Assembly: GCF_002727065.1 (NCBI RefSeq)
Contig: NZ_PDVP01000002.1
Coordinates: 1 to 64,000, forward strand
Length of the DNA stretch: 64,000 nucleotides
Direction of reading: 5' to 3'
DNA from: Zhengella mangrovi
GTDB taxonomy: Bacteria > Pseudomonadota > Alphaproteobacteria > Rhizobiales > Rhizobiaceae
A program made the translations under genes and the position numbers. Below are positions 1 to 64,000 of this stretch, piece after piece. The notes under the pieces were generated by a model. That model made no database searches, was not told the DNA's origin, and saw only the letters and a program-made list of their open reading frames with translations. Every line of letters begins with the position of its first letter. The first letter of the stretch is position 1.

Positions 1-236
1 GCGCCATGGGTCGCCCAGCGGGTGTGGCCGATGCCGATGTGGCCGGCCAGCGGCTCGCCCTGCAGGCGCTGCTCCAGGTTGACCAGCTTGCCCTGCGCGC
101 GCCGGCGCGCCAGCGCACCGTTCTCCAGCGTCGCGATGCCGGCCGAATCATAGCCGCGGTACTCCAGCCGCTTCAGCGCATCCACCAGGAGGGGCGCCAC
201 ACTCTGCCTGCCCACGATGCCGACGATTCCGCACAT
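1..236 (-). CDS. glmS: Glutamine--fructose-6-phosphate aminotransferase, N-terminal part (cut by window edge)
   Basis: Cytoplasmic enzyme that makes glucosamine-6-phosphate from fructose-6-phosphate and glutamine, the entry step to UDP-GlcNAc for peptidoglycan and lipid A. Only the first 78 codons are in the window. They start MCGIVGIVG, so Cys2 becomes the N-terminal nucleophile of the class II glutamine amidotransferase domain. YRGYDSAG (residues 26-33) and HTRWATHG (71-78) are family signatures. An AGAGGA Shine-Dalgarno lies about 9 bases before the ATG. The gene lies 192 bp downstream of glmU on the same strand, the usual glmU-glmS pairing, so UDP-GlcNAc synthesis is encoded together. The isomerase domains lie outside the window. 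Confidence 0.95.
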
Positions 237-258
237 GCGTTCCAGTATCCTCTCGCTG

Positions 259-276
259 GCGGGACCCGCGTCCCGC
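259..276 (-). promoter_or_regulatory. Short hairpin in the glmS leader
   Basis: GCGGGAC and GTCCCGC form a perfect 7-bp stem around a 4-base loop, 23 bases upstream of the glmS start and just ahead of its Shine-Dalgarno. There is no U-run, so it is not an obvious terminator. It could influence glmS translation or stability, but it does not resemble a glmS ribozyme. Whether it functions is an inference. Confidence 0.3.
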
Positions 277-428
277 ACCTCTTTTCCGCTGGATAACAGG
301 AGGCCGCGGCTCTCCCGAAATCAACTTGCATGTCGCGATGTTTCAACACGCCTAAACACCAAAGAGCAAGTCAAACCGGCGTAATCATGGCCGAAAACAA
401 TGCCAAACAACACCAACGCCAGAAAAAA

Positions 429-1793
429 CTACTCGCCCTTGCTTGCCCTGGCTTTCTGCGCGGCAAGATCCTCGCGCAGCCTTGCGCCGAGACCCGGCTT
501 GTTGACCTGCCGCGAGCGGCCGAAGGCGACCGCATCTTCCGGCACGGAATCGGTGATGACCGAGCCGGATGCCACGTAGGCATTGGCCCCGATGGAAACG
601 GGGGCCACGAGAGCCGAGTTCGAGCCGATGAAGGCGCCGGCGCCAATGCGCGTCACGTGCTTGTTGTAGCCGTCGTAATTGCAGGTGATCGTGCCGGCGC
701 CGATGTTGGCTTCCGCACCGATCTCGGCGTCACCGATATAGGTCAGGTGATTGACCTTGGCGCCGGGTTCGATCACCGCCTTCTTGATCTCGCAGAAATT
801 GCCGACCTTCGAGCCGGCCTTCAGGTCGGCGCCGGGACGCAGCCGGGCGAAGGGACCGACCGATGCGCCGGCCTCGATCCGCGTTCCCTCCAGGTGGCAG
901 AAGGCATGGATGGCGGCGGGTCCGGCAACCCGGACCCCCGGGCCAAAAACCACGTTCGGTTCGACGACCGTCTCGGCGGCGATGTCCGTGTCCCAGGAAA
1001 AGAAGACGGTTTCGGGCGCATGCAGGGTGACACCGTCGAGCATGGCCTGGCGGCGGCGGCGGCGCTGCCAGATGCCCTCGGCCTCGGCCAGTTCGACACG
1101 GTTGTTGATGCCGAGCACCGATTCGTAGGAAACCTCCGTGGCAACGGCCTTCAGGCCGCGGCTGCGCGCGATCTCGACGATGTCGGTGAGATAATACTCG
1201 CCCTTGGAATTGTCGTTGCCGACGGCGTCCAGCAGCGACAGAGCGTGGGCGCCGGCGATGGCCATCAGCCCGCCATTGCAGAAATCGATGGCGCGCTCTG
1301 CCTCGGTTGCATCCTTGTGCTCGCGGATCGCGACCAGTTCGCCATCCTCGACCAGCAGCCGGCCGTAGCCGGTCGGATCCGCGGTGCGGAATCCCATGAC
1401 GACGACATCGGCGCCGTTGGCCAGGCGATCGCGGGCGACCGCGAGATCCTGCGGATCGATCAGCGGCGTATCGCCGAACATCACCAGAACGTCGTCGTGA
1501 CCCTTTTCCAGCGCCGCCCGGGCTGCCAGCACGGCATGGGCTGTGCCGAGCCGTTCGGCCTGGACGAAGGTCTCGGCATTCGGCGCGAAGGGCGCCACGG
1601 CCTGTCGCACCTTGTCGGCATCGCGGCCGACCACCAGGGCGACGTCACCGGCGCCCGATGCCGCGGCAGCGCGCACGACATGGGCGGCCATGGCCAGCCC
1701 GGCAATCTCGTGCAGCACCTTGGACCGGCTGCTCTTCATGCGGGTTCCCTCGCCAGCGGCCAGAATGACCGAAAGGCAACTGCGATTGCTCAT
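429..1793 (-). CDS. glmU: Bifunctional GlmU: GlcN-1-P acetyltransferase / GlcNAc-1-P uridyltransferase
   Basis: Makes UDP-GlcNAc in two steps, acetylating glucosamine-1-phosphate and then coupling it to UTP. The 454-residue length is normal for the family. The N-terminal nucleotidyltransferase domain has [11 protein letters not shown] at residues 11-21 with Lys25. The C-terminal third is a left-handed beta-helix of hexapeptide repeats with the NYDGYNKH region used for acetyl-CoA and sugar binding. The ATG lies in a divergent intergenic region shared with a DMT transporter, and glmS follows downstream. Family membership and function are secure from sequence alone. Confidence 0.97.
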
Positions 1794-1832
1794 GTCTCAT
1801 CCTCTGTCGGGTGCAGGGCTATTTGGATACGA

Positions 1833-1848
1833 TCCCGTTGCAACGGGA
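1833..1848. promoter_or_regulatory. Perfect 16-bp palindrome between glmU and the DMT transporter
   Basis: TCCCGTTGCAACGGGA is a perfect inverted repeat without spacer, 40 bases upstream of the glmU ATG and about 138 bases upstream of the divergent transporter start. Such a compact dyad in a divergent promoter region resembles a homodimeric repressor operator. No regulator gene is adjacent, so which protein binds it, if any, is unknown. Confidence 0.4.
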
Positions 1849-1985
1849 CGTCTAGCATGGTTTTAAGTCACGTCCAGCCGTTCGGGGCGGACTCGTGCAG
1901 GCAAATCGGCCGCGGGTCAACACCGCCGACGGCGAAAGCATGATCGCGGCTGCCGCCTGGCGGCCGGCCTCAGGAAAGTCTGACC

Positions 1986-2936
1986 TTGGAAGCCCCCTCA
2001 CCCCTACGTACGGCCACCGCCTTCGCGGTCATGACCGTCACACCGCTGTTCTTCTCCTCGAACCTGATCTTCGGGCGCGGGGTCGTCGGCGAGGTCGCGC
2101 CGTTCACGCTGGCCTTCCTGCGCTGGCTGTTCGTGGCCATGGCCCTTGTCCCGGTGCTCGTCGTCCAGCGCGGCCAGGTGATGCGGATGGTCCGGACGCA
2201 CTCGCCGGTCCTGCTGGTGGAGGGTTTTCTCGGCATGTGGATCTGCGGCGCGATCGTCTACGTCGCGCTGACGATGACGACGGCGACGAACGGCACGCTG
2301 ATCTACACGACGTCGCCGGTGATGATCATCATCCTGGAGGCGCTCTTCTTCAAGCGGCCGATCGGCTGGCGCGAAGCGCTCGGCAGCCTGATCGCCTTTG
2401 CCGGGGTAGCCGTCATCGTGCTCAAAGGCGACGTGGAGACGCTGGCGAGCCTCACCTTCAATCCCGGAGACCTGCTGTTCATCCTGGCGGCGCTGGCCTG
2501 GGCGATCTACTCGGTGCTGATGCGCCGCGACGAGTTCAAGACCGTCGGCAACATCGCCTCGCTGGGCCTCGTTGCCGGTTTCGGTGCGGCCTGCCTCGCC
2601 CCCTTCGCGCTGGCGGAGTTTCTTTCCGGCGCCGCCATGCCGGTCACGGTCAAGGCATGGAGCAGCCTGGCGGGCATCGTGTTCTGCGCCTCGCTGATCG
2701 CCTTCGGGGGGTTCCAGTTCGGCGTGCGGGTGCTCGGCCCCTCGGTCGCCGCCGTGTTCATGTACCTGCTGCCGCCCTACGGCGTGACGCTGGCGGTGCT
2801 CGTGCTCGGGGAGACGTTCCACGCCTACCATGCCGCCGGCATCGTGATGGTCATGGGCGGCATCATCCTGGCGACGTTTCCGGTCGCACGGTTCCGGAGC
2901 GCGCTGACACGCAAGCGCCGTCCGCAGGCCGCCTGA
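1986..2936 (+). CDS. DMT-superfamily (EamA) transporter
   Basis: Inner-membrane drug/metabolite exporter of 316 residues. It shows about ten hydrophobic segments in two EamA halves, the usual architecture of RhaT/YdcZ-like carriers. The substrate cannot be told from sequence. I chose the TTG start at 1986 because AGGAAA sits 8 bases upstream; an in-frame ATG 15 codons later would cut into the first membrane segment. The gene is transcribed away from glmU and converges on ccdA, with only 3 bases between the two stop codons. The C-terminus is short and basic (RKRRPQ), expected in the cytoplasm. Confidence 0.88.
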   Translation: MEAPSPLRTATAFAVMTVTPLFFSSNLIFGRGVVGEVAPFTLAFLRWLFVAMALVPVLVVQRGQVMRMVRTHSPVLLVEGFLGMWICGAIVYVALTMTTATNGTLIYTTSPVMIIILEALFFKRPIGWREALGSLIAFAGVAVIVLKGDVETLASLTFNPGDLLFILAALAWAIYSVLMRRDEFKTVGNIASLGLVAGFGAACLAPFALAEFLSGAAMPVTVKAWSSLAGIVFCASLIAFGGFQFGVRVLGPSVAAVFMYLLPPYGVTLAVLVLGETFHAYHAAGIVMVMGGIILATFPVARFRSALTRKRRPQAA

Positions 2937-2939
2937 CGT

Positions 2940-3674
2940 TCAGCCGATCTGCTGGAGAACGGGGAAGTGCTCCAGCAGCCAGAAGCTCATGGCCTGCATG
3001 CCGCCGGATATGAACAGCACCCCGGCAGCAACCAACAATGCGCCCATGGCCTTTTCGACCTTGCCGAGGTGAACCCGGAAGCGTGACAGGAAACGCATGA
3101 AAGCGCCGGAAAAGAAGGCGGCGAGCAGGAAGGGAATGCCGAGGCCGGCAGAGTAGACGGCGAGCATGGCCGCGCCCTCGCCGGCCGTGTCGCGGGAGCC
3201 GGCAAGCGTCAGGATCGATCCAAGGACCGGGCCGATGCAGGGGGTCCAGCCGAAGGCAAAGGCCAGTCCCATCACGTAGGCGGCGAGCATGCTCGCCGGC
3301 TTGCCCTCGGCCTGGAAGCGGGCCTCGCGCGACAGGAACGGGATGCGGATAAGGCCAAGGAAATTCAGGCCCATGACAATGATGACCAGGCCGGCCGCGA
3401 TCGCCAGCGGCTCCTGCCAGAGACGCAGCAGGCGGCCAATGGCATAAGCCGAGGCACCGAGCGCGACGAAGACGGTGGAAAAGCCTGCCACGAAAGCGAG
3501 GGAAGCGAGGACCAGCAGCGTGCGCGGGCGGGCGGTGACAGTGTTTTCCTGCCGGAAATCGTCCACGGACACGCCCGCCATGTAGCACAGGTAGGGCGGG
3601 ACGAGCGGCAGGACGCAGGGCGACAGAAACGACAGCGCCCCCGCACCAAGCGCACTCAGGTATCCGTAGTCCAT
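2940..3674 (-). CDS. ccdA: Cytochrome c biogenesis protein CcdA (thiol-disulfide transmembrane carrier)
   Basis: Inner-membrane carrier that moves reducing equivalents from cytoplasmic thioredoxin to periplasmic thiol-disulfide proteins, chiefly for cytochrome c maturation. It has 244 residues and about six membrane segments. The two expected redox cysteines are visible in SPCVLPL (Cys20) and WTPCIGP (Cys146), which lie in the matching first and fourth helices of the family. There is no extra thioredoxin or DsbD domain, so this is the short CcdA form. It converges with the DMT transporter and lies upstream of no obvious partner gene on its own strand. Confidence 0.93.
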   Translation of the reverse strand: MDYGYLSALGAGALSFLSPCVLPLVPPYLCYMAGVSVDDFRQENTVTARPRTLLVLASLAFVAGFSTVFVALGASAYAIGRLLRLWQEPLAIAAGLVIIVMGLNFLGLIRIPFLSREARFQAEGKPASMLAAYVMGLAFAFGWTPCIGPVLGSILTLAGSRDTAGEGAAMLAVYSAGLGIPFLLAAFFSGAFMRFLSRFRVHLGKVEKAMGALLVAAGVLFISGGMQAMSFWLLEHFPVLQQIG

Positions 3675-3750
3675 TTGGCAAGGTCCCGTCTGTTGGCAAC
3701 GACGCCTCTATAACGCCGTGACCCATCACGCGCCAATGACCAATGCGCGA

Positions 3751-3788
3751 GACAAAATGAAACAGGCGGCCGGTTGTCCGGCCGCCTG
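3751..3788 (-). terminator. Rho-independent terminator of secG
   Basis: An 11-bp perfect stem CAGGCGGCCGG/CCGGCCGCCTG with a 4-base loop lies 23 bases past the secG stop. On the minus strand it is followed by the U-rich stretch TTTCATTTTGTC. It should end the tpiA-secG transcript and insulate it from ccdA. Confidence 0.82.
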
Positions 3789-3810
3789 CCCCGAAGGTCT
3801 GCGACGCGGC

Positions 3811-4254
3811 TTACTGGCCGGTCGGCACCTGCGATTCCGTCGCCGGCTCGGCCGGCGGTTGGGCCTGACCGGCCGAATCGGCAGCCGGCGGCTGCGCACC
3901 GGAGGCCTGGTCGCCCGTTGCGGCCGGCTGGTCGGTCTTGGCACCACCCAGCTGGTCGAGAATGCCGTTGCCGGAGCCCGGCTGGGTCTGCTCGTTCTGC
4001 TGCGGCACCCGATCGAGGATGTCGGTCGGCCGCTCGCCGTAGCGCGCGATCAGCGACAGGCCGAGCGAGGTGACGAAAAAGGCCGCGGCGAGGATGGCGG
4101 TGGTGCGTGTCAGGGCATTGGCCGCACCGCGCGCGGTCATGAAGCCCGAGCCGCCGCCGATGCCAAGGCCACCGCCTTCGGACCGCTGCAGCAGCACCAC
4201 GCCGACAAGCGCCAGCACGATGATGAGATGAATGACGATGAGAACGGTTTCCAT
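3811..4254 (-). CDS. secG: Preprotein translocase subunit SecG
   Basis: Small inner-membrane subunit of the SecYEG protein-export channel. It has two hydrophobic segments (about residues 3-20 and 52-70) separated by the family's glycine-rich loop, here LQRSEGGGLGIGGGSG. The N-terminal 80 residues match the family. The remaining roughly 65 residues form a Gln/Pro/Ala-rich low-complexity tail, as in many alphaproteobacterial SecG proteins. It lies 159 bp downstream of tpiA on the same strand, a conserved neighbourhood in this class, and ends at a strong terminator. pyrG, often next to it in relatives, is not here. Confidence 0.92.
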   Translation of the reverse strand: METVLIVIHLIIVLALVGVVLLQRSEGGGLGIGGGSGFMTARGAANALTRTTAILAAAFFVTSLGLSLIARYGERPTDILDRVPQQNEQTQPGSGNGILDQLGGAKTDQPAATGDQASGAQPPAADSAGQAQPPAEPATESQVPTGQ

Positions 4255-4413
4255 CGGAAATTTCCGGCCCGTTGAAGCGCGGGCACATTATGGTTGCGCT
4301 GTAAGGTTCGCGGCTCAATACACGGGATCGTTCCGCAATGAAAGCCCCCGGGGACATGCCCGGGCGGGCCCGCACCGCATATCGGTCGGGCGGGCCGCTT
4401 TTGCAAGACGCTG

Positions 4414-5178
4414 CTACATCTTGCAATAGGCGTCGGCGATGCCGAGGAAATCAGACGCCTTCAGGCTGGCGCCACCGACGAGTGCCCCGTCGACATTGGC
4501 CACGCCGAGCAGTTCGCGGGCGTTGCCCGGCTTCACCGAGCCGCCGTAGAGGATGCGCATGCGGCGCGCACCCTCGCCCAGCCTGTCGATCAGGCGCTCG
4601 CGGATGTGCGCGTGGGCGTCCTCGACATCCTGCACGGTCGGCGTCAGCCCGGTTCCGATCGCCCAGACGGGTTCGTAGGCGATCACCGTGTTCTCCGGCG
4701 TGGCACCATCGGGAACGGAGCCCGTCACCTGGCGGGTGAGCACGTCCAGCGTCTGGCCCGACTGGCGCTCGGCCTCCGTCTCGCCGATGCAGATGATCGC
4801 GGTCAGCCCGGCCCGCCAGGCAGCAAGCGCCTTGGCCTCGACCAGCATGTCGCTCTCGCCGTGATCGGTGCGGCGTTCCGAATGCCCCACGATCACGAAG
4901 CTGCCGCCGGCATCCTTGATCATCTCGGCGGAAATGTCGCCGGTGTGCGCGCCGGAAGGTCTGGCATGGCAATCCTCGCCGCCCGCCCGGACGGACGTGG
5001 AGGAGAGGATGGCGGCTGCCCGCGACAGCAGCGTTGCAGGTACACACAGAAGGCCGTCGCATTCGGCCGACAGGACGGAATCGAATCCGCCGCCGATCGC
5101 GGTGATTTCCGTCAGGTCACTGCCGGTTCCGTTCATTTTCCAGTTGCCCGCCACGAGCGGCTTAATCCCCGGGGTCAT
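4414..5178 (-). CDS. tpiA: Triosephosphate isomerase
   Basis: Glycolytic and gluconeogenic enzyme interconverting dihydroxyacetone phosphate and glyceraldehyde-3-phosphate. The (beta/alpha)8 barrel motifs are all present: VAGNWKMNG with catalytic Lys14, VGHSERR with the catalytic His, [10 protein letters not shown] with the catalytic Glu, and the phosphate loop [10 protein letters not shown] placed the start at the ATG at 5178 (254 residues) because GAGGAGG lies 11 bases upstream; a TTG three codons earlier is too close to that site. The gene is divergent from the ppiD-like gene and upstream of secG. Confidence 0.95.
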
Positions 5179-5327
5179 GATCTGCAATTCCTCCTCGTCT
5201 GCCCGCGCGCATGGCCTGTTTTCCGCCGTCGCGCCGCATTCGCCCTATACACCGCCCTTGATCAGGGCTATCTGCCTCACCTAAAACCAACGCGCGCGAA
5301 CCGCAACCAAGGAAAACGGACTAGTCC

Positions 5328-7217
5328 ATGCTTGACTCCCTTCGCAACGCCGCCGGCACCTGGGTCGCCAAGGCCCTGCTCGTCCTCCTCGTGCTGAGTT
5401 TCGCGGTTTGGGGCATCTCCGGCCAGGTCACCAGCGGGTTCCAGAGCAATTCCGTGCTCCAGGCCGGCGATACATCGGTGTCGATCACCGAGTACCGCCT
5501 GGCCTATGACCGCGAGCTGCGCATCCTGTCGCAGCGCTTCGGTCAGCGGATCACGCGCGAGCAGGCCCAGGCGCTGGGTCTCGACCAGCAGGTCCTGTCG
5601 CAGCTGGTTGCCGGCGCCGTTCTCGACGAACAGGCCCGCACGATGAACCTCGGCCTTTCCAAGGACCGCCTCGCGGTGCTTACCGCCGACGACCCCGCGT
5701 TCAAGGGGCCGGACGGACGCTTCGACCGCCGCGCCTTCGATTACGTGCTGCGCGAAGTCGGCATGCGTCCGGAAGACTACCTACGCAACCGGCAGCAGGT
5801 GGCGGTGCGCCAGCAGATCGTCGAAGCCGTTTCCGACGGGCTGCAGATCCCGGACACCTACCTGAAAGCGGCCGCGCTCTACCGCGGCGAGGATAGGACG
5901 ATCGAGTTCATCAAGCTTCCGGGCACCCTGGTCGATCCCATCGAGCAGCCGGACGACGCGACGCTGAAGGCCTATTTCGAGGAACACAAGGCCGACTGGC
6001 GCGCGCCGGAGTACCGCAAGCTCGGCTATGTCGTGCTCGATCCGCAGGCCATCGCGGATCCGGCCGCCATCTCCGACGAACAGGTCAAGGCCGATTACGA
6101 GAAGCGCAAGGCGAGCTACACCCAGGCGGAGAAGCGGAGCGTCGACCAGCTCGTCTTCAAGACACGCGAGGAGGCCGAGGCCGCGCGCAAGCGCATCACC
6201 GGCGGCGCGACCTTCGACGAGGTCGTCACCTCGGAGGGCAAGAAGCCGGAAGACACCAATCTCGGCACGGTGGAGCGCTCCGCGATTCCCGACGCCAAGA
6301 TCGCCGATGCCGCCTTCTCGCTGAGCGAGAACCAGGTCTCCGACGTGGTTGACGGCGCTTTCGGCCCGGTCCTCCTTCGCGTCACCAAGATTATCCCGTC
6401 CAAGACCCGCCCGCTCGACGAGGTCGCCGACGAGATCCGCAAGGAACTGGCAGTGGTCGAGGCGGATCGCGTCATCCTCGATGTTCACGACTCCTACGAG
6501 GATGCCCGCGCCGGCGGCGCGACGATGGCGGAAGCGGCTGCCAAGCTGAAGCTGCCGATGAAGACGGTCGAGGCCATCGACCGGACCGGGCACGACCCGC
6601 AGGACAAGGCGGTGACGGGCCTGCCGGAGCAGGCCGAACTGCTCAAGGCCGCGTTCGACGCCGAGCCGGGCGCGGAAAATCCGCCCATCAACCACGGACG
6701 GACAGGCTTCCTCTGGTACGAGGTCGAGGGCGTCACTCCTGCCCGCGACCGGACGCTGGACGAAGTGCATGACAAGGTCGTCGAGGCATGGACCACGGCG
6801 GAGCGCCAGGACCGCCTGTCGAAGAAGGCTGCCGAACTGGAAAAGCGCCTTGCCGACGGCGCGAGCCTGGACGACCTGGCAACCGAACTGAACCTCGAGA
6901 AAACGGTCAAGCGCGGCCTCAAGCGCGGTGCCGACGATGCCGACATCGGCAAGGCCGGTGTCGCGGCCGCGTTCTCCGTCACCCAGGGTAAGAGCGGTCT
7001 CGTACCCGGACCGTCCGGCAACAGCCAGGTGCTGTTCCGGGTCACGGAAGTCTTCGAACCGGCCGGCGCCAGTGCCGAATCGATTTCGCCGGACGAGCGC
7101 AAGCAGCTGACCAGCACGTTCTCCGATGACCTGCTGGAACAGCTCGTGGCCATGCTGCGCGACAAGTACGCGGTCACCGTCGACAAGAACGCCCTCGGGC
7201 GGGCCATGTCGTTCTGA
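5328..7217 (+). CDS. PpiD-like membrane-anchored periplasmic peptidyl-prolyl isomerase/chaperone (SurA N-terminal)
   Basis: Protein of 629 residues with one N-terminal membrane anchor (about residues 13-32), a SurA-type N-terminal chaperone region, a central parvulin-like domain (about 255-365, with the SEGKKPED and [10 protein letters not shown] stretches) and a long C-terminal chaperone lobe. PpiD-type proteins sit beside SecYEG and help newly exported proteins fold, including outer-membrane proteins. It is the first gene of the plus-strand run into trpD, a conserved order in Rhizobiales, and sits opposite tpiA-secG. Whether the parvulin domain retains isomerase activity cannot be judged; many PpiD domains are inactive. 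Confidence 0.9.
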
Positions 7218-7257
7218 TGACGGCCATCACCGGGAACACGACACGCCGGAGGGGGCG

Positions 7258-8280
7258 ATGAGCGAACTGAAGAGCGCAATTGCCAAGGTGGCCGACGGAA
7301 CGCCGCTGAGCACGGAAGAAGCGAAGCAGGCCTTCGATACCATGATGTCGGGCAATGCCACGCCGAGCCAGATCGGCGGTTTCCTGATGGCTCTGCGGGT
7401 GCGCGGCGAGACCGTCGGCGAAATCACCGGCGCGGTCTCGACCATGCGCGAGAAGATGCTGAGGGTCGATGCGCCCGCCGATGCCATCGACATCGTCGGC
7501 ACAGGCGGCGACGCGTCGGGCACCTACAATGTCTCCACCTGCGCGGCGTTCATCGTTGCCGGCTGCGGCGTGCCCGTCGCCAAGCACGGCAACCGTGCCC
7601 TGTCGTCGAAATCCGGCGCCGCCGACGCGCTCGGCGCACTTGGCATCAACCTGGAACTCAAGCCGGCCGGGATCGCACGTTGCATCCGCGAAGCCGGCCT
7701 CGGGTTCATGTTCGCGCCGGCACACCACTCGGCCATGCGTTTCGTCGGTCCGACCCGCGTCGAGCTTGGCACGCGGACGATCTTCAACCTGCTGGGACCG
7801 CTGTCGAACCCCGCGAGCGTGACGCGCCAGCTGGTCGGGGTCTATTCGCCGCAGTGGCTGGAACCGCTCGCCCACGTGCTGCGCGATCTCGGCTCGAAGC
7901 GGGTGTGGCTGGTCCACGGCGATGGCCTGGACGAGATGACCACGACGGGCACGACCGAGGTCGTGGAACTGAACGACGGGGCAATCCGCCGCTTCGAGGT
8001 GACGCCGGAAGACGCGGGATTGCCGCGCGCCAGCCTGGCGGAACTGAAGGGCGGCGACGGTACCCACAATGCCCGGGCGCTCCGCGCCGTGCTCCAGGGC
8101 GAGAAGAATGCCTATCGCGACATCTCGCTGCTCAATGCCGGCGCGTCGCTGGTCGTCGCCGGCAAGGCATCCGACATTCCCGAAGGCGTCGCCATGGCCG
8201 CCGCATCGATCGACGAGGGGCATGCCTTCCAGGCACTCGAGCGGCTGATCGCCGTCTCCAACAGCGGCAGGGACACCTGA
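7258..8280 (+). CDS. trpD: Anthranilate phosphoribosyltransferase
   Basis: Second step of tryptophan synthesis: transfers phosphoribose from PRPP to anthranilate. The 340 residues are typical. The PRPP-binding GTGGD motif (about residue 81), the following NVST segment and [12 protein letters not shown] are visible. The ATG at 7258 follows GGAGG and gives the standard MSELKSAI start. It lies 40 bp after the chaperone gene and 3 bp before trpC, so they are probably co-transcribed. trpE/trpG are not in the window; in relatives a trpE(G) fusion often lies elsewhere. Confidence 0.96.
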
Positions 8281-8283
8281 TCC

Positions 8284-9099
8284 ATGGCCGATATCCTGCG
8301 AAAGATCGAAGCCTACAAGCGCGAGGAAATCGCCGCTGCCAAGGCTGCGCTGCCGCTGGCCGACGTGGTGGCCCGTGCGCGGGACGCCGAGCCGCCGCGC
8401 GGGTTCCTGAAGGCGTTGCAGGCACGCAAGGCGGACGGCCGCTTCGGGCTGATCGCCGAGATCAAGAAGGCCAGCCCGTCCAAGGGCCTGATCCGCGCCG
8501 ATTTCGATCCGCCGGCGCTGGCACGGGCCTACGAGGCCGGCGGCGCTGCCTGCCTGTCGGTGCTGACAGACCGGCCGAGTTTCCAGGGGGCGCCGGAGTT
8601 CCTGACGGCGGCCCGGGTTGCCTGCGCCCTGCCGGCACTGCGCAAGGATTTCATGTTCGAGCCCTACCAGGTCTGGGAAGCGCGGTCATGGGGCGCCGAC
8701 TGCATCCTGATCATCATGGCCAGCCTGTCTGACGACGAGGCCCGGATGCTCGAGGACGCCGCCTTCGAGGCGGGCATGGATGCGCTCATCGAGGTTCACG
8801 ACGAGACGGAAATGGAACGTGCGCTTGGCCTTTCCTCGCGGCTGCTCGGCGTCAACAACCGCAACCTGCGCACCTTCGAGGTGAGCCTGGAGACGACGGA
8901 ACGGCTTGCCGGCATGGTTTCGGGCGATCACCTGCTGGTCGGCGAGAGCGGGATCTTCACCCATGACGACTGCACGCGCCTTGCGGCGTGCGGCGTCTCC
9001 ACCTTCCTGGTCGGCGAAAGCCTGATGCGCCAGGCGGACGTGACCGAGGCCACGCGCACGCTGCTGCAGGGCCGGCCGGCGGAGCGGGCGACGGCCTGA
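8284..9099 (+). CDS. trpC: Indole-3-glycerol phosphate synthase
   Basis: Closes the indole ring in tryptophan synthesis, from carboxyphenylaminodeoxyribulose phosphate to indole-3-glycerol phosphate. It has 271 residues in a single-domain (beta/alpha)8 barrel, not fused to TrpF. Signatures: [11 protein letters not shown] with the catalytic lysines, [10 protein letters not shown], and the phosphate-binding GESGI. It starts 3 bases after the trpD stop and runs almost directly into moaC. Confidence 0.96.
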
Positions 9100-9101
9100 C
9101 C

Positions 9102-9584
9102 ATGGCGGACCGACTGACGCATATCGCCGAAACAGGCGAAGCCCACATGGTCGATGTCGGCGACAAGGCCACCACCAGCCGAACCGCAATCGCCGAGGGC
9201 GCCGTGGTGATGCAGCCAGCGACGCTGGCGGCGATCCTTGCCGGCAACGCCAAGAAAGGCGACGTGATCGCCACCGCGCGGATCGCCGGCATCATGGCGG
9301 CAAAGAAGACGCACGAACTGGTTCCGCTCTGCCATCCGCTGCTGCTGACCAAGGTCACGGTCGACATCGAGCCGGACGAGAGCCTTCCGGGCCTTCGCGT
9401 CCGGGCCCTTGCCCGCGTGACCGGCCAGACCGGTGTGGAAATGGAAGCGCTGACCGCCGCCTCCGTCACCTGCCTGACGATCTACGACATGGCCAAGGCC
9501 ATCGATCGCGGCATGGTCCTGACCGGCATCCGCCTGCTGGAAAAGGAAGGCGGCAAATCCGGCCACTGGCGCGCGGAGGACTGA
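9102..9584 (+). CDS. moaC: Cyclic pyranopterin monophosphate synthase MoaC
   Basis: Together with MoaA converts GTP to cyclic pyranopterin monophosphate, the first intermediate of molybdenum cofactor. It has 160 residues. LVPLCHPL and the segment [11 protein letters not shown] contain the conserved active-site residues of the family. The ATG lies 2 bases after the trpC stop. moaA is not present here; the trpC-moaC-moeA linkage is a known alphaproteobacterial arrangement. Confidence 0.96.
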
Positions 9585-9588
9585 AGCA

Positions 9589-10809
9589 ATGGCACTGCTC
9601 CCGGTCGAAGACGCCCTCGCCCGCCTGCTGGACAGCGCCGGCACGCTCGGAACCGAAGAGGTTCACATCGCCGACGCGGCCGGCCGTGTCCTGGCCGAAG
9701 ACCTTCGTGCGCTTCGAACCCAGCCGCCCTTTCCGGCCTCGGCGATGGACGGTTACGCGGTCCGCGCGGCCGATATCGCCACGGTGCCGGCGGAATTGCG
9801 GGTCATCGGCGAATCGGCTGCGGGCCACCGCTTTTCCGGCAAGGTCGGCGCGGGCGAATGCGTGCGCATCTTTACCGGCGCTCCCGTACCACCCGGCGCT
9901 GACACGGTGCTCATCCAGGAAGATGCCACGGTCCTCGGCGACGGGCTCATCCGGGCCAACGAGACGGAAGCGGAAGGGCGCCACGTCCGGCGCGAAGGTC
10001 TCGATTTCGCGCTCGGCGCGGTAATCCTTCCGGCCGGGCGCCGCCTGGACCCGGCCGCGCTTTCACTGGCGGCCGCGGCCAACCATGTTCGCCTCAGCGT
10101 GGCCCGCCGGCCGCTGGTGGCGATCCTGGCCACCGGCGACGAACTGCTGCCGCCAGGATCTGAACCCGGGCCGGACCAGATCATCGCTTCCAATTCCTTC
10201 GGTGTCGCCGCGCTTGCCACGGCGGCCGGCGCCGCGGTGATCGACCTCGGCATTGCCCGGGACGATCACGGGCTGATCGAGGCGGAGATCAACCGGGCGC
10301 GTGCGGCCGGCGCCGATATCATCGTCACGCTCGGCGGCGCCTCGGTCGGCGATCACGACCTGGTCAGGGACGTGCTCGCGGGTGCCGGCATGGAACTGGA
10401 TTTCTGGAAGATCGCCATGCGGCCCGGAAAGCCGCTGATGGTCGGCCGGTTCGGAGAGACCCGCGTTCTCGGCCTTCCGGGCAACCCGGTGTCCAGCCTC
10501 GTCTGTGCGCATCTCTTCCTCAAGCCGCTCATCGCCGCCCTGTGCGGCACCCGGGACATCGCGGACATCCGCACCGCTGCGCTGGCATCGCCGATGGGGC
10601 CAAACGGCGACCGGCAGGATTACGTGCGGGCGAAATGCACCCCCGGCGACAACGAGGCGCTGACTGTGGCGCCGTTCGCGCGCCAGGATTCCTCGATGCT
10701 CAGCACGCTGGCCGACGCCAATTGCCTGGTGATCCGGCGCCCCGGCGCACCGGCGGCCGAGGCCGGAGAGACGGTTTCCTGCCTCATGCTGCGCCAGCCC
10801 GGCGATTGA
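9589..10809 (+). CDS. moeA: Molybdopterin molybdenumtransferase MoeA
   Basis: Inserts molybdate into adenylylated molybdopterin in the cytoplasm. It has 406 residues with the usual four-domain layout. Signatures: SAMDGYAVR near residue 48, GDELLPPG in the MoCF-like domain III, TLGGASVGDHD, MRPGKP and GLPGNPVS. It starts 4 bases after moaC, so the trpD-to-moeA genes form a tight run. lexA follows after a promoter region that carries its own operator. Confidence 0.96.
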   Translation: MALLPVEDALARLLDSAGTLGTEEVHIADAAGRVLAEDLRALRTQPPFPASAMDGYAVRAADIATVPAELRVIGESAAGHRFSGKVGAGECVRIFTGAPVPPGADTVLIQEDATVLGDGLIRANETEAEGRHVRREGLDFALGAVILPAGRRLDPAALSLAAAANHVRLSVARRPLVAILATGDELLPPGSEPGPDQIIASNSFGVAALATAAGAAVIDLGIARDDHGLIEAEINRARAAGADIIVTLGGASVGDHDLVRDVLAGAGMELDFWKIAMRPGKPLMVGRFGETRVLGLPGNPVSSLVCAHLFLKPLIAALCGTRDIADIRTAALASPMGPNGDRQDYVRAKCTPGDNEALTVAPFARQDSSMLSTLADANCLVIRRPGAPAAEAGETVSCLMLRQPGD

Positions 10810-10838
10810 CAACGGGCCGTTTCAACCTGCCACTTGCG

Positions 10839-10853
10839 GAACAGGACGGGAAC
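10839..10853 (-). promoter_or_regulatory. LexA (SOS) box, alphaproteobacterial type
   Basis: GAAC-N7-GAAC on the plus strand is exactly GTTC-N7-GTTC on the minus strand, the direct-repeat LexA operator established for Alphaproteobacteria. It sits 47 bases upstream of the lexA GTG start, where autorepression is expected. A second, imperfect copy (GTTC-N7-GTAT, 10864-10878) lies on the plus strand between it and the gene. Confidence 0.82.
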
Positions 10854-10899
10854 AGATATGTTTGTTCCGGTTTTGTATTCCGACTCGCCGGAGGTTCCC

Positions 10900-11607
10900 G
10901 TGCTCACCCGCAAACAGCATGAACTGCTTCTCTTCATCCATGAACGGCTGAAGGAGACCGGCATCCCCCCCTCCTTCGACGAAATGAAGGATGCGCTCGA
11001 CCTGGCCTCGAAATCGGGCATTCACCGCCTGATCACGGCGCTGGAAGAGCGCGGCTTCATCCGGCGCCTGCCAAACAGGGCGCGGGCGCTGGAAGTGATC
11101 AAGCTTCCCGAATCCATGGCCAATGCACCGCAGGCACGTAAGTTCTCGCCCAGCGTGATCGAGGGTGGCCGGATGGCCGCCAGCGCCCCGGCAAGGCCGG
11201 CCGACATGCCCGACGAGGCCAGCCAGGCCATCGGCATTCCCGTCATGGGACGGATTGCCGCCGGTGTTCCCATTGATGCCATCCAGCATCAGACCCACAT
11301 GATTTCCGTTCCGCCGGACATGCTTGGCGGCGGCGAGCACTACGCTCTGGAGGTTCGCGGCGACTCGATGATCGAAGCCGGGATCTTCGACGGCGACACG
11401 GTGATCATCCGCAACGGCCAGACCGCCAACCCGGGCGATATCGTCGTCGCGCTGGTCGACGAGGAGGAAGCGACGCTGAAGCGGTTTCGCCGCAAGGGCG
11501 GATCGATTGCCCTCGAAGCTGCCAACCCGGCCTTTGAAACCCGGATCTTTCCGCCGCATCGCGTCAAGGTGCAGGGGCGGCTAGTCGGCCTGATCCGCCG
11601 CTACTGA
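10900..11607 (+). CDS. lexA: LexA repressor
   Basis: SOS-response repressor and self-cleaving protease, 235 residues. The N-terminal winged helix (residues 1-65) contains [16 protein letters not shown]. The peptidase half has the Ala121-Gly122 scissile bond, nucleophile Ser156 in VRGDSM and general-base Lys194. The GTG at 10900 is the right start: it gives [10 protein letters not shown], the family's N-terminus, with GGAGG 5 bases upstream. It is likely autoregulated through the GTTC-N7-GTTC box upstream. Cleavage is triggered by RecA filaments in characterised relatives. Confidence 0.96.
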
Positions 11608-11890
11608 CGCGCCGCCGGCACTTGCCGGGTGGCGGAGGTCGCGCATCATCGGGTTCGCCTTGTGATGCAGGATCAGCTACGACGCTCCGTCACAGGTCCG
11701 AGGCCCGTGCTACCGGCTGGATAGGCAGGCCGTGGCCGTCGCGCCGACACTTGCCGGGTGGCGGAGGTTGAAGCACGGCAGGACGCGCATCATCGGGTTC
11801 GCCTTGTGATGCGGGATCAGCCACAGCGCCGCGTCAGAGGGCCGGAAGCGGTGCAACGGGTTGGATAGCCAGGCCGTGGCCTTTGCGCCC
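11608..11890. repeat. Imperfect tandem repeat (two copies of about 135-150 bp) in the lexA-FTR1 gap
   Basis: This 310-bp gap holds no convincing gene but contains the same unit twice, about 11608-11743 and 11741-11890. Both copies carry an identical CACTTGCCGGGTGGCGGAGG block (11619 and 11748) and then an identical block that begins GCGCATCATCGGGTTCGCC (11641 and 11785). Both end in AGGCCGTGGCC followed by GCGCC. The second copy has an extra 16 bases or so after the first block. On the minus strand the repeat reads as a short open stretch (HKANPMMR..LRHPAS), so it may be a decayed or repeat-derived coding fragment. Confidence 0.7.
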
Positions 11891-11917
11891 TGCCCTCGCT
11901 TGTCCTGCAGTCCCGCC

Positions 11918-12733
11918 CTATTCCGCCGCGCCGGCCTTTTCCGACGACCGGCTGCCCGGCTTTCGCGCGAGGGCAAAGACCGCACCGACGGCAGCCAGGA
12001 CGATGATGAGGAATTGCGGCAGGAGTGCTTCCCAGGTCGGGTTGAGACCGGCGTCGACCAGCGCACCCGGAACGGCAATCTCATCATAGGCCACCATTTG
12101 CAGTTCCTGGAACTCCTGCACCGCGCCGCCGATGAATTTCAGCCCCATGACGAAGAGGAAAGCCGAGGTCGCGAGGAAGATGAAGCGCAGCGGCAGGCGG
12201 GCGGCGAAGGCGTTGACGGCCACCCAGACGACGGCCAGGGCGGCTGTCGCGGCGGCGATGCCGGCCCAGAAGCCGAGATGCCAGCCACCCGACGACGCGG
12301 CGCTGGCGTGCAGGAAGAGAATGGTCTCGGCACCCTCGCGGAAGACGGCGAGGAAGGCAATCATGGCCAGCGACGCGGTTGTCCCTGCGCTGACGGCGCG
12401 ATCGGCGACACCGCGCAGGGCCGCCTGCCAGGCGCGCGGATCCTGCTTCAGGAACAGCCAGCCGGACATGTAGAACATCAGGCCCGCCGCGAAGACCATG
12501 ACCACGGCTTCCAGGCGGTCGTCATGGGCGCCGCCCAGGAAAATCTCGAAGACGACGGCCCCGGCGATGCTCGCCAGCAGGGCGAGACCGGCGCCGCCAT
12601 AGAGAACCTGGGCCTTGTGGCCGATCCCAGCGCGGTGCAGGAAGGCGGCAAGGGCCGAGATGACGAGAAGGGCCTCGAGACCCTCGCGAAAAAGGATGAG
12701 CGCGGATTCCAGTGCAGCGGAATACATCGGCAT
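11918..12733 (-). CDS. FTR1-family iron permease
   Basis: Polytopic inner-membrane protein of 271 residues with about seven hydrophobic segments. Two REXXE-type iron motifs are visible, REGLE at 16-20 and REGAE at 132-136, which define the FTR1/EfeU/FtrC family of Fe(II)/Fe(III) transporters. The tail is short and charged. It is 67 bp downstream of comEC on the same strand, with AAGGA 9 bases before its ATG. The periplasmic partners usually encoded with it (EfeO/EfeB, or FtrA/FtrB/FtrD) are absent here, so it is an orphan permease. I see no clear Fur- or Irr-type site nearby. Confidence 0.92.
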   Translation of the reverse strand: MPMYSAALESALILFREGLEALLVISALAAFLHRAGIGHKAQVLYGGAGLALLASIAGAVVFEIFLGGAHDDRLEAVVMVFAAGLMFYMSGWLFLKQDPRAWQAALRGVADRAVSAGTTASLAMIAFLAVFREGAETILFLHASAASSGGWHLGFWAGIAAATAALAVVWVAVNAFAARLPLRFIFLATSAFLFVMGLKFIGGAVQEFQELQMVAYDEIAVPGALVDAGLNPTWEALLPQFLIIVLAAVGAVFALARKPGSRSSEKAGAAE

Positions 12734-12800
12734 GGTTCAAATTCCTTGTGATGTTCCTTCTGCCGCGACCCAAGCCCGAGATGCGGCACCATTGCAAGCT

Positions 12801-15245
12801 TCAATGGTCCAGTTTGTAACGTTTCCAGACTGGAGCCTGCCCTTGCGTCTTGCGCGCCGGCTTGCCCTTCACCCGCTTTGTCGGTGACCGCGTTTTCAGT
12901 CCCCGCGCCGCCCGGGACCAGGTCCGGTACTGGTGCCATGGCCGATAGGGTTTCGATACGGCATGGCGCAGGATCACGTCCGTCGCACCCGGCGACGGCA
13001 ACCGGAAGGATGCGGCACCCCGTATGGCGAGATCGCGCAGGGTAAGGAGGCGGGTCGGCGACGCTTCCGGGCAGGCCGGACGGTCGGTAGCACGCCGGTA
13101 GACGACCAGGGCCGCCCGACCACACGCCCTTTCCGCGATGGCGCGGTCGTCCGTCTGGACGATCATGGTGTCCGCAGTCCGGATGAAACAGGATCGGCGC
13201 GTACAGGCGAAACGGCCTGCACCGGCATCGTCGAGGCGAGCGAGCGCCCGCAGAAACGTTTTTGCCGGGACGGTGGCGGCCCTGGTGATTTCCTGCGTTC
13301 CGGCCGCCCTGCCCCAGTTCTCCTTCAAAAATCCTGAGATGCGCTTCCTGTTGAAAGCCAGCGCGCCGCTTTCCGTGCGCACCGCGATGGTCTTTCCATC
13401 CTCGGAGATCCATCCGTCCGGGAGATCACCGGCCCGCAGCAGGACAAGGGCGGCGACGGCCAGCGGCACGGACAGCAGGCGCAGCCGCGTGGTCAGGATC
13501 GTTGCGGCGGCCAGTCCCAGGCTCGCGAGGATCATCGCGGAGCGGGGAACCGTGCCTGTTTCGCCGTCGCCCGACCATGTCGCGATGCCATGGGCAATGG
13601 ACATCACGGCATGTACGCCCACACCCATCAGCCGGAATACGGGGCCGTCCAGGCCGAACGGGATCAACAGGTGGGCCACCAGCGCCGACGGCATGACCAG
13701 CAGCGAAACGACGGGCATGGCCAGGAGATTGGCCACCGTTCCGAGCGGCGCGAAGCGCTGGAAATGATAGGCGGCGTAGAGACCGGTGGCCGATCCGGCA
13801 ACAAGCGATGTGAACAACAGGCCGGATACGGCGCCGGCGAAGCGCCCCGCCATGCCGCCGGAGAGGCGATGGCGCCGGCCCCCGCGGGCCTGCTGCAGGG
13901 TATTGTAGGCGGCCACGAGCGCAGCGGTGGCTGCAAAGGACATCTGGAATCCCGGACCGGCGATTTCATGGGGTGACCAGCACAGGATCAACAGCGCGGC
14001 GATGGCAATGTTGCGCATGGTCAGGGCGGCGCGGTCAAGCGACAGGGCGAGCAGCATGACCGCCAGCATGACGTAGCTGCGCCGGGTCGCGATGGCGCCG
14101 CCGGAGACCAGCAGGTAGGCGGTCACGGCCAAAAGCGCGGCCCAGGCGGAAAACTTGCGGACCGGATGACGTGCCGAGAACACGGGGAAGACGGCGAACA
14201 GGGCGCGCAGCCCCCCGGCCATGGTGCCCGCAACGAGCGCCATGTGCAGCCCGGAGATGGACAGGATGTGAGCCAGTCCGCTAAGGCGGAGGTCCTCGGC
14301 CGCGGCCGGATCGATCTCGCCCTTGAAGCCGGTGACGAGGGCCGCGGCAATCACCCCTTCCTGTCCGCCGATCCGCTGCCGGATCCGTTCGGCAAGTGCA
14401 TGGCGCAGCCGTTCGACACGTTCCGCCAGCCCGATGCCCTCCCCGGCGGTTTGGATGCGTGGCGTGCCAAGCACGAAACCGGTGGCGCCGTAGCCGTCGA
14501 AGTAGCTCTCGAAACTGTAATCGTAGCCGCCCGGGCGCACCGGGCCCGGCGGCGGCAGGAGGCGGACCCTTCCGCTGAAACGATCCCCGGCACGGGCGGT
14601 TGCCACGCGCGCCGGTGCCGTGATCCGGACAGTCGCCGGCAGATGCGAGAGTCGGGGCCGGGCAGAGCCGGTCGTGGCGATGACGAGACGGACACGCCCG
14701 CTCGCCAGCGGTTCCGCCTCGACGATCCGGCCGGCCAGACGCGTCGAGACCGCACTGCCGGCGATTTCGGCCGGCCCGCGCAGGACTTCCAGTTTCGCGA
14801 CCGTCATGCCCCCGATCGTCAGCGCCATCCCGGCCAGGACCAGCCGCAATGCGTCGCGCGCGCTCGCGAGCCGGTACAGGACGGCCATGGCTGCCAGACC
14901 GGCCAGGAGCGCCGACAGGTCCGGTTCGAAAGAAAGGGCATAGTAGGCGGCAGCTCCGCTGCCCGACAGGAGCGGCATGAGGAGGAAGAGAACTCCTCGC
15001 TCGCGTTCCTGCTCTAGGGCGCGCAGAACGGCAGCCGGAAAGGACGTCCCAGCGATGCGCACGGACCGGCGCCGAGGCGCCAGGCCGGGTTTCGATGCGG
15101 GGACGAGATCGCGGGCCGTTTCGGCGGCAGGAAGATCGGGGGATGGCGGGGCAACCGGCGGCAGACCGGGCGCGAACATCGACCGCTCGTCACGCACTCC
15201 GCTTTTCTCGTCGACGCCCAAACGCCCCAGCCTTCCGGCCAGCAC
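12801..15245 (-). CDS. comEC: ComEC/Rec2-family DNA-uptake channel protein
   Basis: Large inner-membrane protein homologous to the channel that passes single-stranded DNA into the cell during transformation. It has an N-terminal soluble DUF4131-like/OB region (to about residue 270), then the multi-pass Competence domain with the signature LSISGLHM. The C-terminal region shows no HxHxDH metallo-beta-lactamase motif and ends in a basic tail. The longest reading starts at a GTG at 15245; an ATG at 15179 (792 residues) is an equally plausible start. It is divergent from gltX. In Rhizobiales such genes are widespread, but natural transformation is rarely shown. Confidence 0.9.
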
Positions 15246-15343
15246 TTGCGCCCCACGGCCTCTATGCTACATGGAGCGCACGATTTTGCCAGCCCGCCTG
15301 TTTCATCACCGGGCCCATTTCCAGACCAACGGACCGGCTTGCC

Positions 15344-16765
15344 ATGACCACACCCGTCATTACCCGCTTTGCGCCCTCGCCCACCGGCTACCTGCATATC
15401 GGCGGCGCCAGAACCGCCCTGTTCAACTGGCTCTATGCCCGCCACACCGGCGGGAAGATGCTGCTTCGCATCGAGGACACCGACCGGGAGCGGTCCACGG
15501 ACGCGGCCACGGCCGCCATTCTCGAGGGGCTGGAATGGCTCGGTCTCAAGTGGGACGGCGTGCCGATCTCCCAGTTCGAGCGTGCCGGCCGCCATGCCGA
15601 GGTCGCCCATGACCTGGTGGCCGCCGGCAAGGCCTACTACTGCTACAGCTCGCAGGAAGAACTGGCGGCGATGCGCGAGAAGGCGCGCGAGGAAAAGCGG
15701 CCGCCGCGCTACGACGGCACCTGGCGTGACCGTGATCCCTCCGAGGCGCCGGCGGGCATCAAGCCGGTCGTCCGCATCAAGGCGCCGCTCGAAGGGGAAA
15801 CGCTGGTCGCCGACAAGGTGCAGGGCGATGTCCGGTTTCCGAACAAGGATCTCGACGACTTCATCATCCTGCGTTCCGACGGCACGCCCACCTACATGCT
15901 GGCGGTCGTGGTGGACGATCACGACATGGGCGTCACGCATATCATCCGCGGCGACGATCACCTGACGAACGCGGCGCGCCAGACCATGATCTACGAGGCC
16001 ATGGGCTGGGACGTGCCGGTGATGGCGCATATCCCGCTCATTCACGGCCCGGATGGCGCCAAGCTCTCGAAGCGTCACGGAGCGCTTGGCGTGGAAGCCT
16101 ACCGCGAGATGGGCTACCTGCCCTCGGCATTGCGCAACTATCTCGTGCGGCTCGGCTGGAGCCATGGCGACGACGAGGTGATGAGCCTGGACGACATGAT
16201 CGCCTGGTTCGAGATCGAGGACATCAACAAGGGCGCGGCCCGCTTCGATTTCAAGAAGCTGGAAGCGCTCAACGGCATCCACATGCGCAATGCCGGCGCT
16301 GACGAGCTGATGGCGGTCCTCATGGACACGCTGCCGCATCTCCCGGAAGGCCCCGCCCTGCTGGAGAAGCTGACGGACGAGCGCAAGGCACAGTTCCTCG
16401 CCGCCATGCCGGGGCTCAAGGAGCGGGCGCGAACCCTCAACGAACTGGTCGCGGGCGCGGCCTTCCTGTTCGACGAGCGCCCGCTCGCGCTCGACGAGAA
16501 GGCGTCCAGCCTCCTGGACGACGACGCCCGGGCCCTGCTGGGGGACATCCTGCCGGATCTGGCCGCGGTGACCGAGTGGTCGGCCGAGTCGACGGAGCGG
16601 GTCGTCCGCACGTTCGCGGAGGCCCGGGACCTCAAACTCGGCAAGGTGGCCCAGCCGCTGCGCGCGGCGCTGACCGGGCGCGCGACGTCGCCCGGCGTCT
16701 TCGATGTCCTGGCCGTGCTGGGACGCGAGGAGAGCCTGGCGAGAATCGGCGATCAAACCGCCTGA
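15344..16765 (+). CDS. gltX: Glutamyl-tRNA synthetase
   Basis: Class I aminoacyl-tRNA synthetase that charges tRNA-Glu, and in many alphaproteobacteria also tRNA-Gln as the first step of the amidotransferase route. It has 473 residues. The HIGH-type motif [15 protein letters not shown] lies at the N-terminus and the KMSKS-type motif KLSKRHG is central. The ATG at 15344 gives the canonical N-terminus. It is divergent from comEC and upstream of gltA, separated from it by 180 bp that contain two inverted repeats. Confidence 0.96.
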
Positions 16766-16869
16766 AACACCGCCATGCCTGACGTTGCGACAGGTTTTGG
16801 CACGACAAAAGGCCTACGCGGAACCGGGCTGAATACGGTGCCGGTACGCTTGGCAGGAGAGCTTAAATA

Positions 16870-16906
16870 GGCTAGCTACCTAGCCGATAATTTTGCATTG
16901 CAAAAT
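16870..16906. promoter_or_regulatory. Two adjacent inverted repeats in the gltA promoter region
   Basis: GGCTAG-CTAC-CTAGCC (16870-16885) is followed at once by ATTTTGCA-T-TGCAAAAT (16890-16906), a near-perfect 17-bp dyad, 40 bases upstream of the citrate synthase ATG. The second dyad contains TTTGCA/TGCAAA arms, similar in style to operators of short-chain-acyl/propionyl-CoA regulators, but I cannot assign a regulator. Confidence 0.45.
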
Positions 16907-16945
16907 CGAAACGTCTGACGTCATGCGTCACGAAAGGAGACCTGA

Positions 16946-18235
16946 ATGAACGAGAAAACCGCAAAACTCGAAGTCGGCGGCGAGGCCATCGATCTGCCGG
17001 TCCATTCAGGTACCATCGGACCGGACGTCATCGACATCACCGCGCTGTATGCCAAGACCGGAACGTTCACCTACGACCCGGGCTACACGTCGACGGGAAG
17101 CTGCGAATCCAAGATCACCTACATCGACGGCGACGCCGGCGTGCTGCTGCACCGCGGCTACCCGATCGAGCAGCTCGCCGAGCACGGCGACTTCATGGAA
17201 ACATGCTACCTGCTGCTCTACGGCGAACTGCCGACCAAGGCGCAGAACGAGGACTTCCACTACCGGATCACGCGCCACACCATGGTGCATGAGCAGATGA
17301 GCCGGTTCTTCTCCGGCTTCCGCCGCGACGCCCACCCGATGGCCATCATGTGCGGCGTGATCGGCGCCATGTCGGCCTTCTACCACGACTCCACCGACAT
17401 CTCCGATCCGCACCAGCGCATGGTCGCCTCGATGCGCATGATCGCCAAGATGCCGACGATCGCGGCGATGGCCTACAAGTATCACATCGGCCAGCCGTTC
17501 GTGTATCCGCGCAACGATCTGGATTACGCCTCCAACTTTCTGCACATGTGCTTCGCCGTGCCGTGCGAGGAGTACAAGATCGATCCGATTCTGGCCCGTG
17601 CCATGGACCGTATCTTCATCCTGCATGCCGACCACGAGCAGAATGCCTCGACGTCGACGGTTCGCCTGGCGGGTTCGTCCGGCGCCAACCCGTTCGCCTG
17701 CATCGCGGCGGGCATCGCCTGCCTGTGGGGTCCGGCGCATGGCGGTGCCAACGAGGCGGCGCTGAACATGCTGTCGGAGATCGGCTCGGTCGACCGCATT
17801 CCCGAGTTCATCAACCGCGCCAAGGACAAGAACGATCCGTTCCGCCTGATGGGCTTCGGTCACCGCGTCTACAAGAACTACGATCCGCGCGCCAAGATCA
17901 TGCAGAAGACCTGCCACGAGGTGCTGCAGACGCTCGGTATCAAGGACGATCCGCTGCTCGACGTGGCCATCGAACTGGAGCGGATCGCGCTGACCGACGA
18001 GTATTTCATCGAGAAGAAGCTCTACCCGAACATCGACTTCTATTCCGGCATCACGCTCAAGGCGCTCGGCTTCCCGACCAACATGTTCACCGTGCTGTTC
18101 GCCGTTGCCCGTACCGTCGGCTGGATCGCCCAGTGGAAGGAAATGATCGAGGATCCGCGCCAGAAGATCGGCCGTCCGCGCCAGCTCTATACCGGTGCGC
18201 CGCAGCGTGACTACGTCGCGGTGGAAAACCGCTGA
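16946..18235 (+). CDS. gltA: Citrate synthase
   Basis: Condenses acetyl-CoA with oxaloacetate at the entry to the citric acid cycle. The 429-residue length is that of the hexameric, NADH-sensitive type II enzymes of Gram-negative bacteria. Visible catalytic regions are [14 protein letters not shown] and [14 protein letters not shown], plus the extended N-terminal domain. AAAGGAG lies 7 bases before the ATG. It stands alone between gltX and a strong bidirectional terminator, and its promoter region carries two inverted repeats. Confidence 0.97.
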
Positions 18236-18262
18236 GCGGATTGGATCCGATCCTAGAAGACC

Positions 18263-18289
18263 AAAAAGGCGCCCACTCGGCGCCTTTTT
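18263..18289. terminator. Bidirectional rho-independent terminator between gltA and lpxB
   Basis: AAAAAGGCGCC-CACTC-GGCGCCTTTTT is a symmetric hairpin with A-run and T-run flanks, placed 28 bases after the gltA stop and 23 bases after the convergent lpxB stop. It should terminate transcription from both sides. Confidence 0.93.
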
Positions 18290-18311
18290 CATTCCGGGCC
18301 TATCGCTGACG

Positions 18312-19469
18312 TCATCCGTCCCGGAGCAGCCCGGCAACGGTTTCGGCCGCGATCTCGCCGGCGGGCCGCGTCGTGGTCATGACGTCGCGGATGGCGGCAA
18401 AGCCTTCCCGCTGGGCCTGGCGGAACGCCCCGTCCTTCATCAGCGCGGCGAGGTAGCGTGCCGCGTAGCCTGGACGCAGGCTGTAATCATAGAGTTCCGG
18501 GACCACCGGATAGCCGGCGATCAGGTTCGGCAGCGACGCCGACCAGGCCACGATCAGGTGGCGCAGCATACGCGCCAGCCAGTCGGTGCGGTAACATGAC
18601 ACCAGCGGAACGCCGGCCAGGGCCAGTTCCAGCGTGACCGTGCCGGAGGCCGCCAGCGCCGCATCCGCACGGGCAAACATGGCATGACGGGCCGCCTCTC
18701 CCACCGCGATCTCAGGCTTCCAGGGCCAGCCGGCGGTCAGGTCGCGCACCAGCGGCTCGACATGGGGAACCGTCGGCAGGAGCAGGTCCGGTGTCGATCC
18801 GATGCGCGAGAGTTCCTCGACGGTATCACGGTAGAAGGACAGCAGGCCGCTGACTTCCGACCGGCGGGAGCCGGGCAGAAGGCAGAGGACAGGGCTGCGC
18901 GGATCCCCGGCGCGCTCCAACTGCGCCTGCCAGACGCCTTCCAGACCGGGATCGCGGGCCAGGCGATGCCCGACATAGGTCGCCGGCGGGCCGTCCAGCC
19001 GCTTCAACGCCTCCGGCTCGAACGGCAGCAGGCACAGCACGTGATCGACATAGCCCGTCATGGCCTTCGCCCGGCCGGGCCGCCAGGCCCAGACGGACGG
19101 GCAGACATAATCCACGATCGGCAGTCCGGACATGCGCGCGCGCACCTTGCGTGCCACGCGATGGGTGAAGTCGGGGCTGTCGACGATGAGCAAGAGGTCG
19201 GGCCGGGCCTGGACGATTGCGTCGGCCGTCGTCGAAATGCGACGGATGAGCGATGGCAGCCGGGAAACGACCGCCGAAATGCCCATGAGCGCTATTTCGG
19301 AGGGATCGAAGAGGCTTGTGAGGCCTTCGGCCGCCAGATGCCCGCCTCCCACGCCGGTCAGGACGATGTCCCGCCCCGTCAGGCGGCGCAACGCGGCGAC
19401 GAGGTCGGCGGCGAGCAGATCACCGGACTCCTCGCCGGCAACCACGGCCAGGCGGATCGGCGCGCTCAC
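18312..19469 (-). CDS. lpxB: Lipid-A-disaccharide synthase
   Basis: Membrane-associated GT19 glycosyltransferase joining lipid X and UDP-diacylglucosamine to give the lipid A disaccharide. It has 385 residues. Signatures: AGEESGD near the N-terminus, IDSPDF, CPSVWAWRPGR and the C-terminal ASGTVTLELAL sugar-nucleotide region. It starts at a GTG that overlaps the lpxI stop by 4 bases (GTGA), so translation is probably coupled. It is the last gene of the long minus-strand envelope block. Confidence 0.96.
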   Translation of the reverse strand: MSAPIRLAVVAGEESGDLLAADLVAALRRLTGRDIVLTGVGGGHLAAEGLTSLFDPSEIALMGISAVVSRLPSLIRRISTTADAIVQARPDLLLIVDSPDFTHRVARKVRARMSGLPIVDYVCPSVWAWRPGRAKAMTGYVDHVLCLLPFEPEALKRLDGPPATYVGHRLARDPGLEGVWQAQLERAGDPRSPVLCLLPGSRRSEVSGLLSFYRDTVEELSRIGSTPDLLLPTVPHVEPLVRDLTAGWPWKPEIAVGEAARHAMFARADAALAASGTVTLELALAGVPLVSCYRTDWLARMLRHLIVAWSASLPNLIAGYPVVPELYDYSLRPGYAARYLAALMKDGAFRQAQREGFAAIRDVMTTTRPAGEIAAETVAGLLRDG

Positions 19470-20344
19470 AGCATGGCCTCCGTGACACCGACGACATAGA
19501 GGCCGAGCCGATCAGCATGCTCCCGCACCTTGTCGATTTCAAGGATCAGCGACCGTCCTGCCTCCACGGCGATCCCGGAGAGGCCGGCGGCATGGGCGGC
19601 GGTCACGGTCTGCGGGCCGATCGACGGCAGGTCGGCGCGCATGTCCTGCCCCGGCTTGCAGCATTTGACCAGGACGCCGCGGCGCGTCGATGTCAGGCGT
19701 CCGTGATGGCGCATCTCGCGCGTCCGCTCCAACAGGCCCTCGGTCCCCTCGATGCCTTCCAGCGCGATGGCACGGCTGCCGAAGGCGACAGCGGCCTGGC
19801 CGATGTCGAGCGCGCCGATGGCCTTGGCCGCCTCGAAGCCGGCGCGTATCGCCGGCCAGTCCTCGCTGCCGGGTGCGATGGCAGCAATGGCGCCTTCGGG
19901 CGCAAGCAGGCGCGGCATGATCTCCTGTGCGCCGACGACGCGGATGCCTTCCTGTTGCATGAAATCGGCGACCAGGCGCAACAGGGCGTCGTCGCCTGCG
20001 CCGAGCGCCCGTACGGCTCGCGGCATCATGCGCAGCACGCCCAGGGTCAGGCCGATGCGATGGAGTTTCGGGCGCCGCCTGACCCCGCCGGCAAAGACGA
20101 CGCGGTCCGCCCCGAGCGCCTTCAGGCGCGCCGGCAGCTTCCCGATCGTCTCGATGTCCAGAACGGCGTCGGCACGCCGTGAGAAGGCTTCGTCGGCCTC
20201 GCCGCGGATCGCCAGGAGAACGGGCGCCTCGCCGGCGCCTGCCAGGTCCTCGGCCAGGGCCAACGGCAAGGCGCCGCTTCCGCCGACGACCGCGATGCGG
20301 CCGCCACGTTCGCGCGGCATGGAGCTGTCGTCAGTCCTCGTCAT
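19466..20344 (-). CDS. lpxI: UDP-2,3-diacylglucosamine pyrophosphatase LpxI
   Basis: Hydrolyses UDP-2,3-diacylglucosamine to lipid X and UMP. LpxI (the former DUF1009 family) replaces LpxH in most Alphaproteobacteria, and no LpxH-type metallophosphoesterase is present here. The protein has the N-terminal GGSGALPLALAEDL segment and, further on, VGAQEIMPRLLAPEG. I chose the ATG at 20344 (292 residues, overlapping the lpxA end by 14 bases); an ATG at 20320 would give 284 residues and no overlap. It lies between lpxA and lpxB, the conserved order. Confidence 0.94.
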   Translation of the reverse strand: MTRTDDSSMPRERGGRIAVVGGSGALPLALAEDLAGAGEAPVLLAIRGEADEAFSRRADAVLDIETIGKLPARLKALGADRVVFAGGVRRRPKLHRIGLTLGVLRMMPRAVRALGAGDDALLRLVADFMQQEGIRVVGAQEIMPRLLAPEGAIAAIAPGSEDWPAIRAGFEAAKAIGALDIGQAAVAFGSRAIALEGIEGTEGLLERTREMRHHGRLTSTRRGVLVKCCKPGQDMRADLPSIGPQTVTAAHAAGLSGIAVEAGRSLILEIDKVREHADRLGLYVVGVTEAML

Positions 20345-21173
20345 CGCCGTCGTCCGGGCGGGTCCGCCCGGAAACCGGTGGCATGACGAACTTGCGCCGC
20401 GCATCGCTGGTCATGAAGGCTATGATGTCCTGCACGGCCTGGGAGCCTGGAAAAGCATTCCTGGCCTGCTCGATATTGGCGCCCAGCGGTGTCACCGGGT
20501 CAAAGATCATCTTGTAGGCCGCGCGCACCGTGCGGATCTCGTCACGCGCCATGCCGGAGCGCCGCATGCCGACCACGTTGAGCCCGCGCAACTTGCCGCG
20601 ATTGCCGGTAATCATGCCAAAGGGGATCAGGTCGCGTTCGACGCCCGTCATGCCGCCGACGAAGGCGTGGTGGCCGATCCGGACGAACTGGTGGACGGCT
20701 GCCATGCCACCGAGAATGGCGGCATCGCCGACCTGGCAATGGCCGCCGAGCAGCGCGCCCTGCGTCAGCGTCACCCGGTCGCCAAGGCTGCAATCGTGCG
20801 CGACGTGCGAGTAGGCCAGGAAGCTGCAATCGTCGCCCACGGTCGTGCGGCCGCGATCGTTGTCGCTGCCGACATGCATGGTCACGCCTTCGCGGATGGT
20901 CGCGTTGCGGCCGATCTCGAGCGTGGTCCGGCCGCCCTTGTGGGCATGGTTCTGCGGATCGCAGCCAAGAACGGCACCGGGATAGACGCGGCAGCCCTCG
21001 CCCAGGCTCGTGTGGCCGAGGATGGTCACGCCGCTGATCAGCTCGACATTGTCGCCGAGCACCACGTTGGCACCGACATGGCAAAAGGGCCCGATCCGGA
21101 CACCGTGCCCCAGTTGCGCCCCGCCTTTAACCACCGCCGATGAGTGAATGGAGGTGTCACCCACGATCGGCAC
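20331..21173 (-). CDS. lpxA: UDP-N-acetylglucosamine O-acyltransferase
   Basis: First step of lipid A synthesis: 3-O-acylation of UDP-GlcNAc from acyl-ACP. The 280-residue protein has an N-terminal left-handed beta-helix of hexapeptide repeats and a C-terminal helical domain (from about residue 200). GGMTGVERDLIPFG and GNRGKLRGLN match the family. It starts at a GTG directly after the fabZ stop, with AAGGA inside the fabZ end. The lpxD-fabZ-lpxA order is the classical lipid A operon. Confidence 0.96.
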   Translation of the reverse strand: MPIVGDTSIHSSAVVKGGAQLGHGVRIGPFCHVGANVVLGDNVELISGVTILGHTSLGEGCRVYPGAVLGCDPQNHAHKGGRTTLEIGRNATIREGVTMHVGSDNDRGRTTVGDDCSFLAYSHVAHDCSLGDRVTLTQGALLGGHCQVGDAAILGGMAAVHQFVRIGHHAFVGGMTGVERDLIPFGMITGNRGKLRGLNVVGMRRSGMARDEIRTVRAAYKMIFDPVTPLGANIEQARNAFPGSQAVQDIIAFMTSDARRKFVMPPVSGRTRPDDGDDED

Positions 21174-21644
21174 TCAGTCCTTTTCCGGCACGGTCATCAT
21201 GGCGGAGATGACCGCCTCTGCCACTTTCGCGCCGTCGACCTTCGCCTCGCAGGCAAACTTCCAGATAGCGCCGCGCTGCTTCTGCTTGCTGACGTGGATC
21301 TCCAGGCGGTCGCCGGGAACGACGGGCTTGCGGAACTTCGCATTGTCGATGGTCATGAAATAGACGACGCTCGGTGCGTCGCCACCGGCCGTGGTGGAAC
21401 TGATGCAGATCGCACCGGCCGTCTGGGCCATCGCCTCGATGATCAGCACGCCCGGCATCACCGGTGCAGCCGGGAAATGACCCTGGAAATGCGGTTCGTT
21501 GACGGTGACGTTCTTGATGCCGATGGCCGAACGGTCGCCATCCACCTCGATGACGCGATCGATGAGAAGAAACGGATAGCGATGCGGCAGCAAGGCCATG
21601 ATCCGCATGATATCCATGGTTTCAAGCGTCGTCTTTTCAGTCAT
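21174..21644 (-). CDS. fabZ: 3-hydroxyacyl-ACP dehydratase FabZ
   Basis: Hot-dog-fold dehydratase of fatty acid synthesis that competes with LpxA/LpxD for hydroxyacyl-ACP. [12 protein letters not shown] holds the catalytic His, and [20 protein letters not shown] the catalytic Glu. I placed the start at the ATG at 21644 (156 residues) because AAGGA lies 8 bases upstream; a GTG two codons earlier is too close. It overlaps the lpxD end by 8 bases. Confidence 0.95.
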
Positions 21645-22698
21645 CGTCACGATCCTTCTTGCGCGGCGCCTCCGACAGGTTCTTCAGTGCCGCGGTCTGG
21701 CGGAAGAACTTCTTTACCGGCATGGCCGGGGCGCCGGCCCATTTTTCCCCGGCGGGAATATCGTGCATCAGACCGGCGGCCGCGGCGAGCTGGACCCCGT
21801 CGCCAATCGTCAGGTGATCGGCGATGCCCGCGCGCCCGCCCAGCATGACGTAATTGCCGATGGTGACGGAGCCGGAAATGCCGCATTGCGCGGCAATGGC
21901 ACAGCACCGCCCGATTTTCACGTTGTGCCCGATCTGCACCAGATTGTCGATCTTGGTGCCCTCGCCCACCACGGTATCGCCGAGCGCGCCGCGATCGATC
22001 GTGGTGTTGGCGCCGATCTCGACATCGTCCTGCAGGACGACGCGGCCTATCTGCGGAACCTTTTCCAGCCCGGCAGCGCCCGGAACGTATCCGAACCCGT
22101 CCTGGCCGATCCTGGCACCGGGATGGATGACAACCCGGTTGCCGGCAAGCGTGGCCAGCAGCGACGCGTGGGCACCGATGAAGCTATTGCGTCCGACGCG
22201 GCAATCCGGCCCGACCACGGCACCCGGACCGACGATCGTTCCGGCACCGATCTCGGCGCCCGCACCGACAACCGCGCCAGCCTCGACGATCACACCCTTT
22301 TCAAGGCGGGCCTGGGCGTGGACGAAAGCCTTCGGCGATATGCCGTTCTCGCCCGTCACCGGTTCGGGGCGGATGGCCGACGGGTACATGGCTCGAGCGA
22401 CCCGTGCGAACGCCTGGTGCGGATGGCGAACCACCAGCGCAACGACGCCCTTGGGCACATGGTCCAGAAGATCCTCGGAGACGAGCACGGCCGCGGCTTC
22501 GATCCCGTCGAGCAGATGGCGGTTGCGCCGACCTTCGACGAAGGCAAGCTGGCCGGCGCTGCAACTGGCCGCCGAGGCAATGCCGGTCACCTGCGCTTCC
22601 GGGTTGCCGCCATTGGCCTCGACATGGGCGGCGCACAGCGCGGCGATATCGCCGACGCCGAACGCCGAAGCCATGCGGAAGAAGGACAGCTCTGTCAT
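21637..22698 (-). CDS. lpxD: UDP-3-O-(3-hydroxyacyl)glucosamine N-acyltransferase
   Basis: Third step of lipid A synthesis, N-acylation with hydroxyacyl-ACP. It has 353 residues: an N-terminal uridine-binding domain (to about 100), a central hexapeptide-repeat beta-helix, and a C-terminal helix. The stretch [20 protein letters not shown] contains the catalytic His region. It lies 52 bp downstream of bamA, so outer-membrane protein assembly and lipid A synthesis are probably on one transcript. Confidence 0.96.
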
Positions 22699-22749
22699 TG
22701 CGCCGGCGCCCGGTCCGTTCTCATGTGCGAACCGACAGGTCAGGCCGCG

Positions 22750-25128
22750 TCAGAAGCGGCCCGAAATGCCGAAGTTGATATTCTCGACCACGTCGCCCGT
22801 CTGCTTGAGATAGGGGATCGCGTAATCGATGCGCAGCGGACCGAAAGGCGACTGCCAGATGATCGAGGCACCGGCCGAGGCGCGCCACTGGCTGGTCGTG
22901 CCCAGCGAACCGGCATAGGCCGTACCGGTCGGCACGCCGTAGAGCGTGGCCACGTCGGTAAAGACGGCGCCACGCATGCCCAGCGATTCCGGCAGGACCG
23001 GCATCGGGAACTGCAGTTCGGCCGACCCGTGGAAATAGGTCATGCCACCAACGTGCTCGATGCCACCCGACGGAAGGTTCTGGTAGGGACCGATGCCGTT
23101 GTAGGCGAAGCCGCGAATGATGCGGTCGGAACTCTTGAAGAGGTCGAACTGGCGCAGCGGATTGTTGCCGCTCTGGATGGTGTGGCCGGCGCCTGCCGTC
23201 ACGAGACCCACCAGGTCCATCTCGTCGTTGAGCTGGCGGTAGTACTGCGTGCGCGCGGTGAACTTCATGAAGTGGGCATCGCCACCGAGACCGGCGTATT
23301 CCGCATCGAACTTGGCGAAGATGCCGTTGTGCGGGTTCTTCATGTCGTCGATGGTGTTGTAGAGCAGCGCACCGCTGACCGACGACTTGACCCAGGGGCT
23401 GTTGTTGATCGCATCCAGGGTTGCGAGCGGCAGCTTACAGGCGGCGGTCACAATCGGGCTACAGTCGGTGATCGCCTTGCCCGCCAGCGTATAGCGCTCG
23501 CTGGACAGGTTGTAGGCAACCTGGGTCGTCAGCGCATTGGTGATCGGCAGGCCGAAACGGATCGTGCCCGACGTGACCTCGGTGTCGTAATTGTCGCCCT
23601 TGGTCGTCTGGCGCGAAATATCGAAGCCGGCAGCGATGCGGCGGCCAAGGAAATAGGGCTCCGTGAAGGACACGGCATAGTCGCGGGAGTCCTTGCCGCC
23701 GCCGGCGGAGAACTTGATGTACTGACCGCGACCGAGGAAGTTGCGCTCGGCGACCGAGAGCTCGACGCGCGGGCCGGGATTTTCACCGCCGGTGACGTAA
23801 CCGCCGCCGATCGAGAACTCGCCGGTCGACTTTTCCTTGACGTCGACGATGATGACGACCTGGTCGGCTTCCGAGCCCTGCTGCGTCGTGATGTTGACGC
23901 TGTCGAAGTAGTTGAGATCTTCCAGGCGGCGCTTGGCGCGCTTGATCAGCACCTGGTTGAAGGCGTCGCCCTCGGCAAGGTCAAACTCGCGCCGGATGAC
24001 ATAGTCACGCGTGCGGTCGTTGCCGCGGATCTCGATCCGCTCGACGTAGGCGCGCGGCCCCTGATCGACCGTGTAGACGACGGAAATCTTGCGGTTGTTG
24101 AAGTCACGGTCGCCGCGCGGCGTCACCTGCGCGAAGGCATAACCATCGCCGGCGACGGCTTCCGTCAGGCCGATGATGCTGTCCTCGACGTTCTTGGCGC
24201 TGTAAACGTCGCCCTGGTCGGTCTCGACAGCGCGCTTGAGCTGTGCCGCGTCAACGCCGGGGATCGTGCTCTCCACCTCGATGTCGCCGAACGTGTAGCG
24301 CTCGCCCTCGTCGATGGTGAAGGTGATCGTGTACTCGTTGGCGGACTCGTCGAGCTGGGCGTCGGCCGAAATCACGCGGAAATCGGCATAACCGTGGTTG
24401 TAATAGTAACGGCGCAGCGCTTCCTCGTCGGCGCGCAGCTTGTTCTCGTCATAGACGTCGTCGCGCATCAGAAACGACAGCAGCGTCGACCGCTTGGTCG
24501 AGATGACATCGCGAAGGCGGCGGTCGGAATAGGCATTGTTGCCGACAAAGTCGATGTTGGCGATCTTCGTGCGGCCGCCTTCCTGGATGTTGAAGACGAC
24601 GTTCACGCGGTTCTGGCCGACGTCGATGATGTCGGTGGTGACAACGGCGTCGGAGCGGCCGATCCGGTTGTAGGATTCCTTGATCGTGTCGACATCGACG
24701 TTGAGCGTCGACGGCGAATAGGGACCGCGCGGCTGCGTCTGGACGCGGGCGGCCAGCTGCTCGTCCTTGATCTTCTTGTTGCCCTGGAACAGGACCTGGT
24801 TGACGACCTGGTACTCGGCAACCTGGACCACGAGCGTGGAACCGACGGGATTGATGCTCACGTCGGAAAACAGACCGGTGGAGAACAAACGCTTCACTGC
24901 CTCGTCGATATCCGCGGGGCTGAACGAGCGCCCGGGCTTGATGTCGATGTAGGACCGGATCGTCTCGTCATCCACGCGGGTGTTGCCACGAACCTCGATG
25001 GAGCGGACGACAGCGGCCTGAACTTCCGCGATGGTGGCGAATTGCAGCGCAAACGAACCCGAAACCGCAAGACCGGCCGAGAGGGCAACCGCGGAAACGG
25101 CGCTCATGAAATTGGATGATGCCTTCAT
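22750..25128 (-). CDS. bamA: Outer-membrane protein assembly factor BamA
   Basis: Omp85-family outer-membrane protein that inserts beta-barrel proteins. It begins with a signal peptide (about residues 1-39, ending AEVQA), followed by five POTRA domains to about residue 420 and a C-terminal 16-strand barrel. The conserved lid-loop motif appears as IRGF, and the protein ends in Phe, the barrel-insertion signal. I chose the ATG at 25128 (792 residues); a TTG three codons upstream is an alternative and has a closer AAGG. It lies between rseP and lpxD as in most Proteobacteria. The 206-bp upstream spacer folds and may carry its own promoter. Confidence 0.96.
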   Translation of the reverse strand: MKASSNFMSAVSAVALSAGLAVSGSFALQFATIAEVQAAVVRSIEVRGNTRVDDETIRSYIDIKPGRSFSPADIDEAVKRLFSTGLFSDVSINPVGSTLVVQVAEYQVVNQVLFQGNKKIKDEQLAARVQTQPRGPYSPSTLNVDVDTIKESYNRIGRSDAVVTTDIIDVGQNRVNVVFNIQEGGRTKIANIDFVGNNAYSDRRLRDVISTKRSTLLSFLMRDDVYDENKLRADEEALRRYYYNHGYADFRVISADAQLDESANEYTITFTIDEGERYTFGDIEVESTIPGVDAAQLKRAVETDQGDVYSAKNVEDSIIGLTEAVAGDGYAFAQVTPRGDRDFNNRKISVVYTVDQGPRAYVERIEIRGNDRTRDYVIRREFDLAEGDAFNQVLIKRAKRRLEDLNYFDSVNITTQQGSEADQVVIIVDVKEKSTGEFSIGGGYVTGGENPGPRVELSVAERNFLGRGQYIKFSAGGGKDSRDYAVSFTEPYFLGRRIAAGFDISRQTTKGDNYDTEVTSGTIRFGLPITNALTTQVAYNLSSERYTLAGKAITDCSPIVTAACKLPLATLDAINNSPWVKSSVSGALLYNTIDDMKNPHNGIFAKFDAEYAGLGGDAHFMKFTARTQYYRQLNDEMDLVGLVTAGAGHTIQSGNNPLRQFDLFKSSDRIIRGFAYNGIGPYQNLPSGGIEHVGGMTYFHGSAELQFPMPVLPESLGMRGAVFTDVATLYGVPTGTAYAGSLGTTSQWRASAGASIIWQSPFGPLRIDYAIPYLKQTGDVVENINFGISGRF

Positions 25129-25171
25129 CAGGTTCAATTACCTTGTTTCTCGAAGTCCCCAGGCGAGAATC

Positions 25172-25212
25172 CCGGGCAATATCCGGTGTTTGCTACACAC
25201 CGTAATACCCGG
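25172..25212 (-). promoter_or_regulatory. Nested stem-loop in the bamA leader
   Basis: An inner stem CGGTGT/ACACCG with a 7-base loop (25184-25202) is enclosed by CCGGG/CCCGG (25172-25176 with 25208-25212), 44-84 bases upstream of the bamA ATG. There is no U-run, so it may be a leader structure or processing site rather than a terminator. A second hairpin, CGTGGC/GCCACG, lies at 25266-25283. Confidence 0.35.
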
Positions 25213-25343
25213 ATTTTCCACACAAGCAAGGCTGACGGTTAATTTCTGTTTACGATGTGCGCCGCCGTGGCTTTCGGGCCACGCCAGTCTGCAACCATGG
25301 TAAACGCCCGCTTAATCCGCTGCCCCTCTGGAAACCTCCACAT

Positions 25344-26450
25344 TCACATGCTGCAACCAAAAAGGTCGTTCCAGAAAACGAACCCCATAAACACGAGTAC
25401 GACCAGGAATCCTGCCCGGTAGACATATTCCAGGGCAGCTTCGGAAACCGGCCGTCCCCGCACTGCCTCGATGGCGTAGAACATCAGGTGGCCGCCATCA
25501 AGGGGCGGTATGGGCAAGAGATTGAGAATCCCTATTCCAACCGAAAGCATGGCGATCAGCTGAACCACCCAGATAAAGCCCTTGGCCGCTGCTTTTCCGG
25601 CCATGTCGGCGATTTTCACCGGTCCGCCGAGCTGGCAGCTGTCTTCACGGCCCGTGACAAGAAGTTTCATGAATTGACCGGTCGACGTCACCAGGAAGGC
25701 GGTTTCCTGGATGGCGGCACCCACCGATTCGAGCGGTCCGTAGTCGAGCCGGCGCATGGCGGCAGGCGAGGTGTCGGCCTTGATGCCGATCAGGTAGCGC
25801 ATCACCTTGTTGCCAAGCGGGTCGGTCTCTTCCCTGCGGCTCGGTGTCACGGTCAGCTCGACATCCTTGCCGTCGCGGTTGACGATGAAATGGATCGGTT
25901 CGCCGCCGCTGAGCGGCACGTATCGCTGCACGTCACCGAACTCGGTGATCGGGATGCCGTCCATGGAGACAAAGCGGTCGCCGGGCTGGAAACCGGCCGC
26001 GACCGCCGGGCCGTCTGGCATGAGTTCGCCGACCAGCGGGTCCAGCTCGTAGCGGCCATTGGTCGCGAACATCACCGAAAAGACGAGGATGGTCAGCAGG
26101 AAATTGAAAACCGGGCCGGCCAGCACGGTGAGGAAGCGCTTCCAGACCGGCTGGACGTGGAAGGCGCGCGCGCGTTCCTCCTCGCTGAGGCCGGCGAGTT
26201 CGCCCTCGTCGGGCGCGCTGCTCGTCGCATTCATGTCACCGAGGAATTTCACGTAGCCGCCGAGCGGAATGAGCGACAGCTTCCAGCGGGTTCCATGCCG
26301 GTCGTTGAAGCCCCATATCTCCGGACCGAAGCCGATGGAAAACGAGGAGGCGGCAATGCCGCACCAGCGCCCGACGAGATAGTGGCCCATCTCGTGCACG
26401 AAGACGACAATGATGAGCACGAAGAGAAACGGAACGATCACGTCCAGCAA
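25344..26450 (-). CDS. rseP: Site-2 zinc metalloprotease RseP
   Basis: Intramembrane protease that cleaves signal peptides left in the membrane and anti-sigma factors. It has 368 residues: an HEMGH zinc motif (residues 19-23) in the first membrane helix, one PDZ domain (about 125-215), and the third zinc ligand in LPIPPLDGGH near residue 320. The start is a TTG at 26450 preceded by GGGGAG; an in-frame GTG three codons in is possible. The single PDZ domain, compared with two in E. coli, is usual in Alphaproteobacteria. It is located between cdsA and bamA, the conserved order. Confidence 0.94.
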   Translation of the reverse strand: MLDVIVPFLFVLIIVVFVHEMGHYLVGRWCGIAASSFSIGFGPEIWGFNDRHGTRWKLSLIPLGGYVKFLGDMNATSSAPDEGELAGLSEEERARAFHVQPVWKRFLTVLAGPVFNFLLTILVFSVMFATNGRYELDPLVGELMPDGPAVAAGFQPGDRFVSMDGIPITEFGDVQRYVPLSGGEPIHFIVNRDGKDVELTVTPSRREETDPLGNKVMRYLIGIKADTSPAAMRRLDYGPLESVGAAIQETAFLVTSTGQFMKLLVTGREDSCQLGGPVKIADMAGKAAAKGFIWVVQLIAMLSVGIGILNLLPIPPLDGGHLMFYAIEAVRGRPVSEAALEYVYRAGFLVVLVFMGFVFWNDLFGCSM

Positions 26451-26565
26451 AAAGAAGTCTCCCCCGAAGTCGATTTCAGCACATCCGGCATCCTGCGTTT
26501 CCGGCCCAGGCCTTCCCGGTACCGAGGTTCGCCATCAAGCACGGCATTTCCGTGGCAGGCCCGCC

Positions 26566-27387
26566 CTACAGGCCAGCCCGGTAGATCCCCATGACAGGAT
26601 GATCAGCGCCCCCGTAGAAGGCCGCCACAAGGTAGAGAAGCACGGCAGCCACGACAAGGGCATCGACGCGGTCGAGGACGCCGCCGTGACCGGGAATGAG
26701 GTGCGAACTGTCCTTCACGCCGGCGCGGCGCTTGATCGCCGATTCGAACAGGTCTCCGGCCTGCGAGAAGACCGACATGGCGAGTGCGAGCCCGGCAATG
26801 CCCCAGGCGAGCGGAACCCCGGCGGCCGCCAGAACGGCCAGCCCTGCCGCCACGCCGCCAATGGCGCCGCCGATGGCCCCGGAAATCGTCTTGCCCGGCG
26901 AGATGGACGGGGCCAGCTTGGGGCCGCCGATCGCCCGGCCGCAGAAATAGGCAAAGATGTCGGTGCCCCAGACGACGGCGAAAAGGAAGAGGATCGCCAC
27001 GAGGCCCGCATCATCGCCGCCGCGCAGCTTTGCCAGCGCCAGGGCCGGAACGGAAGCATAGGCCAGCCCCAGCGCCGCCAGACCGCCCTGCCCACGCACG
27101 AGGCCGACAGCAAGCAGCACGGCCGTGCCGCCCGCGATCAGCAGTCCGGTCTGCCAGGACGCAATGCCGGCGAGCAAGGCCAGCGCGACCGCGGCAATTG
27201 CTGCCCAGGACAGCAGCGTCAGGGGCGCCGTGATCCGGTCGCGATGCATCCCCAGCCATTCATAGACCATGGCAACGCCAATGACGGCCGCGACAAGGCG
27301 GAACCAGATGCCGCCCAACCAGGTCAGCGTCAGCACGACGGCAGCCAGGACGAGAGCGGAAATGATGCGTTGCTGCAGGTTGCTCAC
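26566..27387 (-). CDS. cdsA: Phosphatidate cytidylyltransferase
   Basis: Inner-membrane enzyme forming CDP-diacylglycerol from CTP and phosphatidic acid, the branch point of phospholipid synthesis. It has 273 residues with about eight membrane segments and the C-terminal CDS signature ending [14 protein letters not shown]. It starts at a GTG overlapping the uppS stop by 4 bases, so it is translationally coupled to it. Confidence 0.95.
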
Positions 27388-28103
27388 AGCGCGATGTCCT
27401 GTGGCGCAACACCGCCGAACCGGCGGTCACGGGCCGAGAAGGCCTCCACGGCTTCGCGCAGGGTGCGTTCGGAGAAATCCGGCCAGTAGCAATCGAGGAA
27501 GAGAAACTCCGTGTAGGCCGCCTGCCAGAGCAGGAAGTTGGACAGCCGGAGCTCGCCGCTGGTGCGGATCAGGAGATCGGGGTCGGGAATGCCGGCGGTG
27601 TCGAGATGGGCACTGACCGTTTCCGGCGTGATGTCGGCGGGTGCCAGTTCGCCGCGTTCGACGCGCAGGGCGATACGCCGCATCGCCCGGGTGATCTCGT
27701 CCTGGGAGCCGTAATTGAACGCGATGACGAGCGTCAGCCCGGTGTTGTCCCGGGTCAGCACCTCGGCCTCGTCGATCAGCGACACCAGGTCGGCGGACAG
27801 GCCGTCGCGATCGCCGATCATGCGCACCCGGACGCCGTTGGCATGGAGTTCGGCCAGGTCACGCCGGACGAAGAGCCGGAAGAGCCCGAGGAGGTCGGAC
27901 ACCTCGCCGGCCGGCCTGTTCCAGTTCTCCGAGGAGAAGGCAAAGACCGACAGGTATTCCAGGCCGATGTCGCCCGCCGCGCGCACGGCCCTGCGCAGGG
28001 CCTCGACGCCGGCCTTGTGTCCGGCGCTTCGCGGCAGATGGCGCTGCTTGGCCCAGCGGCCGTTGCCATCCATGATGATCGCCACGTGGGCGGGCTGTGT
28101 CAT
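27384..28103 (-). CDS. uppS: Undecaprenyl (polyprenyl) diphosphate synthase
   Basis: cis-prenyltransferase that builds the C55 lipid carrier for peptidoglycan and other envelope polymers. It has 239 residues. [11 protein letters not shown] near the N-terminus contains the catalytic Asp, [11 protein letters not shown] the substrate-binding segment, and [12 protein letters not shown] the C-terminal signature. It lies 51 bp downstream of frr and overlaps cdsA. The uppS-cdsA-rseP order is conserved. Confidence 0.96.
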
Positions 28104-28154
28104 GACGTATCCCGATGTTTCCGTTCAAGGCGTCCGCTGCGGCGCCTTGCCGCG

Positions 28155-28715
28155 TCAGACCTGCATGATCTCGGCTTCCTTTTCCTGGCCGAGCTTGTCG
28201 ATACGCGCAATCGTGTCGTCGGTCATCTTCTGGACCTTCTCCGACAGAACGCGATGCTCATCCTGGCTGATGTCGCTGTCTTTTTCCGCCTTCTTGAGGT
28301 GGTCCATGCCATCCCGACGCACGTGGCGGACCGCGATGCGCGCCTGCTCGGCATACTGATGGGAAATCTTTACGAGTTCCTTGCGGCGTTCCTCGTTGAG
28401 TTCCGGGATCGGGATGCGCAGCGTCGTTCCGTCCATGATCGGGTTGAAGCCGAGGTTGGATTCGCGGATCGCCTTGTCGACGGCGCCGACCATCGTCTTG
28501 TCCCAGACCGACACCGAGATCATGCGCGGCTCCGGCACCGACACGGTCGCGACCTGGTTGATCGGCATCGGCGAGCCGTAGGCCTCGACATGGATGGCGT
28601 CGAGCAGGTTGGACGAGGCCCGCCCCGTCCGGATCGATGCCAGGTCGTTCTTGAACGCGTTGATGGCGCCTTCCATGCGGCGCTCAAGGTCTTTCATGTC
28701 AATGCCGTCACTCAT
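28155..28715 (-). CDS. frr: Ribosome recycling factor
   Basis: Splits post-termination ribosomes together with EF-G. The 186-residue length is standard. The family's [14 protein letters not shown] segment lies near residues 26-39, and the C-terminal helix EVDA-type sequence is replaced here by a normal alphaproteobacterial end. The ATG at 28715 is supported by GGAGG 9 bases upstream. It lies 40 bp after pyrH, the conserved pyrH-frr pair. Confidence 0.96.
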
Positions 28716-28755
28716 GCTCTCAAACCTCCAGTTTGGCCGGTCGGGTGGCGTGCCG

Positions 28756-29478
28756 TCAGGCGTCGCGAACCACCGTGCAGCGGCCATTCCCACGCAGAAT
28801 CTCGCCGAATCCGCCCTTTTCATGGATCGAATAGACGATTATCGGAATGTTGTTCTCACGGGCAAGCGCAATCGCCGCCGTGTCCATCACGTTGAGGCCG
28901 CGCGAGATCACCTCGTCATGGGTGATCCGCTCGAACCGCTCGGCGTCCGGGTGTGTCTTCGGATCCGCCGAATAGATACCATCGACCTGGGTTCCCTTGA
29001 ACAGGGCGTCGGCACCGATCTCGGCTGCGCGCAGGGCCGCGGCCGAATCCGTCGTGAAGAAGGGATTGCCCGTTCCGCCGGCGAAGATCACGACCTTGCC
29101 GGCGTTCATGTAGGCCGTGGCCTGGCGCTGCGAAAAGCTTTCGCAGATTTCCGGCATGGCGATGGCGGACAGGACGACGGCGTCGATGCCGAGCTTGACC
29201 AGCGAGGTGCGCAGCGCCAGCGAGTTGATGACGGTGGCAAGCATGCCCATGTGGTCACCGGTCACGCGGTCGCCGCCCTTCGAGGCCACGGCGACACCGC
29301 GGAAAATGTTGCCGCCGCCGATCACGACGCCGACCTCGACGCCCATCGCGCGCGCCTCGGCAATGTCGGCGGCAATCCGGTCTGCAACGGAAACGTCGAT
29401 CCCGAACCCCTGCCCTCCCATCAGAGCTTCACCGGAAGCCTTGAGCAGGACGCGGCGGAATGTCGGTTTGGACGTCAT
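28756..29478 (-). CDS. pyrH: UMP kinase
   Basis: Phosphorylates UMP to UDP for nucleotide and UDP-sugar supply. It is a hexameric enzyme of the amino-acid-kinase fold, 240 residues. [11 protein letters not shown] and [10 protein letters not shown] form the phosphate- and UMP-binding loops, and [13 protein letters not shown] the ATP-side loop. The ATG at 29478 has GAGG 8 bases upstream. It lies between tsf and frr, with a GC-rich hairpin separating it from tsf. Confidence 0.96.
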
Positions 29479-29527
29479 GAAAAATACCTCGAATGAAATG
29501 GGCAGGCCGCGCAAGCGGATACACGAA

Positions 29528-29553
29528 GGGCGCCGCGTTGTCACGCGGCGCCC
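29528..29553 (-). terminator. Hairpin between tsf and pyrH (weak terminator or processing site)
   Basis: GGGCGCCGCG/CGCGGCGCCC makes a perfect 10-bp stem with a 6-base loop, 38 bases past the tsf stop. The following minus-strand bases are only mildly U-rich (TTCGTGTAT). It may attenuate readthrough from rpsB-tsf into pyrH or stabilise the upstream message. Confidence 0.55.
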
Positions 29554-29590
29554 TGATGCATTTTCCAGCAGATTTGCTGCAGGCGGCCGG

Positions 29591-30514
29591 TCAGCCCTTG
29601 GCCGCGGCGGCGACTTCGGCTGCGAAGTCGCTTTCTTCCTTCTCGATGCCCTCGCCAACGGCAAAGCGCACGAACCCGGTCAGCTTCGCCGGCGCACCGA
29701 TTTCCTTGACCGCTTCGGCCAGGGCCTTCTCGACCGTCAGGTCGGGGTTCATGACGAAGGCCTGCTTGAGCAGCACGACTTCCTCGTAGAACTTGCGCAT
29801 GCGGCCTTCGACCATCTTCTCGATGATGTTGTCCGGCTTGCCCGATTCGCGGGCCTGCTCGATGAAGATCGCCTTTTCACGGGCGGCAACATCGGCATCC
29901 ACTTCGCTGTCGGTCAGGGCCAGCGGGTTGGTCGCGGCGACGTGCATGGCGACCTGGCGGGCAAAGGCGGAGGCCTTCTCGGCATCGCCCTCGGTCTCGA
30001 TGCCGACCAGCACGCCGAGCTTGCCGAGGCCGTCGGCGACGGAGTTGTGGATGTAGGTCGCAACGGCGCCCTTGCCGACCGAAAGCTTGGCGGAGCGGCG
30101 GAACGTGAGGTTCTCACCGATGGTGCCGACGGCGTCCTTGACCGAATCGGCCACCGACTTGCCCGTTGCCGGATAGGTGGCGGCGGACACCGCGTCGAAG
30201 GTACCGTCGGTGCCGAGCGCGGTGCCGGCAATGCCCATCACGAGGTCCTGGAAGGCATCGTTGCGCGCCACGAAATCGGTTTCGGAATTCACTTCCACCA
30301 GAACCGCGGAGGTCGCGTCGGAAGCGGCGCCGATCAGGCCCTCGGCAGCCGTGCGGCCGGCCTTCTTGTCGGCCTTGGCGATGCCCTTGGCACGCAGCCA
30401 GTCAATCGCGGCTTCCATGTCACCGGCGTTCTCGTTGAGCGCGGTCTTGCAGTCCATCATGCCTGCGCCGGTCTTTTCGCGCAGTTCCTTCACCATTGCA
30501 GCGGTAATCGTCAT
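29591..30514 (-). CDS. tsf: Translation elongation factor Ts
   Basis: Nucleotide-exchange factor for EF-Tu. It has 307 residues. The N-terminal UBA-like domain has [20 protein letters not shown], and the core begins with ETDFVARND at about residue 81. The ATG at 30514 gives the canonical [11 protein letters not shown] start with GAGGCG upstream. It pairs with rpsB, separated by 154 bp containing two hairpins. Confidence 0.96.
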
Positions 30515-30586
30515 AAGTCGCCTCGTCATGTCGAAATGCGAGGGCGCATCACCACGGCCGGATGCCGCCGAGATGCGCCGGAGAAT

Positions 30587-30652
30587 GGACGCGGAGCCCG
30601 CCCGCGTCCGGTTTGAATACGATCCGGCCCATGACGCCGGGATGACACCGGC
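30587..30652 (-). promoter_or_regulatory. Two hairpins in the rpsB-tsf spacer
   Basis: ACGCCGG/CCGGCGT (30632-30652, 7-bp stem) lies 17 bases past the rpsB stop, and GGACGCGG/CCGCGTCC (30587-30609, 8-bp stem) follows it. Neither has a good U-run. rpsB-tsf spacers in other bacteria contain partial terminators that set the S2:EF-Ts ratio, and this is the likely role here by inference. Confidence 0.45.
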
Positions 30653-30668
30653 GTTACGGACTTCGCGA

Positions 30669-31454
30669 TCAGGCCTGGCTTTCGCCGCCTTCGGCCGGGG
30701 TCTCGTCCAGCGCCGGCTCGACGGGGGTCTCGGCCGATTCGCCGAGATCGACACCCATGGAGCCCTGCTGGCGGGCGATGCCGTCCAGCGATGCCCGGGC
30801 GATCAGGTCGCAGTAAAGCGAGATGGCGCGGGCGGCGTCGTCATTGCCCGGGATCGGGTAGTCGACCATGTCCGGATCGCAGTTGGAATCGAGGATGGCG
30901 ACGACCGGGATGCCGAGACGCTTGGCTTCCTGGATGGCGATCGCTTCCTTGTTGGTGTCGATCACGAACATCAGGTCCGGCGTGGACCCCATGTCCTTGA
31001 TGCCGCCCAAGGCGCGGTCGAGCTTGTCGCGCTCACGCTCCAGGTTGAGGCGTTCCTTCTTGGTGAAGCCCTGGGCCTCGCCGGCCAGCAGTTCTTCCAG
31101 CTTGCGCAGGCGCTGGATCGAATTGGAGATCGTCTTCCAGTTCGTCAGCATGCCGCCGAGCCAGCGCGCGTTGACGTAGTACTGCGCGGACCGCTTGGCC
31201 GCGTCGGCAACCAGGTCGGAGGCCTGGCGCTTGGTCCCGACGAACAGCACGCGGCCGCCGCCGGCAACGGTGTCGGACACGGCCTTCAGGGCCTGGTGCA
31301 GCAGCGGAACCGTCTGCGACAGGTCGATGATGTGGATGTTGTTGCGGGCGCCAAAGATGTAGTTCGACATCTTCGGGTTCCAGCGGTGGGTCTGGTGACC
31401 AAAGTGGACGCCGGCTTCCAGGAGCTGACGCATGGAGAAATCGGGCAGAGCCAT
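30669..31454 (-). CDS. rpsB: 30S ribosomal protein S2
   Basis: Small-subunit ribosomal protein of 261 residues that binds late in assembly, next to S1. The start [20 protein letters not shown] and the segment [13 protein letters not shown] are family signatures, and the C-terminus has an acidic Ala/Glu/Pro-rich tail common in Alphaproteobacteria. AAAGGA lies 11 bases before the ATG. It is the first gene of the translation and envelope block that runs leftward to lpxB. Confidence 0.96.
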
Positions 31455-31627
31455 CTGCTTTTTATCCTTTCCGGTTGAACCTCCACGGGCAATGACGGGA
31501 CCCCCGCCACCGGAGGACCGGACCGGATGTCTCCCGGCCAGGCCCGAAGCCCGTGTGTGGAATAGCCGCGCCTTACGGTATTGCAGCGCAAAAGGCAAGC
31601 CCGGCGATGCCAAATGGCGCCTTCGGC

Positions 31628-32230
31628 CTATTCCCAGCGCGGCCGGCGGGCCGAAAACGTCTCCGTGACCCGCGCGTAATCCATGTAGCCGAGCCGCGAC
31701 ATGGAGGCGGCCTTGACCGCGTCGACGAGGCCGTCGGTCATGATCGCCTCGTCGATGTGCACGCCGACGACCTCGCCAAAGACGAGGAAGACCCCGCTTG
31801 CCCGTCCTTCCAGCCCGCGCGGCTGCTGGATATCGGTCACCCGGCATTCCAGCGCGGCATGCGCTTCGGCGACGCGGGGCGCGCGGACAAGCTTCGAGGG
31901 CGTCGGTGTCAGGCCGGCATAGTCGAACTCGGAGGTCCCGCGCGGTGCATCGACCGAACTCTTGTTCATCTGCTCGAAGAGGTCGGCAGAGACCAGGTTG
32001 CAAACGAAATCGCCGGTCTCGCGGGCGAACGTGACGCTGTCCTTCTCGCCTTCGGAAGAAAAGAAGAGGAGGTGGGGATGGGTGGAGATCGCATTGAAGA
32101 AGGAATAGGGCGCGAGATTGACGCTGCCGTCCTTGGACCGGGTCGATATCCATCCGATCGGACGTGGCGCCACGATGGCCTTGAACGGGTCATGCGGGAG
32201 CCCGTGGCCCCTGTTCGGCTGGTAGAACAT
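31628..32230 (-). CDS. Flavin reductase-like protein (FMN-binding split barrel)
   Basis: Protein of 200 residues of the flavin-reductase-like/DIM6-NTAB family. [10 protein letters not shown] near residue 21 and [11 protein letters not shown] follow the usual FMN-contact pattern. Such proteins reduce FMN, or bind it, to supply an oxygenase or act on nitro/quinone compounds; the true substrate cannot be told. Its ATG overlaps the stop of the upstream nitroreductase gene by one base (TGATG), so the two are translationally coupled and likely form one two-gene flavin unit. Confidence 0.85.
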
Positions 32231-32811
32231 CAGGCGGCCTCCGGTCCGGTGTAATCGCTCATGAGATCGGCCGGCTCGGGGCGCGGCCGGTCCGGGCGCT
32301 CGCCTTCGACCGTGCCGATGTGAACGAAGCCGGCGACGCGCTCGTCGGGCTTCAACCCGAGCAGGCGCCGGGCCTCGGCATCATCGGCATACCAGTTGGT
32401 GATCCAGTTCGCGCCATAGCCCAGCGCATGGGCGGCATGGACCAGGTTCATGCTGGCGGCACCGGCGGAGAGGAACATCTCCCATTGCGGGATCTTGTCG
32501 CTTTCGCGCGGACAGAAGATGACACCGATGACGAGGGGCGCGCGGGAAAACCGCTCGCATTCCTTCTCGCGCGCGCCAGGCGTCAGCGGGCCGTCGCGCT
32601 CCTCCAGGCGTTTCGCCAGCATCTCGCCGACGCGATGGCGGACGTCGCCGCGATAGAGGATGAAACGCCAAGGCTGGAGCTTGCCATGGTCCGGGACACG
32701 CGAGGCGATGCGCACGAGGGTTTCGATTTCGGCCTGCGACGGTCCAGGTTCCTTCAGCATCTGGATGGCGGGCGACTGGCGCGTGAGCAGATATTCGGCA
32801 AGTGCAGTCAA
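32230..32811 (-). CDS. Nitroreductase-family protein
   Basis: FMN-dependent NAD(P)H oxidoreductase-like protein of about 193 residues. The N-terminal RQSPAIQML segment resembles the family's RRS motif, PDHGKLQPWRFIL is the FMN-binding stretch, and ALGYGANWITNW lies in the C-terminal half. It is closest in style to the YdjA-type single-domain group. The start is uncertain: TTG at 32811 is my choice, and a TTG at 32871 would add 20 residues. It shares a divergent promoter region with a secreted protein and is coupled to the flavin reductase gene downstream. Confidence 0.85.
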   Translation of the reverse strand: MTALAEYLLTRQSPAIQMLKEPGPSQAEIETLVRIASRVPDHGKLQPWRFILYRGDVRHRVGEMLAKRLEERDGPLTPGAREKECERFSRAPLVIGVIFCPRESDKIPQWEMFLSAGAASMNLVHAAHALGYGANWITNWYADDAEARRLLGLKPDERVAGFVHIGTVEGERPDRPRPEPADLMSDYTGPEAA

Positions 32812-32931
32812 GACGGCTTCTTTCTCGTTTTCGCGGGGTGGCGGTCCGTTCGGCCGGCCTGCGGCCGGCAACCCGGGCCATGTGAAAAATTCGCCTTGAA
32901 ATTGCCACTGCCTTGGGCTTCATGGCAAGCC

Positions 32932-33876
32932 ATGAGCGCCATGTCCCTTGTCCGTCACACGATTCGAGCAGCCCTGGTCGCGGCGGCCGCCCTGGCCATG
33001 GCGATGCCAGCGGCGCGCGCGCAGAATGCGACTGCGACCGACGTTCCGCCGATCGACCTGCCCGGCATCAAGGCCTATGCACCGGCGCGCGATGCGGGAC
33101 CGCAGGCACTGCGTTCCGGCCGTCTTACGCTCAAGGCCAGCCTCGTGCAGGGATCGGACCCGATCCCGCGCGGCATGACCTGGCGGGTTTTCCTGACCAC
33201 CACTGGTGACGACGGCCGCCTGCCGCTGGTCGCCAGCGCGCAGGGCGGCGATGCCAGCTTCGACCTGGCGCCGGGCGCCTATCTCGTCCACGCGGCCTTC
33301 GGCCGGGCCGGCGCCACCAAGCGGGTGACGATCAAGCCGGGCGAGACCCGCGCCGAGACTGTGGTTCTCGATGCCGGCGGACTGAAGCTCAATGCAACGC
33401 TGTCCGGCGGCGTGCGGATTCCGCCCCAGAAACTGAAATTCTCGATCTATGACGTGCACGAGGACGTCAACGGCGAGCACGCCCTGATCATCCCCGACGT
33501 CAAGCCGGGGACCGTGGTCCGGCTCAATGCCGGCACCTACCACATCGTTTCGACCTATGGCGCGGTCAACGCCGTCATCCGCTCGGATATCCGCGTGGAG
33601 GCCGGCAAGCTGACCGAGGCGGTGGTGGAGCACCGCGCGGCACAACTGACGCTGAAGCTGGTGCGCGACCACGGCGGCGAAGCGATCGCCGACACCTCCT
33701 GGGCGGTCATGACCGAGGCCGGCGACATCGTGCGCGAGAACGTCGGCGCCTTCGCCTCCATGGTCCTTGCCGAGGGCAATTACGTGATCGTGGCCAAGAA
33801 CCGCGATCACATCTACCAGCGCGATTTCACGGTCGTGGCCGGCAAGAACCAGGACGTGGAAGTGCTGGCTGACTGA
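32932..33876 (+). CDS. Secreted beta-rich protein of unknown function
   Basis: Protein of 314 residues with a clear Sec signal peptide (hydrophobic to about residue 24, cleavage after AARAQ-type sequence). After a short Pro/Asp-rich linker the body consists of three repeats of a beta-sandwich-like pattern, each with a phrase such as LAPGAYLVHAAFG, LNAGTYHIVSTYG or LAEGNYVIVAKN. Each phrase is followed by an R/K-rich beta strand and then VEAGKLTEAVV-type or VVAGKNQDVEV-type text. This looks like tandem carboxypeptidase-regulatory or transthyretin-like folds. The function is unknown, and the periplasm is the likely location. It is divergent from the nitroreductase gene. Confidence 0.82.
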   Translation: MSAMSLVRHTIRAALVAAAALAMAMPAARAQNATATDVPPIDLPGIKAYAPARDAGPQALRSGRLTLKASLVQGSDPIPRGMTWRVFLTTTGDDGRLPLVASAQGGDASFDLAPGAYLVHAAFGRAGATKRVTIKPGETRAETVVLDAGGLKLNATLSGGVRIPPQKLKFSIYDVHEDVNGEHALIIPDVKPGTVVRLNAGTYHIVSTYGAVNAVIRSDIRVEAGKLTEAVVEHRAAQLTLKLVRDHGGEAIADTSWAVMTEAGDIVRENVGAFASMVLAEGNYVIVAKNRDHIYQRDFTVVAGKNQDVEVLAD

Positions 33877-34071
33877 CGCCCCTGCCCGGCCGGGCCGGCA
33901 GCCGTCCCGGGTCCACTGATCCTTTCCCAACCCCACACGTTCGGCGGACGGACCCCTGACCGCGTTGCAGCGACGGTCGTCAAGGTGGGCCGAGCCCCCC
34001 CGGCGTCCGACTGTACCGGTACGGATGGTCGGCATTTTCATGAACGGCGCAAGGCATCCTTCACCAGGCGG

Positions 34072-34116
34072 CTTAGCAATATTTAGATATCTCTCATCTA
34101 TTTATTTCTAAGATTT
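34072..34116 (+). promoter_or_regulatory. AT-rich promoter-like patch before the TadG-like gene
   Basis: In otherwise GC-rich DNA, 34072-34116 is strongly AT-rich, with TATTTAGATATC and CTATTTATTTC, and is bracketed by CTTAG and CTAAG. It ends 25 bases before the ATG at 34141. It is a likely promoter or a site for a nucleoid protein such as MucR; neither can be proved by eye. Confidence 0.35.
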
Positions 34117-34140
34117 ATGGCCCTCCGACGAAGGATCATC

Positions 34141-35376
34141 ATGCGCAAGACCCGTTCATTCCTCGCCTTTCTGCGTGACCGCAAGGAAGGCAATTTCACG
34201 ATGATGTTCGCGCTGCTGTCGCTTCCGTTGCTGGCCGCCGTCGCCTTCACGGTCGACTACAACAACATGCTGCGCGTGCGGGGCCAGCTCCAGAACGCGA
34301 CGGATGCCGCGACGCTCTATGCCGCGCGGTATTACGAACTGAACAAGAGCCTGCCGCCGCAGTCCGAGATCCTCGATTTCCTGATGTCGAACAGCGATTT
34401 CGGCACGATCGTGATCAAGGACTACGACTATGCCGACAACCAGGTGGTGCTCGACACCAAGGTGACCTACACCCCCTACATCATGTCCGCCGTCGTCCAG
34501 CAGGACTACAGCCTCGGGGTTCACTCCGCCGCGTTCGTCTCCAAGGACACGCGCGTCGAGGTCGCTCTCGTGCTCGACAATACCGGGTCGATGGCATCGA
34601 GCGGCAAGATCCAGGGCCTCAAGGTCGCCGCGACCAATTTCACCAACACCCTTTTCGATGCCACCAAGGCGACCGTGGCGGTGCGCATCGGCGTCGTTCC
34701 CTTCGCGCAATACGTCAACGTGGGCATGGGCAACCGGAACGCCGCGTGGATGGATGTTCCCGCCGACACAAACTCGCTGCACTGGAACGGGTGCGTCGGA
34801 TCGCGCGGCAGCGCCACGGACAAGCTGGCGCTGACCGACGACACGCCCTCGGTCCTGTTTCCCGGGATCATGAACGCGACCTGCCCGCAGCCGCTGCTAC
34901 CGCTGTCGAGCAGCCGCACCGACGTGCTGGCGAAGGTCTCCGCGATGAATGCCAGCGGCATGACCTACATCGCCGATGGCGTGATGTGGGGCCTGCGGCT
35001 GCTGACACCGGTGGCGCCCTTCACCGAGGCGGTCGATCCCGCGACGGTGGATGCCGAGGTCCACAAGATCATGGTGGTGATGACGGACGGCGAGAACACA
35101 CGGGCGCCGAACCTGCCCAATTCGCCGGACCACAACGGCACGAGCCAGTCCCGGGCCGATACCTGGACCCAGCAGGCCTGCAACTACGCCAGCCAGCAGG
35201 GAATCGAGATCTACACGGTCACCTACGGCACGCAGGTGCCGATCTCGGCGAAGAACCTGATGAAGCGCTGTGCCAGCAACCCGGCCAATTTCTACGACGC
35301 GGCCAGTACGTCGAAGCTTGACGAGGTCTTCCAGGAAATTGCCACCAACCTGACCCGCCTGCGCCTCACGCAGTAA
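34141..35376 (+). CDS. TadG-like pilus-associated protein with von Willebrand A domain
   Basis: Protein of 411 residues. The N-terminus has a short cytoplasmic basic stretch, a membrane segment (about 21-38) and the TadE/TadG-type pattern LRVRGQLQNATDAATLYAAR. From about residue 138 there is a von Willebrand factor A domain with the MIDAS motif DNTGS (146-150) and a later TDGEN. In Tad/Flp systems such pseudopilin-like proteins anchor or decorate the pilus. No tad, cpa or flp gene lies nearby, so this is an orphan. AAGGA sits 7 bases upstream of the ATG at 34141; an ATG at 34117 would add eight residues. Confidence 0.88.
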   Translation: MRKTRSFLAFLRDRKEGNFTMMFALLSLPLLAAVAFTVDYNNMLRVRGQLQNATDAATLYAARYYELNKSLPPQSEILDFLMSNSDFGTIVIKDYDYADNQVVLDTKVTYTPYIMSAVVQQDYSLGVHSAAFVSKDTRVEVALVLDNTGSMASSGKIQGLKVAATNFTNTLFDATKATVAVRIGVVPFAQYVNVGMGNRNAAWMDVPADTNSLHWNGCVGSRGSATDKLALTDDTPSVLFPGIMNATCPQPLLPLSSSRTDVLAKVSAMNASGMTYIADGVMWGLRLLTPVAPFTEAVDPATVDAEVHKIMVVMTDGENTRAPNLPNSPDHNGTSQSRADTWTQQACNYASQQGIEIYTVTYGTQVPISAKNLMKRCASNPANFYDAASTSKLDEVFQEIATNLTRLRLTQ

Positions 35377-35382
35377 CCTCCT

Positions 35383-35411
35383 GGCACCGCGTTTCTGCCG
35401 GGCGCGGTGCC
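35383..35411 (+). terminator. Hairpin after the TadG-like gene
   Basis: GGCACCGCG/CGCGGTGCC makes a perfect 9-bp stem with an 11-base loop, 6 bases after the TAA. There is no U-run, so termination would be weak or Rho-assisted. Confidence 0.5.
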
Positions 35412-35585
35412 TGTCTGCCTGCGACGAAAACAGACAGGCCAGTCTATTTTCATTGCAAACAGTATTTCTGTTCAGGAAACTGACAGGATGCATGTGCATC
35501 TTGGCAGTCAAGCCATCTGGCGAAGCAGTTGAACAGAAACGCGCATCGGGCCGACATGCCGTGATGCCGAAAGCAGGAGGCAGAC

Positions 35586-36371
35586 ATGATCGGCAGGCAA
35601 TTGATCGGCATGGCCATCATGGCCACACTGACAGGAACGGCCCAGGCGCGAACCGAACAATGGACCGCCAGTGGCAGCGGCCAGGACATCGTCGTCACCG
35701 ATTGCGCGGATTGCGACGAGGACATCGGCATCATGCTTTCCTGCCGCGGCGAGGGCCAGCCGGCCATGCTCTATGTTCCCTTCCTTGCGCAGGAGAATGA
35801 TCCGGGCCGATCCCCTGCCGCTTCGCAACTGGTCTTCTCCGTCGACGGCGTATCCTTCCCCTATGAGCCGTCCTTCGAATTGTGGGGCCAGATCGGCTAC
35901 GTGCCCGTGATCCCGGTCGGGCAGGACGAGACGCTTCTCGATGCCATGCAATCGGGCACCTATGTCGATGTCGCCTACGACGGCGGCAGCGTGCAGTTTC
36001 CGCTGACCGGTTCCCGCGCGGCCTTTGCCGCCTTCTCGCGGAACTGCGCCTGGAGCGGCGCCGGCATCGAGCCGCCGGAAACGGGTTCATCGGGCGGCGA
36101 CGGCATGCCGCAATCGGCGATGCTGCCAATCCGCACCCGATCCTGGGGCGGCAAGGTTCGCAACGACCCGAGCATGGACGGCCGGCAGATCGGCTCGCTG
36201 CGGGAAATGGACCCGATCACCGTGATCGAGGAAGTTCCGCACAGCATGATGAACGGCTACCCGTGGTTCCGCATCCAGTTCGCCGGCGGTGAAGGCTACC
36301 AGTGGGGCGGCATCATCTGCCAGCCGCCCGGCGTGACGATCAGCGGCACGTTCGGGGTTTGCACGCGATGA
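35586..36371 (+). CDS. Secreted IalB-like protein with C-terminal SH3b domain
   Basis: Protein of 261 residues with a signal peptide (to about residue 22, TAQA). The N-terminal half (30-155) resembles the invasion-associated-locus-B-like family, with its LSCRGE, DGVSFPYEP and GSRAAFAAFSRNC segments. The C-terminal part (about 180-255) is a bacterial SH3 domain, with VRNDPSMDGRQIGSLREMD and GYPWFRI. SH3b domains bind peptidoglycan or peptides, so a periplasmic or surface role is likely. AGGAGG lies 5 bases before the ATG. It overlaps the next secreted-protein gene by 4 bases (ATGA). Confidence 0.8.
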   Translation: MIGRQLIGMAIMATLTGTAQARTEQWTASGSGQDIVVTDCADCDEDIGIMLSCRGEGQPAMLYVPFLAQENDPGRSPAASQLVFSVDGVSFPYEPSFELWGQIGYVPVIPVGQDETLLDAMQSGTYVDVAYDGGSVQFPLTGSRAAFAAFSRNCAWSGAGIEPPETGSSGGDGMPQSAMLPIRTRSWGGKVRNDPSMDGRQIGSLREMDPITVIEEVPHSMMNGYPWFRIQFAGGEGYQWGGIICQPPGVTISGTFGVCTR

Positions 36372-37153
36372 CGAGGGCCTCGCCCAGGCGGCTCGGGGCT
36401 GCAACCTTCATCGCGCTGATGGCCGGTGCCAGTGCCCTGCCCGCCCGCGCGCAATCGGACGATGGCGCCCGCTGGCAGCAATCCGGGTTCGACGCGGCAA
36501 ACGGCCGGACGCAGACACTCAGCTATGCCATTCCGGAGACCGACGCGTGGTCCCTGAGCGCCCTGTGTGAAGCCGGCGCGGCAGGCCCCTCCATCCCGCT
36601 GATGCTGGCGCTCGACTTCGGCCAGCGCAAGAACGGCGACCCGGTTGATATCGACTTCCGGGCCGGCGATTTCACCACGCGCCTTGCCGGCACCGTCTCC
36701 ATCCAGGGCGATGAGTTTGCCGGGGTCCTCGTCAACATCGGCCTCGACGATGCCTTCTGGTTCGCCCTCAACCGCGGGCAGACGCTGCAGTTCGGCATCA
36801 GCGGGGAAACCATGCGATCCGTTCCGCTGCGCGGCGCAGGCGCGCCGGTTCGCCGTTTCGTCGACAAATGCCGCGAGACCTTCGCGGCCACAGACAAGAG
36901 GACGCCCGCGGCGCCCGGAGCCCCGGAAACCTACCGTTGCGAGGACGGCTCGGCATTCCAGTTGACGATCGACAATTCGCGCTCCTACTCGGTTGCGACC
37001 ATCGTCATGAACGGGCGGGCGGCAACGCTGGTGCAGGTGCCAAGCGGCAGCGGCGTTCTCTATTCCAACGGCACGGTGGAGATGCACACCAAGGGCGACG
37101 AGGCGCTGATGATCAGCCCGAAAGAAACGGTGCGCTGCTCGCGCGGGGGGTAG
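36368..37153 (+). CDS. Secreted protein with C-terminal MliC-type (lysozyme-inhibitor) domain
   Basis: Protein of 261 residues with a signal peptide ending near residue 28 (LPARAQ). The N-terminal body resembles the IalB-like half of the upstream gene (ALCEAGAAG, FVDKCRETFA). The last 70 residues match the MliC/COG3895 pattern: YRCEDGSAFQL, then SGSGVLYSNGTVEMHTKGDEA and a final Cys. Characterised MliC/PliC proteins inhibit c-type lysozyme. The ATG overlaps the preceding stop as ATGA, so the two secreted proteins are made together. The inhibitor role is inferred from the domain only. Confidence 0.8.
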   Translation: MTRASPRRLGAATFIALMAGASALPARAQSDDGARWQQSGFDAANGRTQTLSYAIPETDAWSLSALCEAGAAGPSIPLMLALDFGQRKNGDPVDIDFRAGDFTTRLAGTVSIQGDEFAGVLVNIGLDDAFWFALNRGQTLQFGISGETMRSVPLRGAGAPVRRFVDKCRETFAATDKRTPAAPGAPETYRCEDGSAFQLTIDNSRSYSVATIVMNGRAATLVQVPSGSGVLYSNGTVEMHTKGDEALMISPKETVRCSRGG

Positions 37154-37295
37154 CTTCCGGCGCCTGGCAAGCCCCGATCACGTCCTGCCGGTGCGGACCG
37201 GCGATGCTGGCACGCGGGTCGCATCCATCCGGCATTTTGGGTGTTTCGCCCCGAAGTGCTATAGTGACCCGGCTGACTTCGAGGGGAGGTTTGCC

Positions 37296-38114
37296 ATGGC
37301 TGACTTTTCAGAGTTCGGTTCTCGCGAGCATGACGGCTGGTCGGATGGCGGGATTGTCGAAGCCTACATCAAGCACTTCGTTCCCATCACCAACGCCGTT
37401 GGCAATGAGATTGCAGGCAGGCAGATATCACCTGGCGATGACGTCCTGGACCTGTGCTGCGGCCAGGGGACGCTGACCTCGGTCATCGCGGACCAAGGTG
37501 CCAGGGTAACCGGAATCGATTTTTCCCCGGAGATGCTTTCGAGGGCGCGGGCGGCCGCGCCAGCCGCCACGATCGTGGAAGGCGACGCGATGGCACTGCC
37601 TTTCAATGACGCCCGGTTTGACAAGGTCGTCTGCAATTTCGGAATGATGCATATCGCCGATCAGCCCAAGGCCCTGTCCGAGGTCAGGCGCGTACTGAAG
37701 CCCGGCGGCGCGTTCTCCATGGCGACCTGGGTCGGTCCTGCGGCATCCCCCGCATTTGCTGCCGTCTTCGGCGCCCTCAAGGCCCATGCCGATTTCTCTG
37801 CAGCTCCTGCGCAACCGGATCTGTTCGCGTTCGCCGATCCGGCAAGGGCGGACGCGATGACGGCCGATGCCGGGCTGGAGATGGAGCAGCACGAGACCTA
37901 CGAGGCCGCTTGGGTTCTCGACGATCCCGATGAACTGTTCGACATCTTCCTGACCGCGACCGTCGGCGCGGGGATGCTGATCCGGAGCCAGACGCCCGAA
38001 ACAATCGGGAAGATATCGGAAGCGATCGCCAAGACGGTGGCAGAGAAGCATTTCGACGGCACACGGTACAGCGTACCCGCGCCCGTCGCCATGATCTTCG
38101 CCAAAGCCGCTTGA
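37296..38114 (+). CDS. Class I SAM-dependent methyltransferase
   Basis: Protein of 272 residues with a Rossmann-type methyltransferase domain. VLDLCCGQGTLTSVIA (about 49-64) is motif I, GIDFSPEML motif II, and VCNFGMMHIAD with RRVLKPGG the later motifs of the UbiE/Methyltransf_11 type. The substrate is unknown. GGGGAGG lies 5 bases before the ATG at 37296. The preceding 142 bp hold a 16-base hairpin, GCCGGT/ACCGGC (37187-37202). The gene converges on the COQ10-like gene. Confidence 0.88.
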   Translation: MADFSEFGSREHDGWSDGGIVEAYIKHFVPITNAVGNEIAGRQISPGDDVLDLCCGQGTLTSVIADQGARVTGIDFSPEMLSRARAAAPAATIVEGDAMALPFNDARFDKVVCNFGMMHIADQPKALSEVRRVLKPGGAFSMATWVGPAASPAFAAVFGALKAHADFSAAPAQPDLFAFADPARADAMTADAGLEMEQHETYEAAWVLDDPDELFDIFLTATVGAGMLIRSQTPETIGKISEAIAKTVAEKHFDGTRYSVPAPVAMIFAKAA

Positions 38115-38149
38115 GACAGGCCGGCATTTCGTCTCCCGAACCCGATGCT

Positions 38150-38605
38150 CTAGGCACCGGTGCCGTAGATCACGTCGGCGCGCTTTTCGAAGGCTTCGGC
38201 GAACATGCGGAAAGCGCGATCAAAGACCGCGCCCATCATCGCGCCCAGGATACGGCTCTTGAACTCGTAGTCGATGTAGAAATGCACCGTGCAGGCGCCG
38301 CCGCCACGCGGCTCGAAAGACCATTCGTTGGTCAGGTAGCGGAAGGGCCCGTCGAGGTACTTGACCGAGATGGTCTGCGCCTCGCGGTTCAGCAGCACCT
38401 GGCTGGTGAAAGTCTCGCGGATCGCCTTGTAGCCAACCGTCATGTCCGCCACGATCATCTCGCGGTGATCGCGCTCGCGGCGCGAGCGCACCGTCAGCGC
38501 CTCGCACATCGGCAGGAACTCGGGGTATTTCTCCACATCGGCGACAAGGTCGAACATGTCGCCGGCGGCATGGTCGACCGGTCGTCTCGTCTCGAATTTC
38601 GGCAT
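38150..38605 (-). CDS. COQ10/START-domain protein (RatA-like family)
   Basis: Protein of 151 residues of the polyketide-cyclase/COQ10 START family, starting MPKFETRRPVDHAAGDMFDLVADVEKYPEFLP-type sequence. Members bind ubiquinone or related lipids and support respiratory electron transfer; E. coli RatA was described as a ribosome-associated toxin, but that label does not transfer safely. It lies 10 bp downstream of lipA on the same strand, a conserved alphaproteobacterial pair. The ATG at 38605 was chosen because it gives the family N-terminus. Confidence 0.9.
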   Translation of the reverse strand: MPKFETRRPVDHAAGDMFDLVADVEKYPEFLPMCEALTVRSRRERDHREMIVADMTVGYKAIRETFTSQVLLNREAQTISVKYLDGPFRYLTNEWSFEPRGGGACTVHFYIDYEFKSRILGAMMGAVFDRAFRMFAEAFEKRADVIYGTGA

Positions 38606-38615
38606 GCCGTTCCGT

Positions 38616-39584
38616 TCAGCCTTTCGCTGCCGCCTGCCTGGCTTCCCGCGCCGCGCGCAGGCGGGCAAAGTCCTCGCCGGCGTGGTGCGACGAGCGCGTC
38701 AGCGGGCTGGCCGAGACCATCAGGAAGCCCTTGGCGTAGGCCGCCGTCTCGTAGGACCTGAACTCGTCCGGCGTGACGAAGGCCTTGACCGGATGGTGCT
38801 TGCGGGTCGGTGCCAGGTACTGGCCGATGGTGATGAAATCGACATCGGCAGAACGCAGGTCGTCCATCAGTTGCAGCACCTCGTTGCGCTCCTCGCCCAG
38901 GCCGACCATGATGCCCGACTTGGTGAAAATCGCCGGATCGAGCTCCTTGACCCGCTGCAACAGGCGGATCGAGTGGAAATAACGCGCTCCCGGACGAACG
39001 GTCAGGTAGTTCGAGGCAACCGTTTCCAGGTTGTGATTGAAGACGTCCGGCCTGGCCGCCACGACCACTTCGAGGGCGCCGTCCTTGCGCAGGAAATCGG
39101 GCGTCAGGATCTCGATGGTCGTTTCCGGCGACGCGGCGCGGACCGCCGCGATGACGTCGGCGAAATGGCGCGCGCCACCGTCGGCGAGGTCATCCCGGTC
39201 GACGGAGGTGATGACGACGTGCTGCAGGCCCATCTGGCGCACGGCCTTGGCCACGTTTTCCGGCTCGCTGGCATCGAGCGCATTCGGCTTGCCGGTGATG
39301 ACGTTGCAGAAGGCGCAGGCGCGGGTGCAGATCTCGCCCATGATCATGAAGGTGGCGTGCTTCTTGTCCCAGCATTCGCCGATGTTGGGGCAGCCGGCTT
39401 CCTCGCAGACCGTGACGAGGTTGTTGTCCTTCACGATGGAGCGGGTTTCCTGGTAGGTCTTCGACACCGGTGCCTTGACCCGGATCCAGGCCGGCTTGCG
39501 CTGGATCTCGTTGTCCGGGTTCTTCTGCTTTTCCGGATGGCGCGGACGCTGCTTTCCGGCGACGGTGTCGAGAATGGTGACCAT
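38616..39584 (-). CDS. lipA: Lipoyl synthase
   Basis: Radical-SAM enzyme that inserts two sulfurs into protein-bound octanoyl groups to make lipoate. It has 322 residues. Both iron-sulfur clusters are encoded: the auxiliary cluster by [13 protein letters not shown] and the radical-SAM cluster by CTRACAFC. It also has the [10 protein letters not shown] motif and a C-terminal serine-rich end. It sits in the pyruvate dehydrogenase neighbourhood, whose lipoyl domains need its product. Confidence 0.97.
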
Positions 39585-39610
39585 GGGTCCTGCCTTTGCG
39601 GCTTTGACGT

Positions 39611-39907
39611 TCAGGAACGGGAGGAGCGGCTGCTCCGGCCGAAAATCCAGAGGATGACGATGGCGCCAAGCGTAGCGACCACCAGGTTTCCGAGGAAACC
39701 GTAATAGGCGATGTTCAGCAGGCTTGCCAGTGTTCCGCCGACGAAGGAGCCGGCGATGCCCACGAGAATGTTGGTCAGAAGGCCATGGTCCCGGTTCATC
39801 GCGCGTTCGGCGATATAGCCGGCCAGGAAGCCGATGAGCAACATGCCGAAGAAGCCGACACCGGCCATGCCCATGATGCCGAATTCCGGTCCGTAGGAAT
39901 GCATCAT
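39611..39907 (-). CDS. GlsB/YeaQ/YmgE-family membrane protein
   Basis: Small membrane protein of 98 residues with three hydrophobic segments and the family phrases [12 protein letters not shown] and [11 protein letters not shown]. These transglycosylase-associated or GlsB proteins are often stress-induced, but no biochemical role is established. The C-terminus is a short Arg/Ser tail. The start is one of two consecutive ATGs, at 39907, with GGAG about 8 bases upstream. It lies 26 bp upstream of lipA. Confidence 0.85.
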
Positions 39908-39973
39908 CGCGTTTGTCTCCGTGTTCGTGGCCCTGCCCTGCATATGGTGCCCGGCAGGGCCGTTGTCACCCGG

Positions 39974-40402
39974 TCAGCACTGGCGAAGATAGGTGAAAAC
40001 CAGCGTGTCCTCGGTGTATTCGCCCGTCGGCTCGCATTGATCGTAGATCTCGCGCGTGCCGCGCACCGTCACCCGCGTCTGCGAGCGGGAAACCGGGCCC
40101 TCGACGTGATATTCCAGCGGATCGCCCGGGCAGTGGCGCGAGAAGCGCCGCGCCGTGCCCGAATACCAGTCGCCGGACTTGCGGCCGTTGAACAGCAGCG
40201 TTCCCCGGCGGACACCGGCGGCACGCAGCGATCCCTTGGGCCGTTCATAGGTGAACCAGCGCCGGTTTCCCTCAGCCTGGAGCCGCATGACCGACCCGTT
40301 GTGATCCCAGCAACTGTCAGCGCTGGCGGTTGCCGGCAGGCTTGCCGATGCGGCGGCTAGCGTTGCGAAGGCGATAAGCACGTGAAGGGGGCGTTTCATC
40401 AT
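39974..40402 (-). CDS. Small secreted cysteine-containing protein, unknown function
   Basis: Protein of 142 residues with a signal peptide (hydrophobic 7-28, ASA cleavage) and a mature part of about 114 residues. Four Cys are visible in the mature part (SCWDHNGSVMRL near its start, RHCPGD, DQCEPTG and the C-terminal LRQC), suggesting two disulfides. Several Trp, Tyr and Arg residues and beta-type alternation suggest a small beta fold. AAGGAG lies 6 bases before the first of two ATGs. I do not recognise the family. It sits between lpd and the GlsB-like gene on the same strand. Confidence 0.75.
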   Translation of the reverse strand: MMKRPLHVLIAFATLAAASASLPATASADSCWDHNGSVMRLQAEGNRRWFTYERPKGSLRAAGVRRGTLLFNGRKSGDWYSGTARRFSRHCPGDPLEYHVEGPVSRSQTRVTVRGTREIYDQCEPTGEYTEDTLVFTYLRQC

Positions 40403-40494
40403 GGCAGGCTCCTTGTCGCTGACGGGAATTCCGCATCGTTGCAAGTTTCACACGAAAACCGGCAATCGACAATGAGAGGCATCAATGACGCCTG

Positions 40495-41943
40495 TCACGC
40501 GTTCAGCACCCGTCCATAGGCGTCGAGCACGCTTTCCTTCATCATTTCCGAGAGGGTCGGATGCGGGAAGATGGTGTGCATCAGTTCCTCTTCGGTCGTC
40601 TCGAGGTTCATGGCGACGACGAAGCCCTGAATGAGTTCCGTCACCTCCGCGCCGACCATGTGCGCGCCCAGCAGTTCGCCGGTCTTCTTGTCGAAAATCG
40701 TCTTGACGAGGCCCTGGTCCTCGCCGAGCGCGATGGCCTTGCCGTTGGCGCCGAACGAGAACCGCCCGACGCGGATGTCGCGGCCGGCTTCCTTCGCCTT
40801 CGCCTCGGTCAGGCCGACGGAGGCGACCTGCGGATGGCAATAGGTGCAGCCGGGAATCTTGCCCTTGTCCATGGCATGGACGTTCGGCAGGCCGGCGATC
40901 TTCTCGATGCAGACGACGCCTTCGTGCTCGGCCTTGTGGGCCAGCATCGGCGGGCCGGCCACATCGCCGATGGCGTAGAGCCCGTCCACGTTTGTCCGGC
41001 CATAACCGTCGATGACGATGCAGCCGCGGTCGGTCTTCACGCCGAGGGCCTCGAGGCCGAGGTTCTCGATGTTGCCCTGCACGCCGACGGCGGAAATCAT
41101 CCTGTCGGCCTCGATCACCTCGGTCTTGCCGCCCTTCATCTCGACAGTGGCCTTGATGGAGCTTGCGCCCTTCTCGACCCTGGAGACCTTGGCCTCGGTG
41201 TGAATCTTGAGACCGGCCTTTTCCAGCTGCTTGCGAGCGATGCCGGAAATCTCGGCATCCTCCACCGGCATGATCGTAGGCATGACCTCGACCACCGTCA
41301 CGTCGCAACCCATGGCGTTGTAGAAGGACGCGAACTCGATACCGATGGCACCCGATCCCATGACGAGCAGCTTCTTCGGCAGTTCCTGCGGCACCATGGC
41401 CTCGAAATAGGTCCAGATCAGCTTGCCGTCGGGCTCGATGCCGGGCAGCGCACGCGGGCGCGCGCCGGTGGCGACGATGATGTGCTTTGCCGTGTAGTCG
41501 CCCTCGCCTTTCGTGCCCTTGGGCGCAGGGTGCTGCGGCTGCATCGCCGGCTTGGACGACTTGCCGACGCTGATCCTGCCCTTGCCGGTCAGCTTTGCCT
41601 CGCCCCAGATGACGTCGATCTTGTTCTTCTTCATCAGGAAGCCGACGCCACCGTTGAGCCGGCCCGACACGCCGCGCGAGCGATCCACCACGGCCTTGAC
41701 GTCGGCGGTGACCTTGCCGTCCAGCTTCAGGCCGTAATTCTTGATGTGCTCGGCATAGTGCATGATCTCCGCGGACCGCAGCAGCGCCTTGGTCGGAATG
41801 CAGCCCCAGTTGAGGCAGATGCCGCCCAGGTGCTCGCGCTCCACGATGGCCGTCCGGAAGCCGAGCTGGGCCGACCGGATCGCCGTCACGTAGCCGCCGG
41901 GACCTGAACCGATGATGATCACGTCATAGGAGTTGTCAGCCAT
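40495..41943 (-). CDS. lpdA: Dihydrolipoyl dehydrogenase (E3)
   Basis: Flavoprotein that reoxidises dihydrolipoamide of 2-oxoacid dehydrogenase complexes with NAD+. It has 482 residues. It has the N-terminal FAD motif GSGPGG (12-17), the redox pair Cys43/Cys48 in GICLNWGCIPTKALL, a central NAD motif GSGAIG and the C-terminal HPTLSE active-site His of the partner subunit. It has no fused lipoyl domain. It lies downstream of pdhABC, so it most likely serves the pyruvate complex. Confidence 0.96.
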   Translation of the reverse strand: MADNSYDVIIIGSGPGGYVTAIRSAQLGFRTAIVEREHLGGICLNWGCIPTKALLRSAEIMHYAEHIKNYGLKLDGKVTADVKAVVDRSRGVSGRLNGGVGFLMKKNKIDVIWGEAKLTGKGRISVGKSSKPAMQPQHPAPKGTKGEGDYTAKHIIVATGARPRALPGIEPDGKLIWTYFEAMVPQELPKKLLVMGSGAIGIEFASFYNAMGCDVTVVEVMPTIMPVEDAEISGIARKQLEKAGLKIHTEAKVSRVEKGASSIKATVEMKGGKTEVIEADRMISAVGVQGNIENLGLEALGVKTDRGCIVIDGYGRTNVDGLYAIGDVAGPPMLAHKAEHEGVVCIEKIAGLPNVHAMDKGKIPGCTYCHPQVASVGLTEAKAKEAGRDIRVGRFSFGANGKAIALGEDQGLVKTIFDKKTGELLGAHMVGAEVTELIQGFVVAMNLETTEEELMHTIFPHPTLSEMMKESVLDAYGRVLNA

Positions 41944-42249
41944 GGTCGCTCTCGCCTTTCCCTCGGAAATGGGCCTGTTTCGGCGGCCCGTCTCTGGTGT
42001 TCCGATCATGGGCGGCAGCCACGGGATCCTTGCCCGCAGCTCCCAGCCCGTGTCGCTCATTCATGTCGGGGAGAGGAAAGGCCTCGCGCGCTACCGGCCG
42101 GACAGCCAGGCGATCTGCCTGCCGCCGCCGCAATGCGCCAAGACGCCGGATGCCCCGCGCCAGCAGGGCATCGGCATGGCATTCGCGATCGTCTGCACAC
42201 TGGTGCAAAGGCGGTCTCCACTCCTTGCGGGAAACCGCCCCGGCGCAGG
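41944..42249. other. 306-bp stretch with no supported gene, between lpd and the DUF465 gene
   Basis: I see no convincing coding frame. Open frames on both strands have atypical composition and lack a ribosome-binding site. The left part should hold the lpd promoter and leader. The right part holds the putative DUF465 terminator. Confidence 0.6.
42206..42239 (-). terminator. Possible terminator of the DUF465 gene
   Basis: GGCGGT (42210-42215) and ACCGCC (42234-42239) can pair around an 18-base loop just after the DUF465 stop. Minus-strand transcription then meets TTTGC. The stem is short and the loop long, so the call is weak. Confidence 0.35.
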
Positions 42250-42486
42250 TCAGCCGGCGAGGATCCCGTAGATTTCGTCCTTCAGCCGAAGCCGCTGCTT
42301 GCGCATGTCTTCCATGTGGAAGTCGTCGGTCGGCTCGACATCGGTCTCTGCGCGATGGATCGCGCGGTTCACATCGTGGTACTCGTCGAAAAGCTTGGCA
42401 AAATGAGCATTTGACGTCTTCAGCTCATGCATCTTGTCGACGTGTTCCGGGAATTCCTCCGCCAGTTCGTGCGGCACATGGGACAT
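42250..42486 (-). CDS. YdcH-family DUF465 protein
   Basis: Small soluble protein of 78 residues, predicted helical and rich in charged residues. It begins MSHVPHELAEEFPEH and contains HFAKLFDEYHDVNRAIHRAE and a C-terminal RKQRLRLKDEIYGIL, the DUF465/YdcH hallmark. No function is established for this widespread family. It lies between the GDSL hydrolase and lpd on the same strand. Confidence 0.9.
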   Translation of the reverse strand: MSHVPHELAEEFPEHVDKMHELKTSNAHFAKLFDEYHDVNRAIHRAETDVEPTDDFHMEDMRKQRLRLKDEIYGILAG

Positions 42487-42556
42487 GGGCGAACCTCCTT
42501 TGTTGTCCGTTCGCGAATACCCTATGGCCTGCCTTCTTCCAATCCCTTGACCCGGA

Positions 42557-43198
42557 TCAAAGGCCGAGCATCACATGCACCATCGGCGCCAGCGCCCTGC
42601 CCAGATCCCGTGTGTTTTCCGCATCCATGTGAACGCCGTCGGCCGGCGCGGCCCGGGCCACGGTGGCGGCGTCGAAAAAGCCGCAATCCATTTCGTCGGC
42701 CAGGTCGGCATAGAGCGACGCCAGCATGGACGACTGCTCCACGCCGCCGGAAAACATGGCGGCGAAGAACGGATCGGCCGTCTCGCAGAGCGGCGGCGGC
42801 GCGACGATGAGAACCGCCGGCGGTTCCGCTCCCTCGATGCCGGGAACGTGGCTCTTCACGATGGCGACCAGCCGCCGCATGCCCTGAAGCGCGGCCACCG
42901 CCGTACCGGCGATATGCGGCTTCATGTCGTTGGCGCCGAGCATGAGGATGACGAGATCCAGCGGCGCGTGGGTATAGAGCGCCGTCGGCAGGATCCTGGC
43001 CCCGTTGCGGTCGCAATCGGCCAGGTGCTCGTCATAGGCCGTGGTGCGGCCCCGCAGACCGTCCGCTATCACCCGGACCCGGTCTCCAAGCGACGCCTGG
43101 AGCGCATCCGGCCAGCGCATGGCCTCGGGATGCCGCCCGCCACCGGCGGGATCGGATCCCCAGGTCAGTGAATCGCCGAAGGCCAGAACCGTCTTCAT
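42557..43198 (-). CDS. SGNH/GDSL-family hydrolase (arylesterase-like)
   Basis: Protein of 213 residues with all blocks of the SGNH fold: FGDSLTWG with nucleophile Ser10, a block II Gly in ADGLRGRTT, MLGANDMK with the Asn, and the C-terminal DGVHMD with Asp and His. The most similar characterised types are arylesterases/acyl-CoA thioesterase TesA-like enzymes. There is no signal peptide, so it acts in the cytoplasm. It lies 3 bp downstream of pdhC on the same strand and may be co-transcribed; its natural ester is unknown. Confidence 0.9.
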   Translation of the reverse strand: MKTVLAFGDSLTWGSDPAGGGRHPEAMRWPDALQASLGDRVRVIADGLRGRTTAYDEHLADCDRNGARILPTALYTHAPLDLVILMLGANDMKPHIAGTAVAALQGMRRLVAIVKSHVPGIEGAEPPAVLIVAPPPLCETADPFFAAMFSGGVEQSSMLASLYADLADEMDCGFFDAATVARAAPADGVHMDAENTRDLGRALAPMVHVMLGL

Positions 43199-43201
43199 GG
43201 C

Positions 43202-44569
43202 TCAGACCAGCATGCTCATCGGGTTCTCGATATAGCCCTTGAACGCGCCCAGCAGTTCGGCGCCGAGCGCGCCGTCCACGCAACGGTGGTCGGTCGACAG
43301 CGTCACCGTCATCATCATCGCGATGGCGATGGCGTCGTCCTTGACGACGGCCCGCTTTTCACCTGCGCCGACCGCCAGGATGGTGGCGTGCGGCGGGTTG
43401 ACCACGGCGGAGAAGTTGGACACGCCCATCATGCCCATGTTGGACACGGCGGTGGTGCCGCCCTGGTATTCCTCGGGCTTCAGCTTGCGTTCCTTGGCGC
43501 GTGCGCCCATGTCCTTCATCTCGTTGGAAATGGTGGACAGGCTCTTCTCCTCGGCGCGGCGGATGATCGGCGTGATCAGGCCGCCGGGAATGGATACGGC
43601 CACGCCGACATCGGCATGATGGTGCTTGACCATGGCCTCGTCGGTCCAGGACACGTTGGCGTCCGGAACATCGCGCAGGGCAAGCGCCAGCGCCTTGATG
43701 ATCATGTCGTTGACCGACAGCTTGTAAGCCGGCTTGCCATCCTTCTGCGGCGCGGAGCCATTGAGCTGGCCGCGCAGGGCCAGCAGCGCATCGAGCTCGC
43801 AATCCACCGAGACATAGAAATGCGGAATGGTCTGCTTGGCCTCAGTCAGGCGCTTGGCGATGGTCTTGCGCATGTTGTCATGCTTGACCAGGTCGTAGGA
43901 GCCTTCCTGGAAGTTGCGCAGCACGGCATCGGTCGACGGACCGGCGGCCATGGCGGGCGCGGGAGCAGCGGCAGGCGCCTTCCCGGCTGCTCCCTTCGGT
44001 GCCTCGGCCTTCGCGCCGCCGCCCTTGATGGCGGCTTCGACATCGGCCTTCACGACACGGCCCTTCGGACCGGAGCCTGACACGCCGGCAATATCGATAC
44101 CGGCATCCCTGGCGATCCGGCGGGCCAGCGGTGACGAGAAGACGCGATCGCCGCCGGCAGAAGGCGCGGGTCCGGACTGCGGCGTCTTCGGCGCCGCATC
44201 GCTGACCGGGCCGAGCAGGCCGGCGGTTTCCTTGGCCGGACCTTCCGCAGGTGCGCTGGCGGCGGGTTTCTCGTCCTTCGGCGCGGCTGCCTTGCCGCCG
44301 CCCCTGGCGGCTTCGGCCACGTCCTCGCCTTCCTCGGCGAGAATGGCGATCACCGCGTTGACCTTGACGCCCTCGGATCCCTCCGGAACGAGGATCTTCG
44401 CAATCGTTCCCTCGTCGACGGCTTCCACTTCCATGGTTGCCTTGTCGGTCTCGATCTCGGCGATCACGTCGCCGGCGGAAATGCTGTCGCCTTCCTTGAC
44501 CAGCCACTTGGCGAGGTTGCCCTCTTCCATGGTGGGGGACAGCGCCGGCATGGTGATTTCAATCGGCAT
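43202..44569 (-). CDS. pdhC: Pyruvate dehydrogenase E2, dihydrolipoamide acetyltransferase
   Basis: Core of the pyruvate dehydrogenase complex. It has 455 residues: an N-terminal lipoyl domain with lipoylated Lys43 in [11 protein letters not shown], an Ala/Pro-rich linker, a peripheral-subunit-binding domain (about 142-177) and a C-terminal catalytic acetyltransferase domain with the [14 protein letters not shown] active site (His and Asp). There is a single lipoyl domain in E2, but the E1 beta subunit carries another. It is 10 bp downstream of pdhB. Confidence 0.96.
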
Positions 44570-44579
44570 GGCGCTCTCC

Positions 44580-46028
44580 TCAGGCCTTGTAGGTGACGGC
44601 CTTCACGGCCTCGATCACTTCCGCCACGTTGGGCAGGGCGAGTTTCTCAAGGTTGGCCGCATAGGGCATCGGCACATCCTTGCCGCAGATCGTGACCACG
44701 GGCGCATCGAGCCAGTCAAACGCGCGCTGCATGACCTGCGAGGCGATGTGGTCGCCGACGGAGGATTGCGGAAAGCCCTCTTCCACGGTCACCAGGCGGT
44801 TGGTCTTCTTCACGCTCTCGATCACCGTGTCGAGGTCCATCGGGCGGATGGTGCGCAGGTCAATGACCTCGGCATCGATGCCCTGGCCGGCCAGTTCCTC
44901 GGCGGCCTTGACCGCGTAGGTCATGCCGATGCCGAAGGAAACGATGGTCACGTCCTTGCCGGGCCTGTGGATGCGCGCCTTGCCGATCGGCAGGACGAAA
45001 TCCTCCATCTCCGGCACGTCGAACGACTGGCCGTAGAGAATCTCGTTCTCCAGGAAGATGATCGGGTTCGGATCGCGGATCGCGGCCTTCAGCAGGCCCT
45101 TGGCATCGGCGGCCGTGTAGGGCTGGATGACCTTGAGACCGGGAACATGGCTGTACCAGGCAGCGTAGTCCTGGCTGTGCTGGGCACCGACGCGGGCGGC
45201 GGCGCCGTTCGGACCGCGGAACACGATGGACGCGCCCATCTGGCCACCCGACATGTAGAGCGTCTTGGCGGCGGAGTTGATGATCTGGTCGATCGCCTGC
45301 ATGGCGAAGTTGAAGGTCATGAACTCGACGATGGGCTTGAGGCCGGTCATGGCCGCGCCAACACCGATGCCGGCAAAGCCGTGCTCGGTGATCGGCGTAT
45401 CGACCACGCGCCTGGCGCCGAATTCCTCCAGCAGGTTCTGGGTGATCTTGTAGGCGCCCTGGTACTCGGCGACCTCCTCGCCCATGATGAAGACGTCCTC
45501 GTCGCGGCGCATTTCCTCCGCCATGGCGGTATTCAGCGCCTCGCGAACGGTCATCTTGACCATCTTGGTGCCGTCCGGAATATCGGGATCCGCACCCACG
45601 TCGGGCTTTTTCGGTTCCGGGTGGACCTTGCCCTCGGCGGGCACGCGGCGCGCCTCCATCTCGGCAACGGCGTCGCCTGCGCCCGCGGCCCCCTCGCCCG
45701 CGGCGCCATCGGAGCCACGATCGCCATGCGGATCGTGCGACGTCTCGCCGCCCGACGCGGCGCCTTCCAGCGCCGACGCGTCTTCACCCTCGGCAAGCAG
45801 CAATGCAATCGGCGTGTTGACCTTCACGCCTTCGCTGCCCTCGGCGACCAGGATCTTGCCCAGCACGCCCTCGTCGACGGCTTCCACTTCCATGGTCGCC
45901 TTGTCGGTCTCGATCTCGGCGATCACGTCGCCGGCGGTTACGCTGTCGCCTTCCTTTTTCACCCACTTGGCGAGATTGCCCTCCTCCATGGTCGGGGAAA
46001 GCGCGGGCATCAGGATTTCAATCGGCAT
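44580..46028 (-). CDS. pdhB: Pyruvate dehydrogenase E1 beta subunit with N-terminal lipoyl domain
   Basis: The 482 residues consist of an N-terminal lipoyl domain almost identical to that of pdhC (Lys43 in [11 protein letters not shown]), an acidic Gly/Ala/Glu linker of about 60 residues, and the transketolase-like E1 beta domain starting near residue 155 ([18 protein letters not shown]). The fused lipoyl domain is a known trait of alphaproteobacterial PdhB. It gives the complex additional swinging arms. It lies 12 bp after pdhA, upstream of pdhC. Confidence 0.96.
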
Positions 46029-46040
46029 CGTCGTTTCCCC

Positions 46041-47084
46041 TCAGAGCAGGATGTCGGTGTAGAGTTCGGAGGCATCCGGCTCCGGATCGTTCTGGGCGAA
46101 CTCGGCGGAGTCGGCGACCACGTCGCGCACCTCCTTGTCGATCTTCTTGAGCGCGTCCTCCGTGGCCCACTCCTTTTCCAGCAGGCGCGCCTTCACCTGC
46201 TCGATCGGGTCGTGCTCGGTGCGCATCTTCTGCACTTCGTCCTTGGTGCGGTACTTCGCGGGATCGGACATGGAGTGGCCGCGATAGCGGTAGGTCATCA
46301 TTTCCAGGATGATCGGGCCGTTGCCGCCGCGGCACCATTCGAACGCCTCGTCGGAGGCCGCCTTGACGGCACGCACGTCCATGCCGTCGACCTGCATGCC
46401 GGGGATCTTGAAGGAGACGCCGCGGTGGGAGAAATCGGTCTCGGCCGACGCGCGGTTGACCGAGGTGCCCATGGCGTAGCGGTTGTTCTCGATGACGTAG
46501 ATGACCGGCAGTTTCCACAGCGCGGCCATGTTGAAGCTCTCGTAGACCTGGCCCTGGTTTGCCGCGCCGTCGCCGAAGAAGGTGACCGAAACGGACCCGG
46601 CGTCACGGTAGCGGTTGGCGAAGGCCAGGCCGGTGCCCAGCGACACCTGCGCACCGACGATACCATGGCCGCCGTAGAAGTGCTTCTCCTTGGAGAACAT
46701 GTGCATGGAGCCGCCCTTGCCCTTGGACAGCCCGCCGCGTCGGCCGGTCAGTTCGGCCATGACGCCGCGCGGGCTCATGCCGGCGGCCAGCATGTGGCCG
46801 TGATCGCGATAACCGGTGATGAACTGGTCGCCATCCTTCTTGGCCATCTCGATGCCGGTGACGACGGCTTCCTGGCCGATGTAGAGATGGCAGAAACCGC
46901 CGATGAAGCCCATGCCGTAGAGCTGGCCGGCCTTTTCCTCGAAGCGGCGGATCAGCAGCATGTCGCGATAGGCCTTGAGTTCGTCGTCCTTGCCGAACTC
47001 CTCCGGCGCGGGCGCCTTGCGGATCAGGCCGGGCGAACCGCCCGACCCCTTGCGGGCTGTGGTCTTCTTAGCTGCTGCGGCCAT
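46041..47084 (-). CDS. pdhA: Pyruvate dehydrogenase E1 alpha subunit
   Basis: Thiamine-diphosphate-dependent E1 alpha, 347 residues. The cofactor motif GDGAANQGQVYESFNMA and the segment GFCHLYIGQEAV are visible. The flexible loop YRYRGHSMSDPAKYRT corresponds to the region phosphorylated in mitochondrial enzymes, and its Ser is present. It is the first gene of pdhA-pdhB-pdhC, 202 bp downstream of ftsB, a gap that contains an inverted repeat and probably the pdh promoter. Confidence 0.97.
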   Translation of the reverse strand: MAAAAKKTTARKGSGGSPGLIRKAPAPEEFGKDDELKAYRDMLLIRRFEEKAGQLYGMGFIGGFCHLYIGQEAVVTGIEMAKKDGDQFITGYRDHGHMLAAGMSPRGVMAELTGRRGGLSKGKGGSMHMFSKEKHFYGGHGIVGAQVSLGTGLAFANRYRDAGSVSVTFFGDGAANQGQVYESFNMAALWKLPVIYVIENNRYAMGTSVNRASAETDFSHRGVSFKIPGMQVDGMDVRAVKAASDEAFEWCRGGNGPIILEMMTYRYRGHSMSDPAKYRTKDEVQKMRTEHDPIEQVKARLLEKEWATEDALKKIDKEVRDVVADSAEFAQNDPEPDASELYTDILL

Positions 47085-47258
47085 GCTGCGCGCTCCCTGC
47101 TGATGGTTTCCTCAGGCATGGGAAGCGCTTGTCTTCGGCAAACGGCCTCCCGTCCGTTTCAAGATACGCTAACAGGTTTCAGCCATGCGGCAAGTGCATT
47201 TCTCGCATGGGTGCCATGCACGCAAATGCCTATTTTGGTTGATCAAAACAACCATGAA

Positions 47259-47278
47259 CCGAATTTCAGTTAATTCGG
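47259..47278 (-). terminator. Inverted repeat after ftsB
   Basis: CCGAATT-TCAGTT-AATTCGG (7-bp perfect stem) lies 9 bases past the ftsB stop, followed on the minus strand by TTCATGGTTGTTTTG. It fits a weak terminator; the AT-rich stem leaves this uncertain. A second dyad, TTTTG/CAAAA, lies at 47233-47248. Confidence 0.45.
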
Positions 47279-47286
47279 CAATTCCA

Positions 47287-47607
47287 TCAAATCTTGGGAT
47301 GACTCAGGATAACGATCTCGTCCGCTCTCACCCTTCCCAGTTGCCGGCGCACCTGCTCATCGAGCATGTCTTTCTCGATGGAGCCATCTTGCAGCAAGTG
47401 GTTGCGCGCTTCAAGGCGCTGGCGGGTGGCGGTGGTTTCGGCCAGCTTCTGCTGGAGTTGCGCGACCTGCTCCTCGAGCCGCGCCTTGTTCTTCAGGCCG
47501 TATTCGCCCTCGAAGGCGTGAAAGCCGAAATAGGCCAGGACGGCGATGGCGACGACGGGGAGGACAAGGCGGCCGGATTTCCGGCGTTTATGCTGGCGGG
47601 TCCACAT
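47287..47607 (-). CDS. ftsB: Septum formation initiator FtsB/DivIC-like protein
   Basis: Bitopic cell-division protein of 106 residues: a basic cytoplasmic start, one membrane segment (about 14-31), then a periplasmic coiled coil (about 38-80, many Leu/Gln/Glu) and the short C-terminal domain. It belongs to the FtsB/DivIC family that forms the FtsQLB divisome complex. The eno-ftsB-pdhA order is conserved in Rhizobiales and supports the call. Confidence 0.9.
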   Translation of the reverse strand: MWTRQHKRRKSGRLVLPVVAIAVLAYFGFHAFEGEYGLKNKARLEEQVAQLQQKLAETTATRQRLEARNHLLQDGSIEKDMLDEQVRRQLGRVRADEIVILSHPKI

Positions 47608-47691
47608 GGGCAGGCTGCAACTCGAAACAAATGACAGGCCCGCATACTGCCGCCATCATGCTTAAGGCTTGGTTACGGGATACGCTAAAGT

Positions 47692-47727
47692 GAAAACAAA
47701 ACGGCCGCGCCAGGGTCGGCGCGGCCG
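47692..47727 (-). terminator. Rho-independent terminator of eno
   Basis: CGGCCGCGCC/GGCGCGGCCG makes a perfect 10-bp stem with a 6-base loop, 43 bases after the eno stop. On the minus strand it is followed by TTTTGTTTTC. It is a strong terminator that separates eno from ftsB. Confidence 0.88.
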
Positions 47728-47769
47728 CTTGAGATGGCCAGGGACCAGATCCCGTCAGACGATGGCGGA

Positions 47770-49068
<1,299 letters not shown>

Positions 49069-49274
49069 TCAGGGAGAGTCCGGCTCTCCTTAGCGGAAAG
49101 CGGTCGCGCCCGAAAGTCCGGACAGTCGCGATGCGGATGGAAAACCGATTGAAACCATTCGCGGATGCCGGCGTTACCGGCTGTCACCCTTTTTGACCCG
49201 GGGTGCCACGATCCTGCCGCCACAAGCCTGCATCCTGGCCACGTGGACGGGCAATCAGCAGAAGGACCACCGTC

Positions 49275-49403
49275 ATGACGAACCTGACCGGCCTTGCACT
49301 TCTCGCGCTGTTCAGCGCCGCCATCCTGACCGGCTCGCAGGAGCCGGCCAAGACCGTCGCGGCAGGTCAACCGCTGCCCGCGGCAGTCACGCTGTCCGAT
49401 TAA
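49275..49403 (+). CDS. Possible 42-residue secreted or membrane peptide
   Basis: Small frame starting MTNLTGLALLALFSAAILTG, so it carries a hydrophobic N-terminus like a signal peptide or a membrane segment, followed by a short Gln/Pro/Ala/Val tail ending VTLSD. AAGGA lies 9 bases upstream of the ATG. The gene would run opposite to eno and kdsA and stops 11 bases before the kdsA stop. I do not recognise it, and chance occurrence cannot be excluded. Confidence 0.4.
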   Translation: MTNLTGLALLALFSAAILTGSQEPAKTVAAGQPLPAAVTLSD

Positions 49404-49414
49404 CCAGAAATCGA

Positions 49415-50257
49415 TTAATCCACCGCATTCCGCTTGGCGACCGCATCGAAGGCCATGAGCGTCTCGAGCAGGGCTTCCATGCGGTCGAGCGGCACCATGT
49501 TGGGGCCGTCGGACGGCGCATTGTCCGGGTCCTGGTGGGTCTCGACGAAGAGGCCGGCCACGCCGACGGCAACGGCCGCCCGTGCCAGCGTCTCGACGAA
49601 GCGGCGGTCACCGCCGGAGGATCCGCCCTGCCCGCCCGGCTGCTGCACCGAGTGGGTGGCGTCGAAGATCACCGGCGCGCCGGTCTCGGCCATGATCGGC
49701 AGCGACCGCATATCGGAGACCAGCGTGTTGTAGCCGAAGGAGGCGCCGCGTTCGGTCAGCAGCACATTGGCATTTCCGGAGCCGGTGACCTTGGCCAGGA
49801 CATGCTTCATGTCCCAGGGTGCGAGAAACTGACCCTTCTTGATGTTGACGACCCGGCCGGTCTTCGCCGCCGCGATCAGCAGGTCGGTCTGGCGGCACAG
49901 GAAAGCCGGGATCTGGAGGATATCGCAGACCTCGCCGACGACCACGCACTGCTCCTCGGTATGCACGTCTGTCAGCACCGGCAGGCCGAACTCGCTGCGG
50001 ATATCAGCGAAGACCGGCAGGGCGCCTTCCAGCCCGATGCCGCGCCTGCCGCCAAGCGAGGTGCGGTTGGCCTTGTCGAAGGACGACTTGTAGACAAGCC
50101 CGATTCCGAGCCGGTCGCAGATTTCCTTCAAGGCGCCGGCCATGTCGAAGGCATGATCGCGGCTTTCCATCTGGCACGGTCCGGCGATCAGGGACAGCGG
50201 CGCGGCGTTTGAGAAGGAAACGGCGCCAGCGGCGACGGTGGTGTTGGGGGATGTCAT
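49415..50257 (-). CDS. kdsA: 3-deoxy-D-manno-octulosonate 8-phosphate synthase
   Basis: Condenses PEP and arabinose-5-phosphate to KDO-8-phosphate for LPS core synthesis. It has 280 residues in a (beta/alpha)8 barrel. [12 protein letters not shown] near the N-terminus, TDVHTEEQC and [14 protein letters not shown] are family segments. It uses PEP made by the neighbouring enolase. It is downstream of the VOC-family gene. Confidence 0.97.
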
Positions 50258-50263
50258 CTCGGA

Positions 50264-51106
50264 TCAGGCCTCGAACTGGAACAGGGCGCCCTGTCCGGGC
50301 GCCGGAGGAACGGCGAGCGTGCCGTCAACGTCGTTGAAATCGATGCAGGAGGCGGTCAATCGCCTGCGCAGCGCGTCCGGATCGGCACAGGCGAAACGGA
50401 TGGCCAGGCAGGCCAGATCCGTGACGCCGGGATCACGGACGATGGCGATGGCCGCATTCGGGAGCACCACCTCGACATGGTCTTCAAAGGCATCGACCTC
50501 GGCACCGGTGAATGCTTCCAGGAATGCCCGGTGGGTGTGGGGGTTGGCGGCAGCGAGCGTGATGCCACGGATCCCCGTGACGCCATTTTCATGGGTTTCC
50601 AGGGCCGTCCGGTCGACGACGGGAACGTTGACGCGCTGGCAGGCGAAGAAGAAGGCGGCATTGCCGGCTTGCGGGGCAGCAAAGGCGAGCCGGAAGGAGG
50701 CTTCCCCCTCCGCGCCGTCCGGCGTGCGGAAGCCGCGCGAGAAATCCAGCCGCGTGCCGCCGGGGAAGCCTTCGGCACGAAATGCCGCGTCATCGGCATC
50801 GGCGTCCTGGCTGCCGAGCACGAGTGCGGCGAAACCGTTGTCGCCGCGGATGGCTCGAAAATGGGCATCTCCGGCGGTGAAGGCATTGCCCTCGCGTGCG
50901 GTTTCCGCCGCGCGTTGCGGATAGCCAACCGCCAGCGGCTCCAGGAAGGTGCCGTCGGCGAAATAGACGCAGGTGTTGACGGTGCCGAAGGGATGAATGC
51001 CGTCCGGCGCGCAGGTGAAACCCAGCAGGGCAAGCCGGTCCCGGGCCACCGCGAGCGAAGGCACAGGCAGGACGAGGTGATCGAGCGGGCGGGATGGCTG
51101 TTTCAT
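50264..51106 (-). CDS. VOC-superfamily (glyoxalase-like) protein
   Basis: Protein of 280 residues with two repeats of the vicinal-oxygen-chelate fold. The N-terminal half is of the Glyoxalase-like type, with [23 protein letters not shown] at its start. A His and a Glu in each half could bind a metal. The reaction is unknown. It is 6 bp upstream of kdsA on the same strand. I chose the ATG at 51106 (MKQPSRP); a start six codons earlier is possible. Confidence 0.85.
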   Translation of the reverse strand: MKQPSRPLDHLVLPVPSLAVARDRLALLGFTCAPDGIHPFGTVNTCVYFADGTFLEPLAVGYPQRAAETAREGNAFTAGDAHFRAIRGDNGFAALVLGSQDADADDAAFRAEGFPGGTRLDFSRGFRTPDGAEGEASFRLAFAAPQAGNAAFFFACQRVNVPVVDRTALETHENGVTGIRGITLAAANPHTHRAFLEAFTGAEVDAFEDHVEVVLPNAAIAIVRDPGVTDLACLAIRFACADPDALRRRLTASCIDFNDVDGTLAVPPAPGQGALFQFEA

Positions 51107-51163
51107 GCAGCGGGTTTGCCTCAAAAAGCGAGGCCGTTCAAGCTGCCCGCGCTACCGGTCGTA

Positions 51164-51307
51164 TCAGAGCAATCCCATGACCAGCGCTTCGAACAGGTTG
51201 CAGGGGACCGGGAACCCGCCGACGGGCTGCTGGCAACCGGATCCGGGAAAGAAAAGAATGACGCCGAGGACGATCACGACAGCCAGGCCGACGAGCAGTT
51301 TTTTCAT
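51164..51307 (-). CDS. 47-residue membrane micro-protein, C-x10-C/NLFE family (copy 1)
   Basis: The residues are MKKLLVGLAVVIVLGVILFF followed by PGSGCQQPVGGFPVPCNLFE and a hydrophobic end. It has one membrane segment (4-20), a short loop with Cys25 and Cys36, then NLFE and a short hydrophobic tail. It matches its neighbour at 51341-51493 in C-x2-x-VGG-x3-PCNLFE, with identical Cys spacing, so both are paralogues. GAAGGA lies about 11 bases upstream of the ATG. I do not recognise the family. The loop, probably periplasmic, could form a disulfide. Confidence 0.65.
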   Translation of the reverse strand: MKKLLVGLAVVIVLGVILFFPGSGCQQPVGGFPVPCNLFEALVMGLL

Positions 51308-51340
51308 TCGGCGTGCATTCCTTCCATGGTGAGCGGTCCG

Positions 51341-51493
51341 TCAGAAAATCAGGACGAGCAAAATCTCGAACAGGTTGCAGGGTATGGCCCATCCGCCAAC
51401 CGTCGGACCACAATCATCAATGATCGGGTAGAACAGGATGAGGCTCAGCAGCGCCAGTCCGGCAAGCACGGCCAGTACTCGCATTTTACTCAT
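51341..51493 (-). CDS. 50-residue membrane micro-protein, C-x10-C/NLFE family (copy 2)
   Basis: Starts MSKMRVLAVLAGLALLSLIL, giving one membrane segment (6-22), then a loop with Cys28 and Cys39 in CGPTVGGWAIPCNLFE and a hydrophobic tail ILLVLIF. It is paralogous to the gene 33 bp downstream. A 17-base stretch in the PCNLFE codons is identical between the two genes, which shows either recent duplication or strong constraint. There is no good Shine-Dalgarno for the ATG at 51493; an in-frame ATG at 51484 is an alternative. Function unknown. Confidence 0.62.
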   Translation of the reverse strand: MSKMRVLAVLAGLALLSLILFYPIIDDCGPTVGGWAIPCNLFEILLVLIF

Positions 51494-51547
51494 TTAGACA
51501 TCGCTTCGACTTATACGTGTATTCGATTTCGACCTCTAGAATCAAAC

Positions 51548-51575
51548 GGGGCGGGAAGCAATCGCTTCCCGCCCC
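51548..51575 (-). terminator. Terminator of ilvD
   Basis: GGGGCGGGAAGC/GCTTCCCGCCCC forms a perfect 12-bp stem with a 4-base loop, 28 bases past the ilvD stop. On the minus strand it is followed by GTTTGATTCT, a modest U-run. It should end the ilvD transcript ahead of the micro-protein genes. Confidence 0.8.
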
Positions 51576-51602
51576 GCCCGTTCAGGATTTTTCGCCGGCG
51601 TC

Positions 51603-53438
51603 TCAGTCGACGACGCGTACCGCGCCCTTCGCGGCAGAGGTCGTCAGCGCGGCATAGGCCTTCAGCGCGGTCGAGATCTTGCGCTTGCGCTTTTCCACCG
51701 GGTGCCAGCCGGCCTCGGCCTGCATCTCGCGGCGATGTGCCAGTTCGGCATCGTCGACAGCCAGGTGAATGGTCCGGTTGGGGATGTCGATCTCGATCAT
51801 GTCGCCTTCGCGGACCAGACCGATGGTGCCACCCTCGGCGGCTTCCGGTGAAACGTGGCCGATGGACAGGCCCGAGGTGCCACCGGAGAAGCGGCCATCG
51901 GTGATCAGCGCGCAGGCCTTGCCGAGGCCCTTCGACTTCAGGTAGCTCGTCGGATAGAGCATTTCCTGCATGCCGGGGCCGCCGCGCGGCCCTTCGTAGC
52001 GGATCACCACCACGTCGCCGGCCTTGATCTCGTTTGAGAGGATGGCCTTCACGGAGGCGTCCTGGCTCTCGAAGATGCGCGCCGGACCGGAGAATTTCAG
52101 GATCGACTCGTCCACGCCGGCTGTCTTCACGATGCAGCCGTCCTCGGCGAGGTTGCCGAACAGCACGGCAAGCCCGCCATCCTGGCTGTAGGCATTCTCC
52201 CTGGAGCGGATGACGCCCTTCTCGCGGTCGGTGTCGAGATCGGGGTAACGGCGCGACTGGGAGAAGGCGACCTCGGTACGCACGCCACCGGGCGCGGCAC
52301 AGAAGAATTCGCGCACGTTGTTGGCCTGCGTGCGCATGACGTCCCAGCGCTCCAGCGCCTCGCCCATGGAGGCCGAATGGACCGTCGGCAGGCTGGTGTT
52401 GATCAGGCCCGCGCGATCCAGTTCGCCCAGGATGGCCATGATGCCGCCGGCGCGGTGCACGTCCTCCATGTGCACATGGCTGACCGCAGGCGCGACCTTG
52501 CAGAGCACCGGCACCTGGCGTGACAGCCGGTCGATGTCGGACATGGTGAAGTCGACTTCGCCTTCATAGGCCGCTGCCAGCAAGTGCAGAACCGTATTGG
52601 TGGACCCGCCCATGGCGATGTCCAGCGACATGGCGTTGGCGAACGCGTCGTAATTGGCGATGTTGCGCGGCAGGACGCTATCGTCGTCCTGCTCGTAGTA
52701 GCGGCGCGCCAGGTCGACGATCAGGTGACCGGCCTCGATGAACAGGCGCTTGCGGTCGCCATGGGTGGCGAGCGTCGAGCCGTTGCCCGGCAACGCGAGA
52801 CCCAGCGCCTCGGTCAGGCAGTTCATGGAATTGGCCGTGAACATGCCGGAGCAGGAGCCGCAGGTCGGGCAGGCCGAGCGCTCGATGAGTTCGACCTGCG
52901 CATCGGTGACCTTTTCGTCGGCGGCGGCGACCATGGCATCGATCAGGTCGAGCGCCTGTTCCTTGCCGTCTTCCCAGACCACCTTGCCCGCTTCCATCGG
53001 ACCGCCGGAGACGAAGACCACCGGGATGTTCAGGCGCAGGGCCGCCATCAGCATGCCGGGCGTGATCTTGTCGCAGTTGGAAATGCAGACCATGGCGTCG
53101 GCGCAATGGGCGTTGACCATGTATTCCACGCTGTCGGCGATGACCTCGCGGCTCGGCAGCGAGTAGAGCATGCCGTCGTGGCCCATGGCGATGCCATCGT
53201 CCACGGCGATGGTGTTGAATTCCTTGGCAATGCCGCCGGCAGCCTCGATCTCCCGCGCGACGAGCTGGCCCAGGTCCTTCAGGTGCACGTGACCCGGGAC
53301 GAACTGGGTGAAGGAGTTGACCACGGCAATGATCGGCTTGCCGAAATCGGAATCCTTCACGCCGGTGGCGCGCCAGAGTCCGCGGGCACCGGCCATGTTG
53401 CGGCCGTGGGTGGTCGTGCGGGAACGATAGGCAGGCAT
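51603..53438 (-). CDS. ilvD: Dihydroxy-acid dehydratase
   Basis: Iron-sulfur enzyme of valine, leucine and isoleucine synthesis that dehydrates dihydroxy acids to 2-oxo acids. It has 611 residues. The cluster-binding cysteines are in CDKITPG and in [18 protein letters not shown], the classical signatures, along with the C-terminal [13 protein letters not shown]. Single-gene transcription unit between the flavin monooxygenase and a strong terminator. The start [14 protein letters not shown] is the family N-terminus. Confidence 0.96.
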
Positions 53439-53569
53439 GGCAAAACCCTTTTGTGTTCAGTGGCAGGCGTTTTGGCGCTTCGGCGCCGCGATTTCAACCG
53501 GAATCGCCTTCACCGGCGATCAAATAGGCCGCGGCAGCCGGATTGGAACCGGCCCGCCCGATGATCCTG

Positions 53570-54868
53570 TCAGGCAGCGGCGGTGCCGGCAACCATGGCG
53601 CCGGGCGCGATGGTGGGTCCGGAGGAATTGAGCTTCTCGATGGCAAAGCCGGCCGCCGCCTTGTACTTCGCCATGAATTCGGTGCGCTCGGCGGCGGGAA
53701 TCACGTCGTCGATGTTGGCGAACTCGCCGCCGCAACGTTCGTCCACCATGTTGAGAAGGCCGAAGGGGCCGGCGCCACGGTTGCGCAGGATCAGGTCGGA
53801 GACCGGGCCGCAAAGCCGCCCGTCATAGGCATTCAGCGCTTCGGGCGTCACCCCATGATCGATCATGGCGGCGCCCAGGACGCGGGCATCGATCACGGCC
53901 TGGCTGGCGCCGTTGGAGCCCGTCGGATACATGGCATGGGCGGCATCGCCGATCAGTGCCACGCGTCCGTCCACCCAGGTGGAAACAGGATCCCGGTCGA
54001 TCATCGGGTTCTCGTAGGCGACGTCGGCGTTGCGCAGCATGTCCGGCACGTCGAGCCAGTCGTAGCGGAAGCCTTCGAAGTTCTGCACGAATTCGTCCAC
54101 CGCGACCGGCCTGAACCAGCCGCTTGACTGCCAGCCCTCCGAGTTGTCCAGCGTCATCTCGGCGATCCAGTTGATGGTCGCGAGACCGGTCTCCGGGTCG
54201 GGATGGGAAATCGGGTAGATCACCATGCGATGGCGATGCGTTCCCAGGCCGACGAAGGAAGATCCGGTGCGGATGGGCTTTCCCTGCGTCGTGCCGCGCC
54301 ACATGATCGCCCCGCCCCAGTGGATCGGGGGCTGATCGGGGTGCATCTGGGCACGGATGGCGGAATGGATGCCGTCGGCGCCGATCAGCAACGTGCCGGT
54401 CTCCCGCGTGACGGAGCCGTCGGCGTGCTCGACGATGGCGGTGACCGTCCCGCCGGGATTGTTCTGGTAGCCGGTGATCCTGGCGCCAAGGCGCAGCGCA
54501 TCGGTGCCGGCGCGCGCCATGAAGGCGTCGGCCAGCATCATGTGGAACTTGCCCCGATGAACCGCGTATTGCGGCCAGTTGTAGCCGGCCAGCAGGCCGC
54601 GCGTCTCGGAATAGATGTCGTTGCCGTTCAGCCCGACGAGCGCCCATTCCCGTGCCGGCACACCGACCTTGTCCAGGTCGTCCGCCGTGAAGCCGAGATC
54701 GTAGAGCTCGCGGACGGCATTGGGCTGGATGTTGATGCCGACGCCGAGCGGCTTCAACTCGAGCACCTGTTCGAACACGGTGCAGTCAACGCCGATCTGG
54801 TTGAGGGTCAGGGCAACGGCGAGGCCGCCAATGCCGCCACCGGCGATCAGGACATGGGGTTTGGACAT
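53570..54868 (-). CDS. FAD-dependent monooxygenase (flavin-dependent oxidoreductase)
   Basis: Protein of 432 residues of the PHBH/salicylate-hydroxylase group. It has GGGIGG (10-15) for the FAD pyrophosphate, GADGIHSAIRAQ as the DG-type motif and LIGDAAHAMYPTGSNGASQAV as the GD motif. Members hydroxylate aromatic or heteroaromatic substrates with NAD(P)H and O2. The substrate cannot be read from the sequence. It follows hyuA-hyuB on the same strand after 90 bp, so it probably acts in the same pathway, oxidising the compound before or after the Hyu step. Confidence 0.88.
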   Translation of the reverse strand: MSKPHVLIAGGGIGGLAVALTLNQIGVDCTVFEQVLELKPLGVGINIQPNAVRELYDLGFTADDLDKVGVPAREWALVGLNGNDIYSETRGLLAGYNWPQYAVHRGKFHMMLADAFMARAGTDALRLGARITGYQNNPGGTVTAIVEHADGSVTRETGTLLIGADGIHSAIRAQMHPDQPPIHWGGAIMWRGTTQGKPIRTGSSFVGLGTHRHRMVIYPISHPDPETGLATINWIAEMTLDNSEGWQSSGWFRPVAVDEFVQNFEGFRYDWLDVPDMLRNADVAYENPMIDRDPVSTWVDGRVALIGDAAHAMYPTGSNGASQAVIDARVLGAAMIDHGVTPEALNAYDGRLCGPVSDLILRNRGAGPFGLLNMVDERCGGEFANIDDVIPAAERTEFMAKYKAAAGFAIEKLNSSGPTIAPGAMVAGTAAA

Positions 54869-54958
54869 GGGTCGATCCCGTTTCGAGCTCTTGTTGCCCG
54901 GGGTATAGGCAAGGCCGCGTTGTCGCGCAACGCCTTGCGCGCGCCGCGATGTCGACGC

Positions 54959-56719
54959 TCAGGCCTCCTGCCGGCCGGTCATCGAGCGGCGCAGCCGTTC
55001 CGTGGCCTCGACATCGACCGTAACTCCACCGGGCGTGAGCACGACCCCGAACAGGCGGTGCGCCTCGTCCACCGTGTAGCGCTCCAGGCGCACATCCTCG
55101 GCCACGGCCAGCGGGTCGCGCGTCAGAGGATCGCCATAACCGCCGCCGCCCGGCGTGCGGACGTGGACCCGGTCGCCCGGCGCCAGCGGGATATCCTGTT
55201 CCTTGGAGCGGTGCTCCGGCGTGTGGGGCACACCCGACCGCCAGACGGTCACCTCGTTGACCGCGCCGTCCGCACCGCCCAGTGCACCCTGCGGCCCGAA
55301 ACGGCCATGATCCATGACGAAGGAGGCGCGGCCGCTGCCGGCCCTCAGTTCCAGTTCGTAGTCGAGCCCGAAACCGCCGCGGTGACGCCCTGCCCCACCC
55401 GATCCCTCGCGCAGGGCGTAGTGGCGGTAGAGAACAGGAAACGCCTGTTCCATGATCTCGACCGGCGGGGCCTTGGAAATGCCGATGGTGGAACAGCCGT
55501 TGGTCAGGCCGTCATGGTCGCCATTGCCACCATAGCCGCCGCCGGAAAGCTGGTACATGACGAAGTCGCGGCCCTTGGCCGGATCGTGTCCGCCGAGGGC
55601 GAAATTGCCCGATGTTCCGGCCGGCGCAGCCGTCACGCGATCCGGCAAGGCCTCGACGAGCGCTGCGAAGACAGCCTCGGCGATCCGCTGCGAAACCTCG
55701 GCAGCGCAGCCGGAGACGGGGCGCGGATAATGCGCATCCAGGAAAGTGCCCTCGTAGCCGGTCACCGCAAGCGGCTCGAAGGCGCCGGCCGAGATCGGCA
55801 CTTCCGGGAAGATATGGCGCATGGCGAGATAGACGGAGGACAGCGTGGTCGCCAGCACGGAATTCATCGGCCCGGCGCAGGGCGGCGAGGAGCCGGCAAA
55901 GTCGAAGGTCAGCGCCTTGTCGCGCTTGGTGATCCGCAGGCGGATGGCCAGCGGTTCGTTGACGACGCCGTCACTGTCCACCCAGGCCACCGAGGCATAG
56001 TCGCCGTCCGGGATCCGCTGGATCAGGGTTCGCATCTGCCCGGCGGCGCGTGCGCGCAATTCGTCGATTGCCTCGCGCACCGTGTCGTCGCCGTATCGGT
56101 CGAGCAGTTCGCCCAACCGGTCGGCTCCGACCTGGAGCGCGGCGGCCTGCGCCCTGACGTCGCCGATCCGCTGGTCGGCGACGCGGATGTTGGAGCAGAT
56201 GATGGCATAGATTTCCGGATCGAGCGTGCCCTGCTTGAACAGGCGGACGGGCGGCAGGCGCAGGCCTTCCTGTTCGACCGCCGTGGCCGAGGCGGAGAAG
56301 CCGCCCGGCACGGCCCCGCCGGTATCCGGCCAGTGGCCGGTGTTTGAGAGCCAGCAGAAGATCGCGCCATCGCGGTAGAAGGGCATGGCGAAGCGCACGT
56401 CCATCAGGTGCGTGCCGCCAAGGTAGGGGTCGTTGACGATGTAGATATCGCCGGGCGATGGCCTGGCGGCGCGGCCGTCCGCGATCATCTCGACCAGCGT
56501 GCGCGTGGAATACTGCATCGTGCCGACGAAGACCGGAAGGCCGCCTGCCCCCTGCGCGATCAGCGAACCGTCACTGGCCGCGTAAATGCCGTCGGAGCGG
56601 TCGTTGGCCTCGGCGATGACCGGCGAAAAGGCGGCGCGGGAGAAGGCCAGGTCCATCTCGTCGCAGACCTGCTGCAGGCCGGCCTGGATCACCGAAAGCG
56701 TGACGGGATCAATCGGCAT
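54959..56719 (-). CDS. Hydantoinase B/oxoprolinase-family protein
   Basis: Protein of 586 residues of the HyuB family. It starts MPIDPVTLSVIQAGLQQVCDEM-type and contains SPVIAEANDRSDGIYA near 30-46 and GDHDGLTNGCST in the last third. HyuB-type subunits pair with HyuA-type ATPases in N-methylhydantoinase, 5-oxoprolinase, acetone/acetophenone carboxylase and related enzymes. The ATG at 56719, preceded by GGGAGG, lies inside the end of hyuA (11-base overlap), so the two are coupled as partner subunits. Confidence 0.92.
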   Translation of the reverse strand: MPIDPVTLSVIQAGLQQVCDEMDLAFSRAAFSPVIAEANDRSDGIYAASDGSLIAQGAGGLPVFVGTMQYSTRTLVEMIADGRAARPSPGDIYIVNDPYLGGTHLMDVRFAMPFYRDGAIFCWLSNTGHWPDTGGAVPGGFSASATAVEQEGLRLPPVRLFKQGTLDPEIYAIICSNIRVADQRIGDVRAQAAALQVGADRLGELLDRYGDDTVREAIDELRARAAGQMRTLIQRIPDGDYASVAWVDSDGVVNEPLAIRLRITKRDKALTFDFAGSSPPCAGPMNSVLATTLSSVYLAMRHIFPEVPISAGAFEPLAVTGYEGTFLDAHYPRPVSGCAAEVSQRIAEAVFAALVEALPDRVTAAPAGTSGNFALGGHDPAKGRDFVMYQLSGGGYGGNGDHDGLTNGCSTIGISKAPPVEIMEQAFPVLYRHYALREGSGGAGRHRGGFGLDYELELRAGSGRASFVMDHGRFGPQGALGGADGAVNEVTVWRSGVPHTPEHRSKEQDIPLAPGDRVHVRTPGGGGYGDPLTRDPLAVAEDVRLERYTVDEAHRLFGVVLTPGGVTVDVEATERLRRSMTGRQEA

Positions 56720-58772
56720 CGCGTCCTCCCACCGTGACGTTGATGTTGCCGTGCTCATCGCCGGAGGCCCGGTCTCCCGGCTCCACCAGGATGGTCGTGT
56801 CCATCTGCTGGATGACGGCCGGTCCGTCCATGTCGAAGAGCAGCGGCAGGTGATCGCGCCAGTAGACCGGCGTATCGTGCCAGCCGTCGTCGAACCAGAC
56901 GGGGCGGGAGCCGGTCGACGCCTCCGCGACCGACTGCCGGCGGCCTTCCGGATCGATCAGGGCGGAGAGGTCAAGCGGCGGGCGAACGCCGATGACCGAG
57001 ACGTTGATGTTGACGAGCACCGCGCGGATCTCGGGCAGATGCACCTTGAACCGCTTGAAATAGGCTTCCTCGAACAGGCGCTGGATCGTGTCGCGGTCCG
57101 GCGCCGCGCCCGGCAAGGCGACCCGCAGCAAGTGCGTCTGGCCGGCGAACTGCATGTCGGCGGAAACGAGATGACGGATGGTGCTGAGCTCCACCCGCTC
57201 CTTGGCGATCAGGGCCTCGCCCTCGGCCATGCGTTCGGCGACAAGGCGATGCAACGCGGCCATGTCGAGGCTGGCGACGGGGCCGTTGATGGTGTTGACG
57301 AAGTCGTGACGCAGGTCGGCCACCACGCATCCAAGCGCATTGGTGATGCCGGGACGCGGTGGTACGAGGACACGCGGGATGGACAGTTCGCGCGCCAGCG
57401 CCGAGGCGTGAAGGGGCCCGGCGCCGCCGAAGGCAAAGAGCGCGAAATCGCGCGGGTCGGCGCCCAGCGACACGGAGACCATGCGAATGGCGCCCGCCAT
57501 CCTGGTGTTGGCCATGCGGATGACGGCGCCGGCCGCGCCGGTCGCGTCGAGGCCAAGCGGGCGCCCCAGCCGTTCTTCGAAGACGGCGGCGACATGGTCG
57601 ATCGAAACGCCGCCTTCCACGGATTTCAGCCGCGAGGGGTCGAGCCGGCCGAGAAGCAGGTTGGCGTCGGAGATCGTGGGATCGGTGCCGCCGCGCCCGT
57701 AGCAGATCGGCCCCGGCACGGCACCGGCGCTCATCGGTCCCACTTCCAGCAGGCCTGCGGCGTTGACGCGGGCGATGGAGCCGCCACCGGCGCCCACGGT
57801 GCGCACGTCCACCATGGGCACGTGGATGGGCATGGCGTATTCGATCTCGATCTCGGCGGAGACCGGCGGTTCGCCGCCCCGGATCAGCGCGACGTCGGTG
57901 GATGTCCCGCCCATGTCATAGGTGACGAGGTTGGCGATCCCTGCCCTGAGCCCGGTGTAGGCCGCAGCCTTCACGCCGGACGCAGGCCCGGACATGACCG
58001 TCTTTGCCGCCTCGCGGGCGACCAGGCGGGACGATACCATGCCGCCGTTGCCATTCATGACCAGGACGTCGCCGCCGTAACCCCGGCGCTCCAGTTCGTC
58101 GCGCAAGCGGCGCACGTAGCGTTCCAGCAACGGCTGGACCGACGCATTCACAGCCGCGGTCACGCCACGTTCGAACTCGCGCGCTTCCGAGAGTATCTCG
58201 TGGCCAAGCGTGACGTGATCGTTCGGCCAGATGGCGCGGACGATGGCGCCCGCGCGCCGCTCATGCCCGGGATTGGCATAGGCATGGAGGAAATGGATGA
58301 CGACGGAATCGCACCCGGCCGCCAAGAGGCGCCGCGCGGCCTGTTCCACCTCGCCCTCGTCGAGGTTCACGACAACCTCGCCCGCGGCATCCATGCGCTC
58401 GGTCACTTCCACGCGCAGGTCGCGCGGGATGATGGGCCGGAATTCGCCCTTCATGCCGTAGGCCTGCGGCCGGGTCCGGCGCCCGAGTTCCAGGACGTCA
58501 CGGAAGCCGCGCGTGGTGATCAGGCCGGTTTTCGCCAGCTTGCGTTCCAGCACCGCGTTGGTGGTCGTCGTCGTGCCGTGAACGATCAGGCCCAGCGACT
58601 CGAGAACGGCACCGGCCTCCTCCAGCGCGGCCAGTACGCCGAACGCCTGGTTATCGAGCGTGCTCGGAACTTTTGCCAGACGCACCGAGCCGTCGTCCTG
58701 GTCGAGAAGCACCAGGTCGGTGAATGTTCCGCCGACATCGATCCCGGCAATCCGGACACCCGGTCTATCCAT
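56709..58772 (-). CDS. Hydantoinase/oxoprolinase-family ATPase subunit (HyuA)
   Basis: Protein of 687 residues with the actin-like ATPase signature GIDVGGTFTD (10-19) at the N-terminus, a GTTTTTNAVLER stretch near 66-77, and the YDMGGTSTDV motif of the central Hydantoinase_A domain. It is the ATP-hydrolysing partner of the HyuB protein encoded directly downstream. The family couples ATP to ring opening or carboxylation of amides, lactams and ketones. The start ATG at 58772 follows a TTGACA -35 about 53 bases upstream; a GTG three codons earlier is possible. First gene of the leftward operon. Confidence 0.92.
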   Translation of the reverse strand: MDRPGVRIAGIDVGGTFTDLVLLDQDDGSVRLAKVPSTLDNQAFGVLAALEEAGAVLESLGLIVHGTTTTTNAVLERKLAKTGLITTRGFRDVLELGRRTRPQAYGMKGEFRPIIPRDLRVEVTERMDAAGEVVVNLDEGEVEQAARRLLAAGCDSVVIHFLHAYANPGHERRAGAIVRAIWPNDHVTLGHEILSEAREFERGVTAAVNASVQPLLERYVRRLRDELERRGYGGDVLVMNGNGGMVSSRLVAREAAKTVMSGPASGVKAAAYTGLRAGIANLVTYDMGGTSTDVALIRGGEPPVSAEIEIEYAMPIHVPMVDVRTVGAGGGSIARVNAAGLLEVGPMSAGAVPGPICYGRGGTDPTISDANLLLGRLDPSRLKSVEGGVSIDHVAAVFEERLGRPLGLDATGAAGAVIRMANTRMAGAIRMVSVSLGADPRDFALFAFGGAGPLHASALARELSIPRVLVPPRPGITNALGCVVADLRHDFVNTINGPVASLDMAALHRLVAERMAEGEALIAKERVELSTIRHLVSADMQFAGQTHLLRVALPGAAPDRDTIQRLFEEAYFKRFKVHLPEIRAVLVNINVSVIGVRPPLDLSALIDPEGRRQSVAEASTGSRPVWFDDGWHDTPVYWRDHLPLLFDMDGPAVIQQMDTTILVEPGDRASGDEHGNINVTVGGRDAD

Positions 58773-58789
58773 GCACGCCACCGCAAATT

Positions 58790-58830
58790 GTTCGTATGCA
58801 AATGAACGCGCAATCCCCTTGCCTTGTCAA
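58790..58830 (-). promoter_or_regulatory. Divergent promoter region with palindrome upstream of hyuA
   Basis: On the minus strand a perfect -35 box TTGACA (58830-58825) lies 17-18 bases before a weak -10 (GTTCAT/TTCATT). An imperfect dyad, GTTCGTATGCAAATGAAC (58790-58807), overlaps that -10 region. The spacer is 108 bp between hyuA and the rightward membrane-protein gene, so one repressor could control both operons. A GntR-like dimer is one possibility; no regulator gene is in the window. Confidence 0.5.
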
Positions 58831-58880
58831 CGCGAAGAGGGTGCAATACCCGCGTCATAAGGAGGGGTGCGGGCGCTGCC

Positions 58881-60272
58881 ATGACGCGAGCCAGGGCATA
58901 TCAAGCAGCGGGACTGGCCTTGGCGGCGCTTGGCCCCGGCGTGACGCCGGCATGGGCACATGTGTCGGAGGGCGGGCTGATCCTGCTGCTGCCGACCGGC
59001 GTCTACATCACGTCGGGAGTCGCGGCCGTCGTCCTGACGATCCTTGCGCTGCTGCTCCTGCCGCGCGGCGTGACGGGTGCGCTGTTCGCCAGCCTGCGCC
59101 TGCCGCTTTCCGCCATCGAGGGGCTGCGGACAGCGACCCGGCTGCTGGCGCTTGCCCTGCTCCTTGCCCTGGTTGCCGCCGGCTTTCTCGGCACCCGCGA
59201 TCCACTGGAAAATCCGCTACCGCTGATGCTCTGGACGGTTTGGTGGATCATGCTCGCCTTCCTGCAGGCGCTCGTGGGTGATCTCTGGCGCTGGATCAAT
59301 CCGTTCGCGGGCGTTGCCTGGCTCGTCGGGCGCGCCGGGCGGCGCAACGGTATCGCGAGGCTGCCGGAACACTTCGGCATGCTGCCTGCCATCGGTCTCT
59401 ACCTTTGCTTCGCGATCTTCTACCTTGCCGATATCGCGCCGGACGACCCGGACCGGCTGGCCGCGGTGGTGAGCGGCTATCTCGCCTTCACGGCGGCCAT
59501 GATGGTCATTTTCGGCCCGGATACCTGGCTGGAGCGTGGCGAATTCGTTTCCGTTCTGATGGGCCTGCTTGCGCGGGTGGCACCACTCGCCCGCCGTGAG
59601 GACGGGTTGCGGCTCGGCCTCTGGGGCCATGCCATCGCGCACGGGCGGGCGCTGCCGGCGACGTTGTGCCTCCTGATCCTGATGATCATGGCGACCGGGT
59701 CCTTCGACGGCATCAACGAGACCTTCGCCTGGCTCGGCTTCATCGGTGTCAACCCGCTGGAATTTCCCGGCCGCTCGGCCGTCTGGCTGTCAACCGTGCT
59801 GGGTCTCCTGGCCACCATGGCGGTCTTCGTGGCGGTGTTTGCCGCCGCGATCCGGTCCGGCGTGTGGCTGGCCGGAGAGACCGACCGTTTCGGCGAGGCG
59901 TTCCGGCGCCAGGCGCCGGCGATCCTGCCGATCGCGGCGGGCTACCACCTGGCCCACTACCTCTCGGTGGTGCTCGTCAACGGCCAGTATGTGCTGGAAA
60001 TGCTGACCCATGCCTTTCACGAGCACGGCGCGCAGGACGAGGTGACCACCGGCTTCCTCAATGCCACCGACACGGTGCGTGTGCTGTTCCTGACCCAGGC
60101 AGGCGCCGTCGTTGCCGGCCACGTCATCGCCATCATGGCCGCGCACGCGATCGCGCTTTCCATGTTTCCCTCCAACCGCAAGGCGCTCGCATCGCAGCTT
60201 CCCCTTATCGCGGTCATGATTGCCTTCACCCTGTTCGGGCTGTGGCTGCTGGCGACGCCGCGCGGGGCCTGA
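58881..60272 (+). CDS. Polytopic membrane protein of unknown function
   Basis: Protein of 463 residues. It begins with a signal-like hydrophobic segment, followed by AHVSEGG, then about ten hydrophobic segments and a large central hydrophilic loop with Arg/Glu pairs. The His near the N-terminus and two conserved-looking His-rich stretches, GYHLAHYLS (about 354-362) and HAFHEHG (about 376-382), may bind metal or haem. I do not recognise the family with confidence. It lies divergent from hyuA and 93 bp before the ABC-transporter genes, so it is likely part of the same catabolic unit. AAGGAGG is 14 bases before the ATG, a long spacing. Confidence 0.72.
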   Translation: MTRARAYQAAGLALAALGPGVTPAWAHVSEGGLILLLPTGVYITSGVAAVVLTILALLLLPRGVTGALFASLRLPLSAIEGLRTATRLLALALLLALVAAGFLGTRDPLENPLPLMLWTVWWIMLAFLQALVGDLWRWINPFAGVAWLVGRAGRRNGIARLPEHFGMLPAIGLYLCFAIFYLADIAPDDPDRLAAVVSGYLAFTAAMMVIFGPDTWLERGEFVSVLMGLLARVAPLARREDGLRLGLWGHAIAHGRALPATLCLLILMIMATGSFDGINETFAWLGFIGVNPLEFPGRSAVWLSTVLGLLATMAVFVAVFAAAIRSGVWLAGETDRFGEAFRRQAPAILPIAAGYHLAHYLSVVLVNGQYVLEMLTHAFHEHGAQDEVTTGFLNATDTVRVLFLTQAGAVVAGHVIAIMAAHAIALSMFPSNRKALASQLPLIAVMIAFTLFGLWLLATPRGA

Positions 60273-60365
60273 GCGGAACCGTTTGAAAAGGCTGGACTCC
60301 GTGCCTGACCTTGCGCAAGGTTACCGCCGACGGGACTTGGCGCCCGCCTTCCAGAGGAGAACGTG

Positions 60366-61670
60366 ATGACGACCAATGACAAGAAAGACCTGCTTGCCAC
60401 GCGCCGCGACATCCTGAAAGGCGCAGCCGCCGGCGCTGGCGCGCTGGCCGCGACGAGCGCCCTGCCCGGCTTCGTCCGCTACGCGCAGGCGCAGTCCTCC
60501 GAGCCGATCAAGATCGGTTTCCAGGTTCATCGCACCGGCATCGGCGCGGCCTACGGACGCTGGTACGACCGCGTGACGACGGCGGCCGCCAAGCTGATCA
60601 ACGACGGCGGCGGCATCAACGGCCGCCCGGTCGAGATCATCGCCGAGGACGATGGCACCGATCCCAAGCGCGGCGCGGAAGTGGTGGAGAAATTCGCCAG
60701 CCAACACAAGTGCGACATCGCCTACGGAACGCTGTTCTCCCACGTCGTCATGGGCTCGGCGCCCCGCGCCGGCGAACTCAAGATTCCCTATTTCGTGGTC
60801 TCCGAGGGCCATCACGTCGCCTCCGGCGCCCTCAACCGCTACACGCTGCAGCCCGGCATCTGCGACGTGAAGAGCCAGGTGAAGTCGATGGCGCCCTTCG
60901 TGACGCAGAACCTCGGCAAGAAGGTCACGATGATCTTCCCCGACTATGCCTTCGGTCACGATCACCGCGACTTCTTCTCCGCCGCCGTCGAGGCGAATGG
61001 CGGGCAGATCATCGAGAAGATCGCCATTCCGCCGACGGAAACCTCGTTTACCCGCTATTTCCCGAAGATCCCGCGCGAGACCGAGGTTATCTACCACGTC
61101 ATGGTCGGACCGGCGGTGCTGACCTTCGTCAAGGAAATGGGCGAGTTCTACGGGCCGAACAAGCCGCAGATCTTCGGCTTCATCGACAGCCTGGAAGCGG
61201 TCGACCTGAACAGTCCCGGGCTGGAATTCCTCGACGGCACCTATTTCTGGGAAGGCATGCCGCGCTACGCCCAGGCCGACCAGACGCCCTACGACAAGTT
61301 CTACCGCGACCATGTCGGCGTGGACGGCAACGGGGCATCGACGGCCGATGCGAAGGACGTGTCGACCTATGCCCACATGTTCGGCTGCTGGGAAACGCTG
61401 TTCGTCATCAAGGCCGGCATGGAAGCCGCCGGTTACCAGGGGACCGGCGACCGGACCAAGCTGATCGAGGCGGTCGAAGCCATGACCGACATGGCGCAGT
61501 CGAACGAGCATCCGCAGGGTGCCAAGCGGTTCAACGGCAAGACGCACCAGGTCTTCGGACCGCAGTACATCTCCAAGGTGGAAGGCGGAAAGCTGGTGGT
61601 GCAGCACCAGACCAGCATCGAGGACGGCCTGTACGACGACGAGGTCGACTACACCACGCAGGCGCTCTGA
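60366..61670 (+). CDS. ABC transporter substrate-binding protein, branched-chain amino acid/urea/amide type
   Basis: Periplasmic binding protein of 434 residues. It has a twin-arginine-like signal (TRRDILKGAAAG, 12-23, cleavage near residue 43) and then a type I periplasmic-binding fold of the Leu/Ile/Val-binding superfamily (IKIGFQVHRTGIGAAYGRW at the start). The ligand is unknown; these proteins range from amino acids to urea, amides and aromatic acids. GAGGAG lies 6-7 bases before the ATG. It is followed by a hairpin and two permease genes, so it feeds the LivH/LivM-like channel. Confidence 0.92.
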   Translation: MTTNDKKDLLATRRDILKGAAAGAGALAATSALPGFVRYAQAQSSEPIKIGFQVHRTGIGAAYGRWYDRVTTAAAKLINDGGGINGRPVEIIAEDDGTDPKRGAEVVEKFASQHKCDIAYGTLFSHVVMGSAPRAGELKIPYFVVSEGHHVASGALNRYTLQPGICDVKSQVKSMAPFVTQNLGKKVTMIFPDYAFGHDHRDFFSAAVEANGGQIIEKIAIPPTETSFTRYFPKIPRETEVIYHVMVGPAVLTFVKEMGEFYGPNKPQIFGFIDSLEAVDLNSPGLEFLDGTYFWEGMPRYAQADQTPYDKFYRDHVGVDGNGASTADAKDVSTYAHMFGCWETLFVIKAGMEAAGYQGTGDRTKLIEAVEAMTDMAQSNEHPQGAKRFNGKTHQVFGPQYISKVEGGKLVVQHQTSIEDGLYDDEVDYTTQAL

Positions 61671-61703
61671 GCGCACAAACGGGGGATAGCGACGGGGATC
61701 AGC

Positions 61704-61737
61704 ACCGCGCCGGCTTGATTTGCGGAGCCGGCGCGGT
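61704..61737 (+). promoter_or_regulatory. Intercistronic hairpin between the binding protein and permease genes
   Basis: ACCGCGCCGGC/GCCGGCGCGGT forms an 11-bp perfect stem with a 12-base loop, 34 bases past the binding-protein stop and 15 bases before the permease start. It has no U-run. Such hairpins usually protect the upstream message so that the binding protein is made in excess over the permease. Confidence 0.6.
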
Positions 61738-61751
61738 CCACCTTCCTGACC

Positions 61752-62633
61752 ATGGATTTCGGGCCTTACCTCTTTCTCGCCTCGCTTGAAGGCGCCGTCA
61801 CCGCGGCGGTCCTGGCCCTCACGGCGGCCGGCCTGTCGCTGGTCTTCGGCATCATGCGCGTGGTCAATGTCGCCCACGGCGAATTCTTCATGCTGGGCGC
61901 GGTGATCGCCTGGTGGGTGGCGTCGCTGGCCGGGGGCCACCCGGCAGTCGGGTTCGTGCTGGCGCTCGTCATCGCACCGCTGATCGTGGCCGCCATTGCC
62001 GCGCTGGCCGACTTCCTGGTGCTCAAGCGCGTGCAATACGACCCGGAACGCACCATCGTGGCGACGATCGGCCTGCTCTACATCATCCAGCAGACCGTGC
62101 TGATGACCTACGGACCGGAAGCCCGGCCGGTCGAGGCACCGTTCAACCACCGGATCTATTTCCCGTGGTTCGGCTATTCCACCTACAAGTTCTTCGTCAT
62201 CGGCGCGGCCATCGCGCTGCTGCTGGGCCTCTGGCTGGTGATGACGCGCACGCGGCTCGGCATCGTGCTGCGCGCTACGCAGCTCGACCGGGAGACGGCG
62301 CTCGCCTTCGCCATTCCCGTCGAGCGGGTGTACGCGCTGACCTTCGGACTGGGGGCCGGCCTGGCCGCGCTCGGCGCGGTGCTCGTCGTGCCCATCCAGC
62401 AGGCGCACTACCTGATGGGCGGCGATCCGCTGCTCCTTTCCTTCATCGTGGTCATCATCGGCGGGCTCGGCAGCCTGGCCGGCACCGTTGTCGCCGCCGT
62501 GCTGATCGGCATGAGCGACGGCATCATCTCGGTGTTCTTCTCACCGACGCTGGCCAAGATCATCGCGACGCTGGCCGTGGCACTCGTGCTGGTATTCCGG
62601 CCGCAGGGCCTGTTCGGGAAGGCGGCGCGATGA
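61752..62633 (+). CDS. Branched-chain amino acid-type ABC transporter permease (LivH-like)
   Basis: Inner-membrane permease of 293 residues with about eight hydrophobic segments. VNVAHGEFFMLGA near residue 38 and the later GAALVLGLWL and GGLGSLAGTV stretches are family hallmarks of LivH/UrtB proteins. It pairs with the LivM-like permease, whose gene overlaps its stop by 4 bases (ATGA). The substrate is set by the binding protein encoded upstream. Confidence 0.93.
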   Translation: MDFGPYLFLASLEGAVTAAVLALTAAGLSLVFGIMRVVNVAHGEFFMLGAVIAWWVASLAGGHPAVGFVLALVIAPLIVAAIAALADFLVLKRVQYDPERTIVATIGLLYIIQQTVLMTYGPEARPVEAPFNHRIYFPWFGYSTYKFFVIGAAIALLLGLWLVMTRTRLGIVLRATQLDRETALAFAIPVERVYALTFGLGAGLAALGAVLVVPIQQAHYLMGGDPLLLSFIVVIIGGLGSLAGTVVAAVLIGMSDGIISVFFSPTLAKIIATLAVALVLVFRPQGLFGKAAR

Positions 62634-63574
62634 CCCCGACGGCCAAGGCCTTCCTGCTGCATGGCGGCCTCGTGCTGGCGCTGGTCGCCGGGCATTTCAT
62701 CCTGCCGGAATACCACCAGGGGAACCTGGCACGCATCATGGCCCTGGCCGTCTATGCCATGGGCTACAACGTGCTGTTCGGCTATTCCGGCCTGCTCAGC
62801 CTCGGCCACGCGATGTTCTTTTCCGCCGGCATGTACGGCATGGGCCTGTCCGTCCAGCACCTCGGCTTCGGTGCCGGGCCGGCCTTCGTCTGCGGCATAC
62901 TCGCAGGCGTGGTGCTGGCCACGGCGGTGGGAGTGCTGGCGCTCAGGACGACCGGCGTCGCCTTCATGATCGTCACGCTGATGTTTTCCCAGGCGGTCTT
63001 CCTGACCATCCTCTATTTCACGCCATGGACGCGCGGCGATGAAGGCTTCGTCATCCAGCCGGTCGACCGCATGCTGTTCGGCATCGACCTGTCGGACGCC
63101 ACCTACCGCTATTTCGCCGCGCTGGTGCTGTTTGCAATCGTGATGCTGGCAACGTCCCGGCTCATCCAGGCGCCGTTCGGCCGCGTGCTCATCGCCATTC
63201 GCGAGAACGAGGAACGCACGCGCATGCTGGGCTACGACGTGTACCGCCACAAGCTCGGTGCCGTCATCCTGTCGGGAACGATCTCGGCCGTCTCCGGAGC
63301 GGCCTACGGGCTGCTGTTCGGTTACGTGGGCGCCAGCTTCGCCTCGGTGCAATATTCCATCCTGCCGCTGCTGTGGGTGCTCCTGGGCGGCGCGGGCACC
63401 ATCGTCGGCCCCTTCCTCGGCACGCTGTTCATGTTCTACCTCATCGACCTGACGAGCAGCATCACCACGGCCTACATGCTGCTTGCCGGTGCCGCGCTGG
63501 TACTGCTGACCCTGTTCGCGCCCGAGGGGCTTGCAGGCTCGTTCCGCAGGAGGCTCGCGCCATGGCTGCCGTGA
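62630..63574 (+). CDS. Branched-chain amino acid-type ABC transporter permease (LivM-like)
   Basis: Second permease, 314 residues with about nine hydrophobic segments. GYNVLFGYSGLLSLGHA and the EAA-like loop FGRVLIAIRENEERTRMLGYD (partly quoted) mark the LivM/UrtC family. The EAA-like loop docks onto the ATPase. Its ATG overlaps the LivH stop, and its end overlaps the start of the ATPase gene by 13 bases, a tight transporter operon. Confidence 0.93.
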   Translation: MTPTAKAFLLHGGLVLALVAGHFILPEYHQGNLARIMALAVYAMGYNVLFGYSGLLSLGHAMFFSAGMYGMGLSVQHLGFGAGPAFVCGILAGVVLATAVGVLALRTTGVAFMIVTLMFSQAVFLTILYFTPWTRGDEGFVIQPVDRMLFGIDLSDATYRYFAALVLFAIVMLATSRLIQAPFGRVLIAIRENEERTRMLGYDVYRHKLGAVILSGTISAVSGAAYGLLFGYVGASFASVQYSILPLLWVLLGGAGTIVGPFLGTLFMFYLIDLTSSITTAYMLLAGAALVLLTLFAPEGLAGSFRRRLAPWLP

Positions 63575-64000
63575 CGCCGCTGCTGTCGACCCGCGGCCTG
63601 TCGAAAAGCTTCGGCGGGTTGCGCGCCGTGCACGCCGTCGACTTCGACCTGCCGGAGGGCCAGATCCGGGCGCTGATCGGCCCGAACGGCGCCGGCAAGA
63701 CCACTTTCGTCTCGCTTCTTTGCGGGAGGATCACGGCAGACGAGGGCAACGTGCACTTTGCCGGGCGCGACGTAACGGCCCTGCCCGCCCACAGGCGCAT
63801 CCAGGCGGGCATGGCCTACACGTTCCAGATCACCTCGGTCTTTCCCCGGCTCAGCCTGCACGAGAACATCGCGCTGGCGGCGCGGCGTCGGCTCGGCCAC
63901 GATCGCGAGGGCGTCCGCGCGGCAGTTGGCCATGCGCTGGACATGGTGGGCCTGGCAGGCCGTGCCAACCAGCTGGCCGGCGACCTGTCCTATGGCCACC
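63562..64000 (+). CDS. ABC transporter ATPase (LivG-like), N-terminal part (cut by window edge)
   Basis: First 146 codons of an ATP-binding protein. Walker A GPNGAGKTT is at residues 40-48, with the Q-loop-type segment TFQITSVFPRLSLHENI further on. The spacing resembles LivG/UrtD-type ATPases. AGGAGG lies 9 bases before the ATG. The Walker B and signature regions lie beyond the window. A LivF-like partner probably follows. Confidence 0.93.
   Translation, partial: MAAVTPLLSTRGLSKSFGGLRAVHAVDFDLPEGQIRALIGPNGAGKTTFVSLLCGRITADEGNVHFAGRDVTALPAHRRIQAGMAYTFQITSVFPRLSLHENIALAARRRLGHDREGVRAAVGHALDMVGLAGRANQLAGDLSYGH

Follow-up and report, generated by a model that had tools for sequence, protein, structure and literature searches.

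Two small open reading frames, ORF50 and ORF47, lie in tandem on the minus strand of the analysed window, a 64,000-nucleotide stretch of Zhengella mangrovi DNA. As judged by comparing them with each other, their similarity is beyond chance and the two are paralogs. They probably represent a new orphan family within a well-known kind of protein, the small membrane proteins. The best explanation, which we favour only tentatively, is that the tandem genes are genuine and lineage-restricted, and that they encode small inner-membrane proteins which would act as disulfide-locked regulators.

Locus and homology of the two ORFs

The pair is located between ilvD (51603-53438) and a VOC-like gene (ATG at 51106), which is closely followed by kdsA and then by eno; these four names were assigned from reading the translations. 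The preliminary description had reported two minus-strand frames of 47 and 50 residues separated by 33 bp, and their coordinates were confirmed. The features of the locus are as follows:

51341..51493, minus strand: ORF50, 50 aa, MSKMRVLAVLAGLALLSLILFYPIIDDCGPTVGGWAIPCNLFEILLVLIF
51164..51307, minus strand: ORF47, 47 aa, MKKLLVGLAVVIVLGVILFFPGSGCQQPVGGFPVPCNLFEALVMGLL
51366..51382, minus strand: 17-base identical block in ORF50 (PCNLFE)
51189..51205, minus strand: 17-base identical block in ORF47 (PCNLFE)
51107..51602, minus strand: ilvD-VOC interval holding the pair, 496 nt
51319..51325, minus strand: candidate ribosome binding site of ORF47, GGAAGGA, 11 nt 5' of the ATG, read from the sequence
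51547..51576, minus strand: 13-bp perfect inverted repeat directly past ilvD, possible ilvD terminator

Both ORFs carry the elements that had been attributed to them, namely an N-terminal hydrophobic segment predicted to span the membrane, a C-x10-C cysteine loop (C28/C39 in ORF50, C25/C36 in ORF47), VGG and PCNLFE, and the last three align without gaps. The block of 17 identical bases, CCCTGCAACCTGTTCGA, which encodes PCNLFE, was also found as described. The sequences outside the motif had been regarded as diverged. Conservation is, however, broader than the motif: 20 of the 47 aligned columns are identical, among them ILF(F/Y)P, with which the membrane helix ends. At the DNA level, the repeat between the two ORFs covers 35 nt at 77%. 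BLASTP of ORF50 against ORF47 gave E=2e-7, and the Smith-Waterman score was 89, compared with 29.1 +/- 6.6 (maximum 62) for 5,000 segment-wise shuffles in which the composition of each segment was kept. Since the BLASTP match is significant and the alignment scored above all shuffles, the similarity is not due to chance, and the proposed paralogy is upheld.

The GC content of the pair is 57%, versus 66% for the window, and its GC3 is lower than that of the neighbouring genes. The inverted repeat past ilvD was not among the calls of a simple terminator scan; if it does act as the ilvD terminator, the pair would require its own promoter. No sigma-70-like promoter was found for the pair by a consensus scan, which provides weak evidence. 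Directly upstream of ORF50, three copies of TCGAA occur at 51505-51535 (minus strand) beside a TATAAG, and this arrangement might represent an operator or promoter. On the plus strand, a 475-codon open frame (50477-51904) covers the pair in antisense, together with the VOC-like gene and the end of ilvD, and it resembles a shadow frame of the GC-rich genes on the minus strand.

Coding constraint and orphan status

Codon-position identity between the aligned ORFs was 0.57 (first), 0.68 (second) and 0.38 (third). The third position of the sense frame is thus the most variable, which argues against coding on the opposite strand. The proportion of synonymous differences (pS 0.68) is near saturation, while pN is 0.37, and alignment gaps preserve the reading frame. 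In 600 neutral simulations with an equal number of differences, constraint over the full length never reached that of the pair, a test that depends on two sequences only, on an alignment optimised at the protein level and on the hydrophobic composition. The gap-free core alone gave weaker support (P 0.011 for identity, 0.041 for the ratio). By synonymous codons, the proposed frame scored best of the six in both ORFs; codon usage was poor compared with host genes, and that of ORF50 fell below background. Because silent sites are near saturation while the core has been kept, translation and selection of the pair are supported, and ORF50 and ORF47 are probably old, translated paralogs under selection. 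The codon constraint expected in the preliminary description is therefore supported within the pair; the comparison across relatives lacked orthologs.

The same data bear on the view that these are not genes, but a DNA repeat that happens to fall in two open frames. It would fit the lack of relatives, the lack of a promoter match and the weak codon usage. Against this stand the similarity over the whole length, the conservative replacements, the codon-position structure and the frame-keeping gaps, and we regard it as quite unlikely. An RNA element was rejected as an explanation, as no Rfam family scored over threshold and the folding energy was ordinary.

Relatives were searched with a two-sequence profile in overlapping samples of the family (298 genomes), order (377), class (385) and phylum (349). 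No convincing match was obtained outside the host genome in any of these samples, and the exact pattern GG-x3-PCNLFE retrieved only both host copies among 397 genomes of the order. Two scans of an 84,980-species collection yielded no relative, nor did two viral-contig scans and searches of plasmids and phages. A two-sequence profile of about 50 residues can overlook distant relatives, and these negative results apply to the collections searched at this sensitivity. All but a few lower-ranked marginal matches inside long frames were read out, and these were due to chance. The best-looking late match, a C-x10-C with GGF..PC (E=0.003), was an out-of-frame reading within an ileS-like gene, and the exact motif matches (21 in genomes and 4 in viruses) all fell in unrelated frames. 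A literature search for the motif string returned nothing, and neither a protein-family nor a PADLOC match above threshold was found for the pair. The orphan status of the pair holds within the collections searched. The check proposed in the preliminary description, a search of other genomes for relatives bearing the motif, thus yielded none, and the statement that the family is not recognised agrees with the lack of any Pfam match over the cut-off and of any matching sequence for either ORF in a PDB sequence search.

The pair is also missing from the corresponding site in related genomes. In the other genome of the genus (G001), the ilvD-VOC gap is 108 nt, compared with 496 nt in the window, and in another genome of the family with the same gene order (G025) it is about 10 nt. 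These empty sites point to one of two histories, an insertion of the pair in this genome or its loss from the others. Near-saturation of pS indicates that the duplication is not recent, so that acquisition of an already duplicated pair would be the simplest account. Alternatively, ORF50 and ORF47 could encode small membrane proteins that are translated but derive from a foreign source and have no stable role in the host, i.e. a neutral or selfish ORFan pair such as the cargo of a lost mobile element that stayed behind between ilvD and the VOC-like gene. The occurrence of the pair only here, its low GC and GC3 and its poor codon adaptation are consistent with this origin. However, both frames are intact, the motif was kept despite near-saturated synonymous sites, and no viral, plasmid or phage relative was recovered; such a role-less pair is possible, though doubtful.

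Predicted topology and comparison with known small membrane proteins

A membrane helix was predicted at residues 3-21 of ORF50 and 2-19 of ORF47, followed by a short C-terminal hydrophobic helix at 41-49 and 38-46, respectively. AlphaFold models built from both sequences had a mean pLDDT of 76 (ORF47) and 79 (ORF50). In both, the N-terminal helix is confident, the loop with an isolated bridge is less so, and a short helix follows PCN. A fold search with the ORF47 model found no solved structure resembling it. The positive N-terminus points to an N-in orientation, which would place the cysteine loop in the periplasm; this suggests a loop able to form a disulfide. The disulfide hairpin and the small regulator of a membrane complex considered in the preliminary description would both suit this anatomy. 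The first cysteine is preceded by GSG in ORF47 and by IDD in ORF50, and neither fits the lipoprotein lipobox L-[AS]-[GA]-C.

Two classes of small peptides were weighed as alternatives. Type I toxins are typically small, hydrophobic and tandemly duplicated, with one membrane helix and about 50 aa. The size, hydrophobicity and tandem duplication of the pair would suit toxins of this class, silenced by an antisense RNA. Nevertheless, a consensus scan, again weak evidence, detected no promoter-like site on the antisense strand, no Rfam match passed the threshold, the RNA folding energy was unexceptional (z -0.72) and no family or PADLOC match was obtained, which makes a toxin-antitoxin system unlikely. 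The second class comprises secreted membrane-acting peptides similar to two-peptide bacteriocins, cleaved after VGG. Two adjacent small genes with GG ahead of the conserved part recall such systems, but GG is preceded by a membrane helix rather than by a typical double-glycine leader, cleavage after VGG would remove the first cysteine, and the ORF lists contain no recognisable exporter, peptidase or immunity gene alongside. We consider this very improbable, and the membrane-acting peptide put forward in the preliminary description found no specific support.

A closer parallel is MgrB, the PhoQ kinase inhibitor of Enterobacterales (PF13998). MgrB of E. coli has 47 aa, a length class common to the pair; as in the pair (where the helix is predicted), a single membrane helix at the N-terminus precedes C-x10-C, and the end is hydrophobic. 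Its C28 and C39 have the same residue numbers in ORF50, its N-terminal KK is shared with ORF47, and in all three proteins Asn and Phe occur within five residues past the second Cys. Both cysteines of MgrB are essential, and its functional residues include W20, D31, F34, G37 and W47 (PMC8404706); in the alignment, these five residues are absent from the pair. The MgrB profile did not match the pair in Pfam up to E=10 or in NCBIfam, and it had no match in the host genome at E<=5. No PhoQ or PhoP gene was recognised near the pair. Homology to MgrB by sequence was not significant, as 738/5000 and 4047/5000 shuffles scored equally high. MgrB would therefore serve as a model of a working mode and not as a family assignment.

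The only Pfam match was that of BofA (PF07441), the SpoIVFB inhibitor, to ORF47 (E=0.0058, nearly full length). BofA and the pair have in common a VP-x-N that leads into a hydrophobic helix and is itself preceded by a membrane helix, although the profile matches ORF47 only. BofA requires the three residues N48, N61 and T64 (PMC9042235). The pair is about half as long, has no equivalent of N48 and carries Glu in place of T64 in both ORFs, so that only the equivalent of N61 is present. Homology to BofA was rejected, as the match scored 17.2 bits versus the Pfam cut-off of 26.1 and shuffles reached an equal score. An rseP-like site-2 protease gene, with HExGH near its start as read from the ORF, is present in the window at 25344-26450 (minus strand). 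This gene, the Pfam match and the VP-x-N of both ORFs might suggest that the pair inhibits an intramembrane metalloprotease in the manner of BofA. Yet the match is below the cut-off for ORF47 and missing for ORF50, 113 of 2,000 shuffles scored equally high against a BofA sequence, other relatives gave chance matches of equal score, and two of the three required residues are lacking; we judge such an inhibitor extremely improbable.

Possible function and significance

For the reading favoured here, that of small inner-membrane regulators, the following mode of action may be proposed. Each protein would be oriented N-in, C-out, and its C-x10-C loop would face the periplasm. The cysteines would form a disulfide holding the VGG..P turn, NLFE and the short hydrophobic helix against the membrane. 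With low confidence, and by analogy with MgrB on PhoQ, each might bind a larger envelope protein within the membrane and tune it. Candidate partners would be a sensor kinase, a transporter or a protease, and the two copies could serve different partners or form a heteromer. No recognisable partner gene is located near the pair. Regulation would be the most plausible single function, but this we infer weakly. The more specific proposal of an independently evolved MgrB counterpart, duplicated, disulfide-locked and responsive to periplasmic redox, that would inhibit an envelope sensor kinase, is improbable.

The annotation of small membrane proteins is badly incomplete, and two paralogs offer evidence of coding from within the pair, which a lone ORFan cannot provide. 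With neither relatives nor a known partner, the pair would otherwise be one of many such orphans. If translated, ORF50 and ORF47 would represent a new family of micro-proteins, in which ideas on the origin and persistence of orphan membrane genes could be put to the test.
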